Virus record (IMG/VR): IMGVR_UViG_3300030333_001323
Span: 1 to 43,702 of that record
DNA: 43,702 nt
Strand: one strand, 5' to 3'
Origin: a virus
In this document: in pieces, positions 1-43,702 of the stretch
Position numbering within the stretch: the stretch's first letter is position 1
How the letters are laid out: each line of letters begins with the position of its first letter
Position numbers and translations under genes: made by a program
Notes under the pieces: model-generated
What the model was told of the DNA's origin: nothing
Databases searched by the model: none
The model's input: only the letters and a program-made list of their open reading frames with translations

Positions 1-2511
1 AGCTCCTGCAGTCCTAGCTCTACCTCTCTTAACCAATCGGTCTTCGGTTTTAGTGTCAGGGGTAGAGGGAGACATCAGTCCAATCTTCATGAACTGTTTT
101 GTGTTATGGGAGCCTGTCATGCCGAAAGGCAAATAGTGACCAGTTTCCCTTACAATGTAATCAATACCCCAAGGCAATGTCCATTGACCATACTCGTAAG
201 TTGTTTGGTTTTTCTTATGACGGTAATGTTGTTTCTTTGGATGAGTCTGTGTTCCTAATTCTGTGTCAGTAAATTTATCGGTCAACGCTGATAAAGAACT
301 GGCGTCATAGCCGTCTTCACCGGAGATGCGACCTTGAGAGTCACATAGAACAATCTCCCAATCACGACCAGCCGCTGAGTTGGACAGATGGTCTTGTAAA
401 TCGCCTACGGTTGTTAGGTTATCTTTGCACTTCTGCGTGTTAGCCCAATAGAAATTTATCCAGATAAAAAGTCGATTGTGAGTGGGGTCATAATGAATGG
501 CTACTTTATTAGAATCAGACTTTTCGTCTTTATGAAATCCCCCATTAGTTTGCATGTAAGCATTTAATGTGATTCCTTTGAGTTCTCGTCGTAAGTCTTG
601 CTTTGACGATTCCAACCATTTACCTCCTTCATCGTTTGGAAGTAGATCATAATGGTTCGTACCCCAGTCAGCAAAAACAGAATCAACGCTAGTCCCTGAG
701 TCATATCCATAAGCAAATCTAAAGTTCTGCAGGAGGCGCACCAACATGCTGTTCCCCTTCCCGGCTTTCTTATGCTGGACACGACAGACAGGGCGAGCAA
801 TCGCACGAGCATTAACAGTAGCGTTTCCGTATAATAGAGTGTGAGCAGGCTTAGCTGCAGCACCTCTTTCTTCTGCTTGGGTTGCCTCTACTGCATCCTC
901 TCCGATCTTGATACGATAATTCTTAGCGTAATCTGCCTGCCTTACTGTAACAAAAGCTTCAAATTTTTCATGGTGAGGAGCCCAGTTAGACTCTCTCACA
1001 TGTATGTTCTTGTTGATTAGAAAGGTTGTGTCTCCAATCGTCTTAGCTTTTAGGTCTTTGCTGGGGTCATTTACATCAAGGAGATACCTATAAGGATTCT
1101 CAATGTTTGTATCTACTTCGATGTTACAAGTCTGTCCTGTGTTGAGGTCATGAATGTAAGGGCCTCCTCCTTTCGAGCCTCCTATCGCCTTACACTCTCC
1201 CCCATCATCACCTATTTTTACAATCTTCCCTGACGTCCTGTAGTCTGTCTCAAGGAATTGACGGGCAGCATTGGAGTTAGCAATCGTAGCCCAACCTCGT
1301 AAATTATTACCCTGTGAATTGTCATTAACTATGCCTGTTGTATCTAAAGCTTCGGCACAAGTAATTGTAGTTTCTGTTGTGGAAACAACGATGCCTCGGG
1401 GGTTCGTTGCTGCACCTCCTACTTTGATTAAACGTCCAGCTACTAAGTCATTACAGTTTAGAGTTCCTGAGACTCTGGTAAGGACATTAGCAGAGGCTCC
1501 CGATCCTATGGAGAATACGCTATCGCCTAAATAAGCCCAACCGACTGCATCGTTTAAGGTCTTCTCACCACTCTCTAGGGCTTCTCCCCAAGACTCATCA
1601 AAGTGTAGGTGATCACCATCAACCCAGAAGCCGTGGTTGTGAGCCTTAGCATGAGGCCATGCGTTGTTATGTCGGAGCCAGAATTTATTAGCAGCCTCGT
1701 TGGCTCGTAGTGATTGCCCTGCAGTACCTGAAGAAGTCAGGCTTTGGGTTTTAGCAGGCTGGAAAAGAGTAAGCTCAGGGATTTGTCCCCAGTAAAAATA
1801 CTTTGAAGTACCTTGCCAGTTTTCTGAGGGCATCCTCACAGTTTCACCAGCCTCATACTTATGACCTTTGGCAGAGTCAAAGCGCACCGTAATGATGCCA
1901 TCCACCCAACTCCCATCATCCAGCTTCAAGGATTCAATGAGAAGTCCTGCCTTGTACTCATCGTTAGTTGTCCCAAAGCCTGTGCCTACGAGTTCCGTTA
2001 CTCCTACAGTAACGATATCAGATGAATCCTTGGCTGGCTTTAGGCGAAACCATTTGTTTGTTCCATCTGTCCCTATGTCTTTAACAAAGTAGGAAGTACC
2101 CTGTGTAATCCCAGTAGGCAGACGATCTTGAAAGCCCATTTTAAGGAACTGAACTTTGTCATCTACTGCTAAGACATGGGTATTGGACTTATAAGTTAGG
2201 GCGTTGTTCTTGGGATCAGAATCAGTAGTGTTAATGACTCCGTTGATATCTACCTCTACTCCTTTGTTTATAACAATAGCATACTGCTCAGTCTCATCCC
2301 TGTTTAGGAGGTGGAGAAAACTCTGAGTAGCTGACGTAGCGTTGACGTCAATCTCAGCTATGTGTTCTGTAGGGGGCCGCTTAGTTAGCCCCTTAATGTG
2401 AGAGGAGAAAGCGTTGATTTGCTCAGCAGCTTGAGCAGGAAAACGCTGGGACTCTGCTTGTTGGCTGGCCCCTTGTGAAAGATTTGAAACAGCATACTTA
2501 ACTAACGGCAT
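1..2511 (-). CDS. Tail tubular protein B (T7 gp12-like nozzle), running off the window edge
   Basis: Forms the distal nozzle of the short tail in T7-type virions. The frame opens with ATG at 2511 and has no stop for 837 codons down to base 1. The N-terminus matches the T7 gp12 pattern: an MPLV start, a SQGASQQ segment and a KRPP motif near residue 50. T7 gp12 is 794 aa, so 837 aa is close to full length. If base 1 is joined to base 43702, the next codon is TGA, so the protein would end exactly at the window edge and the gene is probably complete. It starts 3 nt after the tail tube A stop, as expected for the gp11-gp12 pair. Identity rests on the N-terminal motifs, gene order and length. Confidence 0.93.
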   Translation of the reverse strand, partial: MPLVKYAVSNLSQGASQQAESQRFPAQAAEQINAFSSHIKGLTKRPPTEHIAEIDVNATSATQSFLHLLNRDETEQYAIVINKGVEVDINGVINTTDSDPKNNALTYKSNTHVLAVDDKVQFLKMGFQDRLPTGITQGTSYFVKDIGTDGTNKWFRLKPAKDSSDIVTVGVTELVGTGFGTTNDEYKAGLLIESLKLDDGSWVDGIITVRFDSAKGHKYEAGETVRMPSENWQGTSKYFYWGQIPELTLFQPAKTQSLTSSGTAGQSLRANEAANKFWLRHNNAWPHAKAHNHGFWVDGDHLHFDESWGEALESGEKTLNDAVGWAYLGDSVFSIGSGASANVLTRVSGTLNCNDLVAGRLIKVGGAATNPRGIVVSTTETTITCAEALDTTGIVNDNSQGNNLRGWATIANSNAARQFLETDYRTSGKIVKIGDDGGECKAIGGSKGGGPYIHDLNTGQTCNIEVDTNIENPYRYLLDVNDPSKDLKAKTIGDTTFLINKNIHVRESNWAPHHEKFEAFVTVRQADYAKNYRIKIGEDAVEATQAEERGAAAKPAHTLLYGNATVNARAIARPVCRVQHKKAGKGNSMLVRLLQNFRFAYGYDSGTSVDSVFADWGTNHYDLLPNDEGGKWLESSKQDLRRELKGITLNAYMQTNGGFHKDEKSDSNKVAIHYDPTHNRLFIWINFYWANTQKCKDNLTTVGDLQDHLSNSAAGRDWEIVLCDSQGRISGEDGYDASSLSALTDKFTDTELGTQTHPKKQHYRHKKNQTTYEYGQWTLPWGIDYIVRETGHYLPFGMTGSHNTKQFMKIGLMSPSTPDTKTEDRLVKRGRARTAGA

Positions 2512-2513
2512 TC

Positions 2514-3362
2514 CTAGACCTTATAAAGAGTTCCTATCGGATTTATGTTGGACGTATTCAAACGATCTACGGTGTAGTAGGCAAGGTTAGATTCAAAGAT
2601 ACTGTAATCTCTAGTCTCTCCTTCTACAGCCAGAAACGATATCCATGCGTCCCTCTCTTCTTGGATCACGAATTGCAGTAGTGAGGGGTCTCCCACATAT
2701 CGCTGAGCGAAAATGCGAGCAGCCCTCATAGTCACAAACCTACGAGCATGTTCAGGTAATGCTGCCTCTCCCTCATCACCTTGTTCAAAGGCGACTTGAT
2801 AAACGATGTCTACCTTTAAGGGGTCTTCGGAGAACCTATAAGTATTATTCTTTTTGTTATACAGGAATCTACCACGAGATATCACATCTATGTCAGAGTA
2901 GTTAGCTCGCTTGGTATCTAACTGCAGAGCATTGTTAGGAGCAGCGACTCTCTCTAGGTAGGTCATCGTTGTCCCGGCGGTAGTGGTAGTAGTCGTAAAG
3001 GTATCGTCATCAGTAATCGTAGCAACGGTATTCTTTACGCCATTGATGGCTACCTCCTCACCCTTTTCTATAAAGTGTTTAGAAGCTGTGCTTCCTCCTT
3101 GGACAGTAGTGTTTACCGAAGTAACACCATCGGCTGTAGCTGTGACACAACCCAAGGTAGCTGTGCCTCTTGCCAGAGGTTCATCAAAGAATCTATTGAA
3201 GTGCCAGCCTTCAGTTTGAAAAGCTTTATCAACCTCCTCTAAAACCTTTTGGGCTTCGTAGGCTTCACCAGAATTTTGCAGCGTAGAAACTCTAGCCTGT
3301 CCTATAGTGGACAGCATTTGATTTATTGCTTCTAACTTAGATGTAAGTATTCCGTAAGCCAT
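2514..3362 (-). CDS. Tail tubular protein A (T7 gp11-like adaptor)
   Basis: Gatekeeper/adaptor protein that docks below the portal in T7-type tails. It is 282 aa, longer than T7 gp11 (196 aa) but typical of marine relatives. The N-terminus has a conserved pattern of this family (EAINQMLSTIG, then EVDKAFQTEGWHFN), and the C-terminal half has a basic, Arg-rich helical stretch around residues 205-220 (RRFVTMRAARIFAQRY). A Thr-rich segment near residues 120-130 is low complexity. The gene sits between the major capsid gene and tail tube B, as in T7. No clear Shine-Dalgarno lies before its ATG, because a strong terminator hairpin fills the space just upstream. Confidence 0.93.
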   Translation of the reverse strand: MAYGILTSKLEAINQMLSTIGQARVSTLQNSGEAYEAQKVLEEVDKAFQTEGWHFNRFFDEPLARGTATLGCVTATADGVTSVNTTVQGGSTASKHFIEKGEEVAINGVKNTVATITDDDTFTTTTTTAGTTMTYLERVAAPNNALQLDTKRANYSDIDVISRGRFLYNKKNNTYRFSEDPLKVDIVYQVAFEQGDEGEAALPEHARRFVTMRAARIFAQRYVGDPSLLQFVIQEERDAWISFLAVEGETRDYSIFESNLAYYTVDRLNTSNINPIGTLYKV

Positions 3363-3369
3363 GATGATT

Positions 3370-3433
3370 AAAAAAAGTAGGGAGCCCCCGGGCCTACTAC
3401 GAGTAGGCTGTTGCCCGTTCCGAGGGCTCCCTA
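3370..3433 (-). terminator. Rho-independent terminator after the capsid gene (T-phi-like)
   Basis: On the minus strand a perfect 10-bp stem (arms 3424-3433 and 3378-3387) encloses a second hairpin with stem GCCTAC/GTAGGC and is followed by seven T (3370-3376). It lies between the capsid stop and the tail tube A start, the same place as the T-phi terminator in T7, where it lowers expression of downstream tail genes relative to capsid. Confidence 0.9.
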
Positions 3434-3440
3434 TGATTTA

Positions 3441-4670
3441 TTAGCTTGAGCTCGCGACGTTAGTGTCACCCAGCGACTGAGGCTGTGTACCGTCAGACCA
3501 TACAACAACAGACTCAGGGCGAAGAGGCCCGTGACCCATGCTGTACTTGGAGACGAAGAGATTACCTTGACGGTTGATCAAGTACTCAGACTCCATTGTC
3601 ATGTCCTGCAACTTCAGCGTACCGAAGCCACCCTTCTGGAATACTAAGCCAGCAACGTGAGTGTAATCCAACGTGTAATCGTTGCCTACACCAGCGTCCC
3701 AGCGGTTTTTCAAGAAGTCATTACCCTCTTCGTCAGCATTCGGAATGTGCATCGAAGTGAGCAATGTGATGCCAGCGATCTGCGTCACAGTACCAGTAGC
3801 AATCGAACCCTGACCACCAATGTCCTTGTTGATGACGGAACCAGTAACAATGTCATTGTTATTGATCAGCGTGTAGTACATCTCAGGAGTGATGATGGCG
3901 TACCGATCACTCTGTGGGACGTCCTTCTCATCCAGCAAACGAGCAGACTCAAACAAGGCGTTCCTCAATGCAGTAGCATCAGGAGCGTACCGGAGTTTGT
4001 TGATGGCGTTAGATGCAACAGCCGTATTGGCCTTCATGGTTGCATCGATAGCACCCTCTGGTGTGTTACTGTAGACTACAGAACCCAGCTTAGTCTGATT
4101 CGGTATCCACGCATCAGCAGGGACAAGGTTCTTTTTAGCGGTAGAGACACCAGCAACATCAGCTTCTTCAGTAGCTGCACCTTGCTTAGCTCCTGTCTTG
4201 ATGGCGACTTTGAGTACGTTCTTATCGAACTGATTAGCCAAAGCCTCACCAAGTTGATGAGCGTAAGGTGCGCGAACGTCGAAGTGAGACACCAACTCAT
4301 CTATCGATGCGATGAATGTCGAAGCCATTAACATCTTATCGATGTGAATCAGCACTTCAGTTTGCTGCATCTTGTTGATACCGCCACCATCGCTAGTACC
4401 AGTACCCGCCAGAAGACCACCATCGAGGATGTCTTGACCGGGGCTATAGTATCCAGCGTTAGCTGTACCTATGATGGGGAACTGAGCCGATTTACCTTTG
4501 CTGATCGTGCGGATCGTGTGCAAAGGTTTCATTATATTCTTCTCATCGAAGACCGTCATTACCTCTCCCGCGAATTTCTTCAAGAAGAGAGCCGTTGATA
4601 CGCCAGCACCTTTATCAGCACCAACGCGACCTGCTACACCTGTGCCAAACAGATTTCCTGCATAAGCCAT
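3441..4670 (-). CDS. Major capsid protein (T7 gp10-like)
   Basis: HK97-fold shell protein that assembles on the scaffold into the icosahedral head. It is 409 aa, close to T7 gp10A (345 aa) and to marine homologues of about 370-410 aa. Family features include the N-terminal FLKKFAGEVMTVFDEKNIM segment, the TISKGKSAQFPIIG strand, and the central IDELVSHFDVRAPYAHQLGEAL helix with its conserved D/R. The C-terminus ends in a small Ser/Ala-rich tail. An AAAGG Shine-Dalgarno precedes the ATG at 4670. It is flanked by a 110-nt leader and by a terminator, as expected for a strongly expressed gene. No minor frameshifted form is evident. Confidence 0.96.
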   Translation of the reverse strand: MAYAGNLFGTGVAGRVGADKGAGVSTALFLKKFAGEVMTVFDEKNIMKPLHTIRTISKGKSAQFPIIGTANAGYYSPGQDILDGGLLAGTGTSDGGGINKMQQTEVLIHIDKMLMASTFIASIDELVSHFDVRAPYAHQLGEALANQFDKNVLKVAIKTGAKQGAATEEADVAGVSTAKKNLVPADAWIPNQTKLGSVVYSNTPEGAIDATMKANTAVASNAINKLRYAPDATALRNALFESARLLDEKDVPQSDRYAIITPEMYYTLINNNDIVTGSVINKDIGGQGSIATGTVTQIAGITLLTSMHIPNADEEGNDFLKNRWDAGVGNDYTLDYTHVAGLVFQKGGFGTLKLQDMTMESEYLINRQGNLFVSKYSMGHGPLRPESVVVWSDGTQPQSLGDTNVASSS

Positions 4671-4781
4671 GTTATTTTACCTTTCTTTATACGTTATTAA
4701 ACAACTAAATGACCATAGCACTCACTATGATCTACACTTACAACCCTTTCAGATTGCCTCCAAGTTGTCTGACGTATCAGG
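4671..4781 (-). promoter_or_regulatory. Leader before the capsid gene, with a hairpin
   Basis: This 111-nt non-coding stretch is one of the few gaps in the late genes. In T7 the equivalent gap carries the strong phi10 promoter, so a phage promoter is expected here (inference). What is visible is an 8-bp hairpin with a six-base loop (4711-4718 and 4725-4732, one G-T pair) and an AAAGG ribosome site before the capsid ATG. I could not define a promoter consensus. Confidence 0.4.
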
Positions 4782-5045
4782 CTATTCGGCTTCCCTCTCG
4801 GGTAGTTCTAACGGCCCCATTAACCAACCTTCAGGTAGAGTGACTTTGTTTTTTGAAAGTTCCCACTCTGTACCATTCCAGTAGTAAACTCGGCCTGTGA
4901 CATTCGGCCCTGTACGCACCAAATTGTCACTCGGCTGAATGAAGACTGCTTTTTTTCCACTTGTCAAGCATCCGTTGCTCCCAAGCATTACGCAACTTGC
5001 GAGGAACAAGAGGGGCAACCGTTGCTGTAACTGGTTCTTTAGCAT
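4782..5045 (-). CDS. Predicted lipoprotein, possible o-spanin
   Basis: An 87-aa protein with a lipoprotein signal: basic N-terminus, hydrophobic LPLLFLAS and Cys18 in a perfect LASC lipobox (a second Cys26 follows NG). The mature part is about 70 residues with a YYWNGTEWELS segment and an acidic end. Such a protein should be exported and anchored to a membrane. Its start lies inside the 57-aa gene 4927-5100 in another frame, the overlapping layout common for Rz/Rz1-type spanin genes. Together with the holin-like gene upstream this suggests a lysis role, but no homology was recognised. It could instead be an envelope lipoprotein affecting superinfection. The start is uncertain. Confidence 0.6.
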   Translation of the reverse strand: MLKNQLQQRLPLLFLASCVMLGSNGCLTSGKKAVFIQPSDNLVRTGPNVTGRVYYWNGTEWELSKNKVTLPEGWLMGPLELPEREAE

Positions 5046-5100
5046 CCTCCAATATCAGCTTAAATATCTCTTTAAGTATTGCTATTATTGCCGTTGCCAT
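4927..5100 (-). CDS. Small amphipathic/membrane-associated protein
   Basis: A 57-aa protein read from ATG at 5100 (one in-frame Met lies three codons upstream). Residues 1-19 form a hydrophobic to amphipathic helix (MATAIIAILKEIFKLIL). The rest is Lys/Arg-rich, with PLVPRKLRNAWEQR near the middle. It overlaps the end of the holin-like gene by 29 nt and the start of the lipoprotein gene by 119 nt. The overlap argues that it is translated, since all three frames keep sensible protein features. It may be the inner-membrane partner of the lipoprotein or a small helper of lysis. There is no family match I can name. Confidence 0.5.
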   Translation of the reverse strand: MATAIIAILKEIFKLILEDAKEPVTATVAPLVPRKLRNAWEQRMLDKWKKSSLHSAE

Positions 5101-5332
5101 TGGCAGCATCCAGTTTTTTGAGGGTTAGGCGCGACCCTGTATATCCCAAGGCTACTAAAGCAGCCATTACGATACCCACGATCTTGGTCAATGCGCCGTC
5201 TTCCTCTAATAAACCAGATGAAGCTACGGCTCCGATCACAACTGCAGCCATACTCATATAAAACTCAGTTGATTTATACCCCGGCTTCTTTTTAGGAGCC
5301 TCAACGGGGACAGATTGTTTAGTGTCAGCCAT
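5072..5332 (-). CDS. Holin-like two-TM protein
   Basis: An 86-aa protein with a Lys/Pro-rich N-terminus, two hydrophobic segments (about residues 24-42 and 49-66) separated by a short acidic loop (EEDGA), and a basic then Asn/Gly-rich C-terminus. This two-helix hairpin topology, size and charge pattern fit class II holins, which make the inner-membrane lesions that end infection. Its ATG overlaps the stop of the secreted protein gene as TAATG, indicating coupled translation. Placement between scaffold and capsid genes is unusual for a holin. The call rests on topology and not on a recognised sequence family. Confidence 0.6.
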   Translation of the reverse strand: MADTKQSVPVEAPKKKPGYKSTEFYMSMAAVVIGAVASSGLLEEDGALTKIVGIVMAALVALGYTGSRLTLKKLDAANGNGNNSNT

Positions 5333-5646
5333 TATTCTTGTTTAGTTTTGGTGATTGCTCCCGGTTTAACCTCGATCTTCTTGGTCTTTGAACCTACGAG
5401 GAGGGAGGGGAATGGTAACTCTACTTCCACATAAGGGACTCTGAACTTAATCCCATTGGAAGACGCTTTGAAGTCAGGAGTCACTCCTGCCTTAGCACCT
5501 AAGCAAAGGGATGGTATAGGCCAAGAGAGTTTCTGGCCAAACAAGGTCACTTGAGGATCAGGCTTCAGGCTTGCACCGAAGTTGTCACCAGCTTCTGCAG
5601 TTGCTGCACACAGCACTACACCGACAGTTAGTATTAACTTTTTCAT
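5332..5646 (-). CDS. Secreted protein with Sec signal peptide, function unknown
   Basis: A 104-aa protein with a textbook signal peptide: MKK, a hydrophobic core (residues 4-16) and an AEA cleavage site after residue 19. The mature protein is about 85 residues, with many prolines and aromatics (SWPIPSLCLG, VPYVEVELPFPSLLVG) and a Lys-rich tail, suggesting a small beta-rich periplasmic or envelope protein. It overlaps the scaffold stop by ATGA and the holin-like start by TAATG. Exported proteins are rare among phage assembly genes. Plausible roles are superinfection exclusion or lysis, and nothing in the sequence decides between them. Confidence 0.7.
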   Translation of the reverse strand: MKKLILTVGVVLCAATAEAGDNFGASLKPDPQVTLFGQKLSWPIPSLCLGAKAGVTPDFKASSNGIKFRVPYVEVELPFPSLLVGSKTKKIEVKPGAITKTKQE

Positions 5647-6374
5647 GATATAGCTATACGATCTTCCACATATTTATGGAAAGCTTTATCCCCGTTTTTA
5701 TATAGAGGATTTTTCATCTCCTCCAACATCTCATAAGTCGAACCATACGGCTTAATGCCTGCCGCCTTGCCTCCTTGAACTAGGTTAGGAGTAGTAGGGG
5801 GTTGGGCTCCTGACGATAGATAAGCTGAGTACAATCCTTGGATAGCCAGCTTAGCCATGTTGGCATTCTTACCAGAGACAGCCTCATCATAGGCATCCAT
5901 CTCAGCTTCCGACAGATTTTCTTGAGCCCATGCAATCATGTTCTGGTAGTTGTCCTCCCCTCCAGCAAGATTAAATAATTCGGCGGTTGCCTCTTGGCTT
6001 AGCCGCTCCTGACCTTCAATGAATTTATCCACGAGGTCTCGTGAGATTCCCTTCTTAGCTAACTCATCATAAGAAGCATCGTTTAGCTTTCCCTCGTTAT
6101 CGAGATACTCACTCTCGTATTTCTCAAAATCTGAGGCGGTAAGAAGTCCTTGTTCCTCGGCCTTGGCAGAAGAAAGCTTTTTCTCAAGCTCCCCATAAGC
6201 TTTGGCCAACGCTTCTTCGTTAGCGAACTTGTCAGGGAGCCAAGAAGGTCGCTCTCTTGCTTCGGTTGGGGTCTGTTCCTGACTCTCTTCGACTTGTTGT
6301 TCGACTTGTACGTCTTCAGTCGGTGCATCAGGCGGGGCCTCTTCTCCAGTTATCTCTACTCTTTCTACTGCCAT
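5643..6374 (-). CDS. Capsid scaffolding protein (T7 gp9-like)
   Basis: Guides assembly of the procapsid and is then lost. The protein is 243 aa, strongly acidic and mostly helical: residues 1-45 are Glu/Pro/Gln-rich and disordered, followed by a RPSWLPDKFANEEALAKAYGELEKKL segment typical of this family, a Glu/Asp-rich central region, and a C-terminal basic/aromatic part (AFHKYVEDRIAI) likely to bind capsid protein. T7 gp9 is 307 aa. It lies between portal and capsid genes as in T7. Its ATG shares bases with the previous stop (TAATG). Confidence 0.88.
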   Translation of the reverse strand: MAVERVEITGEEAPPDAPTEDVQVEQQVEESQEQTPTEARERPSWLPDKFANEEALAKAYGELEKKLSSAKAEEQGLLTASDFEKYESEYLDNEGKLNDASYDELAKKGISRDLVDKFIEGQERLSQEATAELFNLAGGEDNYQNMIAWAQENLSEAEMDAYDEAVSGKNANMAKLAIQGLYSAYLSSGAQPPTTPNLVQGGKAAGIKPYGSTYEMLEEMKNPLYKNGDKAFHKYVEDRIAIS

Positions 6375-6640
6375 TATTCTTTGTATTTGTAGTGGGGCAT
6401 GTTCTGCCTACCAAGATGTTTGTGTCTTTTAGCGACAGGCTTAGGCTTCTTCTTAGATTCTCGCTGCCTTTGAATCTCAGCTTTAACTTTGGAGATGTAG
6501 TTACGCTTCTCCTGTTCAGTCATTTGCTCCCCAGTTTTATGGGTTCCTTTTGGATCAATGATTGAACGCCGCTGAGCAGTAGTCTTAGAAGACTTACTAC
6601 CAAAAGGGATGTTCCGTCCGTACTTAGATTTTGCAGGCAT
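6374..6640 (-). CDS. Small basic hypothetical protein
   Basis: An 88-aa, strongly basic protein with many Lys, Arg, Gln and Ser residues, including an EKRNYISKVKAEIQRQRESKKKPK stretch that is probably helical, and a His/Tyr-rich end. No family is recognised. It lies between the portal-side Cys-rich peptide and the scaffold gene and overlaps the scaffold start by TAATG. Its charge suggests a DNA- or nucleoprotein-associated head protein, but that is inference only. Confidence 0.65.
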   Translation of the reverse strand: MPAKSKYGRNIPFGSKSSKTTAQRRSIIDPKGTHKTGEQMTEQEKRNYISKVKAEIQRQRESKKKPKPVAKRHKHLGRQNMPHYKYKE

Positions 6641-6642
6641 TG

Positions 6643-6762
6643 CTATTTAGTATCTTTGACTTGCCTATACCAAGGCCAATCTTCTTTGTTCGATTTCTTT
6701 TTCTTAGCCACTTTGCATTCACCCTTACAAGTGTCCTCAAAGCAGTCTTTATTCTTACACAT
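6643..6762 (-). CDS. 39-aa Cys-rich small protein
   Basis: A short reading frame that exactly fills the gap between portal and the next gene. Its ATG overlaps the portal stop as TAATG, and its TAG is 2 nt before the next ATG. The peptide begins MCKNKDCFEDTCKGEC: four Cys at residues 2, 7, 12 and 16, then a run of Lys and a Trp/Tyr-containing end (EDWPWYRQVKD). The Cys spacing could hold a metal ion or disulfides. The tight fit, the coupled start and the non-random Cys pattern argue for a real gene. Function is unknown, possibly a minor head component. Confidence 0.6.
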   Translation of the reverse strand: MCKNKDCFEDTCKGECKVAKKKKSNKEDWPWYRQVKDTK

Positions 6763-8348
6763 TATTCCATACCTTGGGCAGCAGCCTGAGCCATTGCCTG
6801 TAGTTTTTCAGGGTCTTCCTGTGCCATCTTGCCTGCAGCGTTAGCTACATTAGGAGCCACTTGTTGAGCCATCATCTGAGCTTGAGCTTGCTGCTCTTCC
6901 TCTGCGATCTGCTCTTCATCTTTGATTAAACCTTCTGTATCAATACCGAGAGAAGTAGCTCGACGCTTGAGGTAGTCCCCTAAGTCTACATACTTCTTGA
7001 ATTCATCACCGAGTAACTGGGCTGCTCCCTGAATAAACATATCTAGTTTGTTCAAGTCGTGGCCTCGACCTAGTGCTTCCAACCCTGTGACAATCGTAGG
7101 CTTAACGATCTTTTTGGGAAGGGAGGGGAGGCGTCCTCCTTTTTCCATGCGAGCCATGAGTCTGTTGACAAGTGGCATCTGAAACTCTTGGGCGAGGATG
7201 GAGTAGACACCTCCCAAAACATCTTCTAACTCCTGAGCCATGAACCGGATTTCCTCAGCGGTAACCCGTTCTCCTTTACGTTGAATCGCAGTATTCATTA
7301 AGAACGCAAAGCCAAGGCGTTCCTTAATTTGATTCATGGTTTCTTGAGCGACTCGGAAGTCTGCGTGTTTCTCCATTTGGAGTACCGTGACGTCCTGTGC
7401 ATTACCCTGCACAATAGCACCGTTAGGAGATTCAGCCAGAGTGCGTGGGCGTGTGGTTCCATTGGGACTAACTAAGAATAAAACTTTAGCTGCAGCGGCT
7501 GAGCCTTCAACAATCGCCTGAGTTAAACCCTCAAGAGACTGAAGGTCTCCAATGTATTCCTCGATGAAGCTACGACCGTAGTCATCGTTTTCGATACGAG
7601 TATATCTTAAAGGTATCCAAGGGTTTTTGTCAAGAGGATACTCACCACGGGCCTCCTCGATCTCAATGTCGGCAACCTCCTGCTTAGCTATCCATTTCCC
7701 CTTGTCCCTATAAATTCCTGTGTAAACATCGACTTCTTTCTGACCGTGAGGGTGAGGTTGGTTCTCGTTTTCAGCCTCTACCCTAGCCCTGACAGTCTCG
7801 GGTAAGACATCAGGATCAATAGATTCTTTTACGATAATAGACTGAACATTCCCCATTGGATCACGCTTGCAGACAAAGCGATCAAGGTTAAACACCCTGA
7901 TTCCTCCCTTGTCTGGCACGTACAGAAGGACATTGCCTGCTACAATGAGTTGTTTAAGGGCCTCAAAGACTCCTACCCTTACAGCACTCGTCTCGACTTC
8001 AGCCTGAACCGCCCTTTCTATTTCAGCCAAAGCTTTCTCAAGCTCAGTCTTTAGTTCAGGATCAGCCTGACCCTCCGAAGCTTTCTCATACTCATACTTA
8101 TCTATGACTAATCTAAAGAAAGGAGAGTTGGGAGGAAGTAAGGCGAGGAGTAACTTTGAGGCTAAATTGTTGACGCCTCTAGCACCGACACCTTGGAACG
8201 GCGTAGGGTATGTAGTGTTAGAGGTAGGATTATGGGGAGGAACTAGATAGGGAATGGTTAGCTCAGCCGAGTCTCTAGCTCTCCGAAGAAAGGGATCACG
8301 ATCTCCTTCACAGGCATTGTAGTATGCCTTTAGTGTTTTCTTTTCCAT
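6762..8348 (-). CDS. Portal (head-tail connector, T7 gp8-like)
   Basis: Dodecameric ring at one capsid vertex through which DNA is packaged and ejected. At 528 aa it is nearly the same length as T7 gp8 (536 aa). The N-terminal ARDSAELTIPYL and the following PTPFQGVGARGVNNLASKLLLALLPPNSPFFRL are hallmark T7 portal segments. The central ERLGFAFLMNTAIQRKGERVTAEEIRFMAQELEDVLGGVYS is the conserved helical stem region. The C-terminus is Gln/Ala-rich. The start overlaps the upstream stop as TAATG. Confidence 0.97.
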   Translation of the reverse strand: MEKKTLKAYYNACEGDRDPFLRRARDSAELTIPYLVPPHNPTSNTTYPTPFQGVGARGVNNLASKLLLALLPPNSPFFRLVIDKYEYEKASEGQADPELKTELEKALAEIERAVQAEVETSAVRVGVFEALKQLIVAGNVLLYVPDKGGIRVFNLDRFVCKRDPMGNVQSIIVKESIDPDVLPETVRARVEAENENQPHPHGQKEVDVYTGIYRDKGKWIAKQEVADIEIEEARGEYPLDKNPWIPLRYTRIENDDYGRSFIEEYIGDLQSLEGLTQAIVEGSAAAAKVLFLVSPNGTTRPRTLAESPNGAIVQGNAQDVTVLQMEKHADFRVAQETMNQIKERLGFAFLMNTAIQRKGERVTAEEIRFMAQELEDVLGGVYSILAQEFQMPLVNRLMARMEKGGRLPSLPKKIVKPTIVTGLEALGRGHDLNKLDMFIQGAAQLLGDEFKKYVDLGDYLKRRATSLGIDTEGLIKDEEQIAEEEQQAQAQMMAQQVAPNVANAAGKMAQEDPEKLQAMAQAAAQGME

Positions 8349-8578
8349 TAACTTTGTTGTGTAGGGGCGTAGGCTCCGACACCGCCAGACCCTGTGTTAA
8401 CTCCTTGAGGTCTGTTTATAGTTAAGTCTCTTCGGGAAGTCCCTCGGCGGCGTTGGCCTCCTTTCTTACTGGCCACTCGACTCTTAGGTTTGATGTCAAC
8501 TTCGGCCATCTTGGCTTGCTGAAGTGCAGGCTTTTGTTGAGCCAGCGGCTTCTGCACCTTGGGTTTACTCATGCACAT
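8348..8578 (-). CDS. Small virion protein, T7 gp7.3-like
   Basis: A 76-aa basic protein rich in Lys, Gln, Ala and Gly. Layout resembles T7 gp7.3 (99 aa), a minor tail/virion protein: a Lys-rich N-terminus, a central Gln/Val acidic patch (KMAEVDIKPK), then SKKGGQRRRGTSRRDL and a Gly/Ser-rich end. It is directly upstream of the portal gene as in T7. Two ATGs lie six bases apart, and the first (8578) has GAGGA at suitable spacing. The match is by composition, motif order and position, so it is tentative. Confidence 0.6.
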   Translation of the reverse strand: MCMSKPKVQKPLAQQKPALQQAKMAEVDIKPKSRVASKKGGQRRRGTSRRDLTINRPQGVNTGSGGVGAYAPTQQS

Positions 8579-8777
8579 TTAATTGTTCCTCGTAAATACT
8601 TGTAAGTGTTTTAACTACAGACACTTGTCCGAGTTTTAGCTTGATAACTCTAATGTCATCGTCCTCTGGCATCCGGTCAGGATACACCCGCTTCAACCAC
8701 AAGATAAGCTCTTCGCTTACCGGAGGCAACTTTTCGTTAGCAAAATTGAGGGGTAAGTCAAGCGGATTCTTTGGCAT
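8565..8777 (-). CDS. Hypothetical small protein
   Basis: A 70-aa protein from ATG at 8777, which lies inside the end of the dNMP kinase gene (20-nt overlap). A TTG seven codons upstream is the only longer alternative. The protein has a Pro/Leu-rich N-terminus (PKNPLDLPLNF), a likely helix ELILWLKRVYPDR, an acidic MPEDDD turn and an amphipathic end. No family is recognised. It sits at the junction of replication and structural genes, where T7 has gp6.5-gp7 small genes of mixed or unknown role. Confidence 0.6.
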   Translation of the reverse strand: MPKNPLDLPLNFANEKLPPVSEELILWLKRVYPDRMPEDDDIRVIKLKLGQVSVVKTLTSIYEEQLNVHE

Positions 8778-9309
8778 TGTAGAGTCCCAAGGTCTCAAGC
8801 ATGAAGACTACCCGATCCCTCAGCGTGTCCCGGCACTTGTCATTATTCAGGACATAATCATACCGAGGGTAATCATCGAGAGCCGTCTCAGAGGCATGAG
8901 TGTCGATTGCTGAGGGGTAGCTATTCTCTCGTCTCTCTACTCGGATCAGAGTCCCTTTGAGTTTCTTAATAAGGTCTGCCTCATTGGGGAAACGAACGTC
9001 AGTTACGAAAAGAAAATCATAAGAGTCACTAGACTTCGCAATGATTCTTTCCATCTTATCTATCCAATACTCTGACCCACAAATGTTTCTTCTGAAGTCA
9101 CTCCCCCAGACTTGTAAGAGAGTACGAAACTCTTCCTTGTGTTTCTCTATGTGGTCAACTCGGAAGCCAGTTATCTCTGACACCTCGTGCTTTACTAAGT
9201 CTCCGAAAGCAACCCTGCCTACCCTTGAATCTTTACAGATTTCACAGGCTGTGTGGTAGACAGTATCCTTTCCCGATTGTTTCTTTCCTGCAGTCGCTAT
9301 TACTTTCAT
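8758..9309 (-). CDS. Deoxynucleoside monophosphate kinase
   Basis: Phosphorylates dNMPs to dNDPs, recycling nucleotides from degraded host DNA for phage synthesis. The start is ATG at 9309, overlapping the exonuclease stop as ATGA (183 aa). The P-loop GKKQSGKDT lies near residues 8-16, followed by the FGDLVKHEV segment, WGSDFRR, the DVRFPNEADLI motif and a D-x-HASET motif, all typical of T4 gp1-like dNMP kinases. It closes the replication block. T7 itself encodes gp1.7, an unrelated nucleotide kinase, so this is an acquisition seen in some marine T7-like phages. Confidence 0.87.
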   Translation of the reverse strand: MKVIATAGKKQSGKDTVYHTACEICKDSRVGRVAFGDLVKHEVSEITGFRVDHIEKHKEEFRTLLQVWGSDFRRNICGSEYWIDKMERIIAKSSDSYDFLFVTDVRFPNEADLIKKLKGTLIRVERRENSYPSAIDTHASETALDDYPRYDYVLNNDKCRDTLRDRVVFMLETLGLYNAKESA

Positions 9310-10064
9310 GGTTCCCAATACTTAATGGTTCCTTTTCTCATATCGTAGTTCTCTATTCGTAATATCCTTGCAAGACGAGCCTGAACTAAGGCGTCTTTCT
9401 CGGATAAATTTTTTGCACCAAAACTATGGACTACTTTTTCCCATCCAGTTGGAGCGGTATCGGCATCTAAAATTCTTCGTGCAGTAGTAGGGCCAACCGA
9501 AGGGCAACCAGCGTAACCATCAGTTGAGTCTCCACAAAGAGTTTGAAAGAGGTGGTAGTCATCAGCGAACTCTTTAGTAATTGTTCTTACACCCTGCTCT
9601 GGTTTGTTAGGATTCCATAGCTCACAGGGTATGGTCTGCATATCCTTATCAGTACTGACGATAATCTTTCGAGCCCCTACTTCGTACATGGGATCAGTCG
9701 CCCAAATTCCTAAGAGGTCATCAGCTTCTAATTTATCTACCGCAATAGCTCGCCACTCAAGCATGAGGTGTTCTCTCAATGCAGGGAGTCCTATAGGTTT
9801 GCGAGCTTTCTTTCGGGAAGCTTTGTACTCAGGGTCTATATCTCTTCGGAAGTTCTCCTTGTGAGATAGAGCGACACGTACCTTGGTAGCGTTGAGGGCT
9901 GTGATGCAGGCTTTGAGGGCTGAGTCCATGACTGACCGAGCTACCTTCATATCGGTATGCAATGTCCACCAATCGTTGCCCCAATCAATAGCCTCCTCGG
10001 CTCCAGCCGCATGTCTGTAGGCAAATATATCGCCGTCAATCAATAGTGTGGTCTCTTTCTTCAT
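9306..10064 (-). CDS. 5'-3' exonuclease (T7 gp6-like)
   Basis: Degrades host DNA and removes RNA primers. It is 252 aa, in the FEN/PIN-fold family. Acidic metal ligands are visible in the expected order: LIDGDIFAYRH near the N-terminus, the FRRDIDPEYKASRK arch region, LEADDLLG, STDKDMQTI, and GDSTDGYAGCPSVGPTTARRIL (the helix-two-turn-helix DNA-binding motif). T7 gp6 is about 300 aa. It is located between the polymerase/nuclease genes and the dNMP kinase, with a 1-nt gap after the upstream stop. Confidence 0.93.
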   Translation of the reverse strand: MKKETTLLIDGDIFAYRHAAGAEEAIDWGNDWWTLHTDMKVARSVMDSALKACITALNATKVRVALSHKENFRRDIDPEYKASRKKARKPIGLPALREHLMLEWRAIAVDKLEADDLLGIWATDPMYEVGARKIIVSTDKDMQTIPCELWNPNKPEQGVRTITKEFADDYHLFQTLCGDSTDGYAGCPSVGPTTARRILDADTAPTGWEKVVHSFGAKNLSEKDALVQARLARILRIENYDMRKGTIKYWEP

Positions 10065-10065
10065 T

Positions 10066-10533
10066 CTAATGCACTTCCTTAAATACGTCCCAGTTTTCTT
10101 TCCATTTATCCCAAGGTGAGGGCTTGTTTGGAGGGATGAGAACCCATGTCTTACCGTTTAGTTCATTCCAAGGAATAAGATAGGTAGTTTCTAAGGGTTC
10201 AATGTGACCTACTAAAACTTGATAACCTCCAATTCCTTTGGTTCTTATCCTGTAATAGTCTGTACTTGCTCCGTTTGTTTGAGTCGTAGCAGTCGAGCGC
10301 ACCTGAACGGTGTTCACGATCCCATCATACTCCGCTATGAAATCATAGGCAGCATGAAACAAGGGATCAGAAACCATGATGCCTCTCTTTATGAATTCGG
10401 CTTTTAGTTTTAGTTCCACGGCAACTCCTTGATGCTCTCGTCTAATGAGTTTCTGACCAGTTGGCTCCAGCCCTAGCCTCTCCGTCAAGGGGACACTTAA
10501 ATGAGAGATCGTCCCCCGCTCGTCTGATTGCAT
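10066..10533 (-). CDS. PD-(D/E)XK-type endonuclease
   Basis: A 155-aa protein that resembles the PDDEXK_5-like endonuclease group: HQGVAVELKLKAEFIKRG (E40), then AYDFIAEYD and VNTVQVRST, which carry the D...Q-x-R/K core, and a C-terminal LIPWNEL common to the family. It probably cleaves DNA, perhaps in recombination or host DNA breakdown. The start is ambiguous. ATG at 10533 has an AAAGGAG site 7 nt upstream but lies 92 nt inside the polymerase gene. GTG at 10419 has AAGGAG 5 nt upstream and lies just after the polymerase stop, but would remove the conserved Gly before E40. I keep the longer form. Confidence 0.72.
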   Translation of the reverse strand: MQSDERGTISHLSVPLTERLGLEPTGQKLIRREHQGVAVELKLKAEFIKRGIMVSDPLFHAAYDFIAEYDGIVNTVQVRSTATTQTNGASTDYYRIRTKGIGGYQVLVGHIEPLETTYLIPWNELNGKTWVLIPPNKPSPWDKWKENWDVFKEVH

Positions 10534-12274
10534 CTACTGACTCCTTTAGTATTAAGTCAACATGAGCAGGCTTAGCTTCCACTTGAAATTCATCGTGGAT
10601 ATGAGCGACAAAACCGTAGTCAACCCCGTGTACCAGACCCGCATCTGTTAAACGATTATAAAGGTTGACCGTAGCTTGCTTCATAACGATTGCCCCCGCC
10701 CCTTGCAGTAGAGTGTTCAGCGCAGCGTGAGCTTCACGGATGTATAACTTTCTACCGTCTAACCCTTTGAGCCAATCTCTACTCTCTAGTGCCTGATTGA
10801 TGCAAGACTTTAATGAGGCTAACGAAGGGAGTCTTTGTAAGAAAGTATCTTTGATTGCTCGTCCAGCACTTCGCCCCTTGCCAATGATCTTTCCAATCTT
10901 CTCGTCTCCCGCTCCATAGAGGAAGGCGTAAATAAATGTTTTCGCTGCATCTCTCGTCGGTAGCCCTGCAGCATTCTGATTAACCGTATGTATGTCTTCC
11001 TCCAAAATCTTATTAGCATAGTCTCCTCCATCGTAAGGGTGTAGGTAGTGTGCGAGGCAACGTAGCTCCAAGCCTGACGCATCGCAACCTATAAGAGTTG
11101 ACCCGTCTGCAGCTTTGAATAACGAGCGACACTCTTCACCGTAGGGAGACCCAACGCGAGGAACTTGGGCCATGTTAGGAGAGGAATGAGTACACCTTCC
11201 GGTTACTGCACCGTTAGTATTTATCCTCCCGTACATCCTCCCTCCCTTTTCAGAAGTAAGCCAAGCCTGTCTACCCTCTGCGACCTGACCCATTCGTTTG
11301 ACTAACAGGAGGTACTCCCGAAGCATCTCGACAGAGGGATGGTCTAGCTTGATGGAGGTAAGCACCGCCTCATCTACCTTGGGTTTACCCTCGTTGGTGA
11401 GAACCGTTGGCTTCCAACCTAACCTCTGCAGGCGATCAGCTATATGATCACGAGAGGCAGGATTGAAAGGGATGGCCTTAGTTTTATTCGGGCCTTTAGT
11501 AATAGCTGCAGCTTTATAGCCAGCGGCTAGGGCTTCTTTTTTCGTATCAAATAGTTCATCCCCGGCCTTATAAAAGCAGGACTTCATCTGCATTGAGTCG
11601 GGAGGGAACATCTCTTGAAGCTCTTCGTTTAACACCAGCTTTCGCTGGCTCAGCTTCACGTATAAGTCAGTAGCTTTTTGGATATCAAAGGCGAACCCGA
11701 AGGTCATCATCTTCTGCATAACCTTAGCAAAGTCATGCTCTAAGGTGAGACATTGCGTGTCCCATCCCTCCTTGTTTAGCCTATGATATAACTTGTAGGT
11801 AACCTCGGTATCTTTGACGCAGTAACACAGCATCTCTTCGCTGTAATGGTCATAGCCATGCTCCTCCAAGTAAGTACCCTTGAAAGTCCCAAGGCGATAG
11901 CCCCAAGCTTTCAAGGAGTGCTTACCTACGAGGCGAGGAGGGAGGTAGAACCTTTTAGTATTCTGAACCTTGTCCTCATCGACAATCGTAGTGTGGATCA
12001 GGCGCGACATCACCAATGTATCAGTCAGTTGGTGTAACTCCACTCGCTCCTCAGTAACAAGACCCAGTTGGATGAGTGCAGGGAGGTCGAAGTCTATGAT
12101 GTTGTGACCGATTAGCTCGTCGTGAGACATGAGGAACTCAACCCCTTCCTCAATCTGATCAGGGCCGAAGGTTGATACCTCTCCTGTATCTGCATCTCGA
12201 CAAACGATACACCAGACTTTGGTGAGGGAGTCGAGAAGGCCATCAGTTTCTATATCAAATATCGTTCTCTTCAT
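10442..12274 (-). CDS. DNA polymerase, family A (T7 gp5-like)
   Basis: Replicative polymerase with 3'-5' proofreading. ATG at 12274 is chosen because GAGGAGGG lies just upstream and the exonuclease motif follows at once; this gives 610 aa against 704 in T7. Exonuclease motifs: FDIET (D7, E9), GHNIIDFD (56-63) and CVKDTEVTYKLY (near 154). Polymerase motifs: A, DASGLELRCLAHYL (from 398); B, RDAAKTFIYAFLYGAGDEKIG (from 441) with Lys445 and Tyr449 in the T7 K522/Y526 positions; C, HDEF (560). All catalytic residues are present. Residues near 220-270 are shorter than the T7 thumb/thioredoxin-binding region, so processivity may not use host thioredoxin (inference). It overlaps the primase-helicase end by 20 nt. 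Confidence 0.97.
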   Translation of the reverse strand: MKRTIFDIETDGLLDSLTKVWCIVCRDADTGEVSTFGPDQIEEGVEFLMSHDELIGHNIIDFDLPALIQLGLVTEERVELHQLTDTLVMSRLIHTTIVDEDKVQNTKRFYLPPRLVGKHSLKAWGYRLGTFKGTYLEEHGYDHYSEEMLCYCVKDTEVTYKLYHRLNKEGWDTQCLTLEHDFAKVMQKMMTFGFAFDIQKATDLYVKLSQRKLVLNEELQEMFPPDSMQMKSCFYKAGDELFDTKKEALAAGYKAAAITKGPNKTKAIPFNPASRDHIADRLQRLGWKPTVLTNEGKPKVDEAVLTSIKLDHPSVEMLREYLLLVKRMGQVAEGRQAWLTSEKGGRMYGRINTNGAVTGRCTHSSPNMAQVPRVGSPYGEECRSLFKAADGSTLIGCDASGLELRCLAHYLHPYDGGDYANKILEEDIHTVNQNAAGLPTRDAAKTFIYAFLYGAGDEKIGKIIGKGRSAGRAIKDTFLQRLPSLASLKSCINQALESRDWLKGLDGRKLYIREAHAALNTLLQGAGAIVMKQATVNLYNRLTDAGLVHGVDYGFVAHIHDEFQVEAKPAHVDLILKESVDAIRRAGDDLSFKCPLDGEARAGANWSETH

Positions 12275-13907
12275 GACCCTCCTCATCAAAGTTAAGTGAC
12301 TCACTCAGGCGTCCTGTCTCTTCAGTAAACTCAAGCGTAGTCGCCACTCCATTCTTTCCGCACCATCTATTTTTAAGGACACGAATCGTAGTGTACTTAG
12401 CTTGTGCTGCGTCTTGTTGATCTCGTTCAAGACCAATCACCATGTCAGATAACTGAGCGATGCCTGCACTCCCTCGGAGTTGAGCGAGGGTTGTTCTTGC
12501 TCCCTCTTCATGGCCCTTACCATCAGGGCGTTTCAAATGACTGACCACAACGAGCGAGCATCGTAGCTCCTCAACCAATGACCTTAGCTTGGTCATCGTG
12601 TTATCAATCATGCGGCGTTCATCTCCACCCTCCATTCCAGACACAACGATGGACAAGTGATCGAGAAAAATTATTCGGCAATCAAGAGCCGTGACTAAAT
12701 ATCTGATTTTCTGTAAGAGATTCTCCTCACCCAGAGAGCCCCAATGATCATAGGTATAATACTTACCGGAACCTACAGTAGCATCGAAGGCTTTCTTCAT
12801 CTCCTCCTCATTTGCTAGTGCAGGGTCGAGGTAGATGGGTTTGTTCAGGTGAATCCCCATGATGCCTAAAGCGGTTCGCTTAGTGGATTCCTCAAGAGCT
12901 ATATAACCTACCGTATGGTCGTTCATAAGGAGGTAGTGAGCGATCTCTTTGCAGACACTCGACTTCCCTATTCCTGAGCCTGAGCAGAGCGTAGTAATCT
13001 CCCCGGCTCGCAGTCCCATAGTCATCTCATTCAAGGACTCCCAAGGATATAGATAGGTAGTGACCTTCTCTTCTTTGGTGAGGGTATCCCAGAGATCAGT
13101 CCCGGCGATGATACCGTCAGGTCTCCACGGCTTAGCGTTCCAAATGCTATTAAGGAGATCACCGCCTCGCTTAGCCAGCAGCATTTCGTTGGCATCATTG
13201 AGTCCAAGCTTAGCGATCTTAGCCTTGCCCACACTCAACACTTGAGCGCACTTCTCTGCAGCTTCAGAGCCAGCCTTGTCATTATCAAAAGCGATGACAA
13301 CTGTCTCAAACTTCTCAAGCCATTCTAGGTTATCCTTGAATGCTCGTACTGCACCAGCAGCCCCGTTAGGAACGCTGACTACAGGCCACTTGTTCTCTTG
13401 GATTTGTCCAATGGAGAGAGCGTCGATCTCACCTTCAGTTACCACTACTTGCTTGGCAACCTTAGTGCGTTCCCAAAGCCATTGGCCATACAGGGGGAGT
13501 TTCTTCTCACCGAGGATGAGGAAGTCCTTGTTAGCAAAGCGAACCTTAGCCCCGGCTGGCTCAGACTTAGATTTGTAATACTGAGCAACCTGAACCGGAC
13601 GGCCATGCAACTGACCGCATTGGTATCCCCAGAATCGACAAGTCTTTTCGGATATACCTCGCGCAGTCAGAGCGGAGAACTTCAGGTTCTGAAGACCCTC
13701 AATGGTTGTTGGAGTTTTGGGCTCAGGTCTGACATCCCTCACAACGGAGGCGTCTTGGTCAAAGCTACCCTTGGGGTAGTGTTTCTCACAGACATAGCAG
13801 AACCCATGTCCATCATCGTAAACGCCGAGACCATCGCTCGATCCGCATTTCGAGCAAGGTATATGTTCGACGAAATTACTTTCCTTTTCTTCGTAATTGG
13901 TAGTCAC
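12255..13907 (-). CDS. Primase-helicase (T7 gp4-like)
   Basis: Bifunctional replisome protein that makes primers and unwinds DNA. It is 550 aa (T7 gp4A is 566). A zinc-binding domain has C18-x2-C21 and C37-x2-C40. The TOPRIM primase core has TEGEIDAL (157-164) and FDND (207-210). The RecA-like helicase has Walker A SGSGIGKSS (309-317), then a YIALEES segment, IIFLDHLSIV and SHLKRPDGKGHEEG, and the conserved arginine-rich ADMVIGLERDQQ-type region. The acidic C-terminal tail, expected to contact polymerase, is present. The start is GTG at 13907 with no strong ribosome site. It overlaps the upstream small gene by 32 nt. Confidence 0.96.
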   Translation of the reverse strand: MTTNYEEKESNFVEHIPCSKCGSSDGLGVYDDGHGFCYVCEKHYPKGSFDQDASVVRDVRPEPKTPTTIEGLQNLKFSALTARGISEKTCRFWGYQCGQLHGRPVQVAQYYKSKSEPAGAKVRFANKDFLILGEKKLPLYGQWLWERTKVAKQVVVTEGEIDALSIGQIQENKWPVVSVPNGAAGAVRAFKDNLEWLEKFETVVIAFDNDKAGSEAAEKCAQVLSVGKAKIAKLGLNDANEMLLAKRGGDLLNSIWNAKPWRPDGIIAGTDLWDTLTKEEKVTTYLYPWESLNEMTMGLRAGEITTLCSGSGIGKSSVCKEIAHYLLMNDHTVGYIALEESTKRTALGIMGIHLNKPIYLDPALANEEEMKKAFDATVGSGKYYTYDHWGSLGEENLLQKIRYLVTALDCRIIFLDHLSIVVSGMEGGDERRMIDNTMTKLRSLVEELRCSLVVVSHLKRPDGKGHEEGARTTLAQLRGSAGIAQLSDMVIGLERDQQDAAQAKYTTIRVLKNRWCGKNGVATTLEFTEETGRLSESLNFDEEGHEENDI

Positions 13908-14103
13908 TTGTAATGTTATCTATTTTTCCATCAAATTCAAACGAGCCGAGTTGCTCTCGCTCATTGCGAGTCAGTTTGAACCAAGCGACTGTTCCCGGTG
14001 AACCTTCAAGACAATCTAACTCATCCACATTGACAAGAGCCTTCTTGCCTTCTGGGGTAGTGAGTACAGCATGAGTAGCTGCAGTAGGTCTTATGATATC
14101 CAT
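13876..14103 (-). CDS. Hypothetical small protein between endonuclease I and primase
   Basis: A 75-aa protein from ATG at 14103, which overlaps the end of endonuclease I by 13 nt. A longer form from TTG at 14130 is possible. The sequence has a beta-like N-terminal half (HAVLTTPEGKKALVNVDELDCLEG), a WFKLTRNEREQLGSFEF segment and a basic end. No family is recognised. It occupies the place where T7 has lysozyme (gp3.5), but it shows no amidase motifs such as the Zn-binding His/Cys, so it is not an obvious lysozyme. Confidence 0.6.
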   Translation of the reverse strand: MDIIRPTAATHAVLTTPEGKKALVNVDELDCLEGSPGTVAWFKLTRNEREQLGSFEFDGKIDNITSDYQLRRKGK

Positions 14104-14447
14104 GCTTTGGGAACCTTTAGGCCGCACCAATCGAACCCATGTTTATCGCACCAATCCGCATAGCTAGTCTTGGAGCCTTTCCTGAGCTTGGCATTAGGGT
14201 TCTGAAAAGCGAACCTAATATCTACTTCAGGATGCTGCGCCTTGATAAGCAAATGCTTGGCACGATCAACCGGGAGAAACCACCCCTTCACTTCGATAAA
14301 GATATCCTTATCAGTCAGATGGAAGTCTGGATGATACCGATGTCTTTTGTCGTAGTAAAGAAACGTGTCCTCGTAGGAGAATGGGACTCCCTCTGTTTCC
14401 AGAAGTTGTCCCATTCCCCTTTCGAGTTTATTTTTGTACGAGGACAC
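14091..14447 (-). CDS. Endonuclease I, Holliday-junction resolvase (T7 gp3-like)
   Basis: Resolves branched DNA and helps break down the host chromosome. It is 118 aa (T7: 149). The catalytic core is intact: YHPDF (D41) and IFIEVKGW (E52, K54), matching T7 D55, E65 and K67. The downstream HLLIKAQHPEVDIRFAF, LRKGSKTSYADWCDKHG and KVPKAWI segments match T7 gp3 closely. GTG at 14447 is the only reasonable start before an in-frame stop upstream. It follows the SSB gene as in T7. Confidence 0.95.
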   Translation of the reverse strand: MSSYKNKLERGMGQLLETEGVPFSYEDTFLYYDKRHRYHPDFHLTDKDIFIEVKGWFLPVDRAKHLLIKAQHPEVDIRFAFQNPNAKLRKGSKTSYADWCDKHGFDWCGLKVPKAWIS

Positions 14448-14490
14448 AGCGCATCTGATTGGTTCAGGTCAAACTGACTACCTAGCTCGA

Positions 14491-15105
14491 CTAGAACTGG
14501 CTGGCGTCAGACGGCTGTGGTGATGATTCAGCGGATTGCGGGGGTTCCGCTGATGCTGGCTCTTCCGTAGAGAATCCCCCTTCCACCTTCTCAAAGGTAT
14601 CTTCTTGACTCTCTCTCGGATGAACCAAATCCAATACTTGGACAGCTACGAGTCGAAGGGCGACTCCTGCACCTGCTGGTACGAGATAAGGTGCGGCCAC
14701 AAAGGCGACCTTGATCTTAGAACCGTATCCCACTAATTCAGTCATGGGGCGATTCTGAGAATCTACAACCGCTGGACGTTGATGAACAACTTCCCCGGTT
14801 TTGGTTTTGTACGAAGGCTTCATCTTGAACTTGAAGTCAACATACTGAACGCCGTCCTCCTCTTCCATTTTGTAAGGGATGGGATTCGGGCCAACTTTAG
14901 GAGCCTTGCCGTTAGTGGCGGTAAGTGCTTCTACGTTATTCTGCTGAATCTGGTTCAGCTTAGCCAATAGGTCTTCGCACTTGTCTAACTCAATGCGAAG
15001 GATTGTTTGAAATACCCCTTCATCAGAAAACTTTTTGTCGGGGGTGGAGAGATAAGGGTATCTTGCGATCCCTTCCGGTGTAGTCATCTTTTGATAATCA
15101 CTCAT
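14491..15105 (-). CDS. Single-stranded DNA-binding protein (T7 gp2.5-like)
   Basis: Coats single-stranded DNA and coordinates polymerase and primase-helicase. It is 204 aa (T7: 232). The N-terminus TTPEGIARYPYLSTPDKKF and the OB-fold region with IPYKMEEEDGVQYVDFKFKMKPSY and the VGYGSKIKVAFVAAPYLVPAGAGVALRLVAVQVLDLV strand are typical of phage SSBs of this type. The C-terminus is a Ser/Pro/Glu-rich tail ending in Phe, like the acidic, aromatic-ended tail of gp2.5, although less acidic. It lies directly after the RNA polymerase, and a 55-nt gap may hold a promoter. Confidence 0.9.
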   Translation of the reverse strand: MSDYQKMTTPEGIARYPYLSTPDKKFSDEGVFQTILRIELDKCEDLLAKLNQIQQNNVEALTATNGKAPKVGPNPIPYKMEEEDGVQYVDFKFKMKPSYKTKTGEVVHQRPAVVDSQNRPMTELVGYGSKIKVAFVAAPYLVPAGAGVALRLVAVQVLDLVHPRESQEDTFEKVEGGFSTEEPASAEPPQSAESSPQPSDASQF

Positions 15106-15160
15106 TTTGGTCTATCTTTAGTCGAACTTTCGTAGGACGCTTTGAGTAATTCTCGCAACG

Positions 15161-17371
15161 TCAGGAGGCAGCATACCACAACTGTTCCGGCATGTCAAGC
15201 CCAAAGATTTCTCCTATTACCCGGGTTACCTTTTGCTGCAGCTTATCACAATCCCGGGGAGGTACACCATAACAATCGTGGAGGGTGAGGATGTCAGGCC
15301 ACTCGTCTTTCGCCAGCACCTTGTGAAGCATCGCAGCATCATAGGCATGAGTTTTATTAGCAGGCCATGAGCGACGAGCATTTCGGACATCTAGACCATC
15401 CCAAGGCTGGTTGACTCTAGCTACCACTCGCTCTTTGTTGATCGTTGTTCGTACTAGGACTTTTTGCTGAGGCAAATAGGAATTGATCACAGGAAAACCC
15501 GATGGGCTTTGCCATGATAGTAAGGCGTCTCCCTGTTCCTGTGCAGTCACTTTGAGATGTCTCTTGATGGTAGGAGAAATGTCATCGAGGACTGAGAGAT
15601 ATATGTCGAGTAGATCGTCGATTTCTACGTAAATTTTTCGCCCAAAAATATCCCGGCTCTTGTCGATGTACCAATCTTTGACAACGTGTTTCAAGCCGTG
15701 CTTCTTAGACCCATAGAGAAGTCTGACGGTGAGTCCTTTGATGAGGGTTCGATCCAAGTCGAGGGAGACCCAAGCATGGTGTTCAGGTTTGTGAGACCAT
15801 TGGAGTTTGTCCCTGAGCTTATCGAGGATATCCGAGTAGACATCGTGAGGAGTTTCAGAGTCAGTCAGGTTGGTCAACTCCATCAGCTTTTCATCCTTAT
15901 GAATCAAGGCAGCTATCTGTAAACCCGAGGCGGTATGATCAAGTCTTACCGGGAGCCTAGTTTGGAATGTAAATCGATTGTTACGCCACTCATTGAACTC
16001 CCTGCACCAAGCCAGAAAGGGGAAGGGTTTGTCAGCCTCCTCCCAGAACCCCCGGTAGCCCCAAGGATCGGTAGCAGCTAGGGTGATATGCTTCTGATTG
16101 TTCAAGGCCCACTCTTGGCGTGATTCCAGAGTACCCTTGATGCCGTAGGCGTTGGCTCCTCCAATCAGAAACCAATGCTCGTTGCCGTGGACGGTAGAGG
16201 GGTTAGCAAACTCAAGGAGACCTTGGGCCAAGTCATTGCCTTGAGGGTTCAACCGAGGGGCATAGTAGAGCCTACCCCTGAAGTCAGCTTGAACCGGGAA
16301 GTAAATCGAAGGGGAGTCCACAAACTCCTTGGCGATGGTAGTTAGATTGTTGGTGAGAATGACCTTGGGGGCGTCAATTATCCGCTGCCTGTGTCTTTTG
16401 GCTTGACACGAGCGATAACCTTTGGTATACTTGGGTTCTTCCAAGGGCTCATCTCTATGACTTCTCATCTCCCCTATACTAAGCCCCCTCCCAAGACTAC
16501 TAAGGGTAAACTCTAGAATCCAACGGTTAATCCTGAAGGGTACTCTCTGGAGGGTGTTAGCTGCATCTAAAGATAACCCAAGATCAGCATAAGGCTTCTT
16601 ATCCTTCACAAACCCCTTGATGAAGAACCAATCGATTTTATCAGGGAACTCATAGCCTCCCTCTTCCCCTGACTTCCAATCTAAAGGTTGTTCTCTGAGA
16701 GGGAGGTAGTATGGAAGCAAGTGTTTCACATGGTCGTTGTACTCCTGTATCCATCTTGAGGTTTGAGGGGTCGCTACCACCATGTACTCAAACTTCAGTT
16801 TAGACTTACGTTGCTTTACATACTCTATTAAGCCTGTCGTGATTCTAAAGATTTCAACTAGAGATAACCCTAGATGTATTCTAGAGGTGATGGGGATGTC
16901 TAACTTCCAAGAGTCTCCAAAGGTCTTGAGGGCGTTGCGAACTACGATGTTGCGCTTGTACCTATAGGATACCCTACTCTTCATTGTCTTTTCCGTCTCC
17001 TTCCAGAACTTAGGTTTGTCTGCCTTCAGTTTCTGAAAGGTAAGCTCGTCTACCAGTAGGCATCCTATTTGCAACGCTAGTTTAGTTCTAGTGATTGGCT
17101 TAGAGATGCCGTCGATAATCTGAGTGAGTGTAAGATGAGAGATGAGGTCTAGCGATAGCCCTGAGACCAACTGCCATTCGGCGGCATGGTAACCAGCGTG
17201 ACCGCTTAGCTTAATTTTAAGTTCACGCTTGAGTTGTGCTGTGAACTTATCTTTGAACTCCTTGGCCAGCCGCTTGCCATACTTAGTCTTAGACTCGCGG
17301 CCCTTCTTACGTAGCCTTTCGGTTCTCTTCGTATATCGCAGGGCTCCCTGCTTGATGGACTCTTCAGACAT
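15161..17371 (-). CDS. Phage RNA polymerase, single-subunit (T7 gp1-like)
   Basis: Transcribes middle and late genes from phage promoters. It is 736 aa, shorter than T7 (883), chiefly in the N-terminal half. Catalytic elements: QADFRGRLYY (361-370), LDHTASGLQ with D478 (T7 D537), K545 and Y553 in IKGLTVRLLYGSKKHG (T7 K631, Y639), and LHDCYG with D699 (T7 D812). The C-terminus ends in a hydrophobic LWYAAS, equivalent to the T7 FAFA foot. ATG at 17371 has no Shine-Dalgarno. It directly follows a terminator-like hairpin and is preceded by an in-frame-coupled TAATG from an overlapping frame. The reduced N-terminal domain suggests altered promoter recognition. Confidence 0.97.
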   Translation of the reverse strand: MSEESIKQGALRYTKRTERLRKKGRESKTKYGKRLAKEFKDKFTAQLKRELKIKLSGHAGYHAAEWQLVSGLSLDLISHLTLTQIIDGISKPITRTKLALQIGCLLVDELTFQKLKADKPKFWKETEKTMKSRVSYRYKRNIVVRNALKTFGDSWKLDIPITSRIHLGLSLVEIFRITTGLIEYVKQRKSKLKFEYMVVATPQTSRWIQEYNDHVKHLLPYYLPLREQPLDWKSGEEGGYEFPDKIDWFFIKGFVKDKKPYADLGLSLDAANTLQRVPFRINRWILEFTLSSLGRGLSIGEMRSHRDEPLEEPKYTKGYRSCQAKRHRQRIIDAPKVILTNNLTTIAKEFVDSPSIYFPVQADFRGRLYYAPRLNPQGNDLAQGLLEFANPSTVHGNEHWFLIGGANAYGIKGTLESRQEWALNNQKHITLAATDPWGYRGFWEEADKPFPFLAWCREFNEWRNNRFTFQTRLPVRLDHTASGLQIAALIHKDEKLMELTNLTDSETPHDVYSDILDKLRDKLQWSHKPEHHAWVSLDLDRTLIKGLTVRLLYGSKKHGLKHVVKDWYIDKSRDIFGRKIYVEIDDLLDIYLSVLDDISPTIKRHLKVTAQEQGDALLSWQSPSGFPVINSYLPQQKVLVRTTINKERVVARVNQPWDGLDVRNARRSWPANKTHAYDAAMLHKVLAKDEWPDILTLHDCYGVPPRDCDKLQQKVTRVIGEIFGLDMPEQLWYAAS

Positions 17372-17541
17372 TAAAAGGCCGTAGCCAGCGGAAGAGAAGG
17401 GACACAGCGACCAACCTCTGCCCCAAGAGAAACACCAGCTACGGCCAAATTATTTGTTGCGACTTCGGTTGTATTTCTTGGAGCGAATCGTAAGATTCTT
17501 ACGTGAGTTGTTCTTAGGATTACGGTCTTTGTGGTGGACAT
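17371..17541 (-). CDS. Possible overlapping leader peptide upstream of RNA polymerase
   Basis: A 56-codon frame (ATG at 17541) overlaps the HNH gene in another frame and ends as TAATG on the RNA polymerase start. It has GGGAG about 9 nt before its ATG and runs through the hairpin at 17373-17446. Since the RNA polymerase has no ribosome site of its own, termination and re-initiation from this frame would explain its translation. The peptide itself (begins MSTTKTVILR) has no recognised features. It may be chance. Confidence 0.2.
   Translation of the reverse strand: MSTTKTVILRTTHVRILRFAPRNTTEVATNNLAVAGVSLGAEVGRCVPSLPLATAF
17373..17446 (-). terminator. Terminator-like hairpin directly before the RNA polymerase start
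   Basis: On the minus strand a perfect 9-bp G+C-rich stem (17438-17446 with 17377-17385) has a 52-nt loop and is followed by four T, then the RNA polymerase ATG. The short T run and long loop make it a weak terminator. It may be an attenuator, an RNase processing site, or a structure controlling translation of the polymerase. Confidence 0.45.
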
Positions 17542-17677
17542 CTTTTCCATCTCCCTTCTTAGCTCTTCCTGCACGAATCATCAGACTCCGAGCGCGATTC
17601 CTCCCCGCCCTCCTCTTCTTTTGCTTAGGTTTGGAGTGGTAGGTTTTGTATTCCCTCTTGTAATCTCGGTGAGCCAT
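17450..17677 (-). CDS. HNH-type small nuclease/DNA-binding protein
   Basis: A very basic 75-aa protein from ATG at 17677 (MAHRDYKREYKTYHSK); a longer start at 17716 would add 13 residues. The C-terminal half has GDGKDVHHKDRNPKNNSRKNLTI, an HNH core with the paired His, a central Asn and a following Asn-Leu. Small proteins of this pattern occur in many marine podoviruses next to the RNA polymerase. It may nick DNA or act as a homing-type nuclease, but it is free-standing and no intron is evident. It lies 78 nt before the RNA polymerase, downstream of the iterated repeats. Confidence 0.72.
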   Translation of the reverse strand: MAHRDYKREYKTYHSKPKQKKRRAGRNRARSLMIRAGRAKKGDGKDVHHKDRNPKNNSRKNLTIRSKKYNRSRNK

Positions 17678-17742
17678 GAAGCCTGCACGGAGATTGCTGG
17701 CATTTCTTTTTACCATTGTCAATAAGTAACTGGCTAGTAAGT

Positions 17743-17750
17743 ATGATAGT
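17743..17750 (-). promoter_or_regulatory. ACTATCAT motif upstream of the HNH/RNA polymerase genes
   Basis: The 8-mer ACTATCAT on the minus strand recurs in the intergenic regions at 17743, 21754, 22025 and 23042. It contains TATCAT, a 5/6 match to a bacterial -10 box, and its ACTAT resembles the core of T7-type promoters. No convincing -35 box is seen at this copy. Confidence 0.35.
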
Positions 17751-17770
17751 AGTTGCCCTCGGAAAGCGAG

Positions 17771-17909
17771 ATCGGAAGCCTAATCAGACACTAAACCAGA
17801 CAGAAAAAACATGTGATTAAGCCTATAAACAAAGGGTGAAATAGAGATTTGTACGGAAACTTCAGACACTAAATCAGACACCAAATCGGAAACCTAAATC
17901 GGAAACCAA
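17771..17909. repeat. 12-bp iterated repeats (iterons) upstream of the RNA polymerase operon
   Basis: Seven related 12-bp units in two clusters, on the plus strand close to ATCrGAmACyWA. Cluster one is at 17771-17803 (three units, the last partial). Cluster two is at 17861-17909 (four units, spaced 12, 12 and 13 bp). The 12-mer TCAGACACTAAA occurs twice exactly, as does AAATCGGAAACC. The stretch has stops in the frames examined and lies between a terminator and the HNH gene. Tandem units near one helical turn suggest protein binding: an operator, a replication origin or a promoter array. Confidence 0.75.
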
Positions 17910-17944
17910 AAAGAAACCCTGAGTCAGCTAATGCCAACTCAGGG
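17908..17944 (-). terminator. Rho-independent terminator after the DNA glycosylase gene
   Basis: Perfect 8-bp stem CCCTGAGT/ACTCAGGG (17937-17944 with 17917-17924 on the plus strand), a 12-nt loop, then TTTCTTTTT on the minus strand. It closes the early transcription unit 36 nt after the glycosylase stop. Confidence 0.88.
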
Positions 17945-17979
17945 CCACCATTGAAAACTATGAAAAAACTGTCTACAAC

Positions 17980-18672
17980 TTAAACGCTTAATTCATTCTG
18001 CACCACCTCCTTTCCTTTGTAGTATTTCCAAATGAAGAGGTCTAGTTCTGCTGGGCTCATGCCCTGCTTTGCTGCTTCTCCAAGGAAGAGTGTTTCGATC
18101 AGCTTGTAAATGCAAGGGTTACTTGGAGTAATTGCACCTAGCCGAGTTTTGAAGTAATGACCATACTTGCTGCCCATGTACTTCATGATATGAGTGTCTA
18201 ACACAGCGTGTTGGGCGTTTCGCTGCGAATGCACTACGAAGAATCTGGCAGTCTTAGGGCCAATGCCGTGGATTCTCTCCAGTTCTTCTACAGTAACTAC
18301 TTTAAGATTTGTACCTTTGCCAAACGGATCAAGGAACTTTTCCGTACATTCTTTTAAGCAATTGCTAATTCGATTGTATTGACCAGTTCCCCAGTACTTT
18401 AGCCATTGGTGCAAACAGTAGTGTTCAATAAGACAATGAATAAAGCTCATCGGACTGTGAATCCTCAAGCCTCCCCCTACATCGTATGTAAGGGGAGACT
18501 CTTGTTTCACCAAGTCGTTGAACTTTGAGTCATGACTTATACTAAACATCTTGTTGACAATATCTGCTATTCTTTCGCTTTCTTTATTAGCAACAAGAAC
18601 AGAGAACACTAAGAACAATTCAAGTTCTGGGTGATTTCTGTCGTATCTGGTGATTCTCTTAGGTTGAATCAT
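17980..18672 (-). CDS. HhH-GPD superfamily DNA glycosylase
   Basis: Excises damaged or modified bases from DNA. It is 230 aa. A helix-hairpin-helix, LERIHGIGPKTARFF (131-145), has Lys140 where EndoIII K120 lies, and VLDTHIMKYM has Asp159 in the place of the essential EndoIII D138. Having both Lys and Asp suggests a bifunctional glycosylase/AP-lyase. There is no C-terminal Cys cluster, so no iron-sulfur cluster. The N-terminal 125 residues are helical with no recognised subfamily, so the target base cannot be named. It overlaps the upstream CxxC gene by ATGA, ends the early unit at a terminator, and might act on host or phage modified bases. Confidence 0.78.
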   Translation of the reverse strand: MIQPKRITRYDRNHPELELFLVFSVLVANKESERIADIVNKMFSISHDSKFNDLVKQESPLTYDVGGGLRIHSPMSFIHCLIEHYCLHQWLKYWGTGQYNRISNCLKECTEKFLDPFGKGTNLKVVTVEELERIHGIGPKTARFFVVHSQRNAQHAVLDTHIMKYMGSKYGHYFKTRLGAITPSNPCIYKLIETLFLGEAAKQGMSPAELDLFIWKYYKGKEVVQNELSV

Positions 18673-18854
18673 CTCCAGTCTCTTGGATTGAAGTCGGCTC
18701 CAATTTCAAAGATATGAACATCACCTTTCGTAGCTACGTGACGTACTTGTGATTTCGCACATCTACGACAACGAGGTCTATGCTTGGCTAGTTCAGCTTT
18801 ACTGAAGTCAGTACGCTCTTCATCACAGTAGAAACATACTTTTGATTCAGCCAT
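18669..18854 (-). CDS. Small zinc-binding (CxxC-CxxC) protein
   Basis: A 61-aa protein with C7-x2-C10 and C29-x2-C32, separated by 18 residues, a pattern suited to one zinc ion in a treble-clef or ribbon fold. A basic stretch (KHRPRCRRCAKSQVRH) overlaps the second Cys pair, suggesting nucleic-acid contact. It has one of the best ribosome sites in the early block (GGAGGA, 8 nt before ATG). It overlaps the downstream glycosylase by ATGA and may work with it or regulate it, though only the pairing supports this. Confidence 0.72.
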   Translation of the reverse strand: MAESKVCFYCDEERTDFSKAELAKHRPRCRRCAKSQVRHVATKGDVHIFEIGADFNPRDWR

Positions 18855-18933
18855 TGTACCAATCCTCCAATATGATTGCTAAGAACATGATAGTGAAGAA
18901 TAACGATGATATGCCCAAGATGTATAGGATCAT
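18847..18933 (-). CDS. 28-aa single-TM membrane peptide
   Basis: ATG at 18933 overlaps the stop of the 141-aa gene as ATGA, and its TGA overlaps the start of the CxxC gene. AAAGAG lies just upstream. The peptide begins MILYILGISSLFFTIMFLAI and ends EDWYNG: an almost wholly hydrophobic helix of about 22 residues. Tight packing between two genes and a full membrane-span length make it a credible small membrane protein. It may act on the host envelope early in infection. Confidence 0.55.
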   Translation of the reverse strand: MILYILGISSLFFTIMFLAIILEDWYNG

Positions 18934-19355
18934 GACTCTTTAGGTGTGCAGATTACGTTGAAGCGAGGGTTGGCCTCACCAACAAGTTCTCTAGCAGCTT
19001 TCTCATCGTCCTTGAGTTGCTGCTCAACGTCTTTCTCAGGATCAGGCCAATGCTCATCCCACTTATTAGACAGAATCCTGACTTGCTCTCTGATAACAGT
19101 AGGAGGAGTAGGTCGATTCTTGTCGCTCAGCATTAGACTTAATCCGTCTTCTGCTTTACGGATGAGCCTCTCTAACTCAGTAGCATTGAGGTATTGACAG
19201 ATGTAGAGAAGCTTCAGCTTAGGTAAGTTGATACCTTCAATGTTGTAGTCATTACTCTTATTGCTAATTAGAGTTGCGATCTCTGCCTCCTGTTCAGCTT
19301 GGATTTTAAGCTGAGTACGCAGCGTTGGTTTTCTAGTGTTGTATTTACGTTTCAT
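18930..19355 (-). CDS. Hypothetical early protein
   Basis: A 141-aa, charged, mostly helical protein. A basic N-terminus (MKRKYNTRKPTLRTQ) is followed by a long helix, a LPKLKLLYICQYLNATELERLIRKAEDGLSLML segment with a leucine-rich heptad-like pattern, and a Trp/Pro-rich WDEHWPDPEKD region before an acidic then neutral end. No family is recognised. It lies 2 nt after the previous gene, in the same early operon, and overlaps the 28-aa peptide gene. Confidence 0.7.
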   Translation of the reverse strand: MKRKYNTRKPTLRTQLKIQAEQEAEIATLISNKSNDYNIEGINLPKLKLLYICQYLNATELERLIRKAEDGLSLMLSDKNRPTPPTVIREQVRILSNKWDEHWPDPEKDVEQQLKDDEKAARELVGEANPRFNVICTPKES

Positions 19356-19357
19356 TT

Positions 19358-19624
19358 TCAGTCCCAGTTTACGAAGTTATAGTAGAACCTTGGTCGATCT
19401 GTGAACTCAAGGGTTCCTTTTTGTTGATCTGATTTGCGAATAACAGTTACTGTAGGAGCCAGAAAAGACTCAACTTCAAAGTCTTTACGAAGTTCCTCAG
19501 TATTCCATACTTGGTCTTCACCGAAGGCTTTCTCAAGAACCCTACGGGCAGCAAGAGTCTTATCTTCAGTATCCGTGATAGTTTGGACTAATTCATCCAT
19601 TGGAGTAAGATTTGTATAACTCAT
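19358..19624 (-). CDS. Hypothetical early protein
   Basis: An 88-aa protein from ATG at 19624. A GTG at 19657 would extend it by 11 residues, but that start lies within a strong hairpin. The sequence is acidic, with a helix LAARRVLEKAFGEDQ and a C-terminal part TLEFTDRPRFYYNFVNWD rich in aromatics. No family is recognised. It is followed 2 nt later by the next gene of the operon. Confidence 0.62.
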   Translation of the reverse strand: MSYTNLTPMDELVQTITDTEDKTLAARRVLEKAFGEDQVWNTEELRKDFEVESFLAPTVTVIRKSDQQKGTLEFTDRPRFYYNFVNWD

Positions 19625-19633
19625 TAGTGTAAC

Positions 19634-19663
19634 GAGGGGATGACCCGTGAGGATCACCCCCTC
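19634..19663 (-). other. 10-bp hairpin between early genes
   Basis: Arms 19634-19643 and 19654-19663 pair over 10 bp with one G-T pair, around a 10-nt loop that can pair further. No T run follows on either strand. It fills the gap between the DUF932 gene and the next ATG, so a role in RNA processing or transcript stability is more likely than termination. Confidence 0.55.
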
Positions 19664-19670
19664 TAATCAA

Positions 19671-20750
19671 TTAGCTTAGGATATTAGGGATGAATGCTTT
19701 CAAACCTCCACGAGTAGGGGTGGTACGCTTTTGACCAGTACGTAGGTCAAGCTTGCCGTCAAGTACTTGATCAGCCAACCGGAAGGCATTTACCTTGGTG
19801 GAAGTCTGCTTAGTACCGAATATAGAACGCCACTCACGAGTAGCTTTCTTATCAGCTTCCGTAAGAACGTAAGCTTTTGGTGCGCCATTGGGTTTGATGA
19901 CACGGCTATGGTGATCTTCAAACTCAGTTACGATGTTGTAACCATGCCACAGAGTACCTTCACTCATTCTACCGCCTTTAGGAGCAAGGTAGACAGGCTC
20001 GATTTCATCCCACTTGCGCCATTTATCGACGTTATCCTGATGATCCTGAAGAGGGCGGTCATAGGCCAACTTGATGTAGTTAAGAATCTCTTTATCAGAG
20101 AGCTTAACATCTTGCATCTGCCTAAACCTCTTTTCACCAAGGTCAAGATGCTTGAGTCCATCTCGCATGTGAAGAATAGCTTCATTGAGACGTTCTCCTG
20201 CATTCTTAGTATGCCGAAGAGTATATGAATGGAACGTATCTCTTAAACAGTAGATAAGAGTATTCATACATGACGGGCGTTTATTAGTGAAACGCATGGT
20301 TACTGATTGCTGACCAGTATGGCCAGTAGCGATAATCAAGTTACGTCGAACCTGATCTCCACGGTCTAGTGGAGTAACATGAGGAAGTTGGACTTGAAGG
20401 AAGCAAGAAGCTCCATTGTGGAACCAACCACCAGCGATGAACTTAGCGTTAGTCTCTTGAATGATCTTATCGAAAGATTCAAAGACTTCAGCATTCTGCA
20501 GAAGATGGAAATCCTTACCAACAATAGCACTACCGAGTGGTTCGCCATTATCGGTACGGAATACCGCTTTCTGTGAGTTGATGGTGCAATGACCATACAC
20601 TTTCTGTTGCGAATAAGGGTCAACATGATAGGTCTTGGCAGTAAGTGGGCCTTCATCCACTTCCCAATTCAAACCAGCCGCTCTTATTGCATCACCAGTC
20701 GAATATATCGACTTGTCCTCTAGGTTTATGATCTTATGTGATTTATTCAT
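19671..20750 (-). CDS. DUF932 phage/plasmid protein
   Basis: A 359-aa member of the DUF932 family found in phages and plasmids. The diagnostic order is present: SAIVGKDFHLLQNAEVFESFD, a FIAGGWFHNGASCFLQVQLP strand, GDQVRRNLIIATGHTGQQSVTMRFTNKRPSCMNTL (the conserved Cys-x-Asn-Thr) and the LRHTKNAGERLNEA helix. The biochemical function is unknown. These proteins are often early genes of phages and may act in DNA metabolism. It is the second gene of the early operon. No Shine-Dalgarno is visible, and AT-rich sequence precedes the ATG. Confidence 0.85.
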   Translation of the reverse strand: MNKSHKIINLEDKSIYSTGDAIRAAGLNWEVDEGPLTAKTYHVDPYSQQKVYGHCTINSQKAVFRTDNGEPLGSAIVGKDFHLLQNAEVFESFDKIIQETNAKFIAGGWFHNGASCFLQVQLPHVTPLDRGDQVRRNLIIATGHTGQQSVTMRFTNKRPSCMNTLIYCLRDTFHSYTLRHTKNAGERLNEAILHMRDGLKHLDLGEKRFRQMQDVKLSDKEILNYIKLAYDRPLQDHQDNVDKWRKWDEIEPVYLAPKGGRMSEGTLWHGYNIVTEFEDHHSRVIKPNGAPKAYVLTEADKKATREWRSIFGTKQTSTKVNAFRLADQVLDGKLDLRTGQKRTTPTRGGLKAFIPNILS

Positions 20751-20774
20751 GTGATCGTATTTAGTTTGTTGTAG

Positions 20775-21755
20775 TCAAACAGCGATTTCGCTGTATCCTT
20801 TTTCCTTGCCCATCAGAACAACACCTGACGGATCAAGAAATCGTAAGTCATGCGAATTTCCATCGATAGCTGGTATCCCAGAAAACGCATTATTGATAGT
20901 GAGAGAACCCCAAGACTTAGAAGTGATGGGGAGATAAGGTACACCTTTATATGAGGCTTGAGTCTTATCTAAAAGTGATTTCCAATGCTTATAGTGAGGC
21001 TTAGTCAGGATCATTTTAACATTATGACCTCTTTCTAAGACTTGAAGACAATTTGGAATATCCGATTCACGACCATCGAATGAGTAGGTAAGATGGTAGT
21101 TTAATGGCATGTCATCCCAAGCTTCTCTTTCTCCTATTCTATACTTGGTGTAGTCATAGAATTGAATCTGAGGATAAGCATCAAATATGGTCTTATCGCC
21201 AAGGCAGGAGAAGGTGACAGATTCCCAAGGGATATCTGAGAGACAGTTGAGTCTAACAGCTAACTTGGGAAGCTCAGGTCTATTGAGACGGGCAAGAAGG
21301 TATGATAGTTCAGCAGCTATTTCTTGTATGCTGTTTTCTGGATGCTCAACAAGTCGCCTAGTCTTCTTGATTCTCGCATCTTGAACATTTTGCCACTTGC
21401 CTCGGCCCTGATGAAAAAGGCAGGTCGCTTGGCATTGGGAGTAGTTTTTGCAGACTTTATAGCCTGAAAACTTGGCAGGCGCGAGATGCAGCACGGCAGT
21501 AAGGTAATCATGCTGGAGCGAAGTAAGGGTTTTTGGGTTGCTGGTGGTAAGCCAGTAGAGCCCTCGGGATATTGATTCAATTCCTTCATATTTAGTCTCT
21601 TGAGCCGATGGTAGCCTTTGAGATGATTGTGAGAATCGACTTTCGTACGATTTAAGTGACAACTTTTTGCCAGAAGATAGATCAGTAAGCCAGTCAGAAC
21701 TGAGCTTAGTGACACGAGCTTCTCTATAGTTTTTTTCTTCATTTAATATAATCAT
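20775..21755 (-). CDS. GP88-domain protein
   Basis: A 326-aa protein matching the phage 'gene product 88' family. The signature is C102-x5-C108-x3-C112 followed by FHQGRG (117-119 GRG) and a basic helix with RTR-like residues (KKTRRL), plus downstream strands such as RLNCLSDIPWESV and the IQFYDYTKY segment. The clustered Cys suggest a metal centre or iron-sulfur site, but the activity is unknown. It is the first long gene of the early operon. Its ATG is part of the ACTATCAT-G motif, and no ribosome site is seen, so a very short or leaderless transcript is possible. Confidence 0.82.
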   Translation of the reverse strand: MIILNEEKNYREARVTKLSSDWLTDLSSGKKLSLKSYESRFSQSSQRLPSAQETKYEGIESISRGLYWLTTSNPKTLTSLQHDYLTAVLHLAPAKFSGYKVCKNYSQCQATCLFHQGRGKWQNVQDARIKKTRRLVEHPENSIQEIAAELSYLLARLNRPELPKLAVRLNCLSDIPWESVTFSCLGDKTIFDAYPQIQFYDYTKYRIGEREAWDDMPLNYHLTYSFDGRESDIPNCLQVLERGHNVKMILTKPHYKHWKSLLDKTQASYKGVPYLPITSKSWGSLTINNAFSGIPAIDGNSHDLRFLDPSGVVLMGKEKGYSEIAV

Positions 21756-21761
21756 GATAGT

Positions 21762-21863
21762 TTATTTAGTTTTTATTGGTGGGAAAGACACAAACATGAC
21801 CATGCTTGCACTCGGATCGGCACAAGTGCATGGACAGAGGTTTGGATTGATGGTAATATACAT
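21762..21863 (-). CDS. Possible 33-aa peptide before the GP88 gene
   Basis: A short frame from ATG at 21863 ends 6 nt before the GP88 start. It contains LCPCTC and a hydrophobic end. There is no ribosome site, and the longer version of this frame runs through the G+C-rich hairpin, so support is weak. Confidence 0.18.
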   Translation of the reverse strand: MYITINPNLCPCTCADPSASMVMFVSFPPIKTK

Positions 21864-21876
21864 TTTAATATGTATT

Positions 21877-21937
21877 CCACGACCCACCCCGAGGGGCGGC
21901 CGCACGGCAGCCCCGGGCCGCCCCTCGGGGCGCGTGG
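21877..21937. repeat. G+C-rich perfect inverted repeat
   Basis: Perfect 15-bp arms (21887-21901 and 21916-21930) around a 14-nt spacer, with outer CCACG/CGTGG arms (21877-21881 and 21933-21937). The block is far richer in G+C than its surroundings and contains a GCGGCCGC site at 21896-21903. No T run follows on either strand. It lies about 120 nt upstream of the GP88 gene, in the early control region. Confidence 0.8.
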
Positions 21938-22000
21938 TTAGGTTGGTTACGAGTGACTGACACAGGACTCGATCAGATATCCTAATGTAATCTGTAGGCA

Positions 22001-22123
22001 TCAACGGATGACTGACAGGTAATTATGATAGTTCCCCAGAGTGGTTAGTACCAAGGTTAGTATGCTAGTGTTTGCAACTCGTTCATCCTCTGGATCGCTT
22101 GCGATCCACTCGATTGATGCCAC
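22001..22123 (-). CDS. Candidate 40-aa early protein
   Basis: Frame from GTG at 22123 with GGAGG 10 nt upstream, just after a terminator. The peptide starts with an acidic part (ASIEWIASDPEDER) and ends with a hydrophobic stretch (SILTLVLTTLGNYHNYL). It also contains a 16-bp palindrome (22092-22107) and a possible promoter, which may be the real function of this DNA. Treat as a candidate. Confidence 0.3.
   Translation of the reverse strand: MASIEWIASDPEDERVANTSILTLVLTTLGNYHNYLSVIR
22025..22054 (-). promoter_or_regulatory. Candidate host-type promoter for the early operon
   Basis: On the minus strand TTGGTA (22049-22054) and TATCAT (22025-22030) are separated by 18 bp, a 4/6 and 5/6 match to sigma-70 boxes. 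It lies downstream of a terminator and upstream of the GP88 operon, where host-polymerase promoters are expected. Confidence 0.4.
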
Positions 22124-22154
22124 AGGGTCACATCCTCCTTCATTTGTAATCGAC

Positions 22155-22183
22155 AAAAAAAGAGAGGGGCCGAAGCCCCCCTC
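22155..22183 (-). terminator. Rho-independent terminator with UUCG tetraloop
   Basis: On the minus strand the stem GGGGC/GCCCC closes a TTCG loop and is extended by three more pairs past one mismatch, followed by TCTCTTTTTTT. It begins 8 nt after the stop of the 175-aa gene and separates that gene from the GP88 operon. Confidence 0.9.
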
Positions 22184-22191
22184 CATGATGA

Positions 22192-22719
22192 TTATTCTTC
22201 GTTTTTCGCGAGTTCCTCGCGTAGCTCCTCGCTGTTTGGCTGACCGTCTATGGTTGTGCGGTCTTCGACGCCTACCGTCTTGGTGGGATCGTACGGCTCA
22301 TGGGTCTTGGGCTCACGCCGGGGCTGATCGGTGCGGGCCTCTTGGGGTTCGACCTGAGCTTCCTCGGTTGCCCCCTTCGATCCCGTCTTGCGGAATCGTG
22401 CTTCGACATCCATAGGCTTGGTGCGGAGTGATAGTAGCTCATACTTACCTCGTGTCTGCTTCTCTATGTTGACCCAATGGAGTGAGTTGGTGTGACAAGC
22501 CGGACACTTGGAATAGAGTTGGCCTGTGTACTCAGAGTGACTGAAGGTCTCTCCATCAGCACCTTTCCTGCGCTTCGATGGGGACTGAAACCACGCATCA
22601 CCCTGACCGGGACGCTTGGCATACTCAGGATTTGCACCCTCATTCAACTGCTGGGTGAAGTAGTTGTGACGATTAACAAGCGGTTGATCCGCTTCCGATA
22701 TATTTATTAGTTTTTCCAT
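22192..22719 (-). CDS. Hypothetical protein with a CxxC motif
   Basis: A 175-aa protein. Residues 1-65 are polar. Residues 72-81 read CPACHTNSLH, a Cys-x2-Cys with nearby His residues that could bind zinc. The last 60 residues are highly charged and Pro/Glu/Arg-rich, probably disordered. No family is recognised. The ATG at 22719 has no Shine-Dalgarno and follows directly a large hairpin whose arm contains the anti-Shine-Dalgarno-like CTCCT. A UUCG terminator follows the stop, so this is a single-gene unit between the hairpin island and the early operon. It could be the first early gene or the last late gene. Confidence 0.7.
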   Translation of the reverse strand: MEKLINISEADQPLVNRHNYFTQQLNEGANPEYAKRPGQGDAWFQSPSKRRKGADGETFSHSEYTGQLYSKCPACHTNSLHWVNIEKQTRGKYELLSLRTKPMDVEARFRKTGSKGATEEAQVEPQEARTDQPRREPKTHEPYDPTKTVGVEDRTTIDGQPNSEELREELAKNEE

Positions 22720-23504
22720 TTTATAAGGAGGACTTGGTGAACGCCCTCATAGCTATGCGAAAGGGGCTTTACCAAGTCCTCCTGTCAGTTATTGGAAAAA
22801 CTGATAGTAGGAAGCGGCTCGATCAACCCCAGTTAATCGTGCAGATACTCATCCAGCGGTTAAGCTGAGGGTGAGAATGAGTATGACAAGTGGCATGGTC
22901 AGTTCGAGGCGTTCAGTCCCCTCGTGAGTGCGGAAAGTGCGATCTGAAGAGACCTTCAGATGCTCTGATGTCACGTTGGCCAACCTCCAAGTGGCTGGCT
23001 GGCACGAACCAACGCCTCCACTTGGTGTCATCATGAGAAGGATGATAGTAAGTTGATGCTGGTATCGCTGCAGCAAGCCGCTCGTGAGGTCGTAAGCACG
23101 ATTCCTCTGGGATCGAAGGGGGCCGAGGTAGCTTAGGCGACAACGAGTTGGCGTCCGGTCAGCCCCGGGAGCCCGAGAGCAATGAGTGTCGTATGTCTAC
23201 CATTCGGTAGGCGTAGACCGCATGACCTGATGTTGCCAACAGCAGGGCTGCGCGATGCTCGCGGGACACCGGAGATGATCATGGAGGTGGCTTGGCCCCC
23301 TGTTGTGTCGAGTACCTTCATGGTTCATTTGTGGCATCTCACAGATGCAAACAAAAACGAATACAATTGATTTCAACTGAATATCAGTTGTAGTCGTGAG
23401 GAACCGTGATGGTACGCGCCACACGGGGGGACTCCTCGTTGACTTAAAACGAGGTATGCGCTCACATTTTGTAATCTAAAACAATCACATAGGAGCCCGG
23501 GGAA
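22720..23504. other. Hairpin-dense gene-poor island after the large terminase gene
   Basis: About 785 bp without a convincing gene, more G+C-rich than its surroundings. Perfect short stem-loops are: 22726-22738/22771-22783 (13 bp), 22785-22790/22799-22804, 22942-22949/22954-22961 (8 bp, 4-nt loop), 22987-22994/23018-23025 (8 bp), 23197-23201/23206-23210, 23251-23255/23259-23263 (3-nt loop), 23334-23339/23343-23348 (3-nt loop), 23374-23380/23384-23390 (7 bp, 3-nt loop), 23404-23412/23419-23426 (8 bp, one bulge) and 23434-23440/23448-23454 (7 bp). Two ACTATCA(T) motifs are included (22801, 23042). By position this should hold the genome ends, early promoters or a structured RNA. Confidence 0.6.
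22726..22783. repeat. 13-bp inverted repeat before the 175-aa gene
   Basis: Perfect arms AGGAGGACTTGGT (22726-22738) and its complement (22771-22783). The 32-nt loop holds a further GCCC/GGGC pairing and the palindrome CATAGCTATG. On the minus strand it ends 6 nt before the ATG at 22719 and is not followed by T residues, so control of translation or an operator is more likely than termination. Confidence 0.7.
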
Positions 23505-25223
23505 CTAGCGGGACATCCATGTGGTGGGAACTTCCTTAGTTCCCCAGAGGCGATTGTAGGAGTCCAAATGGGCCTCTAGAGCCTTCGTGACTTGCTCATC
23601 CTTGTACTCAGCTACAGCTTTATCCGTATGTTGCTCCATTCGTTCTACCCAGTAGGCGACAGCCATTGCTAGGGCATCCAAGCGGTCATCATGACGTAGA
23701 CTACCTTTGTCAAAAGTAAGTCTTGACATCTGGTAGAACAGTTGGTATAATGTTGAATCCCCCGTGAGGTTCCTAAGAGCATCCTTATGTTCAACACTAT
23801 GATATCTATTGACTCCACTAAAGTCTCCCTCCACCACACTCTTACTCACCACTAACTTATGGGTATTCATTAGAGGTTCTAGAGTATCTATGATGCGTCT
23901 CTCTTTCTGGATGGAGTGTCTAACCTCCTCTATGGTGCAGGGATACCCTACTTCTTCAGATAAGACGGGTTTGAGGAGGGAAGAGAACATTCCATCTCCA
24001 AAGTTAGACTCAACAATGATGTAGTTTACCTTGTTTTCCCTAGCTATTCTGGCGAGAGCCTTGAGTGTTGCTGGGGTATATCCCCCTAGAAACCCTCCAG
24101 ATTCAGTCACAAAGAGTTGAGAGTTGAGGATTTTGACTACTGCATAGGCTGTTTCGTCTTTACCCATGCCTGCAGGGTCTATGGACATCACCGATCCAGC
24201 GTAGGGCTGGTGATCTGGGGTCACTTCCATAGGTCGATAGAAGCGATCTCCAGCTAAACCCGGGCATGGACAGTCTTTCCACTCTAATTCTGGAGATGAG
24301 GCCCATGTCAGCTTGGAAGCAGCCTTCTCGTTATCCAAAGGATGCACGATGAGGTCAGCACAGCGAAGAGGGTATCTCCCCATGTCTGACAGGGAGGTAT
24401 CCAGCATGTACTGGAGAGCAAACCCTGATTTCCCGTAGCTGGCCTCGCGTTCTCGCAAGTCTACATCATCGAACCTCTGGGCGTCTACGGGTTCTCCTTC
24501 CTCCTTATCCCCACATAAATCTAAGACATAAGGGGCTAAACGGTCTCCGTAAGAGGTTTTTGTCTTCTCAGTAGGTATTCTGGCAGGCCAAATCCTGATC
24601 TCATAGCCACGCTCAGGCAGGACGTTGTAGATCGACATCTCCGTCTGAGGGGTTCCGAGGTAGACAATACGTCCATCTGGCTTCAAAACAGCGTCAAACT
24701 CCTTGATTGTCTCCGTAATCTTGTCCCTCATCATCTGAGTGAGAGAGTTGTTGAGAGACTCAACGTCATCAGCCACTATGAGGTCAGCACGGCTTCCTGT
24801 TAGCTGGCCCGTTATCCCTACACTCTTTACAGAAGGAGCATGAGCCGCTGGGGCAGGCCCTACATCAAAGCTTATCTTAGAGCTTCTCTGGTCTTCCCGG
24901 GGAGCGAGGTGCATCAGGATGGGCATCTCGTTGATCAACCTGAGCGTAAACGTCGAGAAGTCATCTGACCGTGTTTTCGATGCGGAGACCACCAGAATGT
25001 TCAGAGCAGGGTTCAGCAACAACTGGTGGATCACGTAAGCTGACGTAATCCAGCTTTTGCCTACCCCTCGAAACGCCTGAATACAACAGCGTTTAGGCCC
25101 ATGCTGAACATATTCAGCTATGTCGTATTGAGTGGGAGTTGGATCAGGGAGACCTAGATGCTTCCAAGTGAGGTAGAGGAAGTTTCTAAAGTCGTGTAGC
25201 TCTTCTGGTATCTGAGTGGCCAT
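23505..25223 (-). CDS. Terminase large subunit (T7 gp19-like)
   Basis: ATP-driven DNA packaging motor with a nuclease that cuts concatemers. It is 572 aa (T7: 586). Walker A is FRGVGKS (51-57), Walker B is DLIVADDVE (147-155), and a TQMMRDKITETIKEF helix and YLGTPQTEMSIYNVL (coupling motif) follow. The RNase H-like nuclease domain starts with MSIDPAGMGKDETAYAVV and ends near HDDRLDALAMAVAYW with its conserved acids. It is the last late gene, followed by the hairpin island. T7-like enzymes cut at specific sites to make terminal repeats, so the genome ends should be nearby. Confidence 0.97.
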   Translation of the reverse strand: MATQIPEELHDFRNFLYLTWKHLGLPDPTPTQYDIAEYVQHGPKRCCIQAFRGVGKSWITSAYVIHQLLLNPALNILVVSASKTRSDDFSTFTLRLINEMPILMHLAPREDQRSSKISFDVGPAPAAHAPSVKSVGITGQLTGSRADLIVADDVESLNNSLTQMMRDKITETIKEFDAVLKPDGRIVYLGTPQTEMSIYNVLPERGYEIRIWPARIPTEKTKTSYGDRLAPYVLDLCGDKEEGEPVDAQRFDDVDLREREASYGKSGFALQYMLDTSLSDMGRYPLRCADLIVHPLDNEKAASKLTWASSPELEWKDCPCPGLAGDRFYRPMEVTPDHQPYAGSVMSIDPAGMGKDETAYAVVKILNSQLFVTESGGFLGGYTPATLKALARIARENKVNYIIVESNFGDGMFSSLLKPVLSEEVGYPCTIEEVRHSIQKERRIIDTLEPLMNTHKLVVSKSVVEGDFSGVNRYHSVEHKDALRNLTGDSTLYQLFYQMSRLTFDKGSLRHDDRLDALAMAVAYWVERMEQHTDKAVAEYKDEQVTKALEAHLDSYNRLWGTKEVPTTWMSR

Positions 25224-25228
25224 TACGG

Positions 25229-25257
25229 GGCCGTAGAGGGGCCTTCACGGCCTTTTT
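25229..25257 (+). terminator. Plus-strand terminator between terminase genes
   Basis: On the plus strand a 6-bp stem GGCCGT/ACGGCC (25229-25234, 25247-25252) with a 12-nt loop is followed by TTTTTATT. On the minus strand it has no T run. It would stop antisense transcripts before they enter the small terminase and fibre region. Confidence 0.55.
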
Positions 25258-25270
25258 ATTGTCGCCTAGC

Positions 25271-25507
25271 CTAGTTACCTACCCCAGAGGCTTTAAGCTC
25301 GTTAGCGGAAGGAAATGGGAGAGCGTTGCTAAGGGCCTCTAAAGGTGACTCTTTTGCAGGAGCCGCTGTAATTCCATTGTCTTTGAGAGTCTGGCGAGCG
25401 ACATTGAGGTCAGTTGAAGAGGCTTCTCCCATGACAATCCTTTGGGTTAGTTCGTCACAGAGGAGTTCGTGGAGGTTTTCTAGTTTTTCTTCCTTAGTTT
25501 TCGCCAT
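25271..25507 (-). CDS. Terminase small subunit (T7 gp18-like)
   Basis: Recognises phage DNA and recruits the large subunit. It is 78 aa (T7: 89). The start MAKTKEEKLENLHELLCDELTQRI and the central GEASSTDLNVARQTLKDNGI are typical of small terminase subunits of marine T7-like phages. The C-terminus is a Pro/Ala-rich linker, likely to contact the large subunit. It lies 47 nt before the large subunit gene and overlaps the end of a 40-aa membrane-peptide gene by 28 nt. Confidence 0.85.
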   Translation of the reverse strand: MAKTKEEKLENLHELLCDELTQRIVMGEASSTDLNVARQTLKDNGITAAPAKESPLEALSNALPFPSANELKASGVGN

Positions 25508-25602
25508 TGTTCAACACATTTACCAGCAGTCCACAAGATTGTAACGAGCAGCAGAGTTATCTTTAGAATTAACTCTATTTCACTCAGGGAAACCACTCCC
25601 AT
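25480..25602 (-). CDS. 40-aa single-TM protein overlapping small terminase
   Basis: ATG at 25602. The peptide starts MGVVSLSEIE, has one membrane helix (about residues 11-26, LILKITLLLVTILWTAG) and ends in a strongly basic tail (EQWRKLRKKN). The positive-inside rule places the tail in the cytoplasm. It overlaps the small terminase start by 28 nt and fills a gap of about 150 nt. Size and topology resemble minimal holins or lysis helpers, which in T7 (gp17.5) also lie just before the terminase genes. No strong ribosome site is seen; coupling with the upstream short frame is possible. Confidence 0.5.
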   Translation of the reverse strand: MGVVSLSEIELILKITLLLVTILWTAGKCVEQWRKLRKKN

Positions 25603-25657
25603 GACCGTGCCATTTATCCCAAAGATTTTCAAATACTCGTTCACTTAGCATAGTCAT
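25580..25657 (-). CDS. Candidate 25-aa peptide
   Basis: ATG at 25657 overlaps the upstream stop as ATGA, and a second ATG follows two codons later. The peptide reads MTMLSERVFENLWDKWHGHG and ends SGFPE. The next small gene starts inside it. The coupled start supports translation, but the short length leaves much doubt. It may serve mainly to deliver ribosomes to the downstream membrane peptide. Confidence 0.3.
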   Translation of the reverse strand: MTMLSERVFENLWDKWHGHGSGFPE

Positions 25658-25896
25658 TTCTTTTTAGGAGCTTCACTTGGTTTCTCCTCCTCACTTGTCT
25701 GAGCCACAACAGCGGGTTCCACTAAACGCTGCAACAGATCAGCAAGTCCTTGGGCAGCATCATTAACTGCCTGTTGTTGTACTTGCAAAGCAGCGGGGAC
25801 AAGTCCACTAGGCTGAGAGGCCATAGCTGCTTTATACACTAGGTCAAGGTTTTGTAGCCCTTGAACTACCTCTTGTTGGTCAATAGGAGTATTCAT
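25654..25896 (-). CDS. Hypothetical small protein
   Basis: An 80-aa protein rich in Gln, Ala, Val and Leu, probably helical throughout, with repeated amphipathic stretches (QQEVVQGLQNLDLVYKAAM and NDAAQGLADLLQRLVEPAVV) and a Lys/Glu/Pro-rich C-terminal tail (EEEKPSEAPKKK). No family is recognised. Composition and its place among late genes fit a minor structural or assembly protein. Confidence 0.6.
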   Translation of the reverse strand: MNTPIDQQEVVQGLQNLDLVYKAAMASQPSGLVPAALQVQQQAVNDAAQGLADLLQRLVEPAVVAQTSEEEKPSEAPKKK

Positions 25897-25941
25897 CTCT
25901 ATGCCTTCGGCGGTTCTAATGTAACGCCAAATTTGAAAATG

Positions 25942-26202
25942 TCAAGGCTCACTAAAAGAGCCGTCCCTGTTCATAAGTCTTGGATAAGCTATAGGAGAGT
26001 TAGTAAACATGAAGGGTTCTGGCTCCCAGTACTCTATTTCGAGCCCTCCAAGGTCTACGTCAATCGCCTTTATATTGTTTAGGCTTCGACATCCGAGACT
26101 TAGCGACAGACTGATCAATAAAAAGATCGTGGTAATTCCGATGCTGTTCTTTAAGTTCGGCCAGTTCGATTTTGAGTTTTCCAATTTCACTTCGTAAGTC
26201 AT
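25942..26202 (-). CDS. Predicted o-spanin (Rz1-like lipoprotein)
   Basis: An 86-aa protein with a lipoprotein signal: a polar N-region of about 20 residues, hydrophobic ITTIFLLISLSLSL and Cys38 after SLG, a canonical lipobox. The mature part is about 49 residues with several Pro and aromatics (EYWEPEPFMF). Its first 143 nt overlap the end of the coiled-coil membrane protein gene in another frame, exactly the Rz/Rz1 arrangement. As an outer-membrane spanin subunit it would join the inner-membrane partner to fuse the membranes at lysis. This implies a Gram-negative host. The call is from topology and overlap. Confidence 0.7.
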   Translation of the reverse strand: MTYEVKLENSKSNWPNLKNSIGITTIFLLISLSLSLGCRSLNNIKAIDVDLGGLEIEYWEPEPFMFTNSPIAYPRLMNRDGSFSEP

Positions 26203-26362
26203 TTAGACCATCTATTAGTTTTATGGTTATGTCCTTATGTTCTTCCAGCGACCCTGCTAGATTTGTAAAGAGGAAGTTAGTGAGACGGACAACGTAGTAG
26301 CTCACCCCCAGTAGAGCCACTACTGAAATCCCTTGTTCCAATAATTCTTTTGGCAGTTCCAT
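26060..26362 (-). CDS. Predicted i-spanin (Rz-like)
   Basis: A 100-aa protein with one N-terminal membrane helix (about residues 10-32, GISVVALLGVSYYVVRLTNFLF), a coiled coil (about 37-75, DGLNDLRSEIGKLKIELAELKEQ) and a basic end. This is the topology of inner-membrane spanin subunits, whose coiled coil spans the periplasm. The o-spanin-like lipoprotein gene starts within it. T7 Rz-like gp18.5 also lies beside the terminase genes. A class III-like holin is an alternative because of the single helix, but the overlap favours spanin. Confidence 0.68.
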   Translation of the reverse strand: MELPKELLEQGISVVALLGVSYYVVRLTNFLFTNLAGSLEEHKDITIKLIDGLNDLRSEIGKLKIELAELKEQHRNYHDLFIDQSVAKSRMSKPKQYKGD

Positions 26363-26368
26363 TGCTCA

Positions 26369-27019
26369 TCACCAGTTTTTGATCACCTCAACCTCTCTTT
26401 GGATATCTTCGGATATCGGCCAGCCAGCAATAAAAGGCCCATCAGGAGGCCATTTGTAGATGAGGGTATCCACCCAGCTAGTTAAAAACAAGTGAACAAG
26501 TGTAGGATTTTTAGGGCGAATAAACGAGCGGTTAACTTTACCAAAGTATCTGGAGCCAGCCCAATCTGCTTCAACAGTATCCTTAAATTTAACTTCCTCA
26601 GCCATCTCTTTCCAAAAAGAGCAGCCTTGGTAGTGACCCACCATTAGGTTTGCCTTAGTTGCGTCCAAGAGTTTCTTGATCGTAGGGTCTTTGGGTTCAC
26701 ATCCCATAGCCCATTCTACTAAACCTTTAGGATGGAAAGCGGTGGTCTCTTGCTGCCCAAAAGTTAAACCACGGTCAAAGTCTAACGGTTGAAAACAGTA
26801 GCAATCGACATCAATGTAATAACCTCCTTCTTCATAGAGCTTCTCTAGGCGAAGATAATCAGAGTTAGGAACGATGCCGAGATCAGGAAACGGAAGGTCT
26901 TCCTCGGAATAGAGGCGATAATCTACATCGACGTTATGCTTCTTTACTGAATCGATACACTCTTGGATACCCTTAACGGGTGGCCCTGCCCATATTTGGT
27001 GTACGATGCGAGGTATCAA
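26369..27019 (-). CDS. GT32-family glycosyltransferase
   Basis: A 216-aa protein resembling the DXD sugar-transferase family (GT32, OCH1/capsular type). It starts MIPRIVHQIWAGPPVKG, a hallmark N-terminal strand, has YRLYSEEDLPFPD, then SDYLRLEKLYEEGGYYIDVD with D70-V-D72 as the metal/nucleotide-sugar ligand, and the CYCFQPLD region. Members transfer hexoses to glycans. In this place, next to fibre genes, it could glycosylate a virion protein or change host surface sugars; neither can be told from sequence. The domain is nearly complete although short. It overlaps the upstream gene by ATGA. Confidence 0.85.
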   Translation of the reverse strand: MIPRIVHQIWAGPPVKGIQECIDSVKKHNVDVDYRLYSEEDLPFPDLGIVPNSDYLRLEKLYEEGGYYIDVDCYCFQPLDFDRGLTFGQQETTAFHPKGLVEWAMGCEPKDPTIKKLLDATKANLMVGHYQGCSFWKEMAEEVKFKDTVEADWAGSRYFGKVNRSFIRPKNPTLVHLFLTSWVDTLIYKWPPDGPFIAGWPISEDIQREVEVIKNW

Positions 27020-27324
27020 CAGTCTTCAGCTTCGGCAAATACCTCTAGAGTTTTGAGATACTCGTAGGCTTTTTGAGTCAGCGTCTCTGGCGCGGTGTCG
27101 GGGACTGCAGGGAGAGAGTGAAAGCCACAGCCCTCGGTCTCCCAGTTATTATCCCGAATATGCTCATCCGTACCGTCAACAAAAGCTTCAACACCAAAAA
27201 CCACATGTTGCTCTGCAGTTTGATCTTTCAGTTTTTCGTAAGAGTAGCGACACTCGTTCACTCGAAAGTAAGCTGTAACAGGGCCGCTGTCTTCGGATCG
27301 TTTGTATATTTTTCGTAATGCCAT
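27016..27324 (-). CDS. Hypothetical protein after the fibre genes
   Basis: A 102-aa protein from ATG at 27324, overlapping the fibre gene stop as TAATG. A TTG three codons upstream is less likely. It seems to be a small alpha/beta protein: FRVNECRYSYEKLK, EQHVVFGVEAFVDG, an acidic NNWETEGCGFHSL loop and a C-terminal helix TLTQKAYEYLKTLEVF. No family is recognised. Its position right after fibre genes is that of many fibre-assembly or chaperone genes, but no sequence feature proves this. Confidence 0.62.
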   Translation of the reverse strand: MALRKIYKRSEDSGPVTAYFRVNECRYSYEKLKDQTAEQHVVFGVEAFVDGTDEHIRDNNWETEGCGFHSLPAVPDTAPETLTQKAYEYLKTLEVFAEAEDC

Positions 27325-28037
27325 TAGCTCCAAGATATAGATGATGAGAAGGTGATTTCTTTTTCCCAGCTACTGTCGTTGTTATTCCATGTCTGAGGAT
27401 TCACCGATCTAACCTGAGTAAAACTACCTCCGTTAGTACCTCCGTAGTTGGTAGCAGTATTGGTCAGTCCGTTGATTAGCTTAACGCCTGCATACCAGTT
27501 AGGGAAACTATTGTAAGAACTATTGATGGCGTTAGCCATGTAACACCTCATCGCTGTGATTGTCGCGGTGTTTGTCGAGCCTCCAAGGGCTGAGACTATT
27601 TCTGCGGGAGTGTAACACCAAGATACTGCTCTTCTCTTGTAGTAGACATTAAAAGGCCCAGCATTTCCTGTAGTAGAGGTTGAGACGTTATCAGAACCTA
27701 ATTCATACCAAGAGCCTCCTACTTTAATTGCGGTTCTTGGGCGATGGCTCGTGTACTGACTTGTGGTGGCAGAGGATAAGGTGAAAGCTCCAGCGGAATC
27801 AGACTGTACGTACCACATCGAGCCTCCCGCGCCATACCTATGCCGTCCCGAGCCATTCCAGCCTGTAGTGTTCATTCCCCAAGCCCATTGAAAGACGATG
27901 CCGTTTGTTGCTGTGACGCCCCCGCCACCTCCACCGCTGTCCCCAGCGGTAGCATCGTCCCAGTTTTCTTTGGTCTCTTTGTAAAGTGTACCGCTACGCT
28001 CAACTAAGATTAGGTCTGTATCAACTGGCGTACTCAT
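27324..28037 (-). CDS. Tail fibre/adhesin with ERSG anchor module
   Basis: A 237-aa protein. Residues 1-30 hold DTDLILVERSGTLYKETKENW, a module found twice in the upstream gene, likely for attachment to the virion or another fibre. A six-Gly linker follows, then a C-terminal domain rich in Trp, Tyr, Ser, Thr and Gly (for example YVQSDSAGAFTLSSATTSQY), typical of exposed beta-structured receptor-binding domains. It overlaps the upstream gene by ATGA. Likely a host-recognition protein with an exchangeable tip. Confidence 0.72.
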   Translation of the reverse strand: MSTPVDTDLILVERSGTLYKETKENWDDATAGDSGGGGGGVTATNGIVFQWAWGMNTTGWNGSGRHRYGAGGSMWYVQSDSAGAFTLSSATTSQYTSHRPRTAIKVGGSWYELGSDNVSTSTTGNAGPFNVYYKRRAVSWCYTPAEIVSALGGSTNTATITAMRCYMANAINSSYNSFPNWYAGVKLINGLTNTATNYGGTNGGSFTQVRSVNPQTWNNNDSSWEKEITFSSSISWS

Positions 28038-29008
28038 TTGAATCTAAAATAAAGTGTATCCGATGTATATCTGCCAAGGCCGTTTGATGAGGTACTACCT
28101 CCGACAGCTTTGTAAATCATCTGAAGACGATTGGTATCACTAATAGTAATTTCGGGGCTTCTCATCCAAAGCGTAGTAGTTCCAATAGTATATCCGCTTC
28201 CCGAAGTTTCGGTGTAGATGTAATAGGTGCTGCTGGCCTGTGCAATATACAGACCACTACCTGAGATAATTGTACCTCCTCCTCCTGAATATCCGCTAGG
28301 ACTGTAAACTCCATCAGCCGCTCCAGTATAAGTAGAGCTTGTGCCAGAACCTCTACTCCAAGCTCCATTTGTAGCAGAAGTTGCTATCCCGTATGGGTAA
28401 ATCAAGGTAGAGGGATCAACCGTGTATGTCTGGCTACCTAAACCAGATGAACATCGTCTCCAATCTAAGTAACCGTTTGCGCTGCCTGTGTTGTGGAAGT
28501 TCCAATCGTACCCGTTGGTGTAAGTGGAGTCAGTTATGAATGCAGTCCTTGCGCTATTAGTGATTTGAACCGCCGCTAGGCAAAAATCATGGTAATAAGA
28601 AGTAGTCCCTCGCATACGCAGACCAATGTATAAGCGACCTTGCGCCTTACCAGCGAGGTTGCCGCTCCCTCCAGTTACCGTCATTTCATAAGACAGAGTG
28701 CGATATGAAGAAGTTGTATCTGCCGAGCCACTCGCCACCTCAGTAATTATAGAAAGGCTATCGTTAGCGTTAGCCCACTCATGGGTTCCATAGGCGTCAC
28801 CACCACCTCCTCCTCCCCCTCCCCCACCGCCGCCTCCAGAAATATCCTGTTTCCAATCGGCGTAAGTACATTTGTAAGGTACTCCGCTACGCTCTACTAT
28901 GAGTAAGTCATCATTAGCGATGTTGGAACGGTTGCCGAAAGTCTCTTTGTAGGGTACTCCGCTTCTCTCAACTATAAGTAAATCTGAGTCTTGAAGGTTA
29001 CTGGCCAT
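28034..29008 (-). CDS. Tail fibre/adhesin with two ERSG modules and a poly-Gly linker
   Basis: A 324-aa protein. The N-terminus has two copies of a DLLIVERSGVPYK module (about residues 8-22 and 33-47), then a run of 13 glycines encoded by a C/G-rich tract, and a C-terminal domain very rich in Ser, Thr, Tyr and Gly with many YI/YT strands. The first module is shared with the downstream gene. The linker makes a flexible hinge between anchor and tip. It probably serves in receptor binding; there is no recognised enzymatic motif. The gene overlaps its neighbours on both sides by 1-4 nt. Confidence 0.74.
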   Translation of the reverse strand: MASNLQDSDLLIVERSGVPYKETFGNRSNIANDDLLIVERSGVPYKCTYADWKQDISGGGGGGGGGGGGGDAYGTHEWANANDSLSIITEVASGSADTTSSYRTLSYEMTVTGGSGNLAGKAQGRLYIGLRMRGTTSYYHDFCLAAVQITNSARTAFITDSTYTNGYDWNFHNTGSANGYLDWRRCSSGLGSQTYTVDPSTLIYPYGIATSATNGAWSRGSGTSSTYTGAADGVYSPSGYSGGGGTIISGSGLYIAQASSTYYIYTETSGSGYTIGTTTLWMRSPEITISDTNRLQMIYKAVGGSTSSNGLGRYTSDTLYFRFK

Positions 29009-31275
29009 TATGAAGGTAGAGCAGTTAACGCACTAACATTTTGAATGTGGTTCCATTGAATTGTGTCCCATGAAAAAGTACCTCCGCTTGCGTAACGAAG
29101 GTATTCATTTGAAGTCCCGCCAGTTGTAGTCACGCAGCCTACTGACATTGTACCATTCATTAGTTTATAACCGATATCTTGGCTAATGCCTTTGTTAGTC
29201 ACGCCACTTGCACCCCCTCCAAATAAAGCTTCCGCGCTGGCTAAGTTAGGCATTGAACTGCCATACGCGCCAATCAAAGTGTCTACTCCACCTGTAGTGA
29301 CGAAACCAGCCCCGTTTGTTAACTGATTGGTGTTAGTGGGAATTGTGGTGCTGTTAAAAGCGTTAGACCCAAAGATTTCAGAAGACAACTTCCTCTTCTG
29401 AGTGCCGCTATCTAGAACAATGAATTCGTCAGAGCCGTTAGTCCAACTCTGTGTCATGTCAGGTAAAGCGGATAAATTTAATAAGATCGTTCCTGACTCA
29501 ATAATTGTTCCCGAAAGCCCCGTCCCTGTGGCTACAGAAGTTACAGTCCCTGAGTTAGCCGTAGCTCCCGTTGCAATTCCGTCTAACTTAGTCTTTAGAG
29601 TAGAGGTAAAGTTCTTCTGAGTTAAGCCGCCATCACCTACGGAATATGTTGTGTTCGTCCACGGGACGTTAACGTACATCTTCTCTGAACTTACTTCTAC
29701 AGGGTAGTTCTTGCCTGACTCTGTGTATCCAATCTTGAAACCACCTCGTACGCTAGAGGAACCAGCAGGGAGACTGTAGTTATTAGCTCCCGTTGCGATC
29801 CCATCCAGCTTACTTTTGAGAGTTGTAGTAAAATTCTTTTGAGTAAGACCTCCGTCTCCTACTGAATAAGTAGTGTTCGTCCACGGTACATTAACGTACA
29901 TTTGTTCGGAGCTAACTTCGACAGGATAATTTTTGCCAGACTCCGTATAGCCAATCTTAAAGCCCCCTCGGACAGAACTAGAACCTGCAGGGAGTGAGTA
30001 GTTGTTAGCAGATGTAGCGATACCATTGAGCTTAGTCCTTAATGCGTCTGTGAAGTTTGCTTGGGTCAGTCCATGATCTCCTTCAGAATACGTAGTGTCT
30101 GTCCAAGGGACATTAACATACATCTTCTCTGAGCTTACCTCTACTGGGTAATTCTTACCTGATTCACTATAACCAATCTTAAAACCACCCCGTACGCTAG
30201 AGGAGCCTGCAGGAAGGCTATAGTTATTTGCGCCGTCAGCTACGTTTAGGAAAGACCTTACTGAACCCGCATCAGCATGGCGCATGTACCCATCATCACC
30301 AGATTCTGCGACCAACTTTGTGATGATGTTGGTGGTAATCGTGTTTGGTGAGGTATTGAAGTAGTTCGCAAAGATGTATCCTGAAGAGTGTCTCTGTACC
30401 ACCGTGCTATTGGAAGCACTTACGCTAACGGTGTAAGGGAAGGAGTAGTTATTGGCTCCCGCTGCGATGCCGTCCAGCTTACTTTTTAGAGTGGTCGTGA
30501 AGTTCTTTTGAGTGAGACCACCATCCCCTACTGCAATAGCCTCTGTATAATACGGGGCTGCAGTATTAGTGGCTCCCGAAGCGATTCCATCTAGCTTATT
30601 TTTGAGGGTTGTCGTAAAGTTCTTTTGAGTCAGCCCTCCATCCTGAACAGCGTATGTAGTGTTTTGCCACGGTACGTTGACGTAAAGCTTCTCGCTAGTT
30701 CCGTGAGCTTCTACAGGATAAAACTGGCCTGACTCTGTGTACCCAAGCTTAACTCCTCCTCTTGTTCCATCTCCAGCAGCAGGAAGTGAGTAGTTATTAG
30801 CATTAGCTGCAATGCCATCTAGCTTACTTTTGAGAGTTGTAGTAAAATTCTTTTGTGTAAGCCCACCGTCCCCTACTGAGTAAGTGGTATTCGTCCAAGG
30901 GACGTTCACATACATCTTCTCACTAGAGACTTCTACCGGATAATTCTTACCCGACTCTGTGTATCCAATCTTAAAGCCGCCCCGTACGCTAGAAGACCCT
31001 GCGGGGAGACTGTAGTTGTTAGCCGAGGTTGCAATCCCGTCTAACTTAGTCTTTAGAGTCGAGGTGAAGTTCTTCTGAGTAAATCCTCCATCCCCCACGC
31101 TATGACTATGCCCCGATAAGGCATAAGCTGCGTGATTAAAAACGAGGGTGTTACCAGAGCCGTTCCCTACCCATATCTTTTGATTATAGGTATTAACAGC
31201 GACTTCGCCACCGCTTAATGTCCCGGGAACTGCACCGCTACTGTTACTGTAGTTGAGTGTTACTGTATTTGCCAT
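29008..31275 (-). CDS. Repetitive tail fibre protein
   Basis: A 755-aa fibre protein. The N-terminus (GGEVAVNTYNQKIWVGNGSG) is a common marine-phage fibre head. Seven copies of a DGGLTQKNFT-like unit follow, most continued by KLDGIA, ANNYSLPAGSSSVRGG, GYTESGKNYPVEV and MYVNVPWTNTTY, giving a period of about 72 residues. This suggests a long trimeric beta shaft built from near-identical segments. The C-terminal 170 residues are unique, probably the tip, with an SGTILLNLSALPDMTQSW-like segment and a GASG stretch. Its place after the gp17-like gene fits a side-fibre component. Confidence 0.82.
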   Translation of the reverse strand: MANTVTLNYSNSSGAVPGTLSGGEVAVNTYNQKIWVGNGSGNTLVFNHAAYALSGHSHSVGDGGFTQKNFTSTLKTKLDGIATSANNYSLPAGSSSVRGGFKIGYTESGKNYPVEVSSEKMYVNVPWTNTTYSVGDGGLTQKNFTTTLKSKLDGIAANANNYSLPAAGDGTRGGVKLGYTESGQFYPVEAHGTSEKLYVNVPWQNTTYAVQDGGLTQKNFTTTLKNKLDGIASGATNTAAPYYTEAIAVGDGGLTQKNFTTTLKSKLDGIAAGANNYSFPYTVSVSASNSTVVQRHSSGYIFANYFNTSPNTITTNIITKLVAESGDDGYMRHADAGSVRSFLNVADGANNYSLPAGSSSVRGGFKIGYSESGKNYPVEVSSEKMYVNVPWTDTTYSEGDHGLTQANFTDALRTKLNGIATSANNYSLPAGSSSVRGGFKIGYTESGKNYPVEVSSEQMYVNVPWTNTTYSVGDGGLTQKNFTTTLKSKLDGIATGANNYSLPAGSSSVRGGFKIGYTESGKNYPVEVSSEKMYVNVPWTNTTYSVGDGGLTQKNFTSTLKTKLDGIATGATANSGTVTSVATGTGLSGTIIESGTILLNLSALPDMTQSWTNGSDEFIVLDSGTQKRKLSSEIFGSNAFNSTTIPTNTNQLTNGAGFVTTGGVDTLIGAYGSSMPNLASAEALFGGGASGVTNKGISQDIGYKLMNGTMSVGCVTTTGGTSNEYLRYASGGTFSWDTIQWNHIQNVSALTALPS
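29577..31110 (-). repeat. Intragenic fibre repeats, protein-conserved, DNA-diverged
   Basis: About 216-bp units repeat through the fibre gene, the copies encoding nearly the same peptides. Their DNA differs at many third codon positions, for example in the GYTESGKNYPVEV segments at about 29680, 29920, 30140 and 30930. The same unit appears once more in the upstream fibre gene at about 31630-31740. Confidence 0.8.
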
Positions 31276-31284
31276 TGCTCATGA

Positions 31285-32982
31285 TCATGAACCAGACCAA
31301 CTAATTTGACCACCGTTGATGGTAGAAGAAGTAGTTAAGACTGTGTTATCAATGGCGACAGCATTGGCAGTAACAGAAATACCCGTACCTTGTCCAACGT
31401 GGAGAGTAGCCTCACCAGAGGAGAAGCTGCCTGTTAAACCGTTCCCTCCGTATACGCCTGTGATATCGCCAGTTGGAAAAGCATCTACTACGAGATCAAT
31501 CGTACCATCGGTATCCTGATAAGTTGCAGAGATACGAGTCTCGGTATTGCTGGTGAACATAGCACCAACAATGTCTTGAACTTGCTCAGTAGTTAAAGAG
31601 TTTGAGTCCGTCCAAGGAACATTGACGTACATCTTTTCGCTATCGACTTCTACGGGGTAGTTTTTCCCGTTCTCCGTATAACCGATTTTGAAACCACCTC
31701 GTACGCTAGAAGAGCCTGCAGGAAGTGAGTAATTATTCGCACCATCAGCAACATTCAGCAGAGTGCGAACATTAGATGGAGATAATTCCTGATGGTTGCC
31801 AGAACCGGGATCGGTACGACCTACTAATGTACTTGTGGCTACTCCTGAAAGAGTTGAGGTAGAAGTAGCGGTTGCAGCGTTGCCCGTACAAGACCCAGAA
31901 GAACCAGTTACGTTACCTATAAACGAAGCAGCACGAATGTTGAGGTTCGTGTTCCACTCGGTTCCGCTGTTATCAATGAGGAAGTTGCGATCAGCAGCGT
32001 TGTCAGTAGGATCAACGTAGATACCAGCCCCATCAGAATTAGCAATGGAGTCTACTCCCTTACCTAACTGAATTGCTTTATCTGTAATTTCAAGATTTGT
32101 AGTAGCTACAGATGTAGTTGAGCCTTCAACTGTTAAGCTTCCCGGGATTTTAATAGTAGTACCTGACGCACCTAGTGTCAGCGTGTTACTCCCCACACCA
32201 TCAAAAATCGTGTGGTCGGCAGCCGTCATATCGATGTCAGTCAAACCCGTCAGTCCTGCGCTGGTAGCACCAAGGGCTGTGGAGGTTGCACCGATTGTGA
32301 CTGAACTGTTGGCTAACTTACCGTTGGCAATGCTGCCAGCAAGCTGAGCGTTTGTGATTGTTCCGGTAAGGCTAGAGGTAGGATAACCAGTAGCATCTTG
32401 AAGATTGAACGCTGGAGTTGCGTCAGACGCGCCAAGAGATAGAGTGACTCCTCCAAAGCTAACAGATGAATTCGCTAGTTTGCTGTTGGCGATACTCCCT
32501 GCAAGCTGAGCATTGGTAATTGTGCCGGTAAGGCTGGAGGTAGGATAGCCCGTAGCATCTTGGAGATCGAATGCCGGGGTAGCATCAGACCCTCCTAAAG
32601 ACAGAGAGACTCCTCCAAAGCTTACTGAAGAGTTAGCCAGCTTGTTGTTTGCAATGCTTCCAGCTAATTGGGCATTACTGACGCCCAGAGCTTTAATGGT
32701 AAGGGTATTACCCGTTCCATTCGCATAATCCATAGCAGAAAGCGCAAAGTCATTACTGCTAAAGGATGCTGCGCCGGGGACTGTTGAGGTTGCTATGCGT
32801 CCTCGGACTTCAAAAGGTTCTGGATCACCATCGCCTGTGCTGGGGTCTGAGGTAGCGCGGCCTATGAATAGACGGTTTGACCCGTTTACCCAGCCTAGTT
32901 CTCCATACGCTAAATTACTCCCAGTAGGATAATTCGTGCTGGTATGGCTATCGGATCGTGCAACTTGTACTTTATTTGCCAT
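31285..32982 (-). CDS. Tail fibre protein with internal repeats
   Basis: A 565-aa fibre protein. The head contains GELGWVNGSNRLFIGRA, a motif common in marine phage fibres. Two to three repeats of a unit with NSSVSFGG, LSLG-SDATPAF-LQDATGYPTSSLTG and TITNAQLAGSIAN follow (period about 53 residues). A DNTADRNFLIDNSGTEWNTNLNI segment and one copy of the SSSVRGGFKIGYTENGKNYPVEV unit shared with the next gene come later. The C-terminus has TEQVQDIVGAMF and a TDGTIDLVVDAFPTG segment. The shared unit suggests exchange between the two genes. It follows the gp17-like fibre gene by 12 nt. Confidence 0.8.
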   Translation of the reverse strand: MANKVQVARSDSHTSTNYPTGSNLAYGELGWVNGSNRLFIGRATSDPSTGDGDPEPFEVRGRIATSTVPGAASFSSNDFALSAMDYANGTGNTLTIKALGVSNAQLAGSIANNKLANSSVSFGGVSLSLGGSDATPAFDLQDATGYPTSSLTGTITNAQLAGSIANSKLANSSVSFGGVTLSLGASDATPAFNLQDATGYPTSSLTGTITNAQLAGSIANGKLANSSVTIGATSTALGATSAGLTGLTDIDMTAADHTIFDGVGSNTLTLGASGTTIKIPGSLTVEGSTTSVATTNLEITDKAIQLGKGVDSIANSDGAGIYVDPTDNAADRNFLIDNSGTEWNTNLNIRAASFIGNVTGSSGSCTGNAATATSTSTLSGVATSTLVGRTDPGSGNHQELSPSNVRTLLNVADGANNYSLPAGSSSVRGGFKIGYTENGKNYPVEVDSEKMYVNVPWTDSNSLTTEQVQDIVGAMFTSNTETRISATYQDTDGTIDLVVDAFPTGDITGVYGGNGLTGSFSSGEATLHVGQGTGISVTANAVAIDNTVLTTSSTINGGQISWSGS

Positions 32983-32994
32983 TGTTAAAAGGGG

Positions 32995-33573
32995 TTAGGA
33001 GTTATTCCAATTTCTGATTCCGCAATCGTATGTATTGTTTGTATTTGCTACAAAGGACTTATTGGATAAATTCTTTGTATCTGTATGCCCTACGAAGTCT
33101 CCGCTCACACTCGCGACAGACTTCATTTCGGCTAGAGTTAGAGTATATCCTGACGATGACGCCACATCATTCAGTCTATCTTCTAACTCCTGAGAACGAA
33201 ATAGAGCATACTTGTTTGAGTTGTCAAGGTCATTCTCCGTGAGAGGGGAGCCTGCCTGAAAGTCTACAAAATGAGTCTTTTTAGGGGTTATCCTTCTGAC
33301 TTCAAATTTATAGGCGGCGTTATTAGTCAACGAAGGTATCTGAAGGACAGAACCCGTGAGCGAGTAGTTAGTGTACTGAGTTAGTTTGGCTACTCCTCCT
33401 CCGTTAACCGCCGTCTGGAACGCAGATAAGCTTTGACCCGCAGAAGACAATCGTATTTCAAGATGAGAACTATGCAACCAAGCAAAATTGGAATTATCAG
33501 GATTAGAAATAGTGTGGTTAATAATACCTGAACCATCTGCCGTAGCACTTCCATAGTATTTTGAGAGTCCCAT
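32995..33573 (-). CDS. Tail fibre N-terminal adaptor (T7 gp17 N-domain-like)
   Basis: A 192-aa protein matching the virion-binding N-terminal domain of T7-type tail fibres: YKFEVRRITPKKTHFVDFQAGSPLTENDLDNSNKYALFRSQE is the signature region (about residues 85-130). In T7 this domain is fused to a long shaft (553 aa in all). Here the gene ends soon after the domain, with an NTYDCGIRNWN end that looks like the beginning of a fibre repeat. The shaft and tip are probably supplied by the separate fibre genes downstream, so the fibre is built from several polypeptides. Confidence 0.86.
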   Translation of the reverse strand: MGLSKYYGSATADGSGIINHTISNPDNSNFAWLHSSHLEIRLSSAGQSLSAFQTAVNGGGVAKLTQYTNYSLTGSVLQIPSLTNNAAYKFEVRRITPKKTHFVDFQAGSPLTENDLDNSNKYALFRSQELEDRLNDVASSSGYTLTLAEMKSVASVSGDFVGHTDTKNLSNKSFVANTNNTYDCGIRNWNNS

Positions 33574-33576
33574 AGG

Positions 33577-36500
33577 TTATTCTGCCTCCAAAAGTTGTTT
33601 CATTTGATTATCTGTTTGCCAGTTGTACGTCCTGACTGCTCCCCTAAGATTAGGATACTCCGCTAAGACTCTGTTCTTAGCTTTGTTCCTGAACTTAGCC
33701 ATTATAGATTTGACCGCTTTTACACGGGGGTCTCTAAAGGTTCCTTGGTGAAATAACTCGTTCCTATCGGCCCGTTCACTTGCCCTAGCATAAGCAGGAC
33801 TTTTGAAGAGGCGTTCTAAGGCATCTCTCACAGTAAGTCCATTGATTTTTTCCTGACCTATGGCCTCTTGGTAGCGGTCAAAAGCTGATCTACCGGAGTC
33901 ATCAAAGAATTTACGCATGTCTAAGTGCCGGGAGCCTTTGATTCTGGCAGTCGGTGCGCCAAAGCCGTAAGGAAGATAGCCTATCTCATCTAATACTAAG
34001 TCGTTTTTCGCTTTACTGATGAGGAAAGGGTTCAGCCCAGCAGCCCAAACTGAAGGTGCATACATGGACTCAATAGGATCACCTAAATAATTCCTCATAG
34101 GCTCTACTGTCCCGGCAAGCCCCGGGACTCTGACGGCCAACCCTTCAAGAATTCCATAGGTCTTCTTCATGTAATGGTCATCAGTTAATGGAGTCCATTG
34201 AGAGATGATCTTTGGCACGTAAGAGCTAGTTTGTTTCTTTAGAAGTGATTCCAATTTGGTTTCAGGTTCCAAGAACGCCTGAAGAACATTGTTGATGCCA
34301 GCAAGGTAACTCTTGTCAGCTATGTTGTTAGACATAGAGTAACCCGCTGCGATCATTACTGCTTGGAATCCCTCTTCCTCAAAGTCACCAGCTAATGCCT
34401 GCTCAGCAAACTTCTCATAAGTATCCGCTGCGAGACCTAAGACGGTAGAAAAAGGATCGAGCCTAGAGTAAGAGACATACTTATCTCCAATCCTAACTGA
34501 GTAAGGTCTCCAGCCTGTAGCAAGTAGGTTGTTCCGTTCGCTAGGTCTAGAGGGGCCACTACCCGTTATAACTCCTGAACTAGCCAAGCCTATGCTGCTC
34601 AGCCAGTAAAACCTCCCAGCCCAGATACGACCAGAAGCTTCAGCCATACGTTGTGGATCACCGCTGGCCATGTCTGCTTGATATCTAGAGTGTAGGTTCT
34701 TAACCCATTGGACTTCTTTCCCTAAGATTTGTCCGTTAGGAGAGACAATGCCGGGGATACTTAACCTCTGAAGAGGGAACTTTAAGATATTAACAGGAGT
34801 TTTAACGAAGGGCATGACCAGCCTCAAGAAAGGATGACGATGAACCATGTCCTGCGTATCCTGCATTAACGAGCCTGCCTTCTGAGTTTTTCCAAGACTC
34901 TTTAAGAAGACGATATCTTTGTCCAATCTCCGAGTGTATGTGATATCCTCAGCCCAATCCATTGCACGTTCTGAGAGTGCGCCTTTGTTGGGGTCGTAGT
35001 GATGAGCTACGTAGTCATCTAGGAATTGATCTCTGTTTCTGTACTGAGGAGGAATCTCTTCATCAGCCTTGTTGTTGAAACGAGCCATGAGTCTTCCATG
35101 TTCCCTGTAAGCTTCGTCTTGGATGGCTTTACCTGAGTGCCTGCGTCCATTCTTACGAATCAACCCTGTGAATTTTGCAGCTATGTAATCAGCTATTTCA
35201 GGAGCAGTAGTTCTCCCAGCGTCTAGAGCGTCCTGTCCAAGCTTAGACATCGCTGTAGCGCGGAAAGATATTTGCTTAAAGAGTTCATCAGTTGTGATCA
35301 TCATTCGCATAGGAAGACGAACGATATTACCGATGTAATCTAAGGTAGCCTTAGCTCCCATAGAGCTTCCAAAGAATGAGTTGTCTGAAGCCTCTCCAAG
35401 TAAGTCTCCACTAATAGCGTGAGGAGGTTTGACATCAAAAAGATCGGAGTGCTGACTTAGCGTACCCTCTCCTGTTCTAAAGGACTTCCTTGCGCCTGCA
35501 ACGGCTCCGGTGGCTTGAGCTAGAGGGCCTGTACCCTCTTGTCCTCGCTTAAAGATATTCGCTCTTCCAGCATGAAAGCCTTCGTTGTCAATCATGCCTC
35601 CTAGATGCTTAAAGTTGTTCCAACCTAAAGCCCCTACAACCCTAACCACCGAAGCGTTGATCATTGCGGTCTGGCACATTTGATCAAACATCACCTTTGC
35701 AGTCTTCGGATCAAAGCGCATCATCGCTCCTACCATACCCTCAATGGGTTTGTAGTAGAGGTGAAGACCAGTAGAGATGAAGTTGACCAACTGAGTCTTT
35801 GTCCCGCTCAGAATAGAGTTCAACCAGTATTCGTTGTGAACATCGATTCCCCGTACAGTTTGAGCCAAGTACTTTTTAGAGGCAATAGCTTCCGACACAG
35901 CGTCATGCCTGTTGGATTCCATTACAGCGTGTAATCTCTGGGCATGTTTTTTCAACTGCTTTGGATTACCGTACTTCATCTGATCGAGGTGTTGCTCCAT
36001 GTCAGAGAACACCGCTTTGTGAAAGTCCTGTTGAGCGCGAAGCATTCTACCAGAAGCAGTAGCAAGCTTTTGAACATTAGAAACCTTGAGAGCTATTCGC
36101 TCTAACTCAGCATTATACTCTTGTTGTAGTTGCTTGTTAGCTGCCCACTCCTCGTCAGACATCTTTGCGATCTCGTCTGTGAGTTGTTTGAGCTTCTTGA
36201 CTTGCATGATGGAGTCCATCTTGTAAGCAACAGAACGTATGTAGGCTTCTTTCAGAACCTTAACGTCCTGCTTCATGGCATCATCCATACTTGTTGCTGG
36301 GACTAACTCACCATAAATCTTTCTAAACTCTCCACGGCCTTGCCGAAGACGTTCAGCCATTGCGTCTCGTCCGATAGCATTAGAATCAGCGATATCATCA
36401 ATAGAGTTGAGGACGTCTTCTTCCAGTATTGCTACAGGGCCTCTGCGATGAGGGTCTTTTACAAAGCCTAGAGCATCTGCGAGAGTGTCTATGTCCTTCT

Positions 36501-39027
36501 TTTTGAAATTCGCAGCGTCATCAGGAAGATGCGAGAAACCTTTTCGGAGGTTGTGGATGAAGAAAGACATCACGCGCCCTGTGAGATACTTAGAGCCGAT
36601 GTCCGTCATGGTATTATCGATGTTGATAATCTTAGCAGCCTCGTTCATTGCGTCAGTCACGCTTTGACCACGGGCTTTACCAGCGTTCTTTAAGATTTCA
36701 ATGACCTTACGGCCTGCCTCATCGTTCCCCTCTCCAAACAGAACACGCAACTGCTCAGCTTCTGTCAACTGGAGATGCTTAGGAGCTTTAGGATCAAACT
36801 CATACCTATAGAAATCTCCAATACCCTTACGCTTAGCAGAGTTAATCGCATGTTTCTGAACACGCATTGCATAGTTTGCTTCAGATTCCCCCTGCATCTT
36901 AGGGAACCGATGCTTAGCAATCTCGTGTTCTATTAGATACCTCTCGTAATCATCGTAATTCGCAAAGACATCCTTCGGAATCTGCTCAGCACCTAAAGTC
37001 CCATCTTCCCAATCCTTCCAATTCTGAGAAGCACGAGTACGATTTATGTGGATCACTCGTTGACCGTCTACTCTTGTAGAAGTGGTGAAACCATCGCCAT
37101 AATCAAGGGCTTCTTTAGGTTTAGCTGCTAAGCTGCCCTCATCCAAAACAGGCATAGTGGTGTCCCCGTCTACGCCTTCTTCTACCTTTTTGAAGAGAGT
37201 ATCTTCTAAGTCGTAATCGTACCTATTCCATTTACCAGCAGGAATTACAAGAGGCTCGCCTTCTTCCATCATGACGCGCTCCTCAACTTTATTTCTAGCA
37301 GGAACTTCTTGGCCTTTTTGTACCTCAAGGTCTTTGATGACTTCTCGCCAAGTAGCTTCATCTATTTCTACTACGGACGCTTTTAGTCCGTTGTTGTCCA
37401 TGAGCAGTTCAAGTGCCTCAGAGGCATCATCAATCATCTCATAAGACTCTTCACTAAAGTTTTGTAGCTCTGACTGTCGTAGCTTTTGGTCAACATCCCG
37501 TATAGCGTAGAAACGAGCGGTTTGGGGATCATCAATCACAGACGTACCATGAGCCTTAAACATGGTGTCAAACTCACTATTTATAACTAAGTCACCTTGT
37601 TCATTAACAGTAACTCTGTTGCCTGCAGTACCACGGTAGACTTTTCCTGAAGCGGCTGCAGAAGAGGGAGGGATGTGCTTTCCAGTTTGATCAACCCAAG
37701 CAGTCGCTGGTTCACCATAGTATTCTGAAGGGTCTTGAGGAGGGATAGGCTCTTTACCCGCCTCATCAAAGCTAACCCTCATTGCCTTGGCTTTTTCAGG
37801 CTTAACATCATACAGAAGATCGTCTCCTTTTAACCCTGTATTAGCAGTAAGGTCTTCATCCCACGAATGAGGAGCCATTGACTCGTCTTCTACGTCTAGC
37901 TTCGCTTTCTTTTTAAGGGCCTCATCTGCCTCTGAGGCATCCATAGCTTTTATAGCTGCTTCAGTAAGCTCATCTTCAGCTTCGTTGATCTCCTTGATGG
38001 TATCTTTGTCCCCACCAAAGGCTAACTCTTCTTCGTCGCGCAGCCTCTGTTGTCTTGCTGAGAGTGTTCCTCCTGTTTCAGTAGCCTCTGCCCCTGCTTT
38101 AGCAGCCTCATCTTTACCAGCTAAGATACGCCGAAGCCCTGCCGAGCCTGTGCGTCCTGCATTTATTGCTGCCACCTTGAGTAAAGCGGCGAGGTAGTTG
38201 AAGAAGATTCCAAAGACTGCACCCTCAGCGGCAAACTTCATGCGGCCCAATGCGTTGTCTTGAAAGGCATTCCAGCTATAAGTGATTGATTCGCCTAACT
38301 GACTCGCAGGGAGTGACTGCCAATCAGGGTTCTGTTCCATAGCTTGGTCTACAATGGACTCTAATTCTGGGTACTCACTAAAGAAGTCAGTAAGAAACTC
38401 GGTAAGTAATATCTCATCCTGCCCTCTCCAGAAAACACCCTCAGCGATTACACCAGTAGCTACTCCCTGCTTGCCTATTTCATACAAGCGTTGAGGAGTA
38501 AGTCCTCGTTCCTTTGAGGCTTTCTCAGCGGCTCGCTTAGCTTTTGCAGCATCACTAACGTAGGCGGCACGAGTCTTATCATCCATTGCCGCTATTTCTT
38601 TGTCAGTTTTAGGACGTCTACCCCAGCGTTTTTTCTGGGCGTCAGTCCAAGGTGTTTTAGGTTTAGAAGGAATAGTCTTCTTAGCGATCCTATGACCCAA
38701 GTAGTATGAAGATATTAAGTGAGCCCCTATTTTGGATAACTCAAAGTTGGTACTGTGGGGGTTATCGGGGACGTAATCAGAGAACGTAAAGACCCTTTCC
38801 TCAGCCCCTGCGAAATCAGGGAGTAAGTTGGCAGCAGCTTCGCCAGTTTGCAGAACACCTTTGAAACCTCCTTGGAGTGTGTTGGTATGCCAAGGACGCT
38901 CTTGCATCTGCCTATCCTTGTAGTCCTCCTCACGATCCCTGCGGCTATACCAGCTATTTAACTGGTTCTGGTAGATGTCTAACTCGCTTTTTGAAACTCC
39001 ACCTAATGTTGTTTGACCTACTGGCAT
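33577..39027 (-). CDS. Large internal virion protein (gp16-like position)
   Basis: A 1816-aa protein, larger than T7 gp16 (1318 aa). Internal core proteins are ejected into the cell and form a channel for DNA. Visible features: a hydrophobic segment at about 264-291 (GAVFGIFFNYLAALLKVAA), an EHEIAKH segment at 700-706 that may be a degenerate metallopeptidase site (HExxxH), a polyvalent-protein-like stretch WLNSILSGTKTQLVNFISTG (1068-1087), helices with LPMRMMITTDELFKQISFRA (1238-1257), and the marine-phage hallmark LRLVMPFVKTPVNILKFPLQR (1401-1421). No N-terminal lytic transglycosylase motif is seen, unlike T7 gp16. It overlaps no neighbour and follows the 1477-aa gene by 2 nt. Confidence 0.85.
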   Translation of the reverse strand: MPVGQTTLGGVSKSELDIYQNQLNSWYSRRDREEDYKDRQMQERPWHTNTLQGGFKGVLQTGEAAANLLPDFAGAEERVFTFSDYVPDNPHSTNFELSKIGAHLISSYYLGHRIAKKTIPSKPKTPWTDAQKKRWGRRPKTDKEIAAMDDKTRAAYVSDAAKAKRAAEKASKERGLTPQRLYEIGKQGVATGVIAEGVFWRGQDEILLTEFLTDFFSEYPELESIVDQAMEQNPDWQSLPASQLGESITYSWNAFQDNALGRMKFAAEGAVFGIFFNYLAALLKVAAINAGRTGSAGLRRILAGKDEAAKAGAEATETGGTLSARQQRLRDEEELAFGGDKDTIKEINEAEDELTEAAIKAMDASEADEALKKKAKLDVEDESMAPHSWDEDLTANTGLKGDDLLYDVKPEKAKAMRVSFDEAGKEPIPPQDPSEYYGEPATAWVDQTGKHIPPSSAAASGKVYRGTAGNRVTVNEQGDLVINSEFDTMFKAHGTSVIDDPQTARFYAIRDVDQKLRQSELQNFSEESYEMIDDASEALELLMDNNGLKASVVEIDEATWREVIKDLEVQKGQEVPARNKVEERVMMEEGEPLVIPAGKWNRYDYDLEDTLFKKVEEGVDGDTTMPVLDEGSLAAKPKEALDYGDGFTTSTRVDGQRVIHINRTRASQNWKDWEDGTLGAEQIPKDVFANYDDYERYLIEHEIAKHRFPKMQGESEANYAMRVQKHAINSAKRKGIGDFYRYEFDPKAPKHLQLTEAEQLRVLFGEGNDEAGRKVIEILKNAGKARGQSVTDAMNEAAKIINIDNTMTDIGSKYLTGRVMSFFIHNLRKGFSHLPDDAANFKKKDIDTLADALGFVKDPHRRGPVAILEEDVLNSIDDIADSNAIGRDAMAERLRQGRGEFRKIYGELVPATSMDDAMKQDVKVLKEAYIRSVAYKMDSIMQVKKLKQLTDEIAKMSDEEWAANKQLQQEYNAELERIALKVSNVQKLATASGRMLRAQQDFHKAVFSDMEQHLDQMKYGNPKQLKKHAQRLHAVMESNRHDAVSEAIASKKYLAQTVRGIDVHNEYWLNSILSGTKTQLVNFISTGLHLYYKPIEGMVGAMMRFDPKTAKVMFDQMCQTAMINASVVRVVGALGWNNFKHLGGMIDNEGFHAGRANIFKRGQEGTGPLAQATGAVAGARKSFRTGEGTLSQHSDLFDVKPPHAISGDLLGEASDNSFFGSSMGAKATLDYIGNIVRLPMRMMITTDELFKQISFRATAMSKLGQDALDAGRTTAPEIADYIAAKFTGLIRKNGRRHSGKAIQDEAYREHGRLMARFNNKADEEIPPQYRNRDQFLDDYVAHHYDPNKGALSERAMDWAEDITYTRRLDKDIVFLKSLGKTQKAGSLMQDTQDMVHRHPFLRLVMPFVKTPVNILKFPLQRLSIPGIVSPNGQILGKEVQWVKNLHSRYQADMASGDPQRMAEASGRIWAGRFYWLSSIGLASSGVITGSGPSRPSERNNLLATGWRPYSVRIGDKYVSYSRLDPFSTVLGLAADTYEKFAEQALAGDFEEEGFQAVMIAAGYSMSNNIADKSYLAGINNVLQAFLEPETKLESLLKKQTSSYVPKIISQWTPLTDDHYMKKTYGILEGLAVRVPGLAGTVEPMRNYLGDPIESMYAPSVWAAGLNPFLISKAKNDLVLDEIGYLPYGFGAPTARIKGSRHLDMRKFFDDSGRSAFDRYQEAIGQEKINGLTVRDALERLFKSPAYARASERADRNELFHQGTFRDPRVKAVKSIMAKFRNKAKNRVLAEYPNLRGAVRTYNWQTDNQMKQLLEAE

Positions 39028-39029
39028 AT

Positions 39030-42000
39030 CTATTTCTTATCTTTTGGCTTGGTTACTTTGGGTACAGGCACGTTCTTTATCACATCATTTATGATGTCAT
39101 TCTGCAACTGTTCTAGTATTTCAGGAACTGTAGGAAGCTTATCCGCTTCAGTTTCGCCTTGTTTTGGATTACGTTTAGTTTCTTCTGCTTGTCGCTTGTT
39201 GGCTCCTTCTATTAAGTCAGCAAACCTAGCCTTTATTCGTGATGGATCGAGAGCATCTAAGACTCTTCCGATTTGCTGACGCACTTCAGGTTTTAATGAG
39301 TCTTGGAAACTACGCCATGTTTTCTCAGGTTCCTTATTATGAACCCAAGGAGCATCCTCTGTTAACCTCGACGGATAACGAACACCGTCAGGGCCGGGAG
39401 GCATCTGTTCGACAGGGCCTTGAAGATATCCATCAGGAGAAATCGTCATCTCCACATCTGGGACTTTACCTCTACCCGGGAAGTGAGGCCCTTCATGTAG
39501 TCCTTGAAGATGTAGACGCTCTACCACACTCCTAGCACCCCACGGTTTCAAGCGATGACCTTCTTTCTCCTGCTTCTTGTGAGGAATAGTTAGAGGTGCA
39601 ATTCCAAAGACATTCTCTCGATCTCCGTAATGACTCTTTGTGTAGCCTGAGCGTTTGATGAGGAGGTTCAAAGCCTTGGCTCTCGCGCTACTCATCTCAG
39701 GGCCTCCACTTAATACTGAGATGTAATGATCAGTCCTTGCCTTGAATTCAACTGGGTCTATTTTGAGTCCCGTCCCATCCGTACTCCTTCCAAAAGGAAC
39801 CCAGAACTTCTCCATGTCGGGAAGGGCTTGTGGTGAAGTGAAGCCCATTTCAGCTAAAGCTACTACTTGGGCTAAGATATGTTGCTGACCAATGCGATCC
39901 CTACGAGGCATGGCATTAAAGTCTAACCCATACTTATCAAGAGCCTCTTGAGTTCTTTGGATATCACCAATCTCGCCCATACGAGCAGTAGCACCATCAG
40001 GAGCAGTCTCGCCCATTTTCTCCTGACCCAACATTAAATCAATCTTGTCTCCTCCTTCTCCCCCATCCCTTTGCTTCCCACTCTCAATGGTGTAGTATTT
40101 TTCAGGCATGGGTAGTCTTCCCGTAGCTCTGCCGAGCATGTTGCCATCTAAGTCTAAGGTGAAGTCACGCCACCATTTACCTAAAGGCCCTAGCTGTTGA
40201 CCGCTCTCGTCAGCCTCTCTCACCTCATACCTGTAGACGGGTATCTCTCCGTTAGAGACTGTGCCATAGAATTGTCTGAATTCCTCCCAGCTTAAACCAT
40301 CCTCAATGTTGTAGTTGCCATTCAGGATAATTTGATTGTGCTGCATGAAGCGATCAATGTGATCTTTCTCATCAGTATTCCATGTGGTGTTCTGGTACTG
40401 GGTTTCATCTGACCCGAGAAACTCTGCGACCACATGATTAGTAATATGCTGTGAGGCAGCTTCAGGCATATCTTGAGGTCTCCGAGCCATGAACTTAATC
40501 AACTGGCCGCGCATCTTTTCATCGTAGTCAGCGTGAGCTTCTTGAAGAGCAGCCTGTTGCTTGGGGTCTTCTAAGTTGTAGTTTAGAGGATTGATATCCT
40601 TGCCGTGCATTAGCTTCCAAATCTTGAAGAAGCCCTTAGCATCACTTGAGAATTCCCATTCTCCATGTGTTTCAGCCGCATTGATCTCTAAGTTAATGTC
40701 ATCAAACTGATCCCAACTCGTAAAAAGGAGATGGTTGTTTGCAGAGAGTTGATGCTCCACAATGTTGAAAGGAATCTCAAGGGTCTCTTCTCCCTCTGAT
40801 ACAATGTTTAAGTTGTAGTCAGGTTTGAGGTTGCCGCTCTCGTCAATCCATTGTCTCCAATCAAGACCATCGCCCAGCATCAGAGTGTTGCGTAGATAAG
40901 TCTGTGATATTTCGATCTCGGCAAAGATTTCTTTTTGTCGATCTAGGTCACCGACTTTTTGAGCCTCCCTATAGTCAGCCATTTGAGCGCGGTAATCAGC
41001 TTTTGCTCGATCAACTTCCTCTTGCCTGAGTCGTTGGGTTCGCTCTAAGGCTCTTGTTAGAGAAGCTCCGTGAGGCCCTGTCCAGAATTGAGCCGCCGAT
41101 GCAGCACTAGATTGTGAGTAGTTATCGTCGTGAATCTGGCGATTTGTAATTCCTCCAATGTCTCGGAGATGAGACTCAAGCTGACCTTCAATACTCGTGA
41201 CAACATTCTCAGCGTTTCGGAGTTGCATCCCGAGTTTAAGCTGTTCGGCTCTTCGCTCTTTCTGCTGCTGATCACTCCACCTCATGTGATCTTTGTAGAT
41301 GCGAGTGTAGAGACCGGCGCGTTTACGCATCTGTTCGACCAACTCTTTTCTCAAGTCTGCCTCACCTCTCTCGTTCCAATGCTGTTCACGTTCAGTAGCA
41401 TCAGGATGCTGCGAGTGATACTTGGTGAGAAGGTTTCGAGAGATACGCTGCATGTCTTCTTGCATCGCATCATAAGCTCTGTGGGCGGCTTCTTTTTGAA
41501 GGCTTGAAGGACGGCCAACGGCTACACCGTCTGCTTTATCCAGAGCATCTGCAGCAGTAGACTGAGTAAACTTATACTGAATATGAGGGTAGATTGTTTC
41601 CTTGAGATGCTTGTTGTCTGACCCATCGATAAATGAAAGGAGGATATCCTCTTCATCTTTCTGAAGGTCATCCCAATTACTACTAATGTCTACATGAGCT
41701 TCAACTAGCTTAATGGCACGACCTAGAGCTTCATCATCTTCAGATTCAAAAGTTTCATTTTGAGCATCGCGTAGTTCTGCGAGTAGCTCGTAAGGATCAG
41801 TCAGCCTGTCTCTGCCAGAAGAGAGGTTGGATGCCATTTGAATGAGATCATTCTGTTTCGCTAAGGCTTCGTTGTCTAACGTGCGTTCTACTGCAGCAGT
41901 CAAAGCTAGTTGGATACCAGCTTGCTCAGGACGAAACGTAGGGTTCTCCCAAATGAAACGATTAACTAAAGCTTCAGGGTTCAGGAGTCTCCCGGCAGCG

Positions 42001-43463
42001 GCTCGTGCGTCATCTAAGTTCTTGGCCCCTCCAATCGCCTCCCTGAACATCGCTTGAATAGTTTTGTAGTGTTCAGTTTTCTTTAAGTAAGGCCCTACGA
42101 CTTTTTCAAGGTTGAGTTGAAGTGCATCGTTATATTTTTTCTGATCGTTAATCCGCTCTAAGTCGGTCTTGAAAAGAGCATCTGACATCTGCCTCACCAG
42201 ATCACGGTAGACATATTGAGTATGACGGTCTCCTCCTTTACGAATCCACAATGACTTGAATCGCTCATCTTTCATAAGAAGATCAGCAGCATCTTGGACT
42301 CCTCTCTCGTCGTAAGGCCAAGGAATTTGACTGAGGACATTCTCGCTACGGTTCTTGATCTCTAGATCAATTAGGCTCCCCACTCGTTGGCGTTCTTCTT
42401 GTTCTCGGCTGAATTGCTTGTGGTGAGCCATCGCCTGAACATCAAACAGTTTTTCTCGGAAAGCATCTGAGTCAAGGAAGCCCCCTCTCCCTTGTCCACC
42501 TTCTGATGTTCCATCCATGAACCGCTTGAACATCTGATAACGCTTACCTGTTTTGTCTTGGCGAGTCATCTTCATCACTCGCTCATACACAGCCTCAAGA
42601 ACCAACTCGTTATCAGGGTCTTCAGCTAAATCTAAGAAGACAGGCTGGATAACTTTTTGAAAGACTGCTTGGTTAAAGGAGTGATCATCATCTGGATATG
42701 AATTCCACGATTCATTGATGTAGTCTCTCAGAGGCTTGATATCAATTGGTTGACCAACACCTCGTTCGCTTGCTTGATTCTTTCTGATTACATCGTAGAG
42801 ATGAGTACGAGCTTTCTCGTAGAAAGCCTCTTTTACTTCTACGCGATCTGATGCGACTTTCTCTTGAAGGAAAGGAGCGAGAAGTCTGGCTCTGGCTTCC
42901 ATCCATTGAGGAGCATAGCCTGCATCCCAATACCCACCTTCTTTCTGATGAACAGGAGAGCGTTCACGATTTTTAGCTAAGTGTTTCTCTGCAATGATCT
43001 CAGCTTGCTTACTGTAGTCATCGCCATATATCTTCTTAGCTTCTTCTAGTTCCTTTAAGAATTCCTCGTCAGTCCTAAGAAAGTCAGCATCTTTGTTAGC
43101 AGTATTCGCAGCGATGTTCATTATCTGACTGCGATATACATGAGGGTTACGCCATTGTGAGTACCCGGCTTTCTTTAGGGTTGTCTTGAAATCGTAAGCA
43201 TTATCCGAGACGGCTGTCTCCATCTCTCGTAAGTACTGCGCTGCTTCCTCCCCTCCTCTTTTCTCCCTGTTAATTAGGTAGCGTTCTAACGAAGGATTGA
43301 AGCGTTGTAGTGCAGTACCTACTTGTTGAAGTGCATTGCTGCCTGATGGTTTTGCCGCCCGACCAACAATAGTACTGACTCCCACGTTGCCGGGATCAGC
43401 AACAGGAATAGCCCCGATTAGTTCTTCAGGGGACGGCGTGAATCTTTTAGTTTTAGCAGCCAT
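39030..43463 (-). CDS. Large internal virion protein (gp15-like position)
   Basis: A 1477-aa, highly charged, mainly helical protein, about twice T7 gp15 (747 aa). Long stretches rich in Glu, Arg, Gln and Ala (for example around residues 640-800) suggest extended helices or coiled coils; no membrane segment or enzymatic motif is recognised. The N-terminus has VADPGNVGVSTIVGRAAKPS, a Pro/Gly-rich linker seen in core proteins. A C-terminal region near LNLLIKRSGYTKSHYGDRENVFGIAPLTI is compact and polar. It lies between the gp14-position gene and the 1816-aa gene, so it is called an internal core protein by position and size. Confidence 0.82.
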   Translation of the reverse strand: MAAKTKRFTPSPEELIGAIPVADPGNVGVSTIVGRAAKPSGSNALQQVGTALQRFNPSLERYLINREKRGGEEAAQYLREMETAVSDNAYDFKTTLKKAGYSQWRNPHVYRSQIMNIAANTANKDADFLRTDEEFLKELEEAKKIYGDDYSKQAEIIAEKHLAKNRERSPVHQKEGGYWDAGYAPQWMEARARLLAPFLQEKVASDRVEVKEAFYEKARTHLYDVIRKNQASERGVGQPIDIKPLRDYINESWNSYPDDDHSFNQAVFQKVIQPVFLDLAEDPDNELVLEAVYERVMKMTRQDKTGKRYQMFKRFMDGTSEGGQGRGGFLDSDAFREKLFDVQAMAHHKQFSREQEERQRVGSLIDLEIKNRSENVLSQIPWPYDERGVQDAADLLMKDERFKSLWIRKGGDRHTQYVYRDLVRQMSDALFKTDLERINDQKKYNDALQLNLEKVVGPYLKKTEHYKTIQAMFREAIGGAKNLDDARAAAGRLLNPEALVNRFIWENPTFRPEQAGIQLALTAAVERTLDNEALAKQNDLIQMASNLSSGRDRLTDPYELLAELRDAQNETFESEDDEALGRAIKLVEAHVDISSNWDDLQKDEEDILLSFIDGSDNKHLKETIYPHIQYKFTQSTAADALDKADGVAVGRPSSLQKEAAHRAYDAMQEDMQRISRNLLTKYHSQHPDATEREQHWNERGEADLRKELVEQMRKRAGLYTRIYKDHMRWSDQQQKERRAEQLKLGMQLRNAENVVTSIEGQLESHLRDIGGITNRQIHDDNYSQSSAASAAQFWTGPHGASLTRALERTQRLRQEEVDRAKADYRAQMADYREAQKVGDLDRQKEIFAEIEISQTYLRNTLMLGDGLDWRQWIDESGNLKPDYNLNIVSEGEETLEIPFNIVEHQLSANNHLLFTSWDQFDDINLEINAAETHGEWEFSSDAKGFFKIWKLMHGKDINPLNYNLEDPKQQAALQEAHADYDEKMRGQLIKFMARRPQDMPEAASQHITNHVVAEFLGSDETQYQNTTWNTDEKDHIDRFMQHNQIILNGNYNIEDGLSWEEFRQFYGTVSNGEIPVYRYEVREADESGQQLGPLGKWWRDFTLDLDGNMLGRATGRLPMPEKYYTIESGKQRDGGEGGDKIDLMLGQEKMGETAPDGATARMGEIGDIQRTQEALDKYGLDFNAMPRRDRIGQQHILAQVVALAEMGFTSPQALPDMEKFWVPFGRSTDGTGLKIDPVEFKARTDHYISVLSGGPEMSSARAKALNLLIKRSGYTKSHYGDRENVFGIAPLTIPHKKQEKEGHRLKPWGARSVVERLHLQGLHEGPHFPGRGKVPDVEMTISPDGYLQGPVEQMPPGPDGVRYPSRLTEDAPWVHNKEPEKTWRSFQDSLKPEVRQQIGRVLDALDPSRIKARFADLIEGANKRQAEETKRNPKQGETEADKLPTVPEILEQLQNDIINDVIKNVPVPKVTKPKDKK

Positions 43464-43466
43464 GAC

Positions 43467-43688
43467 TTAGCCTGATGTATCGTAAGCGGATTTGAAGGTA
43501 TTCGTTTTGGTTTTTCCAGCACCTCCTGTCCGTGTTTGGTAGTTATCGTAAGCCCCAAGCATCCCTTGAGCGGCTTGTAGTCCATAAGCCAACGGAGAGG
43601 GTTGGTTGATTGGGGAGAAATTAGAGACGAGGCGACCTTGTACCTGAGAAGCCAAGAGTTCTTTGTCGCGATCCCACTTGGCCAGCAT
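43467..43688 (-). CDS. Small protein at the gp14 position
   Basis: A 73-aa protein starting at ATG 43688 with GAGG 5 nt upstream. T7 has the 196-aa internal core protein gp14 here. This protein is far shorter; only its end, with PLAYGLQAAQGMLGAY and a basic KTKTNTFKSAY tail, recalls the gp14 C-terminus. It may be a reduced gp14-like core or a small adaptor. Fourteen bases before the ATG reach the window edge. Joined to base 1, the tail tube B stop falls immediately upstream, so no longer form is hidden. Confidence 0.65.
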   Translation of the reverse strand: MLAKWDRDKELLASQVQGRLVSNFSPINQPSPLAYGLQAAQGMLGAYDNYQTRTGGAGKTKTNTFKSAYDTSG

Positions 43689-43702
43689 CGTATCCTCTTT
43701 CA

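Follow-up and report, generated by a model that had tools for sequence, protein, structure and literature searches.

According to the account of Boeckman et al. (2022) given in the LUZ100 paper (PMC10134795), a MarR-type regulator has been proposed to act in temperate T7-like phages through sites on either side of the promoter that precedes the RNA polymerase gene. In plasmid pSM19035, the parS sites of the omega ribbon-helix-helix (RHH) repressor are contiguous 7-bp heptads that lie over promoters and are bound cooperatively (PMC9499535). Saito et al. (1980, cited in PMC10142737) placed the primary origin region of T7 itself close to genes 1 and 1.1. The region is AT-rich, lies downstream of gene 1, contains the promoters phi1.1A/B and has no iterons.

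Here we describe an array of short repeats that shares features with each of these systems. The stretch analysed (the window) is the whole of IMG/VR virus record IMGVR_UViG_3300030333_001323, 43,702 bases in length and derived from environmental DNA. Compared with the MarR sites of temperate T7-like phages, its array is made of about nine short direct units that lie upstream of the promoter elements instead of flanking them. As the window has no integrase, no MarR and no recognisable HTH_3 or RHH_1 regulator, we do not file it under the temperate T7-like switch. It resembles parS of pSM19035 in its contiguous short repeats in a promoter region and in the cooperative binding that we propose below, but its units are 12 bp long and no RHH or ParA gene was recognised in the window. 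Like the T7 primary origin region it is AT-rich and close to the RNA polymerase gene, although it lies upstream of that gene. The sequence-only reading had remarked that T7-like phages normally lack iterons at this place, and T7 bears this out: the host C promoter and the start of gene 1 are 58 bp apart, which leaves no room for them.

Results

The window phage is a member of the Autographivirales (T7-like), with a single-subunit RNA polymerase and T7-type replication and structural genes in T7 order. T7-like proteins include the RNA polymerase, a gp2.5-like SSB, endonuclease, primase/helicase, DNA polymerase and exonuclease, as well as portal, scaffold, major capsid, tail and internal virion proteins and terminase. 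Every identified gene is on the - strand, where terminase (23505-25223) is followed by an intergenic stretch, early genes (22.7-18.0 kb), RNA polymerase, replication genes and structural genes. The structural block exits the window at its left edge and resumes at its right edge; the record therefore looks like a complete or near-complete genome in circularly permuted form. Two further features were seen in this plan. A very GC-rich long hairpin (21876-21937, - strand; 101-nt fold of -54.7 kcal/mol, z -4.3) sits in the 436-bp gap before a GP88-like gene, and a 162-bp tandem repeat (32323-32664; 2.1 copies, 79% match) lies inside a tail-region gene.

The array occupies one of the few long intergenic stretches of the window. 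Seven direct 12-bp units, in clusters of three and four, were confirmed where the sequence-only reading had put them. On the + strand, TCNGANAC units start at 17772, 17784 and 17796 (CCAGACAG) and at 17862, 17874, 17886 and 17899, the last step being 13 bp and not 12. Two weaker units lengthen the clusters, one at 17759 (13 bp before 17772) and one at 17853 (ACGGAAAC, 9 bp before 17862), which brings the array to about nine direct units. Read along the - strand, cluster 1 (17853-17910; units 17899, 17886, 17874, 17862 and the weaker 17853, of GTTTCCGATTTA and GTGTCTGATTTA forms) comes before cluster 2 (17759-17807; units 17796, 17784, 17772 and the weaker 17759), and a 45-bp AT-rich spacer (17808-17852; 69%) separates them. 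Tandem units at this regular spacing exceed chance. Lag-12 autocorrelation of positions 17723-17914 gave 87 matches against 52.3 expected (z=6.1), a score reached in 0 of 5000 dinucleotide shuffles, and lag 25 gave z=3.9. Cluster 1 was also found independently by Tandem Repeats Finder. When the rest of the window was scanned for units, only scattered single near-matches appeared.

The - strand consensus of the unit is GTKTCYGATTTR. Across the nine units, positions 4, 5 and 7 are always T, C and G, respectively, and the last four columns are variable, a conservation figure judged partly on units that had been picked by their core. Positions 3 and 6 covary in all nine, reading TTTCCG or TGTCTG (TC and GT forms, respectively). 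The two related forms that had been suspected from the sequence are therefore real, but they do not alternate as had been suggested; instead they are blocked, in the - strand order TC TC GT GT TC for cluster 1 and GT GT TC TC for cluster 2. Spacing is 13 bp between TC-TC neighbours and 12 bp between other neighbours, with one pair at 9 bp. T7 primase sites follow the rule (G/T)2GTC (PMC12839067), which the GTGTC form alone fits and the other unit form does not, and we rejected primase sites as an explanation. A single-strand hairpin function was likewise rejected, as the array folds no better than its shuffles, and a search for known RNA families found none.

The position first given for the array, with a terminator on one side and the HNH and RNA polymerase genes on the other, is correct. 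Upstream, the early block ends with a gene for a helix-hairpin-helix/glycosylase-like protein (17980-18672, - strand; phrog_11575, weak HHH), which has tblastn matches in Caulobacter and other phages. A strong intrinsic terminator (17915-17946, - strand), with a 14-pair stem followed by TCTTTTT, closes the block and adjoins the array. Downstream, in - strand order, lie an ACTATCA element (ACTATCAT, 17743-17750), a TTGACA read by eye (17717-17722), an HNH endonuclease-like gene (17450-17677; PF13392, phrog_4590 and homologues) and the single-subunit T7-type RNA polymerase gene (15161-17371; phrog_414, E=1e-126; PF00940). The HNH start at 17677 is taken from homologues, and the reading frame is open to 17722. 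The array overlaps neither ACTATCA nor TTGACA: its downstream end lies about 10 bp short of the first and about 35 bp short of the second.

We compared five syntenic relatives (L032, L039, L040, L041 and L043), whose polymerases are 42-46% identical to that of the window. All five have a common plan of terminator, variable spacer, ACTATCA, host-type promoter, HNH and RNA polymerase. It follows that the RNA polymerase belongs to a transcription unit of its own and that the array lies within the control region of this unit. ACTATCA is kept at the same place, and 22-31 bp further on comes a TTGAC-N17/18-TAAT-like promoter (distances and -10 boxes by eye). The -10 boxes are poorer in L032 and L041, and L040 has two tandem ACTATCA copies. 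The window's TTGACA falls where the relatives have TTGAC(A/T)-N17/18-TAAT-like promoters; its own -10 is weak. In L039, CAACTACAAAGGGGGCCACGGGGG precedes the RNA polymerase unit and recurs inverted just after the terminase gene (1108-1135 and 6075-6105), and L041 has a similar AAAGGGGGCCACGGGG before the unit (about 4825-4845).

Other promoter-like sequences run against the genes. A perfect TTGACA-17-TATAAT promoter (23723-23751, + strand) lies inside the end of the terminase gene, directed against all genes, and L039 has an 11/12 match to it in antisense at 816, about the same distance from the terminase gene end. The RNA polymerase gene contains an antisense TTGACA-17-TATACT both in the window (16403, + strand) and in L039 (7453). 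The two copies have almost matching positions in the gene, which may be due to no more than conserved coding.

In 153.5 kb of the clade, no 7-mer is more strand-biased than ACTATCA, with 59 copies on the coding strand and 0 on the other. Besides the window, L032, L039, L040, L041, L043 and L045 have it, and the extended form ACTATCAY is, in its four carrier contigs, limited to the part from the early genes to helicase/DNA polymerase and absent from the late genes. All 11 window copies are on the - strand between 15.5 and 23.05 kb (23049, 22808, 22435, 22032, 21761, 21309, 20900, 19582, 18894, 17750 and 15521). ACTATCA overlaps the codons of an LSW motif close to the 3' end of the RNA polymerase gene. 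These codons are CTA TCA TGG in 7/7 genomes where the LSW motif was located, one of which reads GCTATCA; in those genomes, CTA makes up 12-23% of Leu codons and TCA 15-36% of Ser codons. ACTATCA probably serves as a transcription or RNA element specific to the phage, possibly as a promoter core.

A conserved unit spacing in relatives, the lack of which would count against the sequence-only reading by its own standard, was not found at 42-46% polymerase identity. The array is wholly missing there: at the corresponding place, no significant short-period array, of 12 bp or any other unit length, is present in the five syntenic relatives, and for the most part their spacers share no sequence similarity. 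For the nearest relatives by portal (L002-L006, 86-89%), the contigs stop short of the RNA polymerase; the close-relative contigs IMGVR_UViG_3300037842_000047 and 3300006753_000035 break off just before the region that corresponds to 17.7-18.0 kb. Searches with RNA polymerase, HHH, GP88 and DUF932 found no nearer copy of the region. Pattern scans for the units gave 3 matches in IMG/VR and 19 in GTDB genomes, with no array in the former and no comparable array in the latter. Because it is absent from the five relatives and no nearer copy was found, the array seems, as far as can be seen, to be lineage-specific; it would have been gained in the window lineage, or lost or replaced in the relatives.

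This distribution is also expected if the array has no function, a 12-bp unit having arisen and been duplicated by replication slippage in a fast-changing spacer, where it now decays. The adjacency of same-form units agrees with such local duplication. However, the unit core is kept while its flanks diverge, and in cluster 2 the flanks have diverged with the spacing intact. Idle DNA of about 150 bp is also rarely kept in compact phage genomes, and on balance we consider slippage unlikely, if the most serious competitor.

The layout of two clusters around an AT-rich spacer could also suit a replication origin, at which an initiator would bind the iterons and the spacer would open. Among 50-bp stretches the spacer ranks in the least stable 0.7%, and the distance of the array from the presumed left end, about 5-6 kb, is similar to that of the T7 primary origin near genes 1/1.1. 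Nevertheless, less stable stretches exist elsewhere in the genome, and no known initiator was found among the family matches of the window, many of whose ORFs match no family. The sign change of GC skew is weak (minimum near 19180), and T7 itself has no clear flip at its origin; we rejected GC skew as a way of assigning an origin here. Moreover, replication of the T7 type is initiated at polymerase promoters and not at iterons. We regard an origin as improbable. Of the earlier suggestion that the array binds protein cooperatively, as at an origin or an operator, protein binding stands as the best reading, whereas the origin has no specific support.

The same layout recalls the arm-type sites of a phage attachment site, in which two clusters flank a recombination core. 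In several T7-like phages the RNA polymerase gene has an integrase gene nearby (PMC10134795), and at this place the relative L020 has, by eye, an apparent tyrosine recombinase reading frame. However, the window has no Phage_integrase (PF00589) match, in a search whose positive controls succeeded in 14/14 genomes, and integration arm sites are largely refuted and very improbable. A last reading is a centromere-like site bound by a ParR/omega-type RHH protein, as in plasmids, since the array resembles R1 parC in shape: two groups of direct near-11-bp repeats separated by some 40 bp. The pSM19035 repeats described above offer a second parallel. Against this, no RHH_1 match and, among identified genes, no partition ATPase was found, and the gene plan is lytic; we give a centromere hardly any weight.

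Discussion

We tentatively favour, at somewhat less than an even chance, a lineage-specific cooperative operator or activator array, which would serve as a regulatory binding site upstream of the RNA polymerase transcription unit. Periodicity beyond chance, an invariant core with variable last columns, the position in a control region and precedent would all fit this reading. Against it, the MarR_2, HTH_3 and RHH_1 models found no binder, the array is missing from the five syntenic relatives, the pattern scans of IMG/VR and GTDB genomes yielded no comparable array, and the array overlaps neither promoter element.

In an operator or activator array, a phage or host protein would bind the KTCYGA core of each unit and spread cooperatively from unit to unit. 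As 12 bp corresponds to 1.14 helical turns, the bound protomers would wind round the DNA. The bound array would repress or activate the promoter that starts polymerase synthesis, and would thereby time the switch from early to middle/late genes. Several early ORFs are of no recognised type. Three early ORFs (18669-18854, 18930-19355 and 19358-19657) without a convincing counterpart in relatives are candidate binding proteins by association only; for the lineage-specific 141-aa product of 18930-19355, the structure model has a mean pLDDT of 53 and is unusable. We rejected MarR, HTH_3 and RHH_1 regulators as binders, since MarR_2 (PF12802) has no match in the window up to E=10 and the HTH_3 and RHH_1 models have none either. 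With both PF12802 and the tyrosine integrase family PF00589 unmatched, we do not count the window as an example of the temperate T7-like lysogeny switch. A bolder and rather unlikely version is that a phage with no recognisable integrase or MarR evolved its own two-class iteron switch, in which a protein winding along the DNA ahead of the RNA polymerase unit times or vetoes the whole infection programme.

The ACTATCA motif may prove the more interesting observation of the two. As for the array, the RNA polymerase gene is what commits the infection in T7-like phages. If the repeats are an operator array, a phage that shows no sign of lysogeny would gate the expression of its polymerase, and a regulated version would be added to a group usually thought to follow a fixed programme.

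Follow-up and report, generated by a model that had tools for sequence, protein, structure and literature searches.

A gene that lies just past the large terminase gene terL forms, together with a diverged inverted copy of itself, an imperfect palindrome of ~1.17 kb. It is centred near position 22,754 of the window, the 43,702-nt IMG/VR record IMGVR_UViG_3300030333_001323. The palindrome, its recurrence in eight contigs around one gene family, compensatory changes between its arms and wobble pairing restricted to the plus strand can be read directly from the sequences. They point to a selected, unbranched RNA rod that would be transcribed antisense to the gene, a reading that is given about an even chance. 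We infer that the selected molecule is RNA and that it would be made during infection.

The plus-strand stretch 22,726–23,301 was detected with blastn as an inverted copy of 22,783–22,165 (70% identity over 647 columns, E = 2e-36). The stretch that it mirrors includes the neighbouring 175-aa gene and its terminator (Table 1). Folding of 22,146–23,315 as plus-strand RNA predicted an unbranched rod with 470 pairs and −687 kcal/mol. The pairing and mismatch counts of the arms given below were taken from strict alignment scoring, because loose scoring runs long even at palindrome-free loci (L057, L007). Elsewhere in the window, a very GC-rich hairpin with 23-nt arms (87% complementary) was seen in the early region at 21,879–21,938, and repeats spaced 222 nt were seen in the region of a tail-fibre-like gene at 29,558–31,743.

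Table 1. Features in and around the palindrome (positions in the window).
Feature	Position	Strand	Basis
Entire imperfect palindrome	22146–23315	+	strict self-alignment score 512 vs shuffle mean 23
5' arm of predicted rod: antisense of early gene and its terminator	22146–22753	+	blastn, strict alignment
3' arm of predicted rod: diverged mirror copy of gene, bulk of island	22756–23315	+	blastn, strict alignment
Central hairpin, 22-nt arms, 86% complementary	22726–22783	.	sequence
Intrinsic-terminator-like hairpin and T run; gene end, rod base	22161–22184	-	sequence
Early gene, 175 aa, zinc-ribbon-like CPxC motif, purifying selection	22192–22719	-	
ACTATCA within gene	22429–22435	-	
ACTATCA just upstream of central hairpin and gene	22802–22808	-	
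ACTATCA in mirror arm	23043–23049	-	
Conserved module between terL and rod, candidate concatemer junction	23316–23504	-	alignment, spacing
ATCTGT, T7 class II pause/termination-like	23341–23346	-	motif in PMC11617373
C tract of junction module	23425–23430	-	sequence, spacing
7-bp hairpin of junction module	23434–23454	.	stem count, spacing
Terminase large subunit gene terL, comparison anchor	23505–25223	-	

The same layout was found in seven further phage contigs, which brings the rod-bearing contigs to eight including the window. In each of them a member of the gene family lies just past terL and wholly inside a palindrome of 730–1170 nt. The phages are T7-like and known here from metagenome contigs alone. 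One relative, L001 (terminase 89% identical, layout as in the window), was obtained in a terminase search, and further ones came from profile scans with terminase alignments. Palindrome scores were between 166 and 512 in the window, L001, L016, L017 and L019, compared to shuffle means of ~23 (maximum 33). L098, L100 and L101 were added only once the pattern was already defined. They were matched by the gene profile with E-values of 2.7e-22, 1.8e-37 and 4.8e-14, respectively, and all three contained the palindrome (scores 262, 314 and 364). Palindrome length tracks gene length: across the eight full palindromes, whose genes encode 103–186 aa, the end of the palindrome coincides with that of the gene or falls shortly beyond it. 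Watson–Crick pairs account for ~79–85% of the aligned pairs in all eight. The eight contigs do not represent eight independent lineages, as L017, L100 and L101 have most of their flanks in common.

In three other relatives that contain the gene (L115, L107 and L108), the palindrome is short or weak. It was absent in those terminase relatives with available downstream DNA where no copy of the gene was found (L018, L021, L022, L111, L114 and L099). No gene-length palindrome was detected in pelagiphages and other phages at ~57% terminase identity, and a scan of genome contigs (best terminase 63%) gave no comparable one. Palindromes of ~135 nt occur in a similar place in the more distant relatives L047 (738–875 nt after terL) and L044 (738–871 nt), where the rod gene was not detected. 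Near a distant terminase relative in L250, a Mucispirillum MAG contig, overlapping inverted repeats were clustered at 6700–7139. In many relatives the sequence ends 6–532 nt past the terL stop codon (L015, L095–L097, L103–L105, L109, L112 and L113), and both L096 and L097 break off at 203 nt past terL, near the position that the rod base has in the window. Assemblies may be broken by the junction or by the variable rod.

The enclosed gene is under purifying selection, with dN 0.26 and dS 0.91 between the window and L016 and dN 0.12 and dS 0.72 between L017 and L100. A CP-containing motif that resembles a zinc ribbon is present in many members of the family. In most rod-bearing loci the stop codon is followed by a terminator-like sequence, at which the palindrome ends. 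The protein has no detectable relatives outside this group of phages: the family gave nothing above cut-off against Pfam and PHROGs, a scan with the family profile returned L016 and L001 again and nothing else, single-protein scans with the 326-aa and 175-aa gene products found no relatives, and the gene was not found in the contigs of four relatives in which it was looked for. The AlphaFold model was poor (mean pLDDT 68.5, pTM 0.46) and matched no fold in PDB or BFVD with E < 0.001.

The strand under selection is indicated by the positions that are not Watson–Crick paired. Read on the plus strand, the eight palindromes contain 212 G-U compared to 37 A-C positions, while composition predicts a ratio of 1.36:1. 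This G-U excess is restricted to the strand opposite the genes; on the gene strand, the counts are 37 G-U to 212 A-C. In the three contigs added later, the ratios were 25:3, 30:2 and 31:12, the last being the modest bias of L101, and the bias was weak in L001 (14:10). In each of the eight palindromes, the predicted fold is also stronger for the plus strand than for the gene strand. A one-way C-to-T mutation or deamination was considered as the origin of the bias and rejected: changes between GC and GU (15, 24) were about as common as those between AU and GU (18, 18), and simple strand-biased deamination is insufficient because GU replaces both pairs about equally.

Other mismatches on the plus strand were G-G over C-C with 41:11, U-U over A-A with 76:32 and G-A over C-U with 107:94. 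With regard to mismatch stabilities, such a pattern (G-G above C-C, U-U above A-A, G-A similar to C-U) suits RNA more than DNA, and the mismatches can thus be considered a soft indication of RNA. The longest uninterrupted helix was shorter than random in the window (P = 0.013), L016 (0.003), L001 (<0.0005) and L019 (0.013), and no such cap appeared in L017 and L101 with the same test. The short helices may reflect evasion of double-strand-specific RNases.

Between terL and the rod lies a separate module that can be regarded as a candidate for a T7-like concatemer-junction pause site. Downstream of terL it consists of a C tract, preceded in most members by a hairpin, and of CATCTGT ~80 nt farther on, with nearly fixed spacing across the relatives. 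Of 17 loci, 14, among them the window, have ATCTGT(T) downstream of terL. In T7, ATCTGTT is the class II terminator sequence and is located in the concatemer junction (PMC11617373). The palindrome lies ~25–45 nt beyond this motif. A packaging or terminal site had been one of four ideas in the original prediction for the whole island 22,720–23,504; on account of the hairpin, C tract, CATCTGT and spacing it suits the final ~190 nt and not the rest. The likeness to T7, i.e. ATCTGT at a nearly fixed distance downstream of terL, is equally confined to the 190-nt module, and we know of no gene-length palindrome at the concatemer junction of T7.

This neighbourhood gives rise to the most serious rival explanation, which is nevertheless judged unlikely: the palindrome might belong to the genome's terminal region and act as a plus-strand single-stranded DNA hairpin while concatemers are processed or packaged. 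T7 concatemers are reported to form a hairpin end during processing, which offers a parallel, and the palindrome lies in a fitting place, between terL and the early genes and close to the junction motif. A strand-specific DNA hairpin would also yield a one-strand bias, and the preference for G-G over C-C suits DNA as well. However, a packaging hairpin need not track the length of a gene or stop at its terminator, and G-A is not favoured over C-T as would be expected from the stability of DNA mismatches. Moreover, the junction module is present in rod-free relatives too, and terminase relatives without the gene retain the motif and have no palindrome.

Joint alignments of the gene and mirror arms of two phages were used to count quartets in which each gene matches its own mirror but not that of the other phage, compared to a control pattern. 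The counts were 25:0 for the window and L016, 47:0 for L017 and L019 and 86:7 for the window and L001, and the own-match columns were scattered singly along the length and not in tracts. In a second test, the fold of one phage was mapped onto another through sequence alignment alone and double changes that keep pairing on the plus strand were compared to a permutation null. From the window to L016, 29 were found (null 13.9 ± 3.3, maximum 25), in the opposite direction 35 (null 15.4, maximum 27) and from L017 to L100, 14 (null 6.6 ± 2.3, maximum 13 of 500). Broken pairs on the plus strand were below every shuffle in these alignable pairs of phages (window/L016 and L017/L100). No excess of double changes was detected in the more diverged pairs L001/L098 and L019/L017, perhaps because such pairs no longer align. 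L017 and L101, with terL 99% identical, differ in both outer arms and have the centre and flanks in common; therefore, the arms change together. Judged from these alignments, the arms co-evolve and their pairing is kept by compensatory change.

Joint replacement of the outer arms around a common centre, as in L017 and L101, is also what copying across a hairpin would give. A functionless, self-maintaining inverted duplication, in which one arm is recopied from the other by template switching and G-T stays behind on one strand through strand-biased mutation or mismatch repair, is considered improbable, somewhat more so than the DNA hairpin. It is at odds with paired changes that are single and scattered, with GU arising from both GC and AU pairs and with helices shorter than random in four of the eight. 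In addition, the eight palindromes have a similar identity and do not range from perfect to decayed.

The gene strand carries signals of its own. ACTATCA (often TACTATCAT) occurs 11:0 on the gene strand versus the plus strand, only between 15,521 and 23,049 of the window and nowhere else. It is strand-specific in the 16 other loci as well, with none antisense across all 17. The motif resembles an early promoter or a strand-specific signal of some other kind. For the rod itself, no plus-strand promoter was recognised, as ACTATCA lies on the gene strand only and a sigma-70 scan left of the rod was unconvincing. Inside terL, a full sigma-70 consensus (TTGACA-17-TATAAT, 12/12) was seen in antisense orientation at 23,723–23,751 on the plus strand, directed away from the rod. 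ACTATCA, the terminator and the gene order, all on the gene strand, would be in agreement with a function of gene-strand RNA, in which transcription would continue from terL, so that mirror and gene pair within one transcript and the gene is hidden late in infection. This strand also folds into a long hairpin. With the wobble bias reversed and the fold weaker than that of the plus strand in all eight palindromes, this explanation is thought to be quite improbable, below both preceding ones.

The island itself is non-coding and flanked by terL and the next gene, which starts at 22,719 on the minus strand. Its open reading frames of at most 76 aa and its G+C content of 52.4%, compared to 46.5% for the whole window, bear out what had been predicted for both. 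Ten perfect or near-perfect stem-loops had been reported in its ~785 bp. The excess over chance was confirmed, with five perfect stems of at least 6 bp and loops of 3–9 nt compared to 1.2 in dinucleotide shuffles (maximum 4 of 100) and 1.4 in other 785-bp windows (maximum 6), and three of at least 7 bp where 0.25 were expected; the number ten is reached only with mismatched stems. Both strands of the block fold far better than expected by chance (z = −9.0 on plus, −6.3 on minus). The mirror arm alone, folded as plus strand, gave z-values of −0.4 to +1.2 in L016, L017, L019, L100 and L101, −1.6 in L098, −3.0 in L001 and −6.0 in the window only. Conservation among related phages, by which the original prediction was to be judged, is thus lacking for the local stems and present for the long rod.

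The hairpins are real, yet secondary to the palindrome, which is the main feature of the island. An ordinary locally structured RNA or hairpin array, although the window's stems exceed chance, has a very slim probability given that they are not conserved and that the isolated mirror arm is near zero in five relatives. Hairpin promoters of the N4 type are unsupported for the same lack of conservation. A large structured non-coding RNA came closest among the four proposals, in the modified form of a predicted single rod built with the adjacent gene. Rfam covariance models gave no match in the window at gathering score and chance-level matches only at relaxed thresholds, no tRNA or tmRNA was found there by scanning, and blastn of the island against INPHARED phages gave no match. 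A chimeric fold-back in assembly is hardly credible: inverted duplications are common artefacts of amplified metagenomes, but these arms are ~70% identical with indels and the layout recurs across different metagenome projects.

If the antisense RNA rod is correct, transcription of the plus strand across the palindrome would give an antisense RNA folded as a single long rod without branches. Its 5' arm would be the perfect complement of the early gene's mRNA and its 3' arm an imperfect copy of the gene that sheathes the 5' arm and holds it folded. The mRNA could displace the sheath because it pairs perfectly with the antisense arm, compared to about 80–85% for the sheath, and would thereby be silenced. 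The early gene might in this way be turned off at a late stage of infection or in a relative that superinfects the cell. Such control of the enclosed gene through a sheathed antisense arm is the weakest step of the proposal and considered doubtful.

Obelisks are circular RNAs of ~1 kb with rod-like secondary structure and encode Oblin-1 of ~200 aa (PMC11922315). The phage element resembles them in its predicted ~1-kb rod-like fold (730–1170 nt) and in one protein of comparable size, but it is DNA-encoded beside terL with the gene opposite the favoured rod strand, and it is not known to give a circular or replicating RNA. Obelisks are, to our knowledge, RNA agents without a DNA form, whereas the rod is encoded in DNA phage contigs. 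As to a tie with Oblin-1, the phage protein gave no match in Pfam, PHROGs, PDB or BFVD, libraries that may not include Oblin, and its structure model is the poor one mentioned above. The RNA of hepatitis delta virus is rod-like as well and its complementary strand encodes a protein located in one arm, as in the phage element; unlike it, the phage rod has no known RNA replication or ribozyme (Rfam search negative). The likeness to both agents is one of shape only. A domesticated element of this kind, copied by the phage's single-subunit RNA polymerase and bound by the protein on its complement, is highly improbable, and nothing useful was found in the literature on T7 polymerase copying palindromic RNA.

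GOLLD and ROOL are large structured RNAs, often found in phages, with branched multi-domain folds; the phage element would share size and structure, but is predicted as one rod and has no Rfam match. By position, the nearest published phage RNA is the CBASS-activating cabRNA, a structured RNA of ~400 nt or less from the terminase region with double-stranded parts (PMC10686824). It is transcribed from terS/terL themselves, whereas the rod lies outside terL and is built with the neighbouring gene. No description of a gene-length mirrored element was found in the papers searched and no match in Rfam, Pfam, PHROGs, PDB or BFVD. A precedent for a whole-gene mirror that would enable a kilobase rod on the opposite strand was thus not found among these RNA and protein families or papers.

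Other phage genomes can be screened with the strand-specific wobble test, which is simple. The RNA, if made, would be of a new kind among the antisense or structural RNAs of phages. In E. coli, expressed long hairpin RNA is reported to undergo cleavage into short fragments (PMC6627737), and an RNA rod made by these phages would be informative about the persistence of long imperfect double-stranded RNA in bacterial cells and perhaps about the sensing of phage RNA by bacterial defences.
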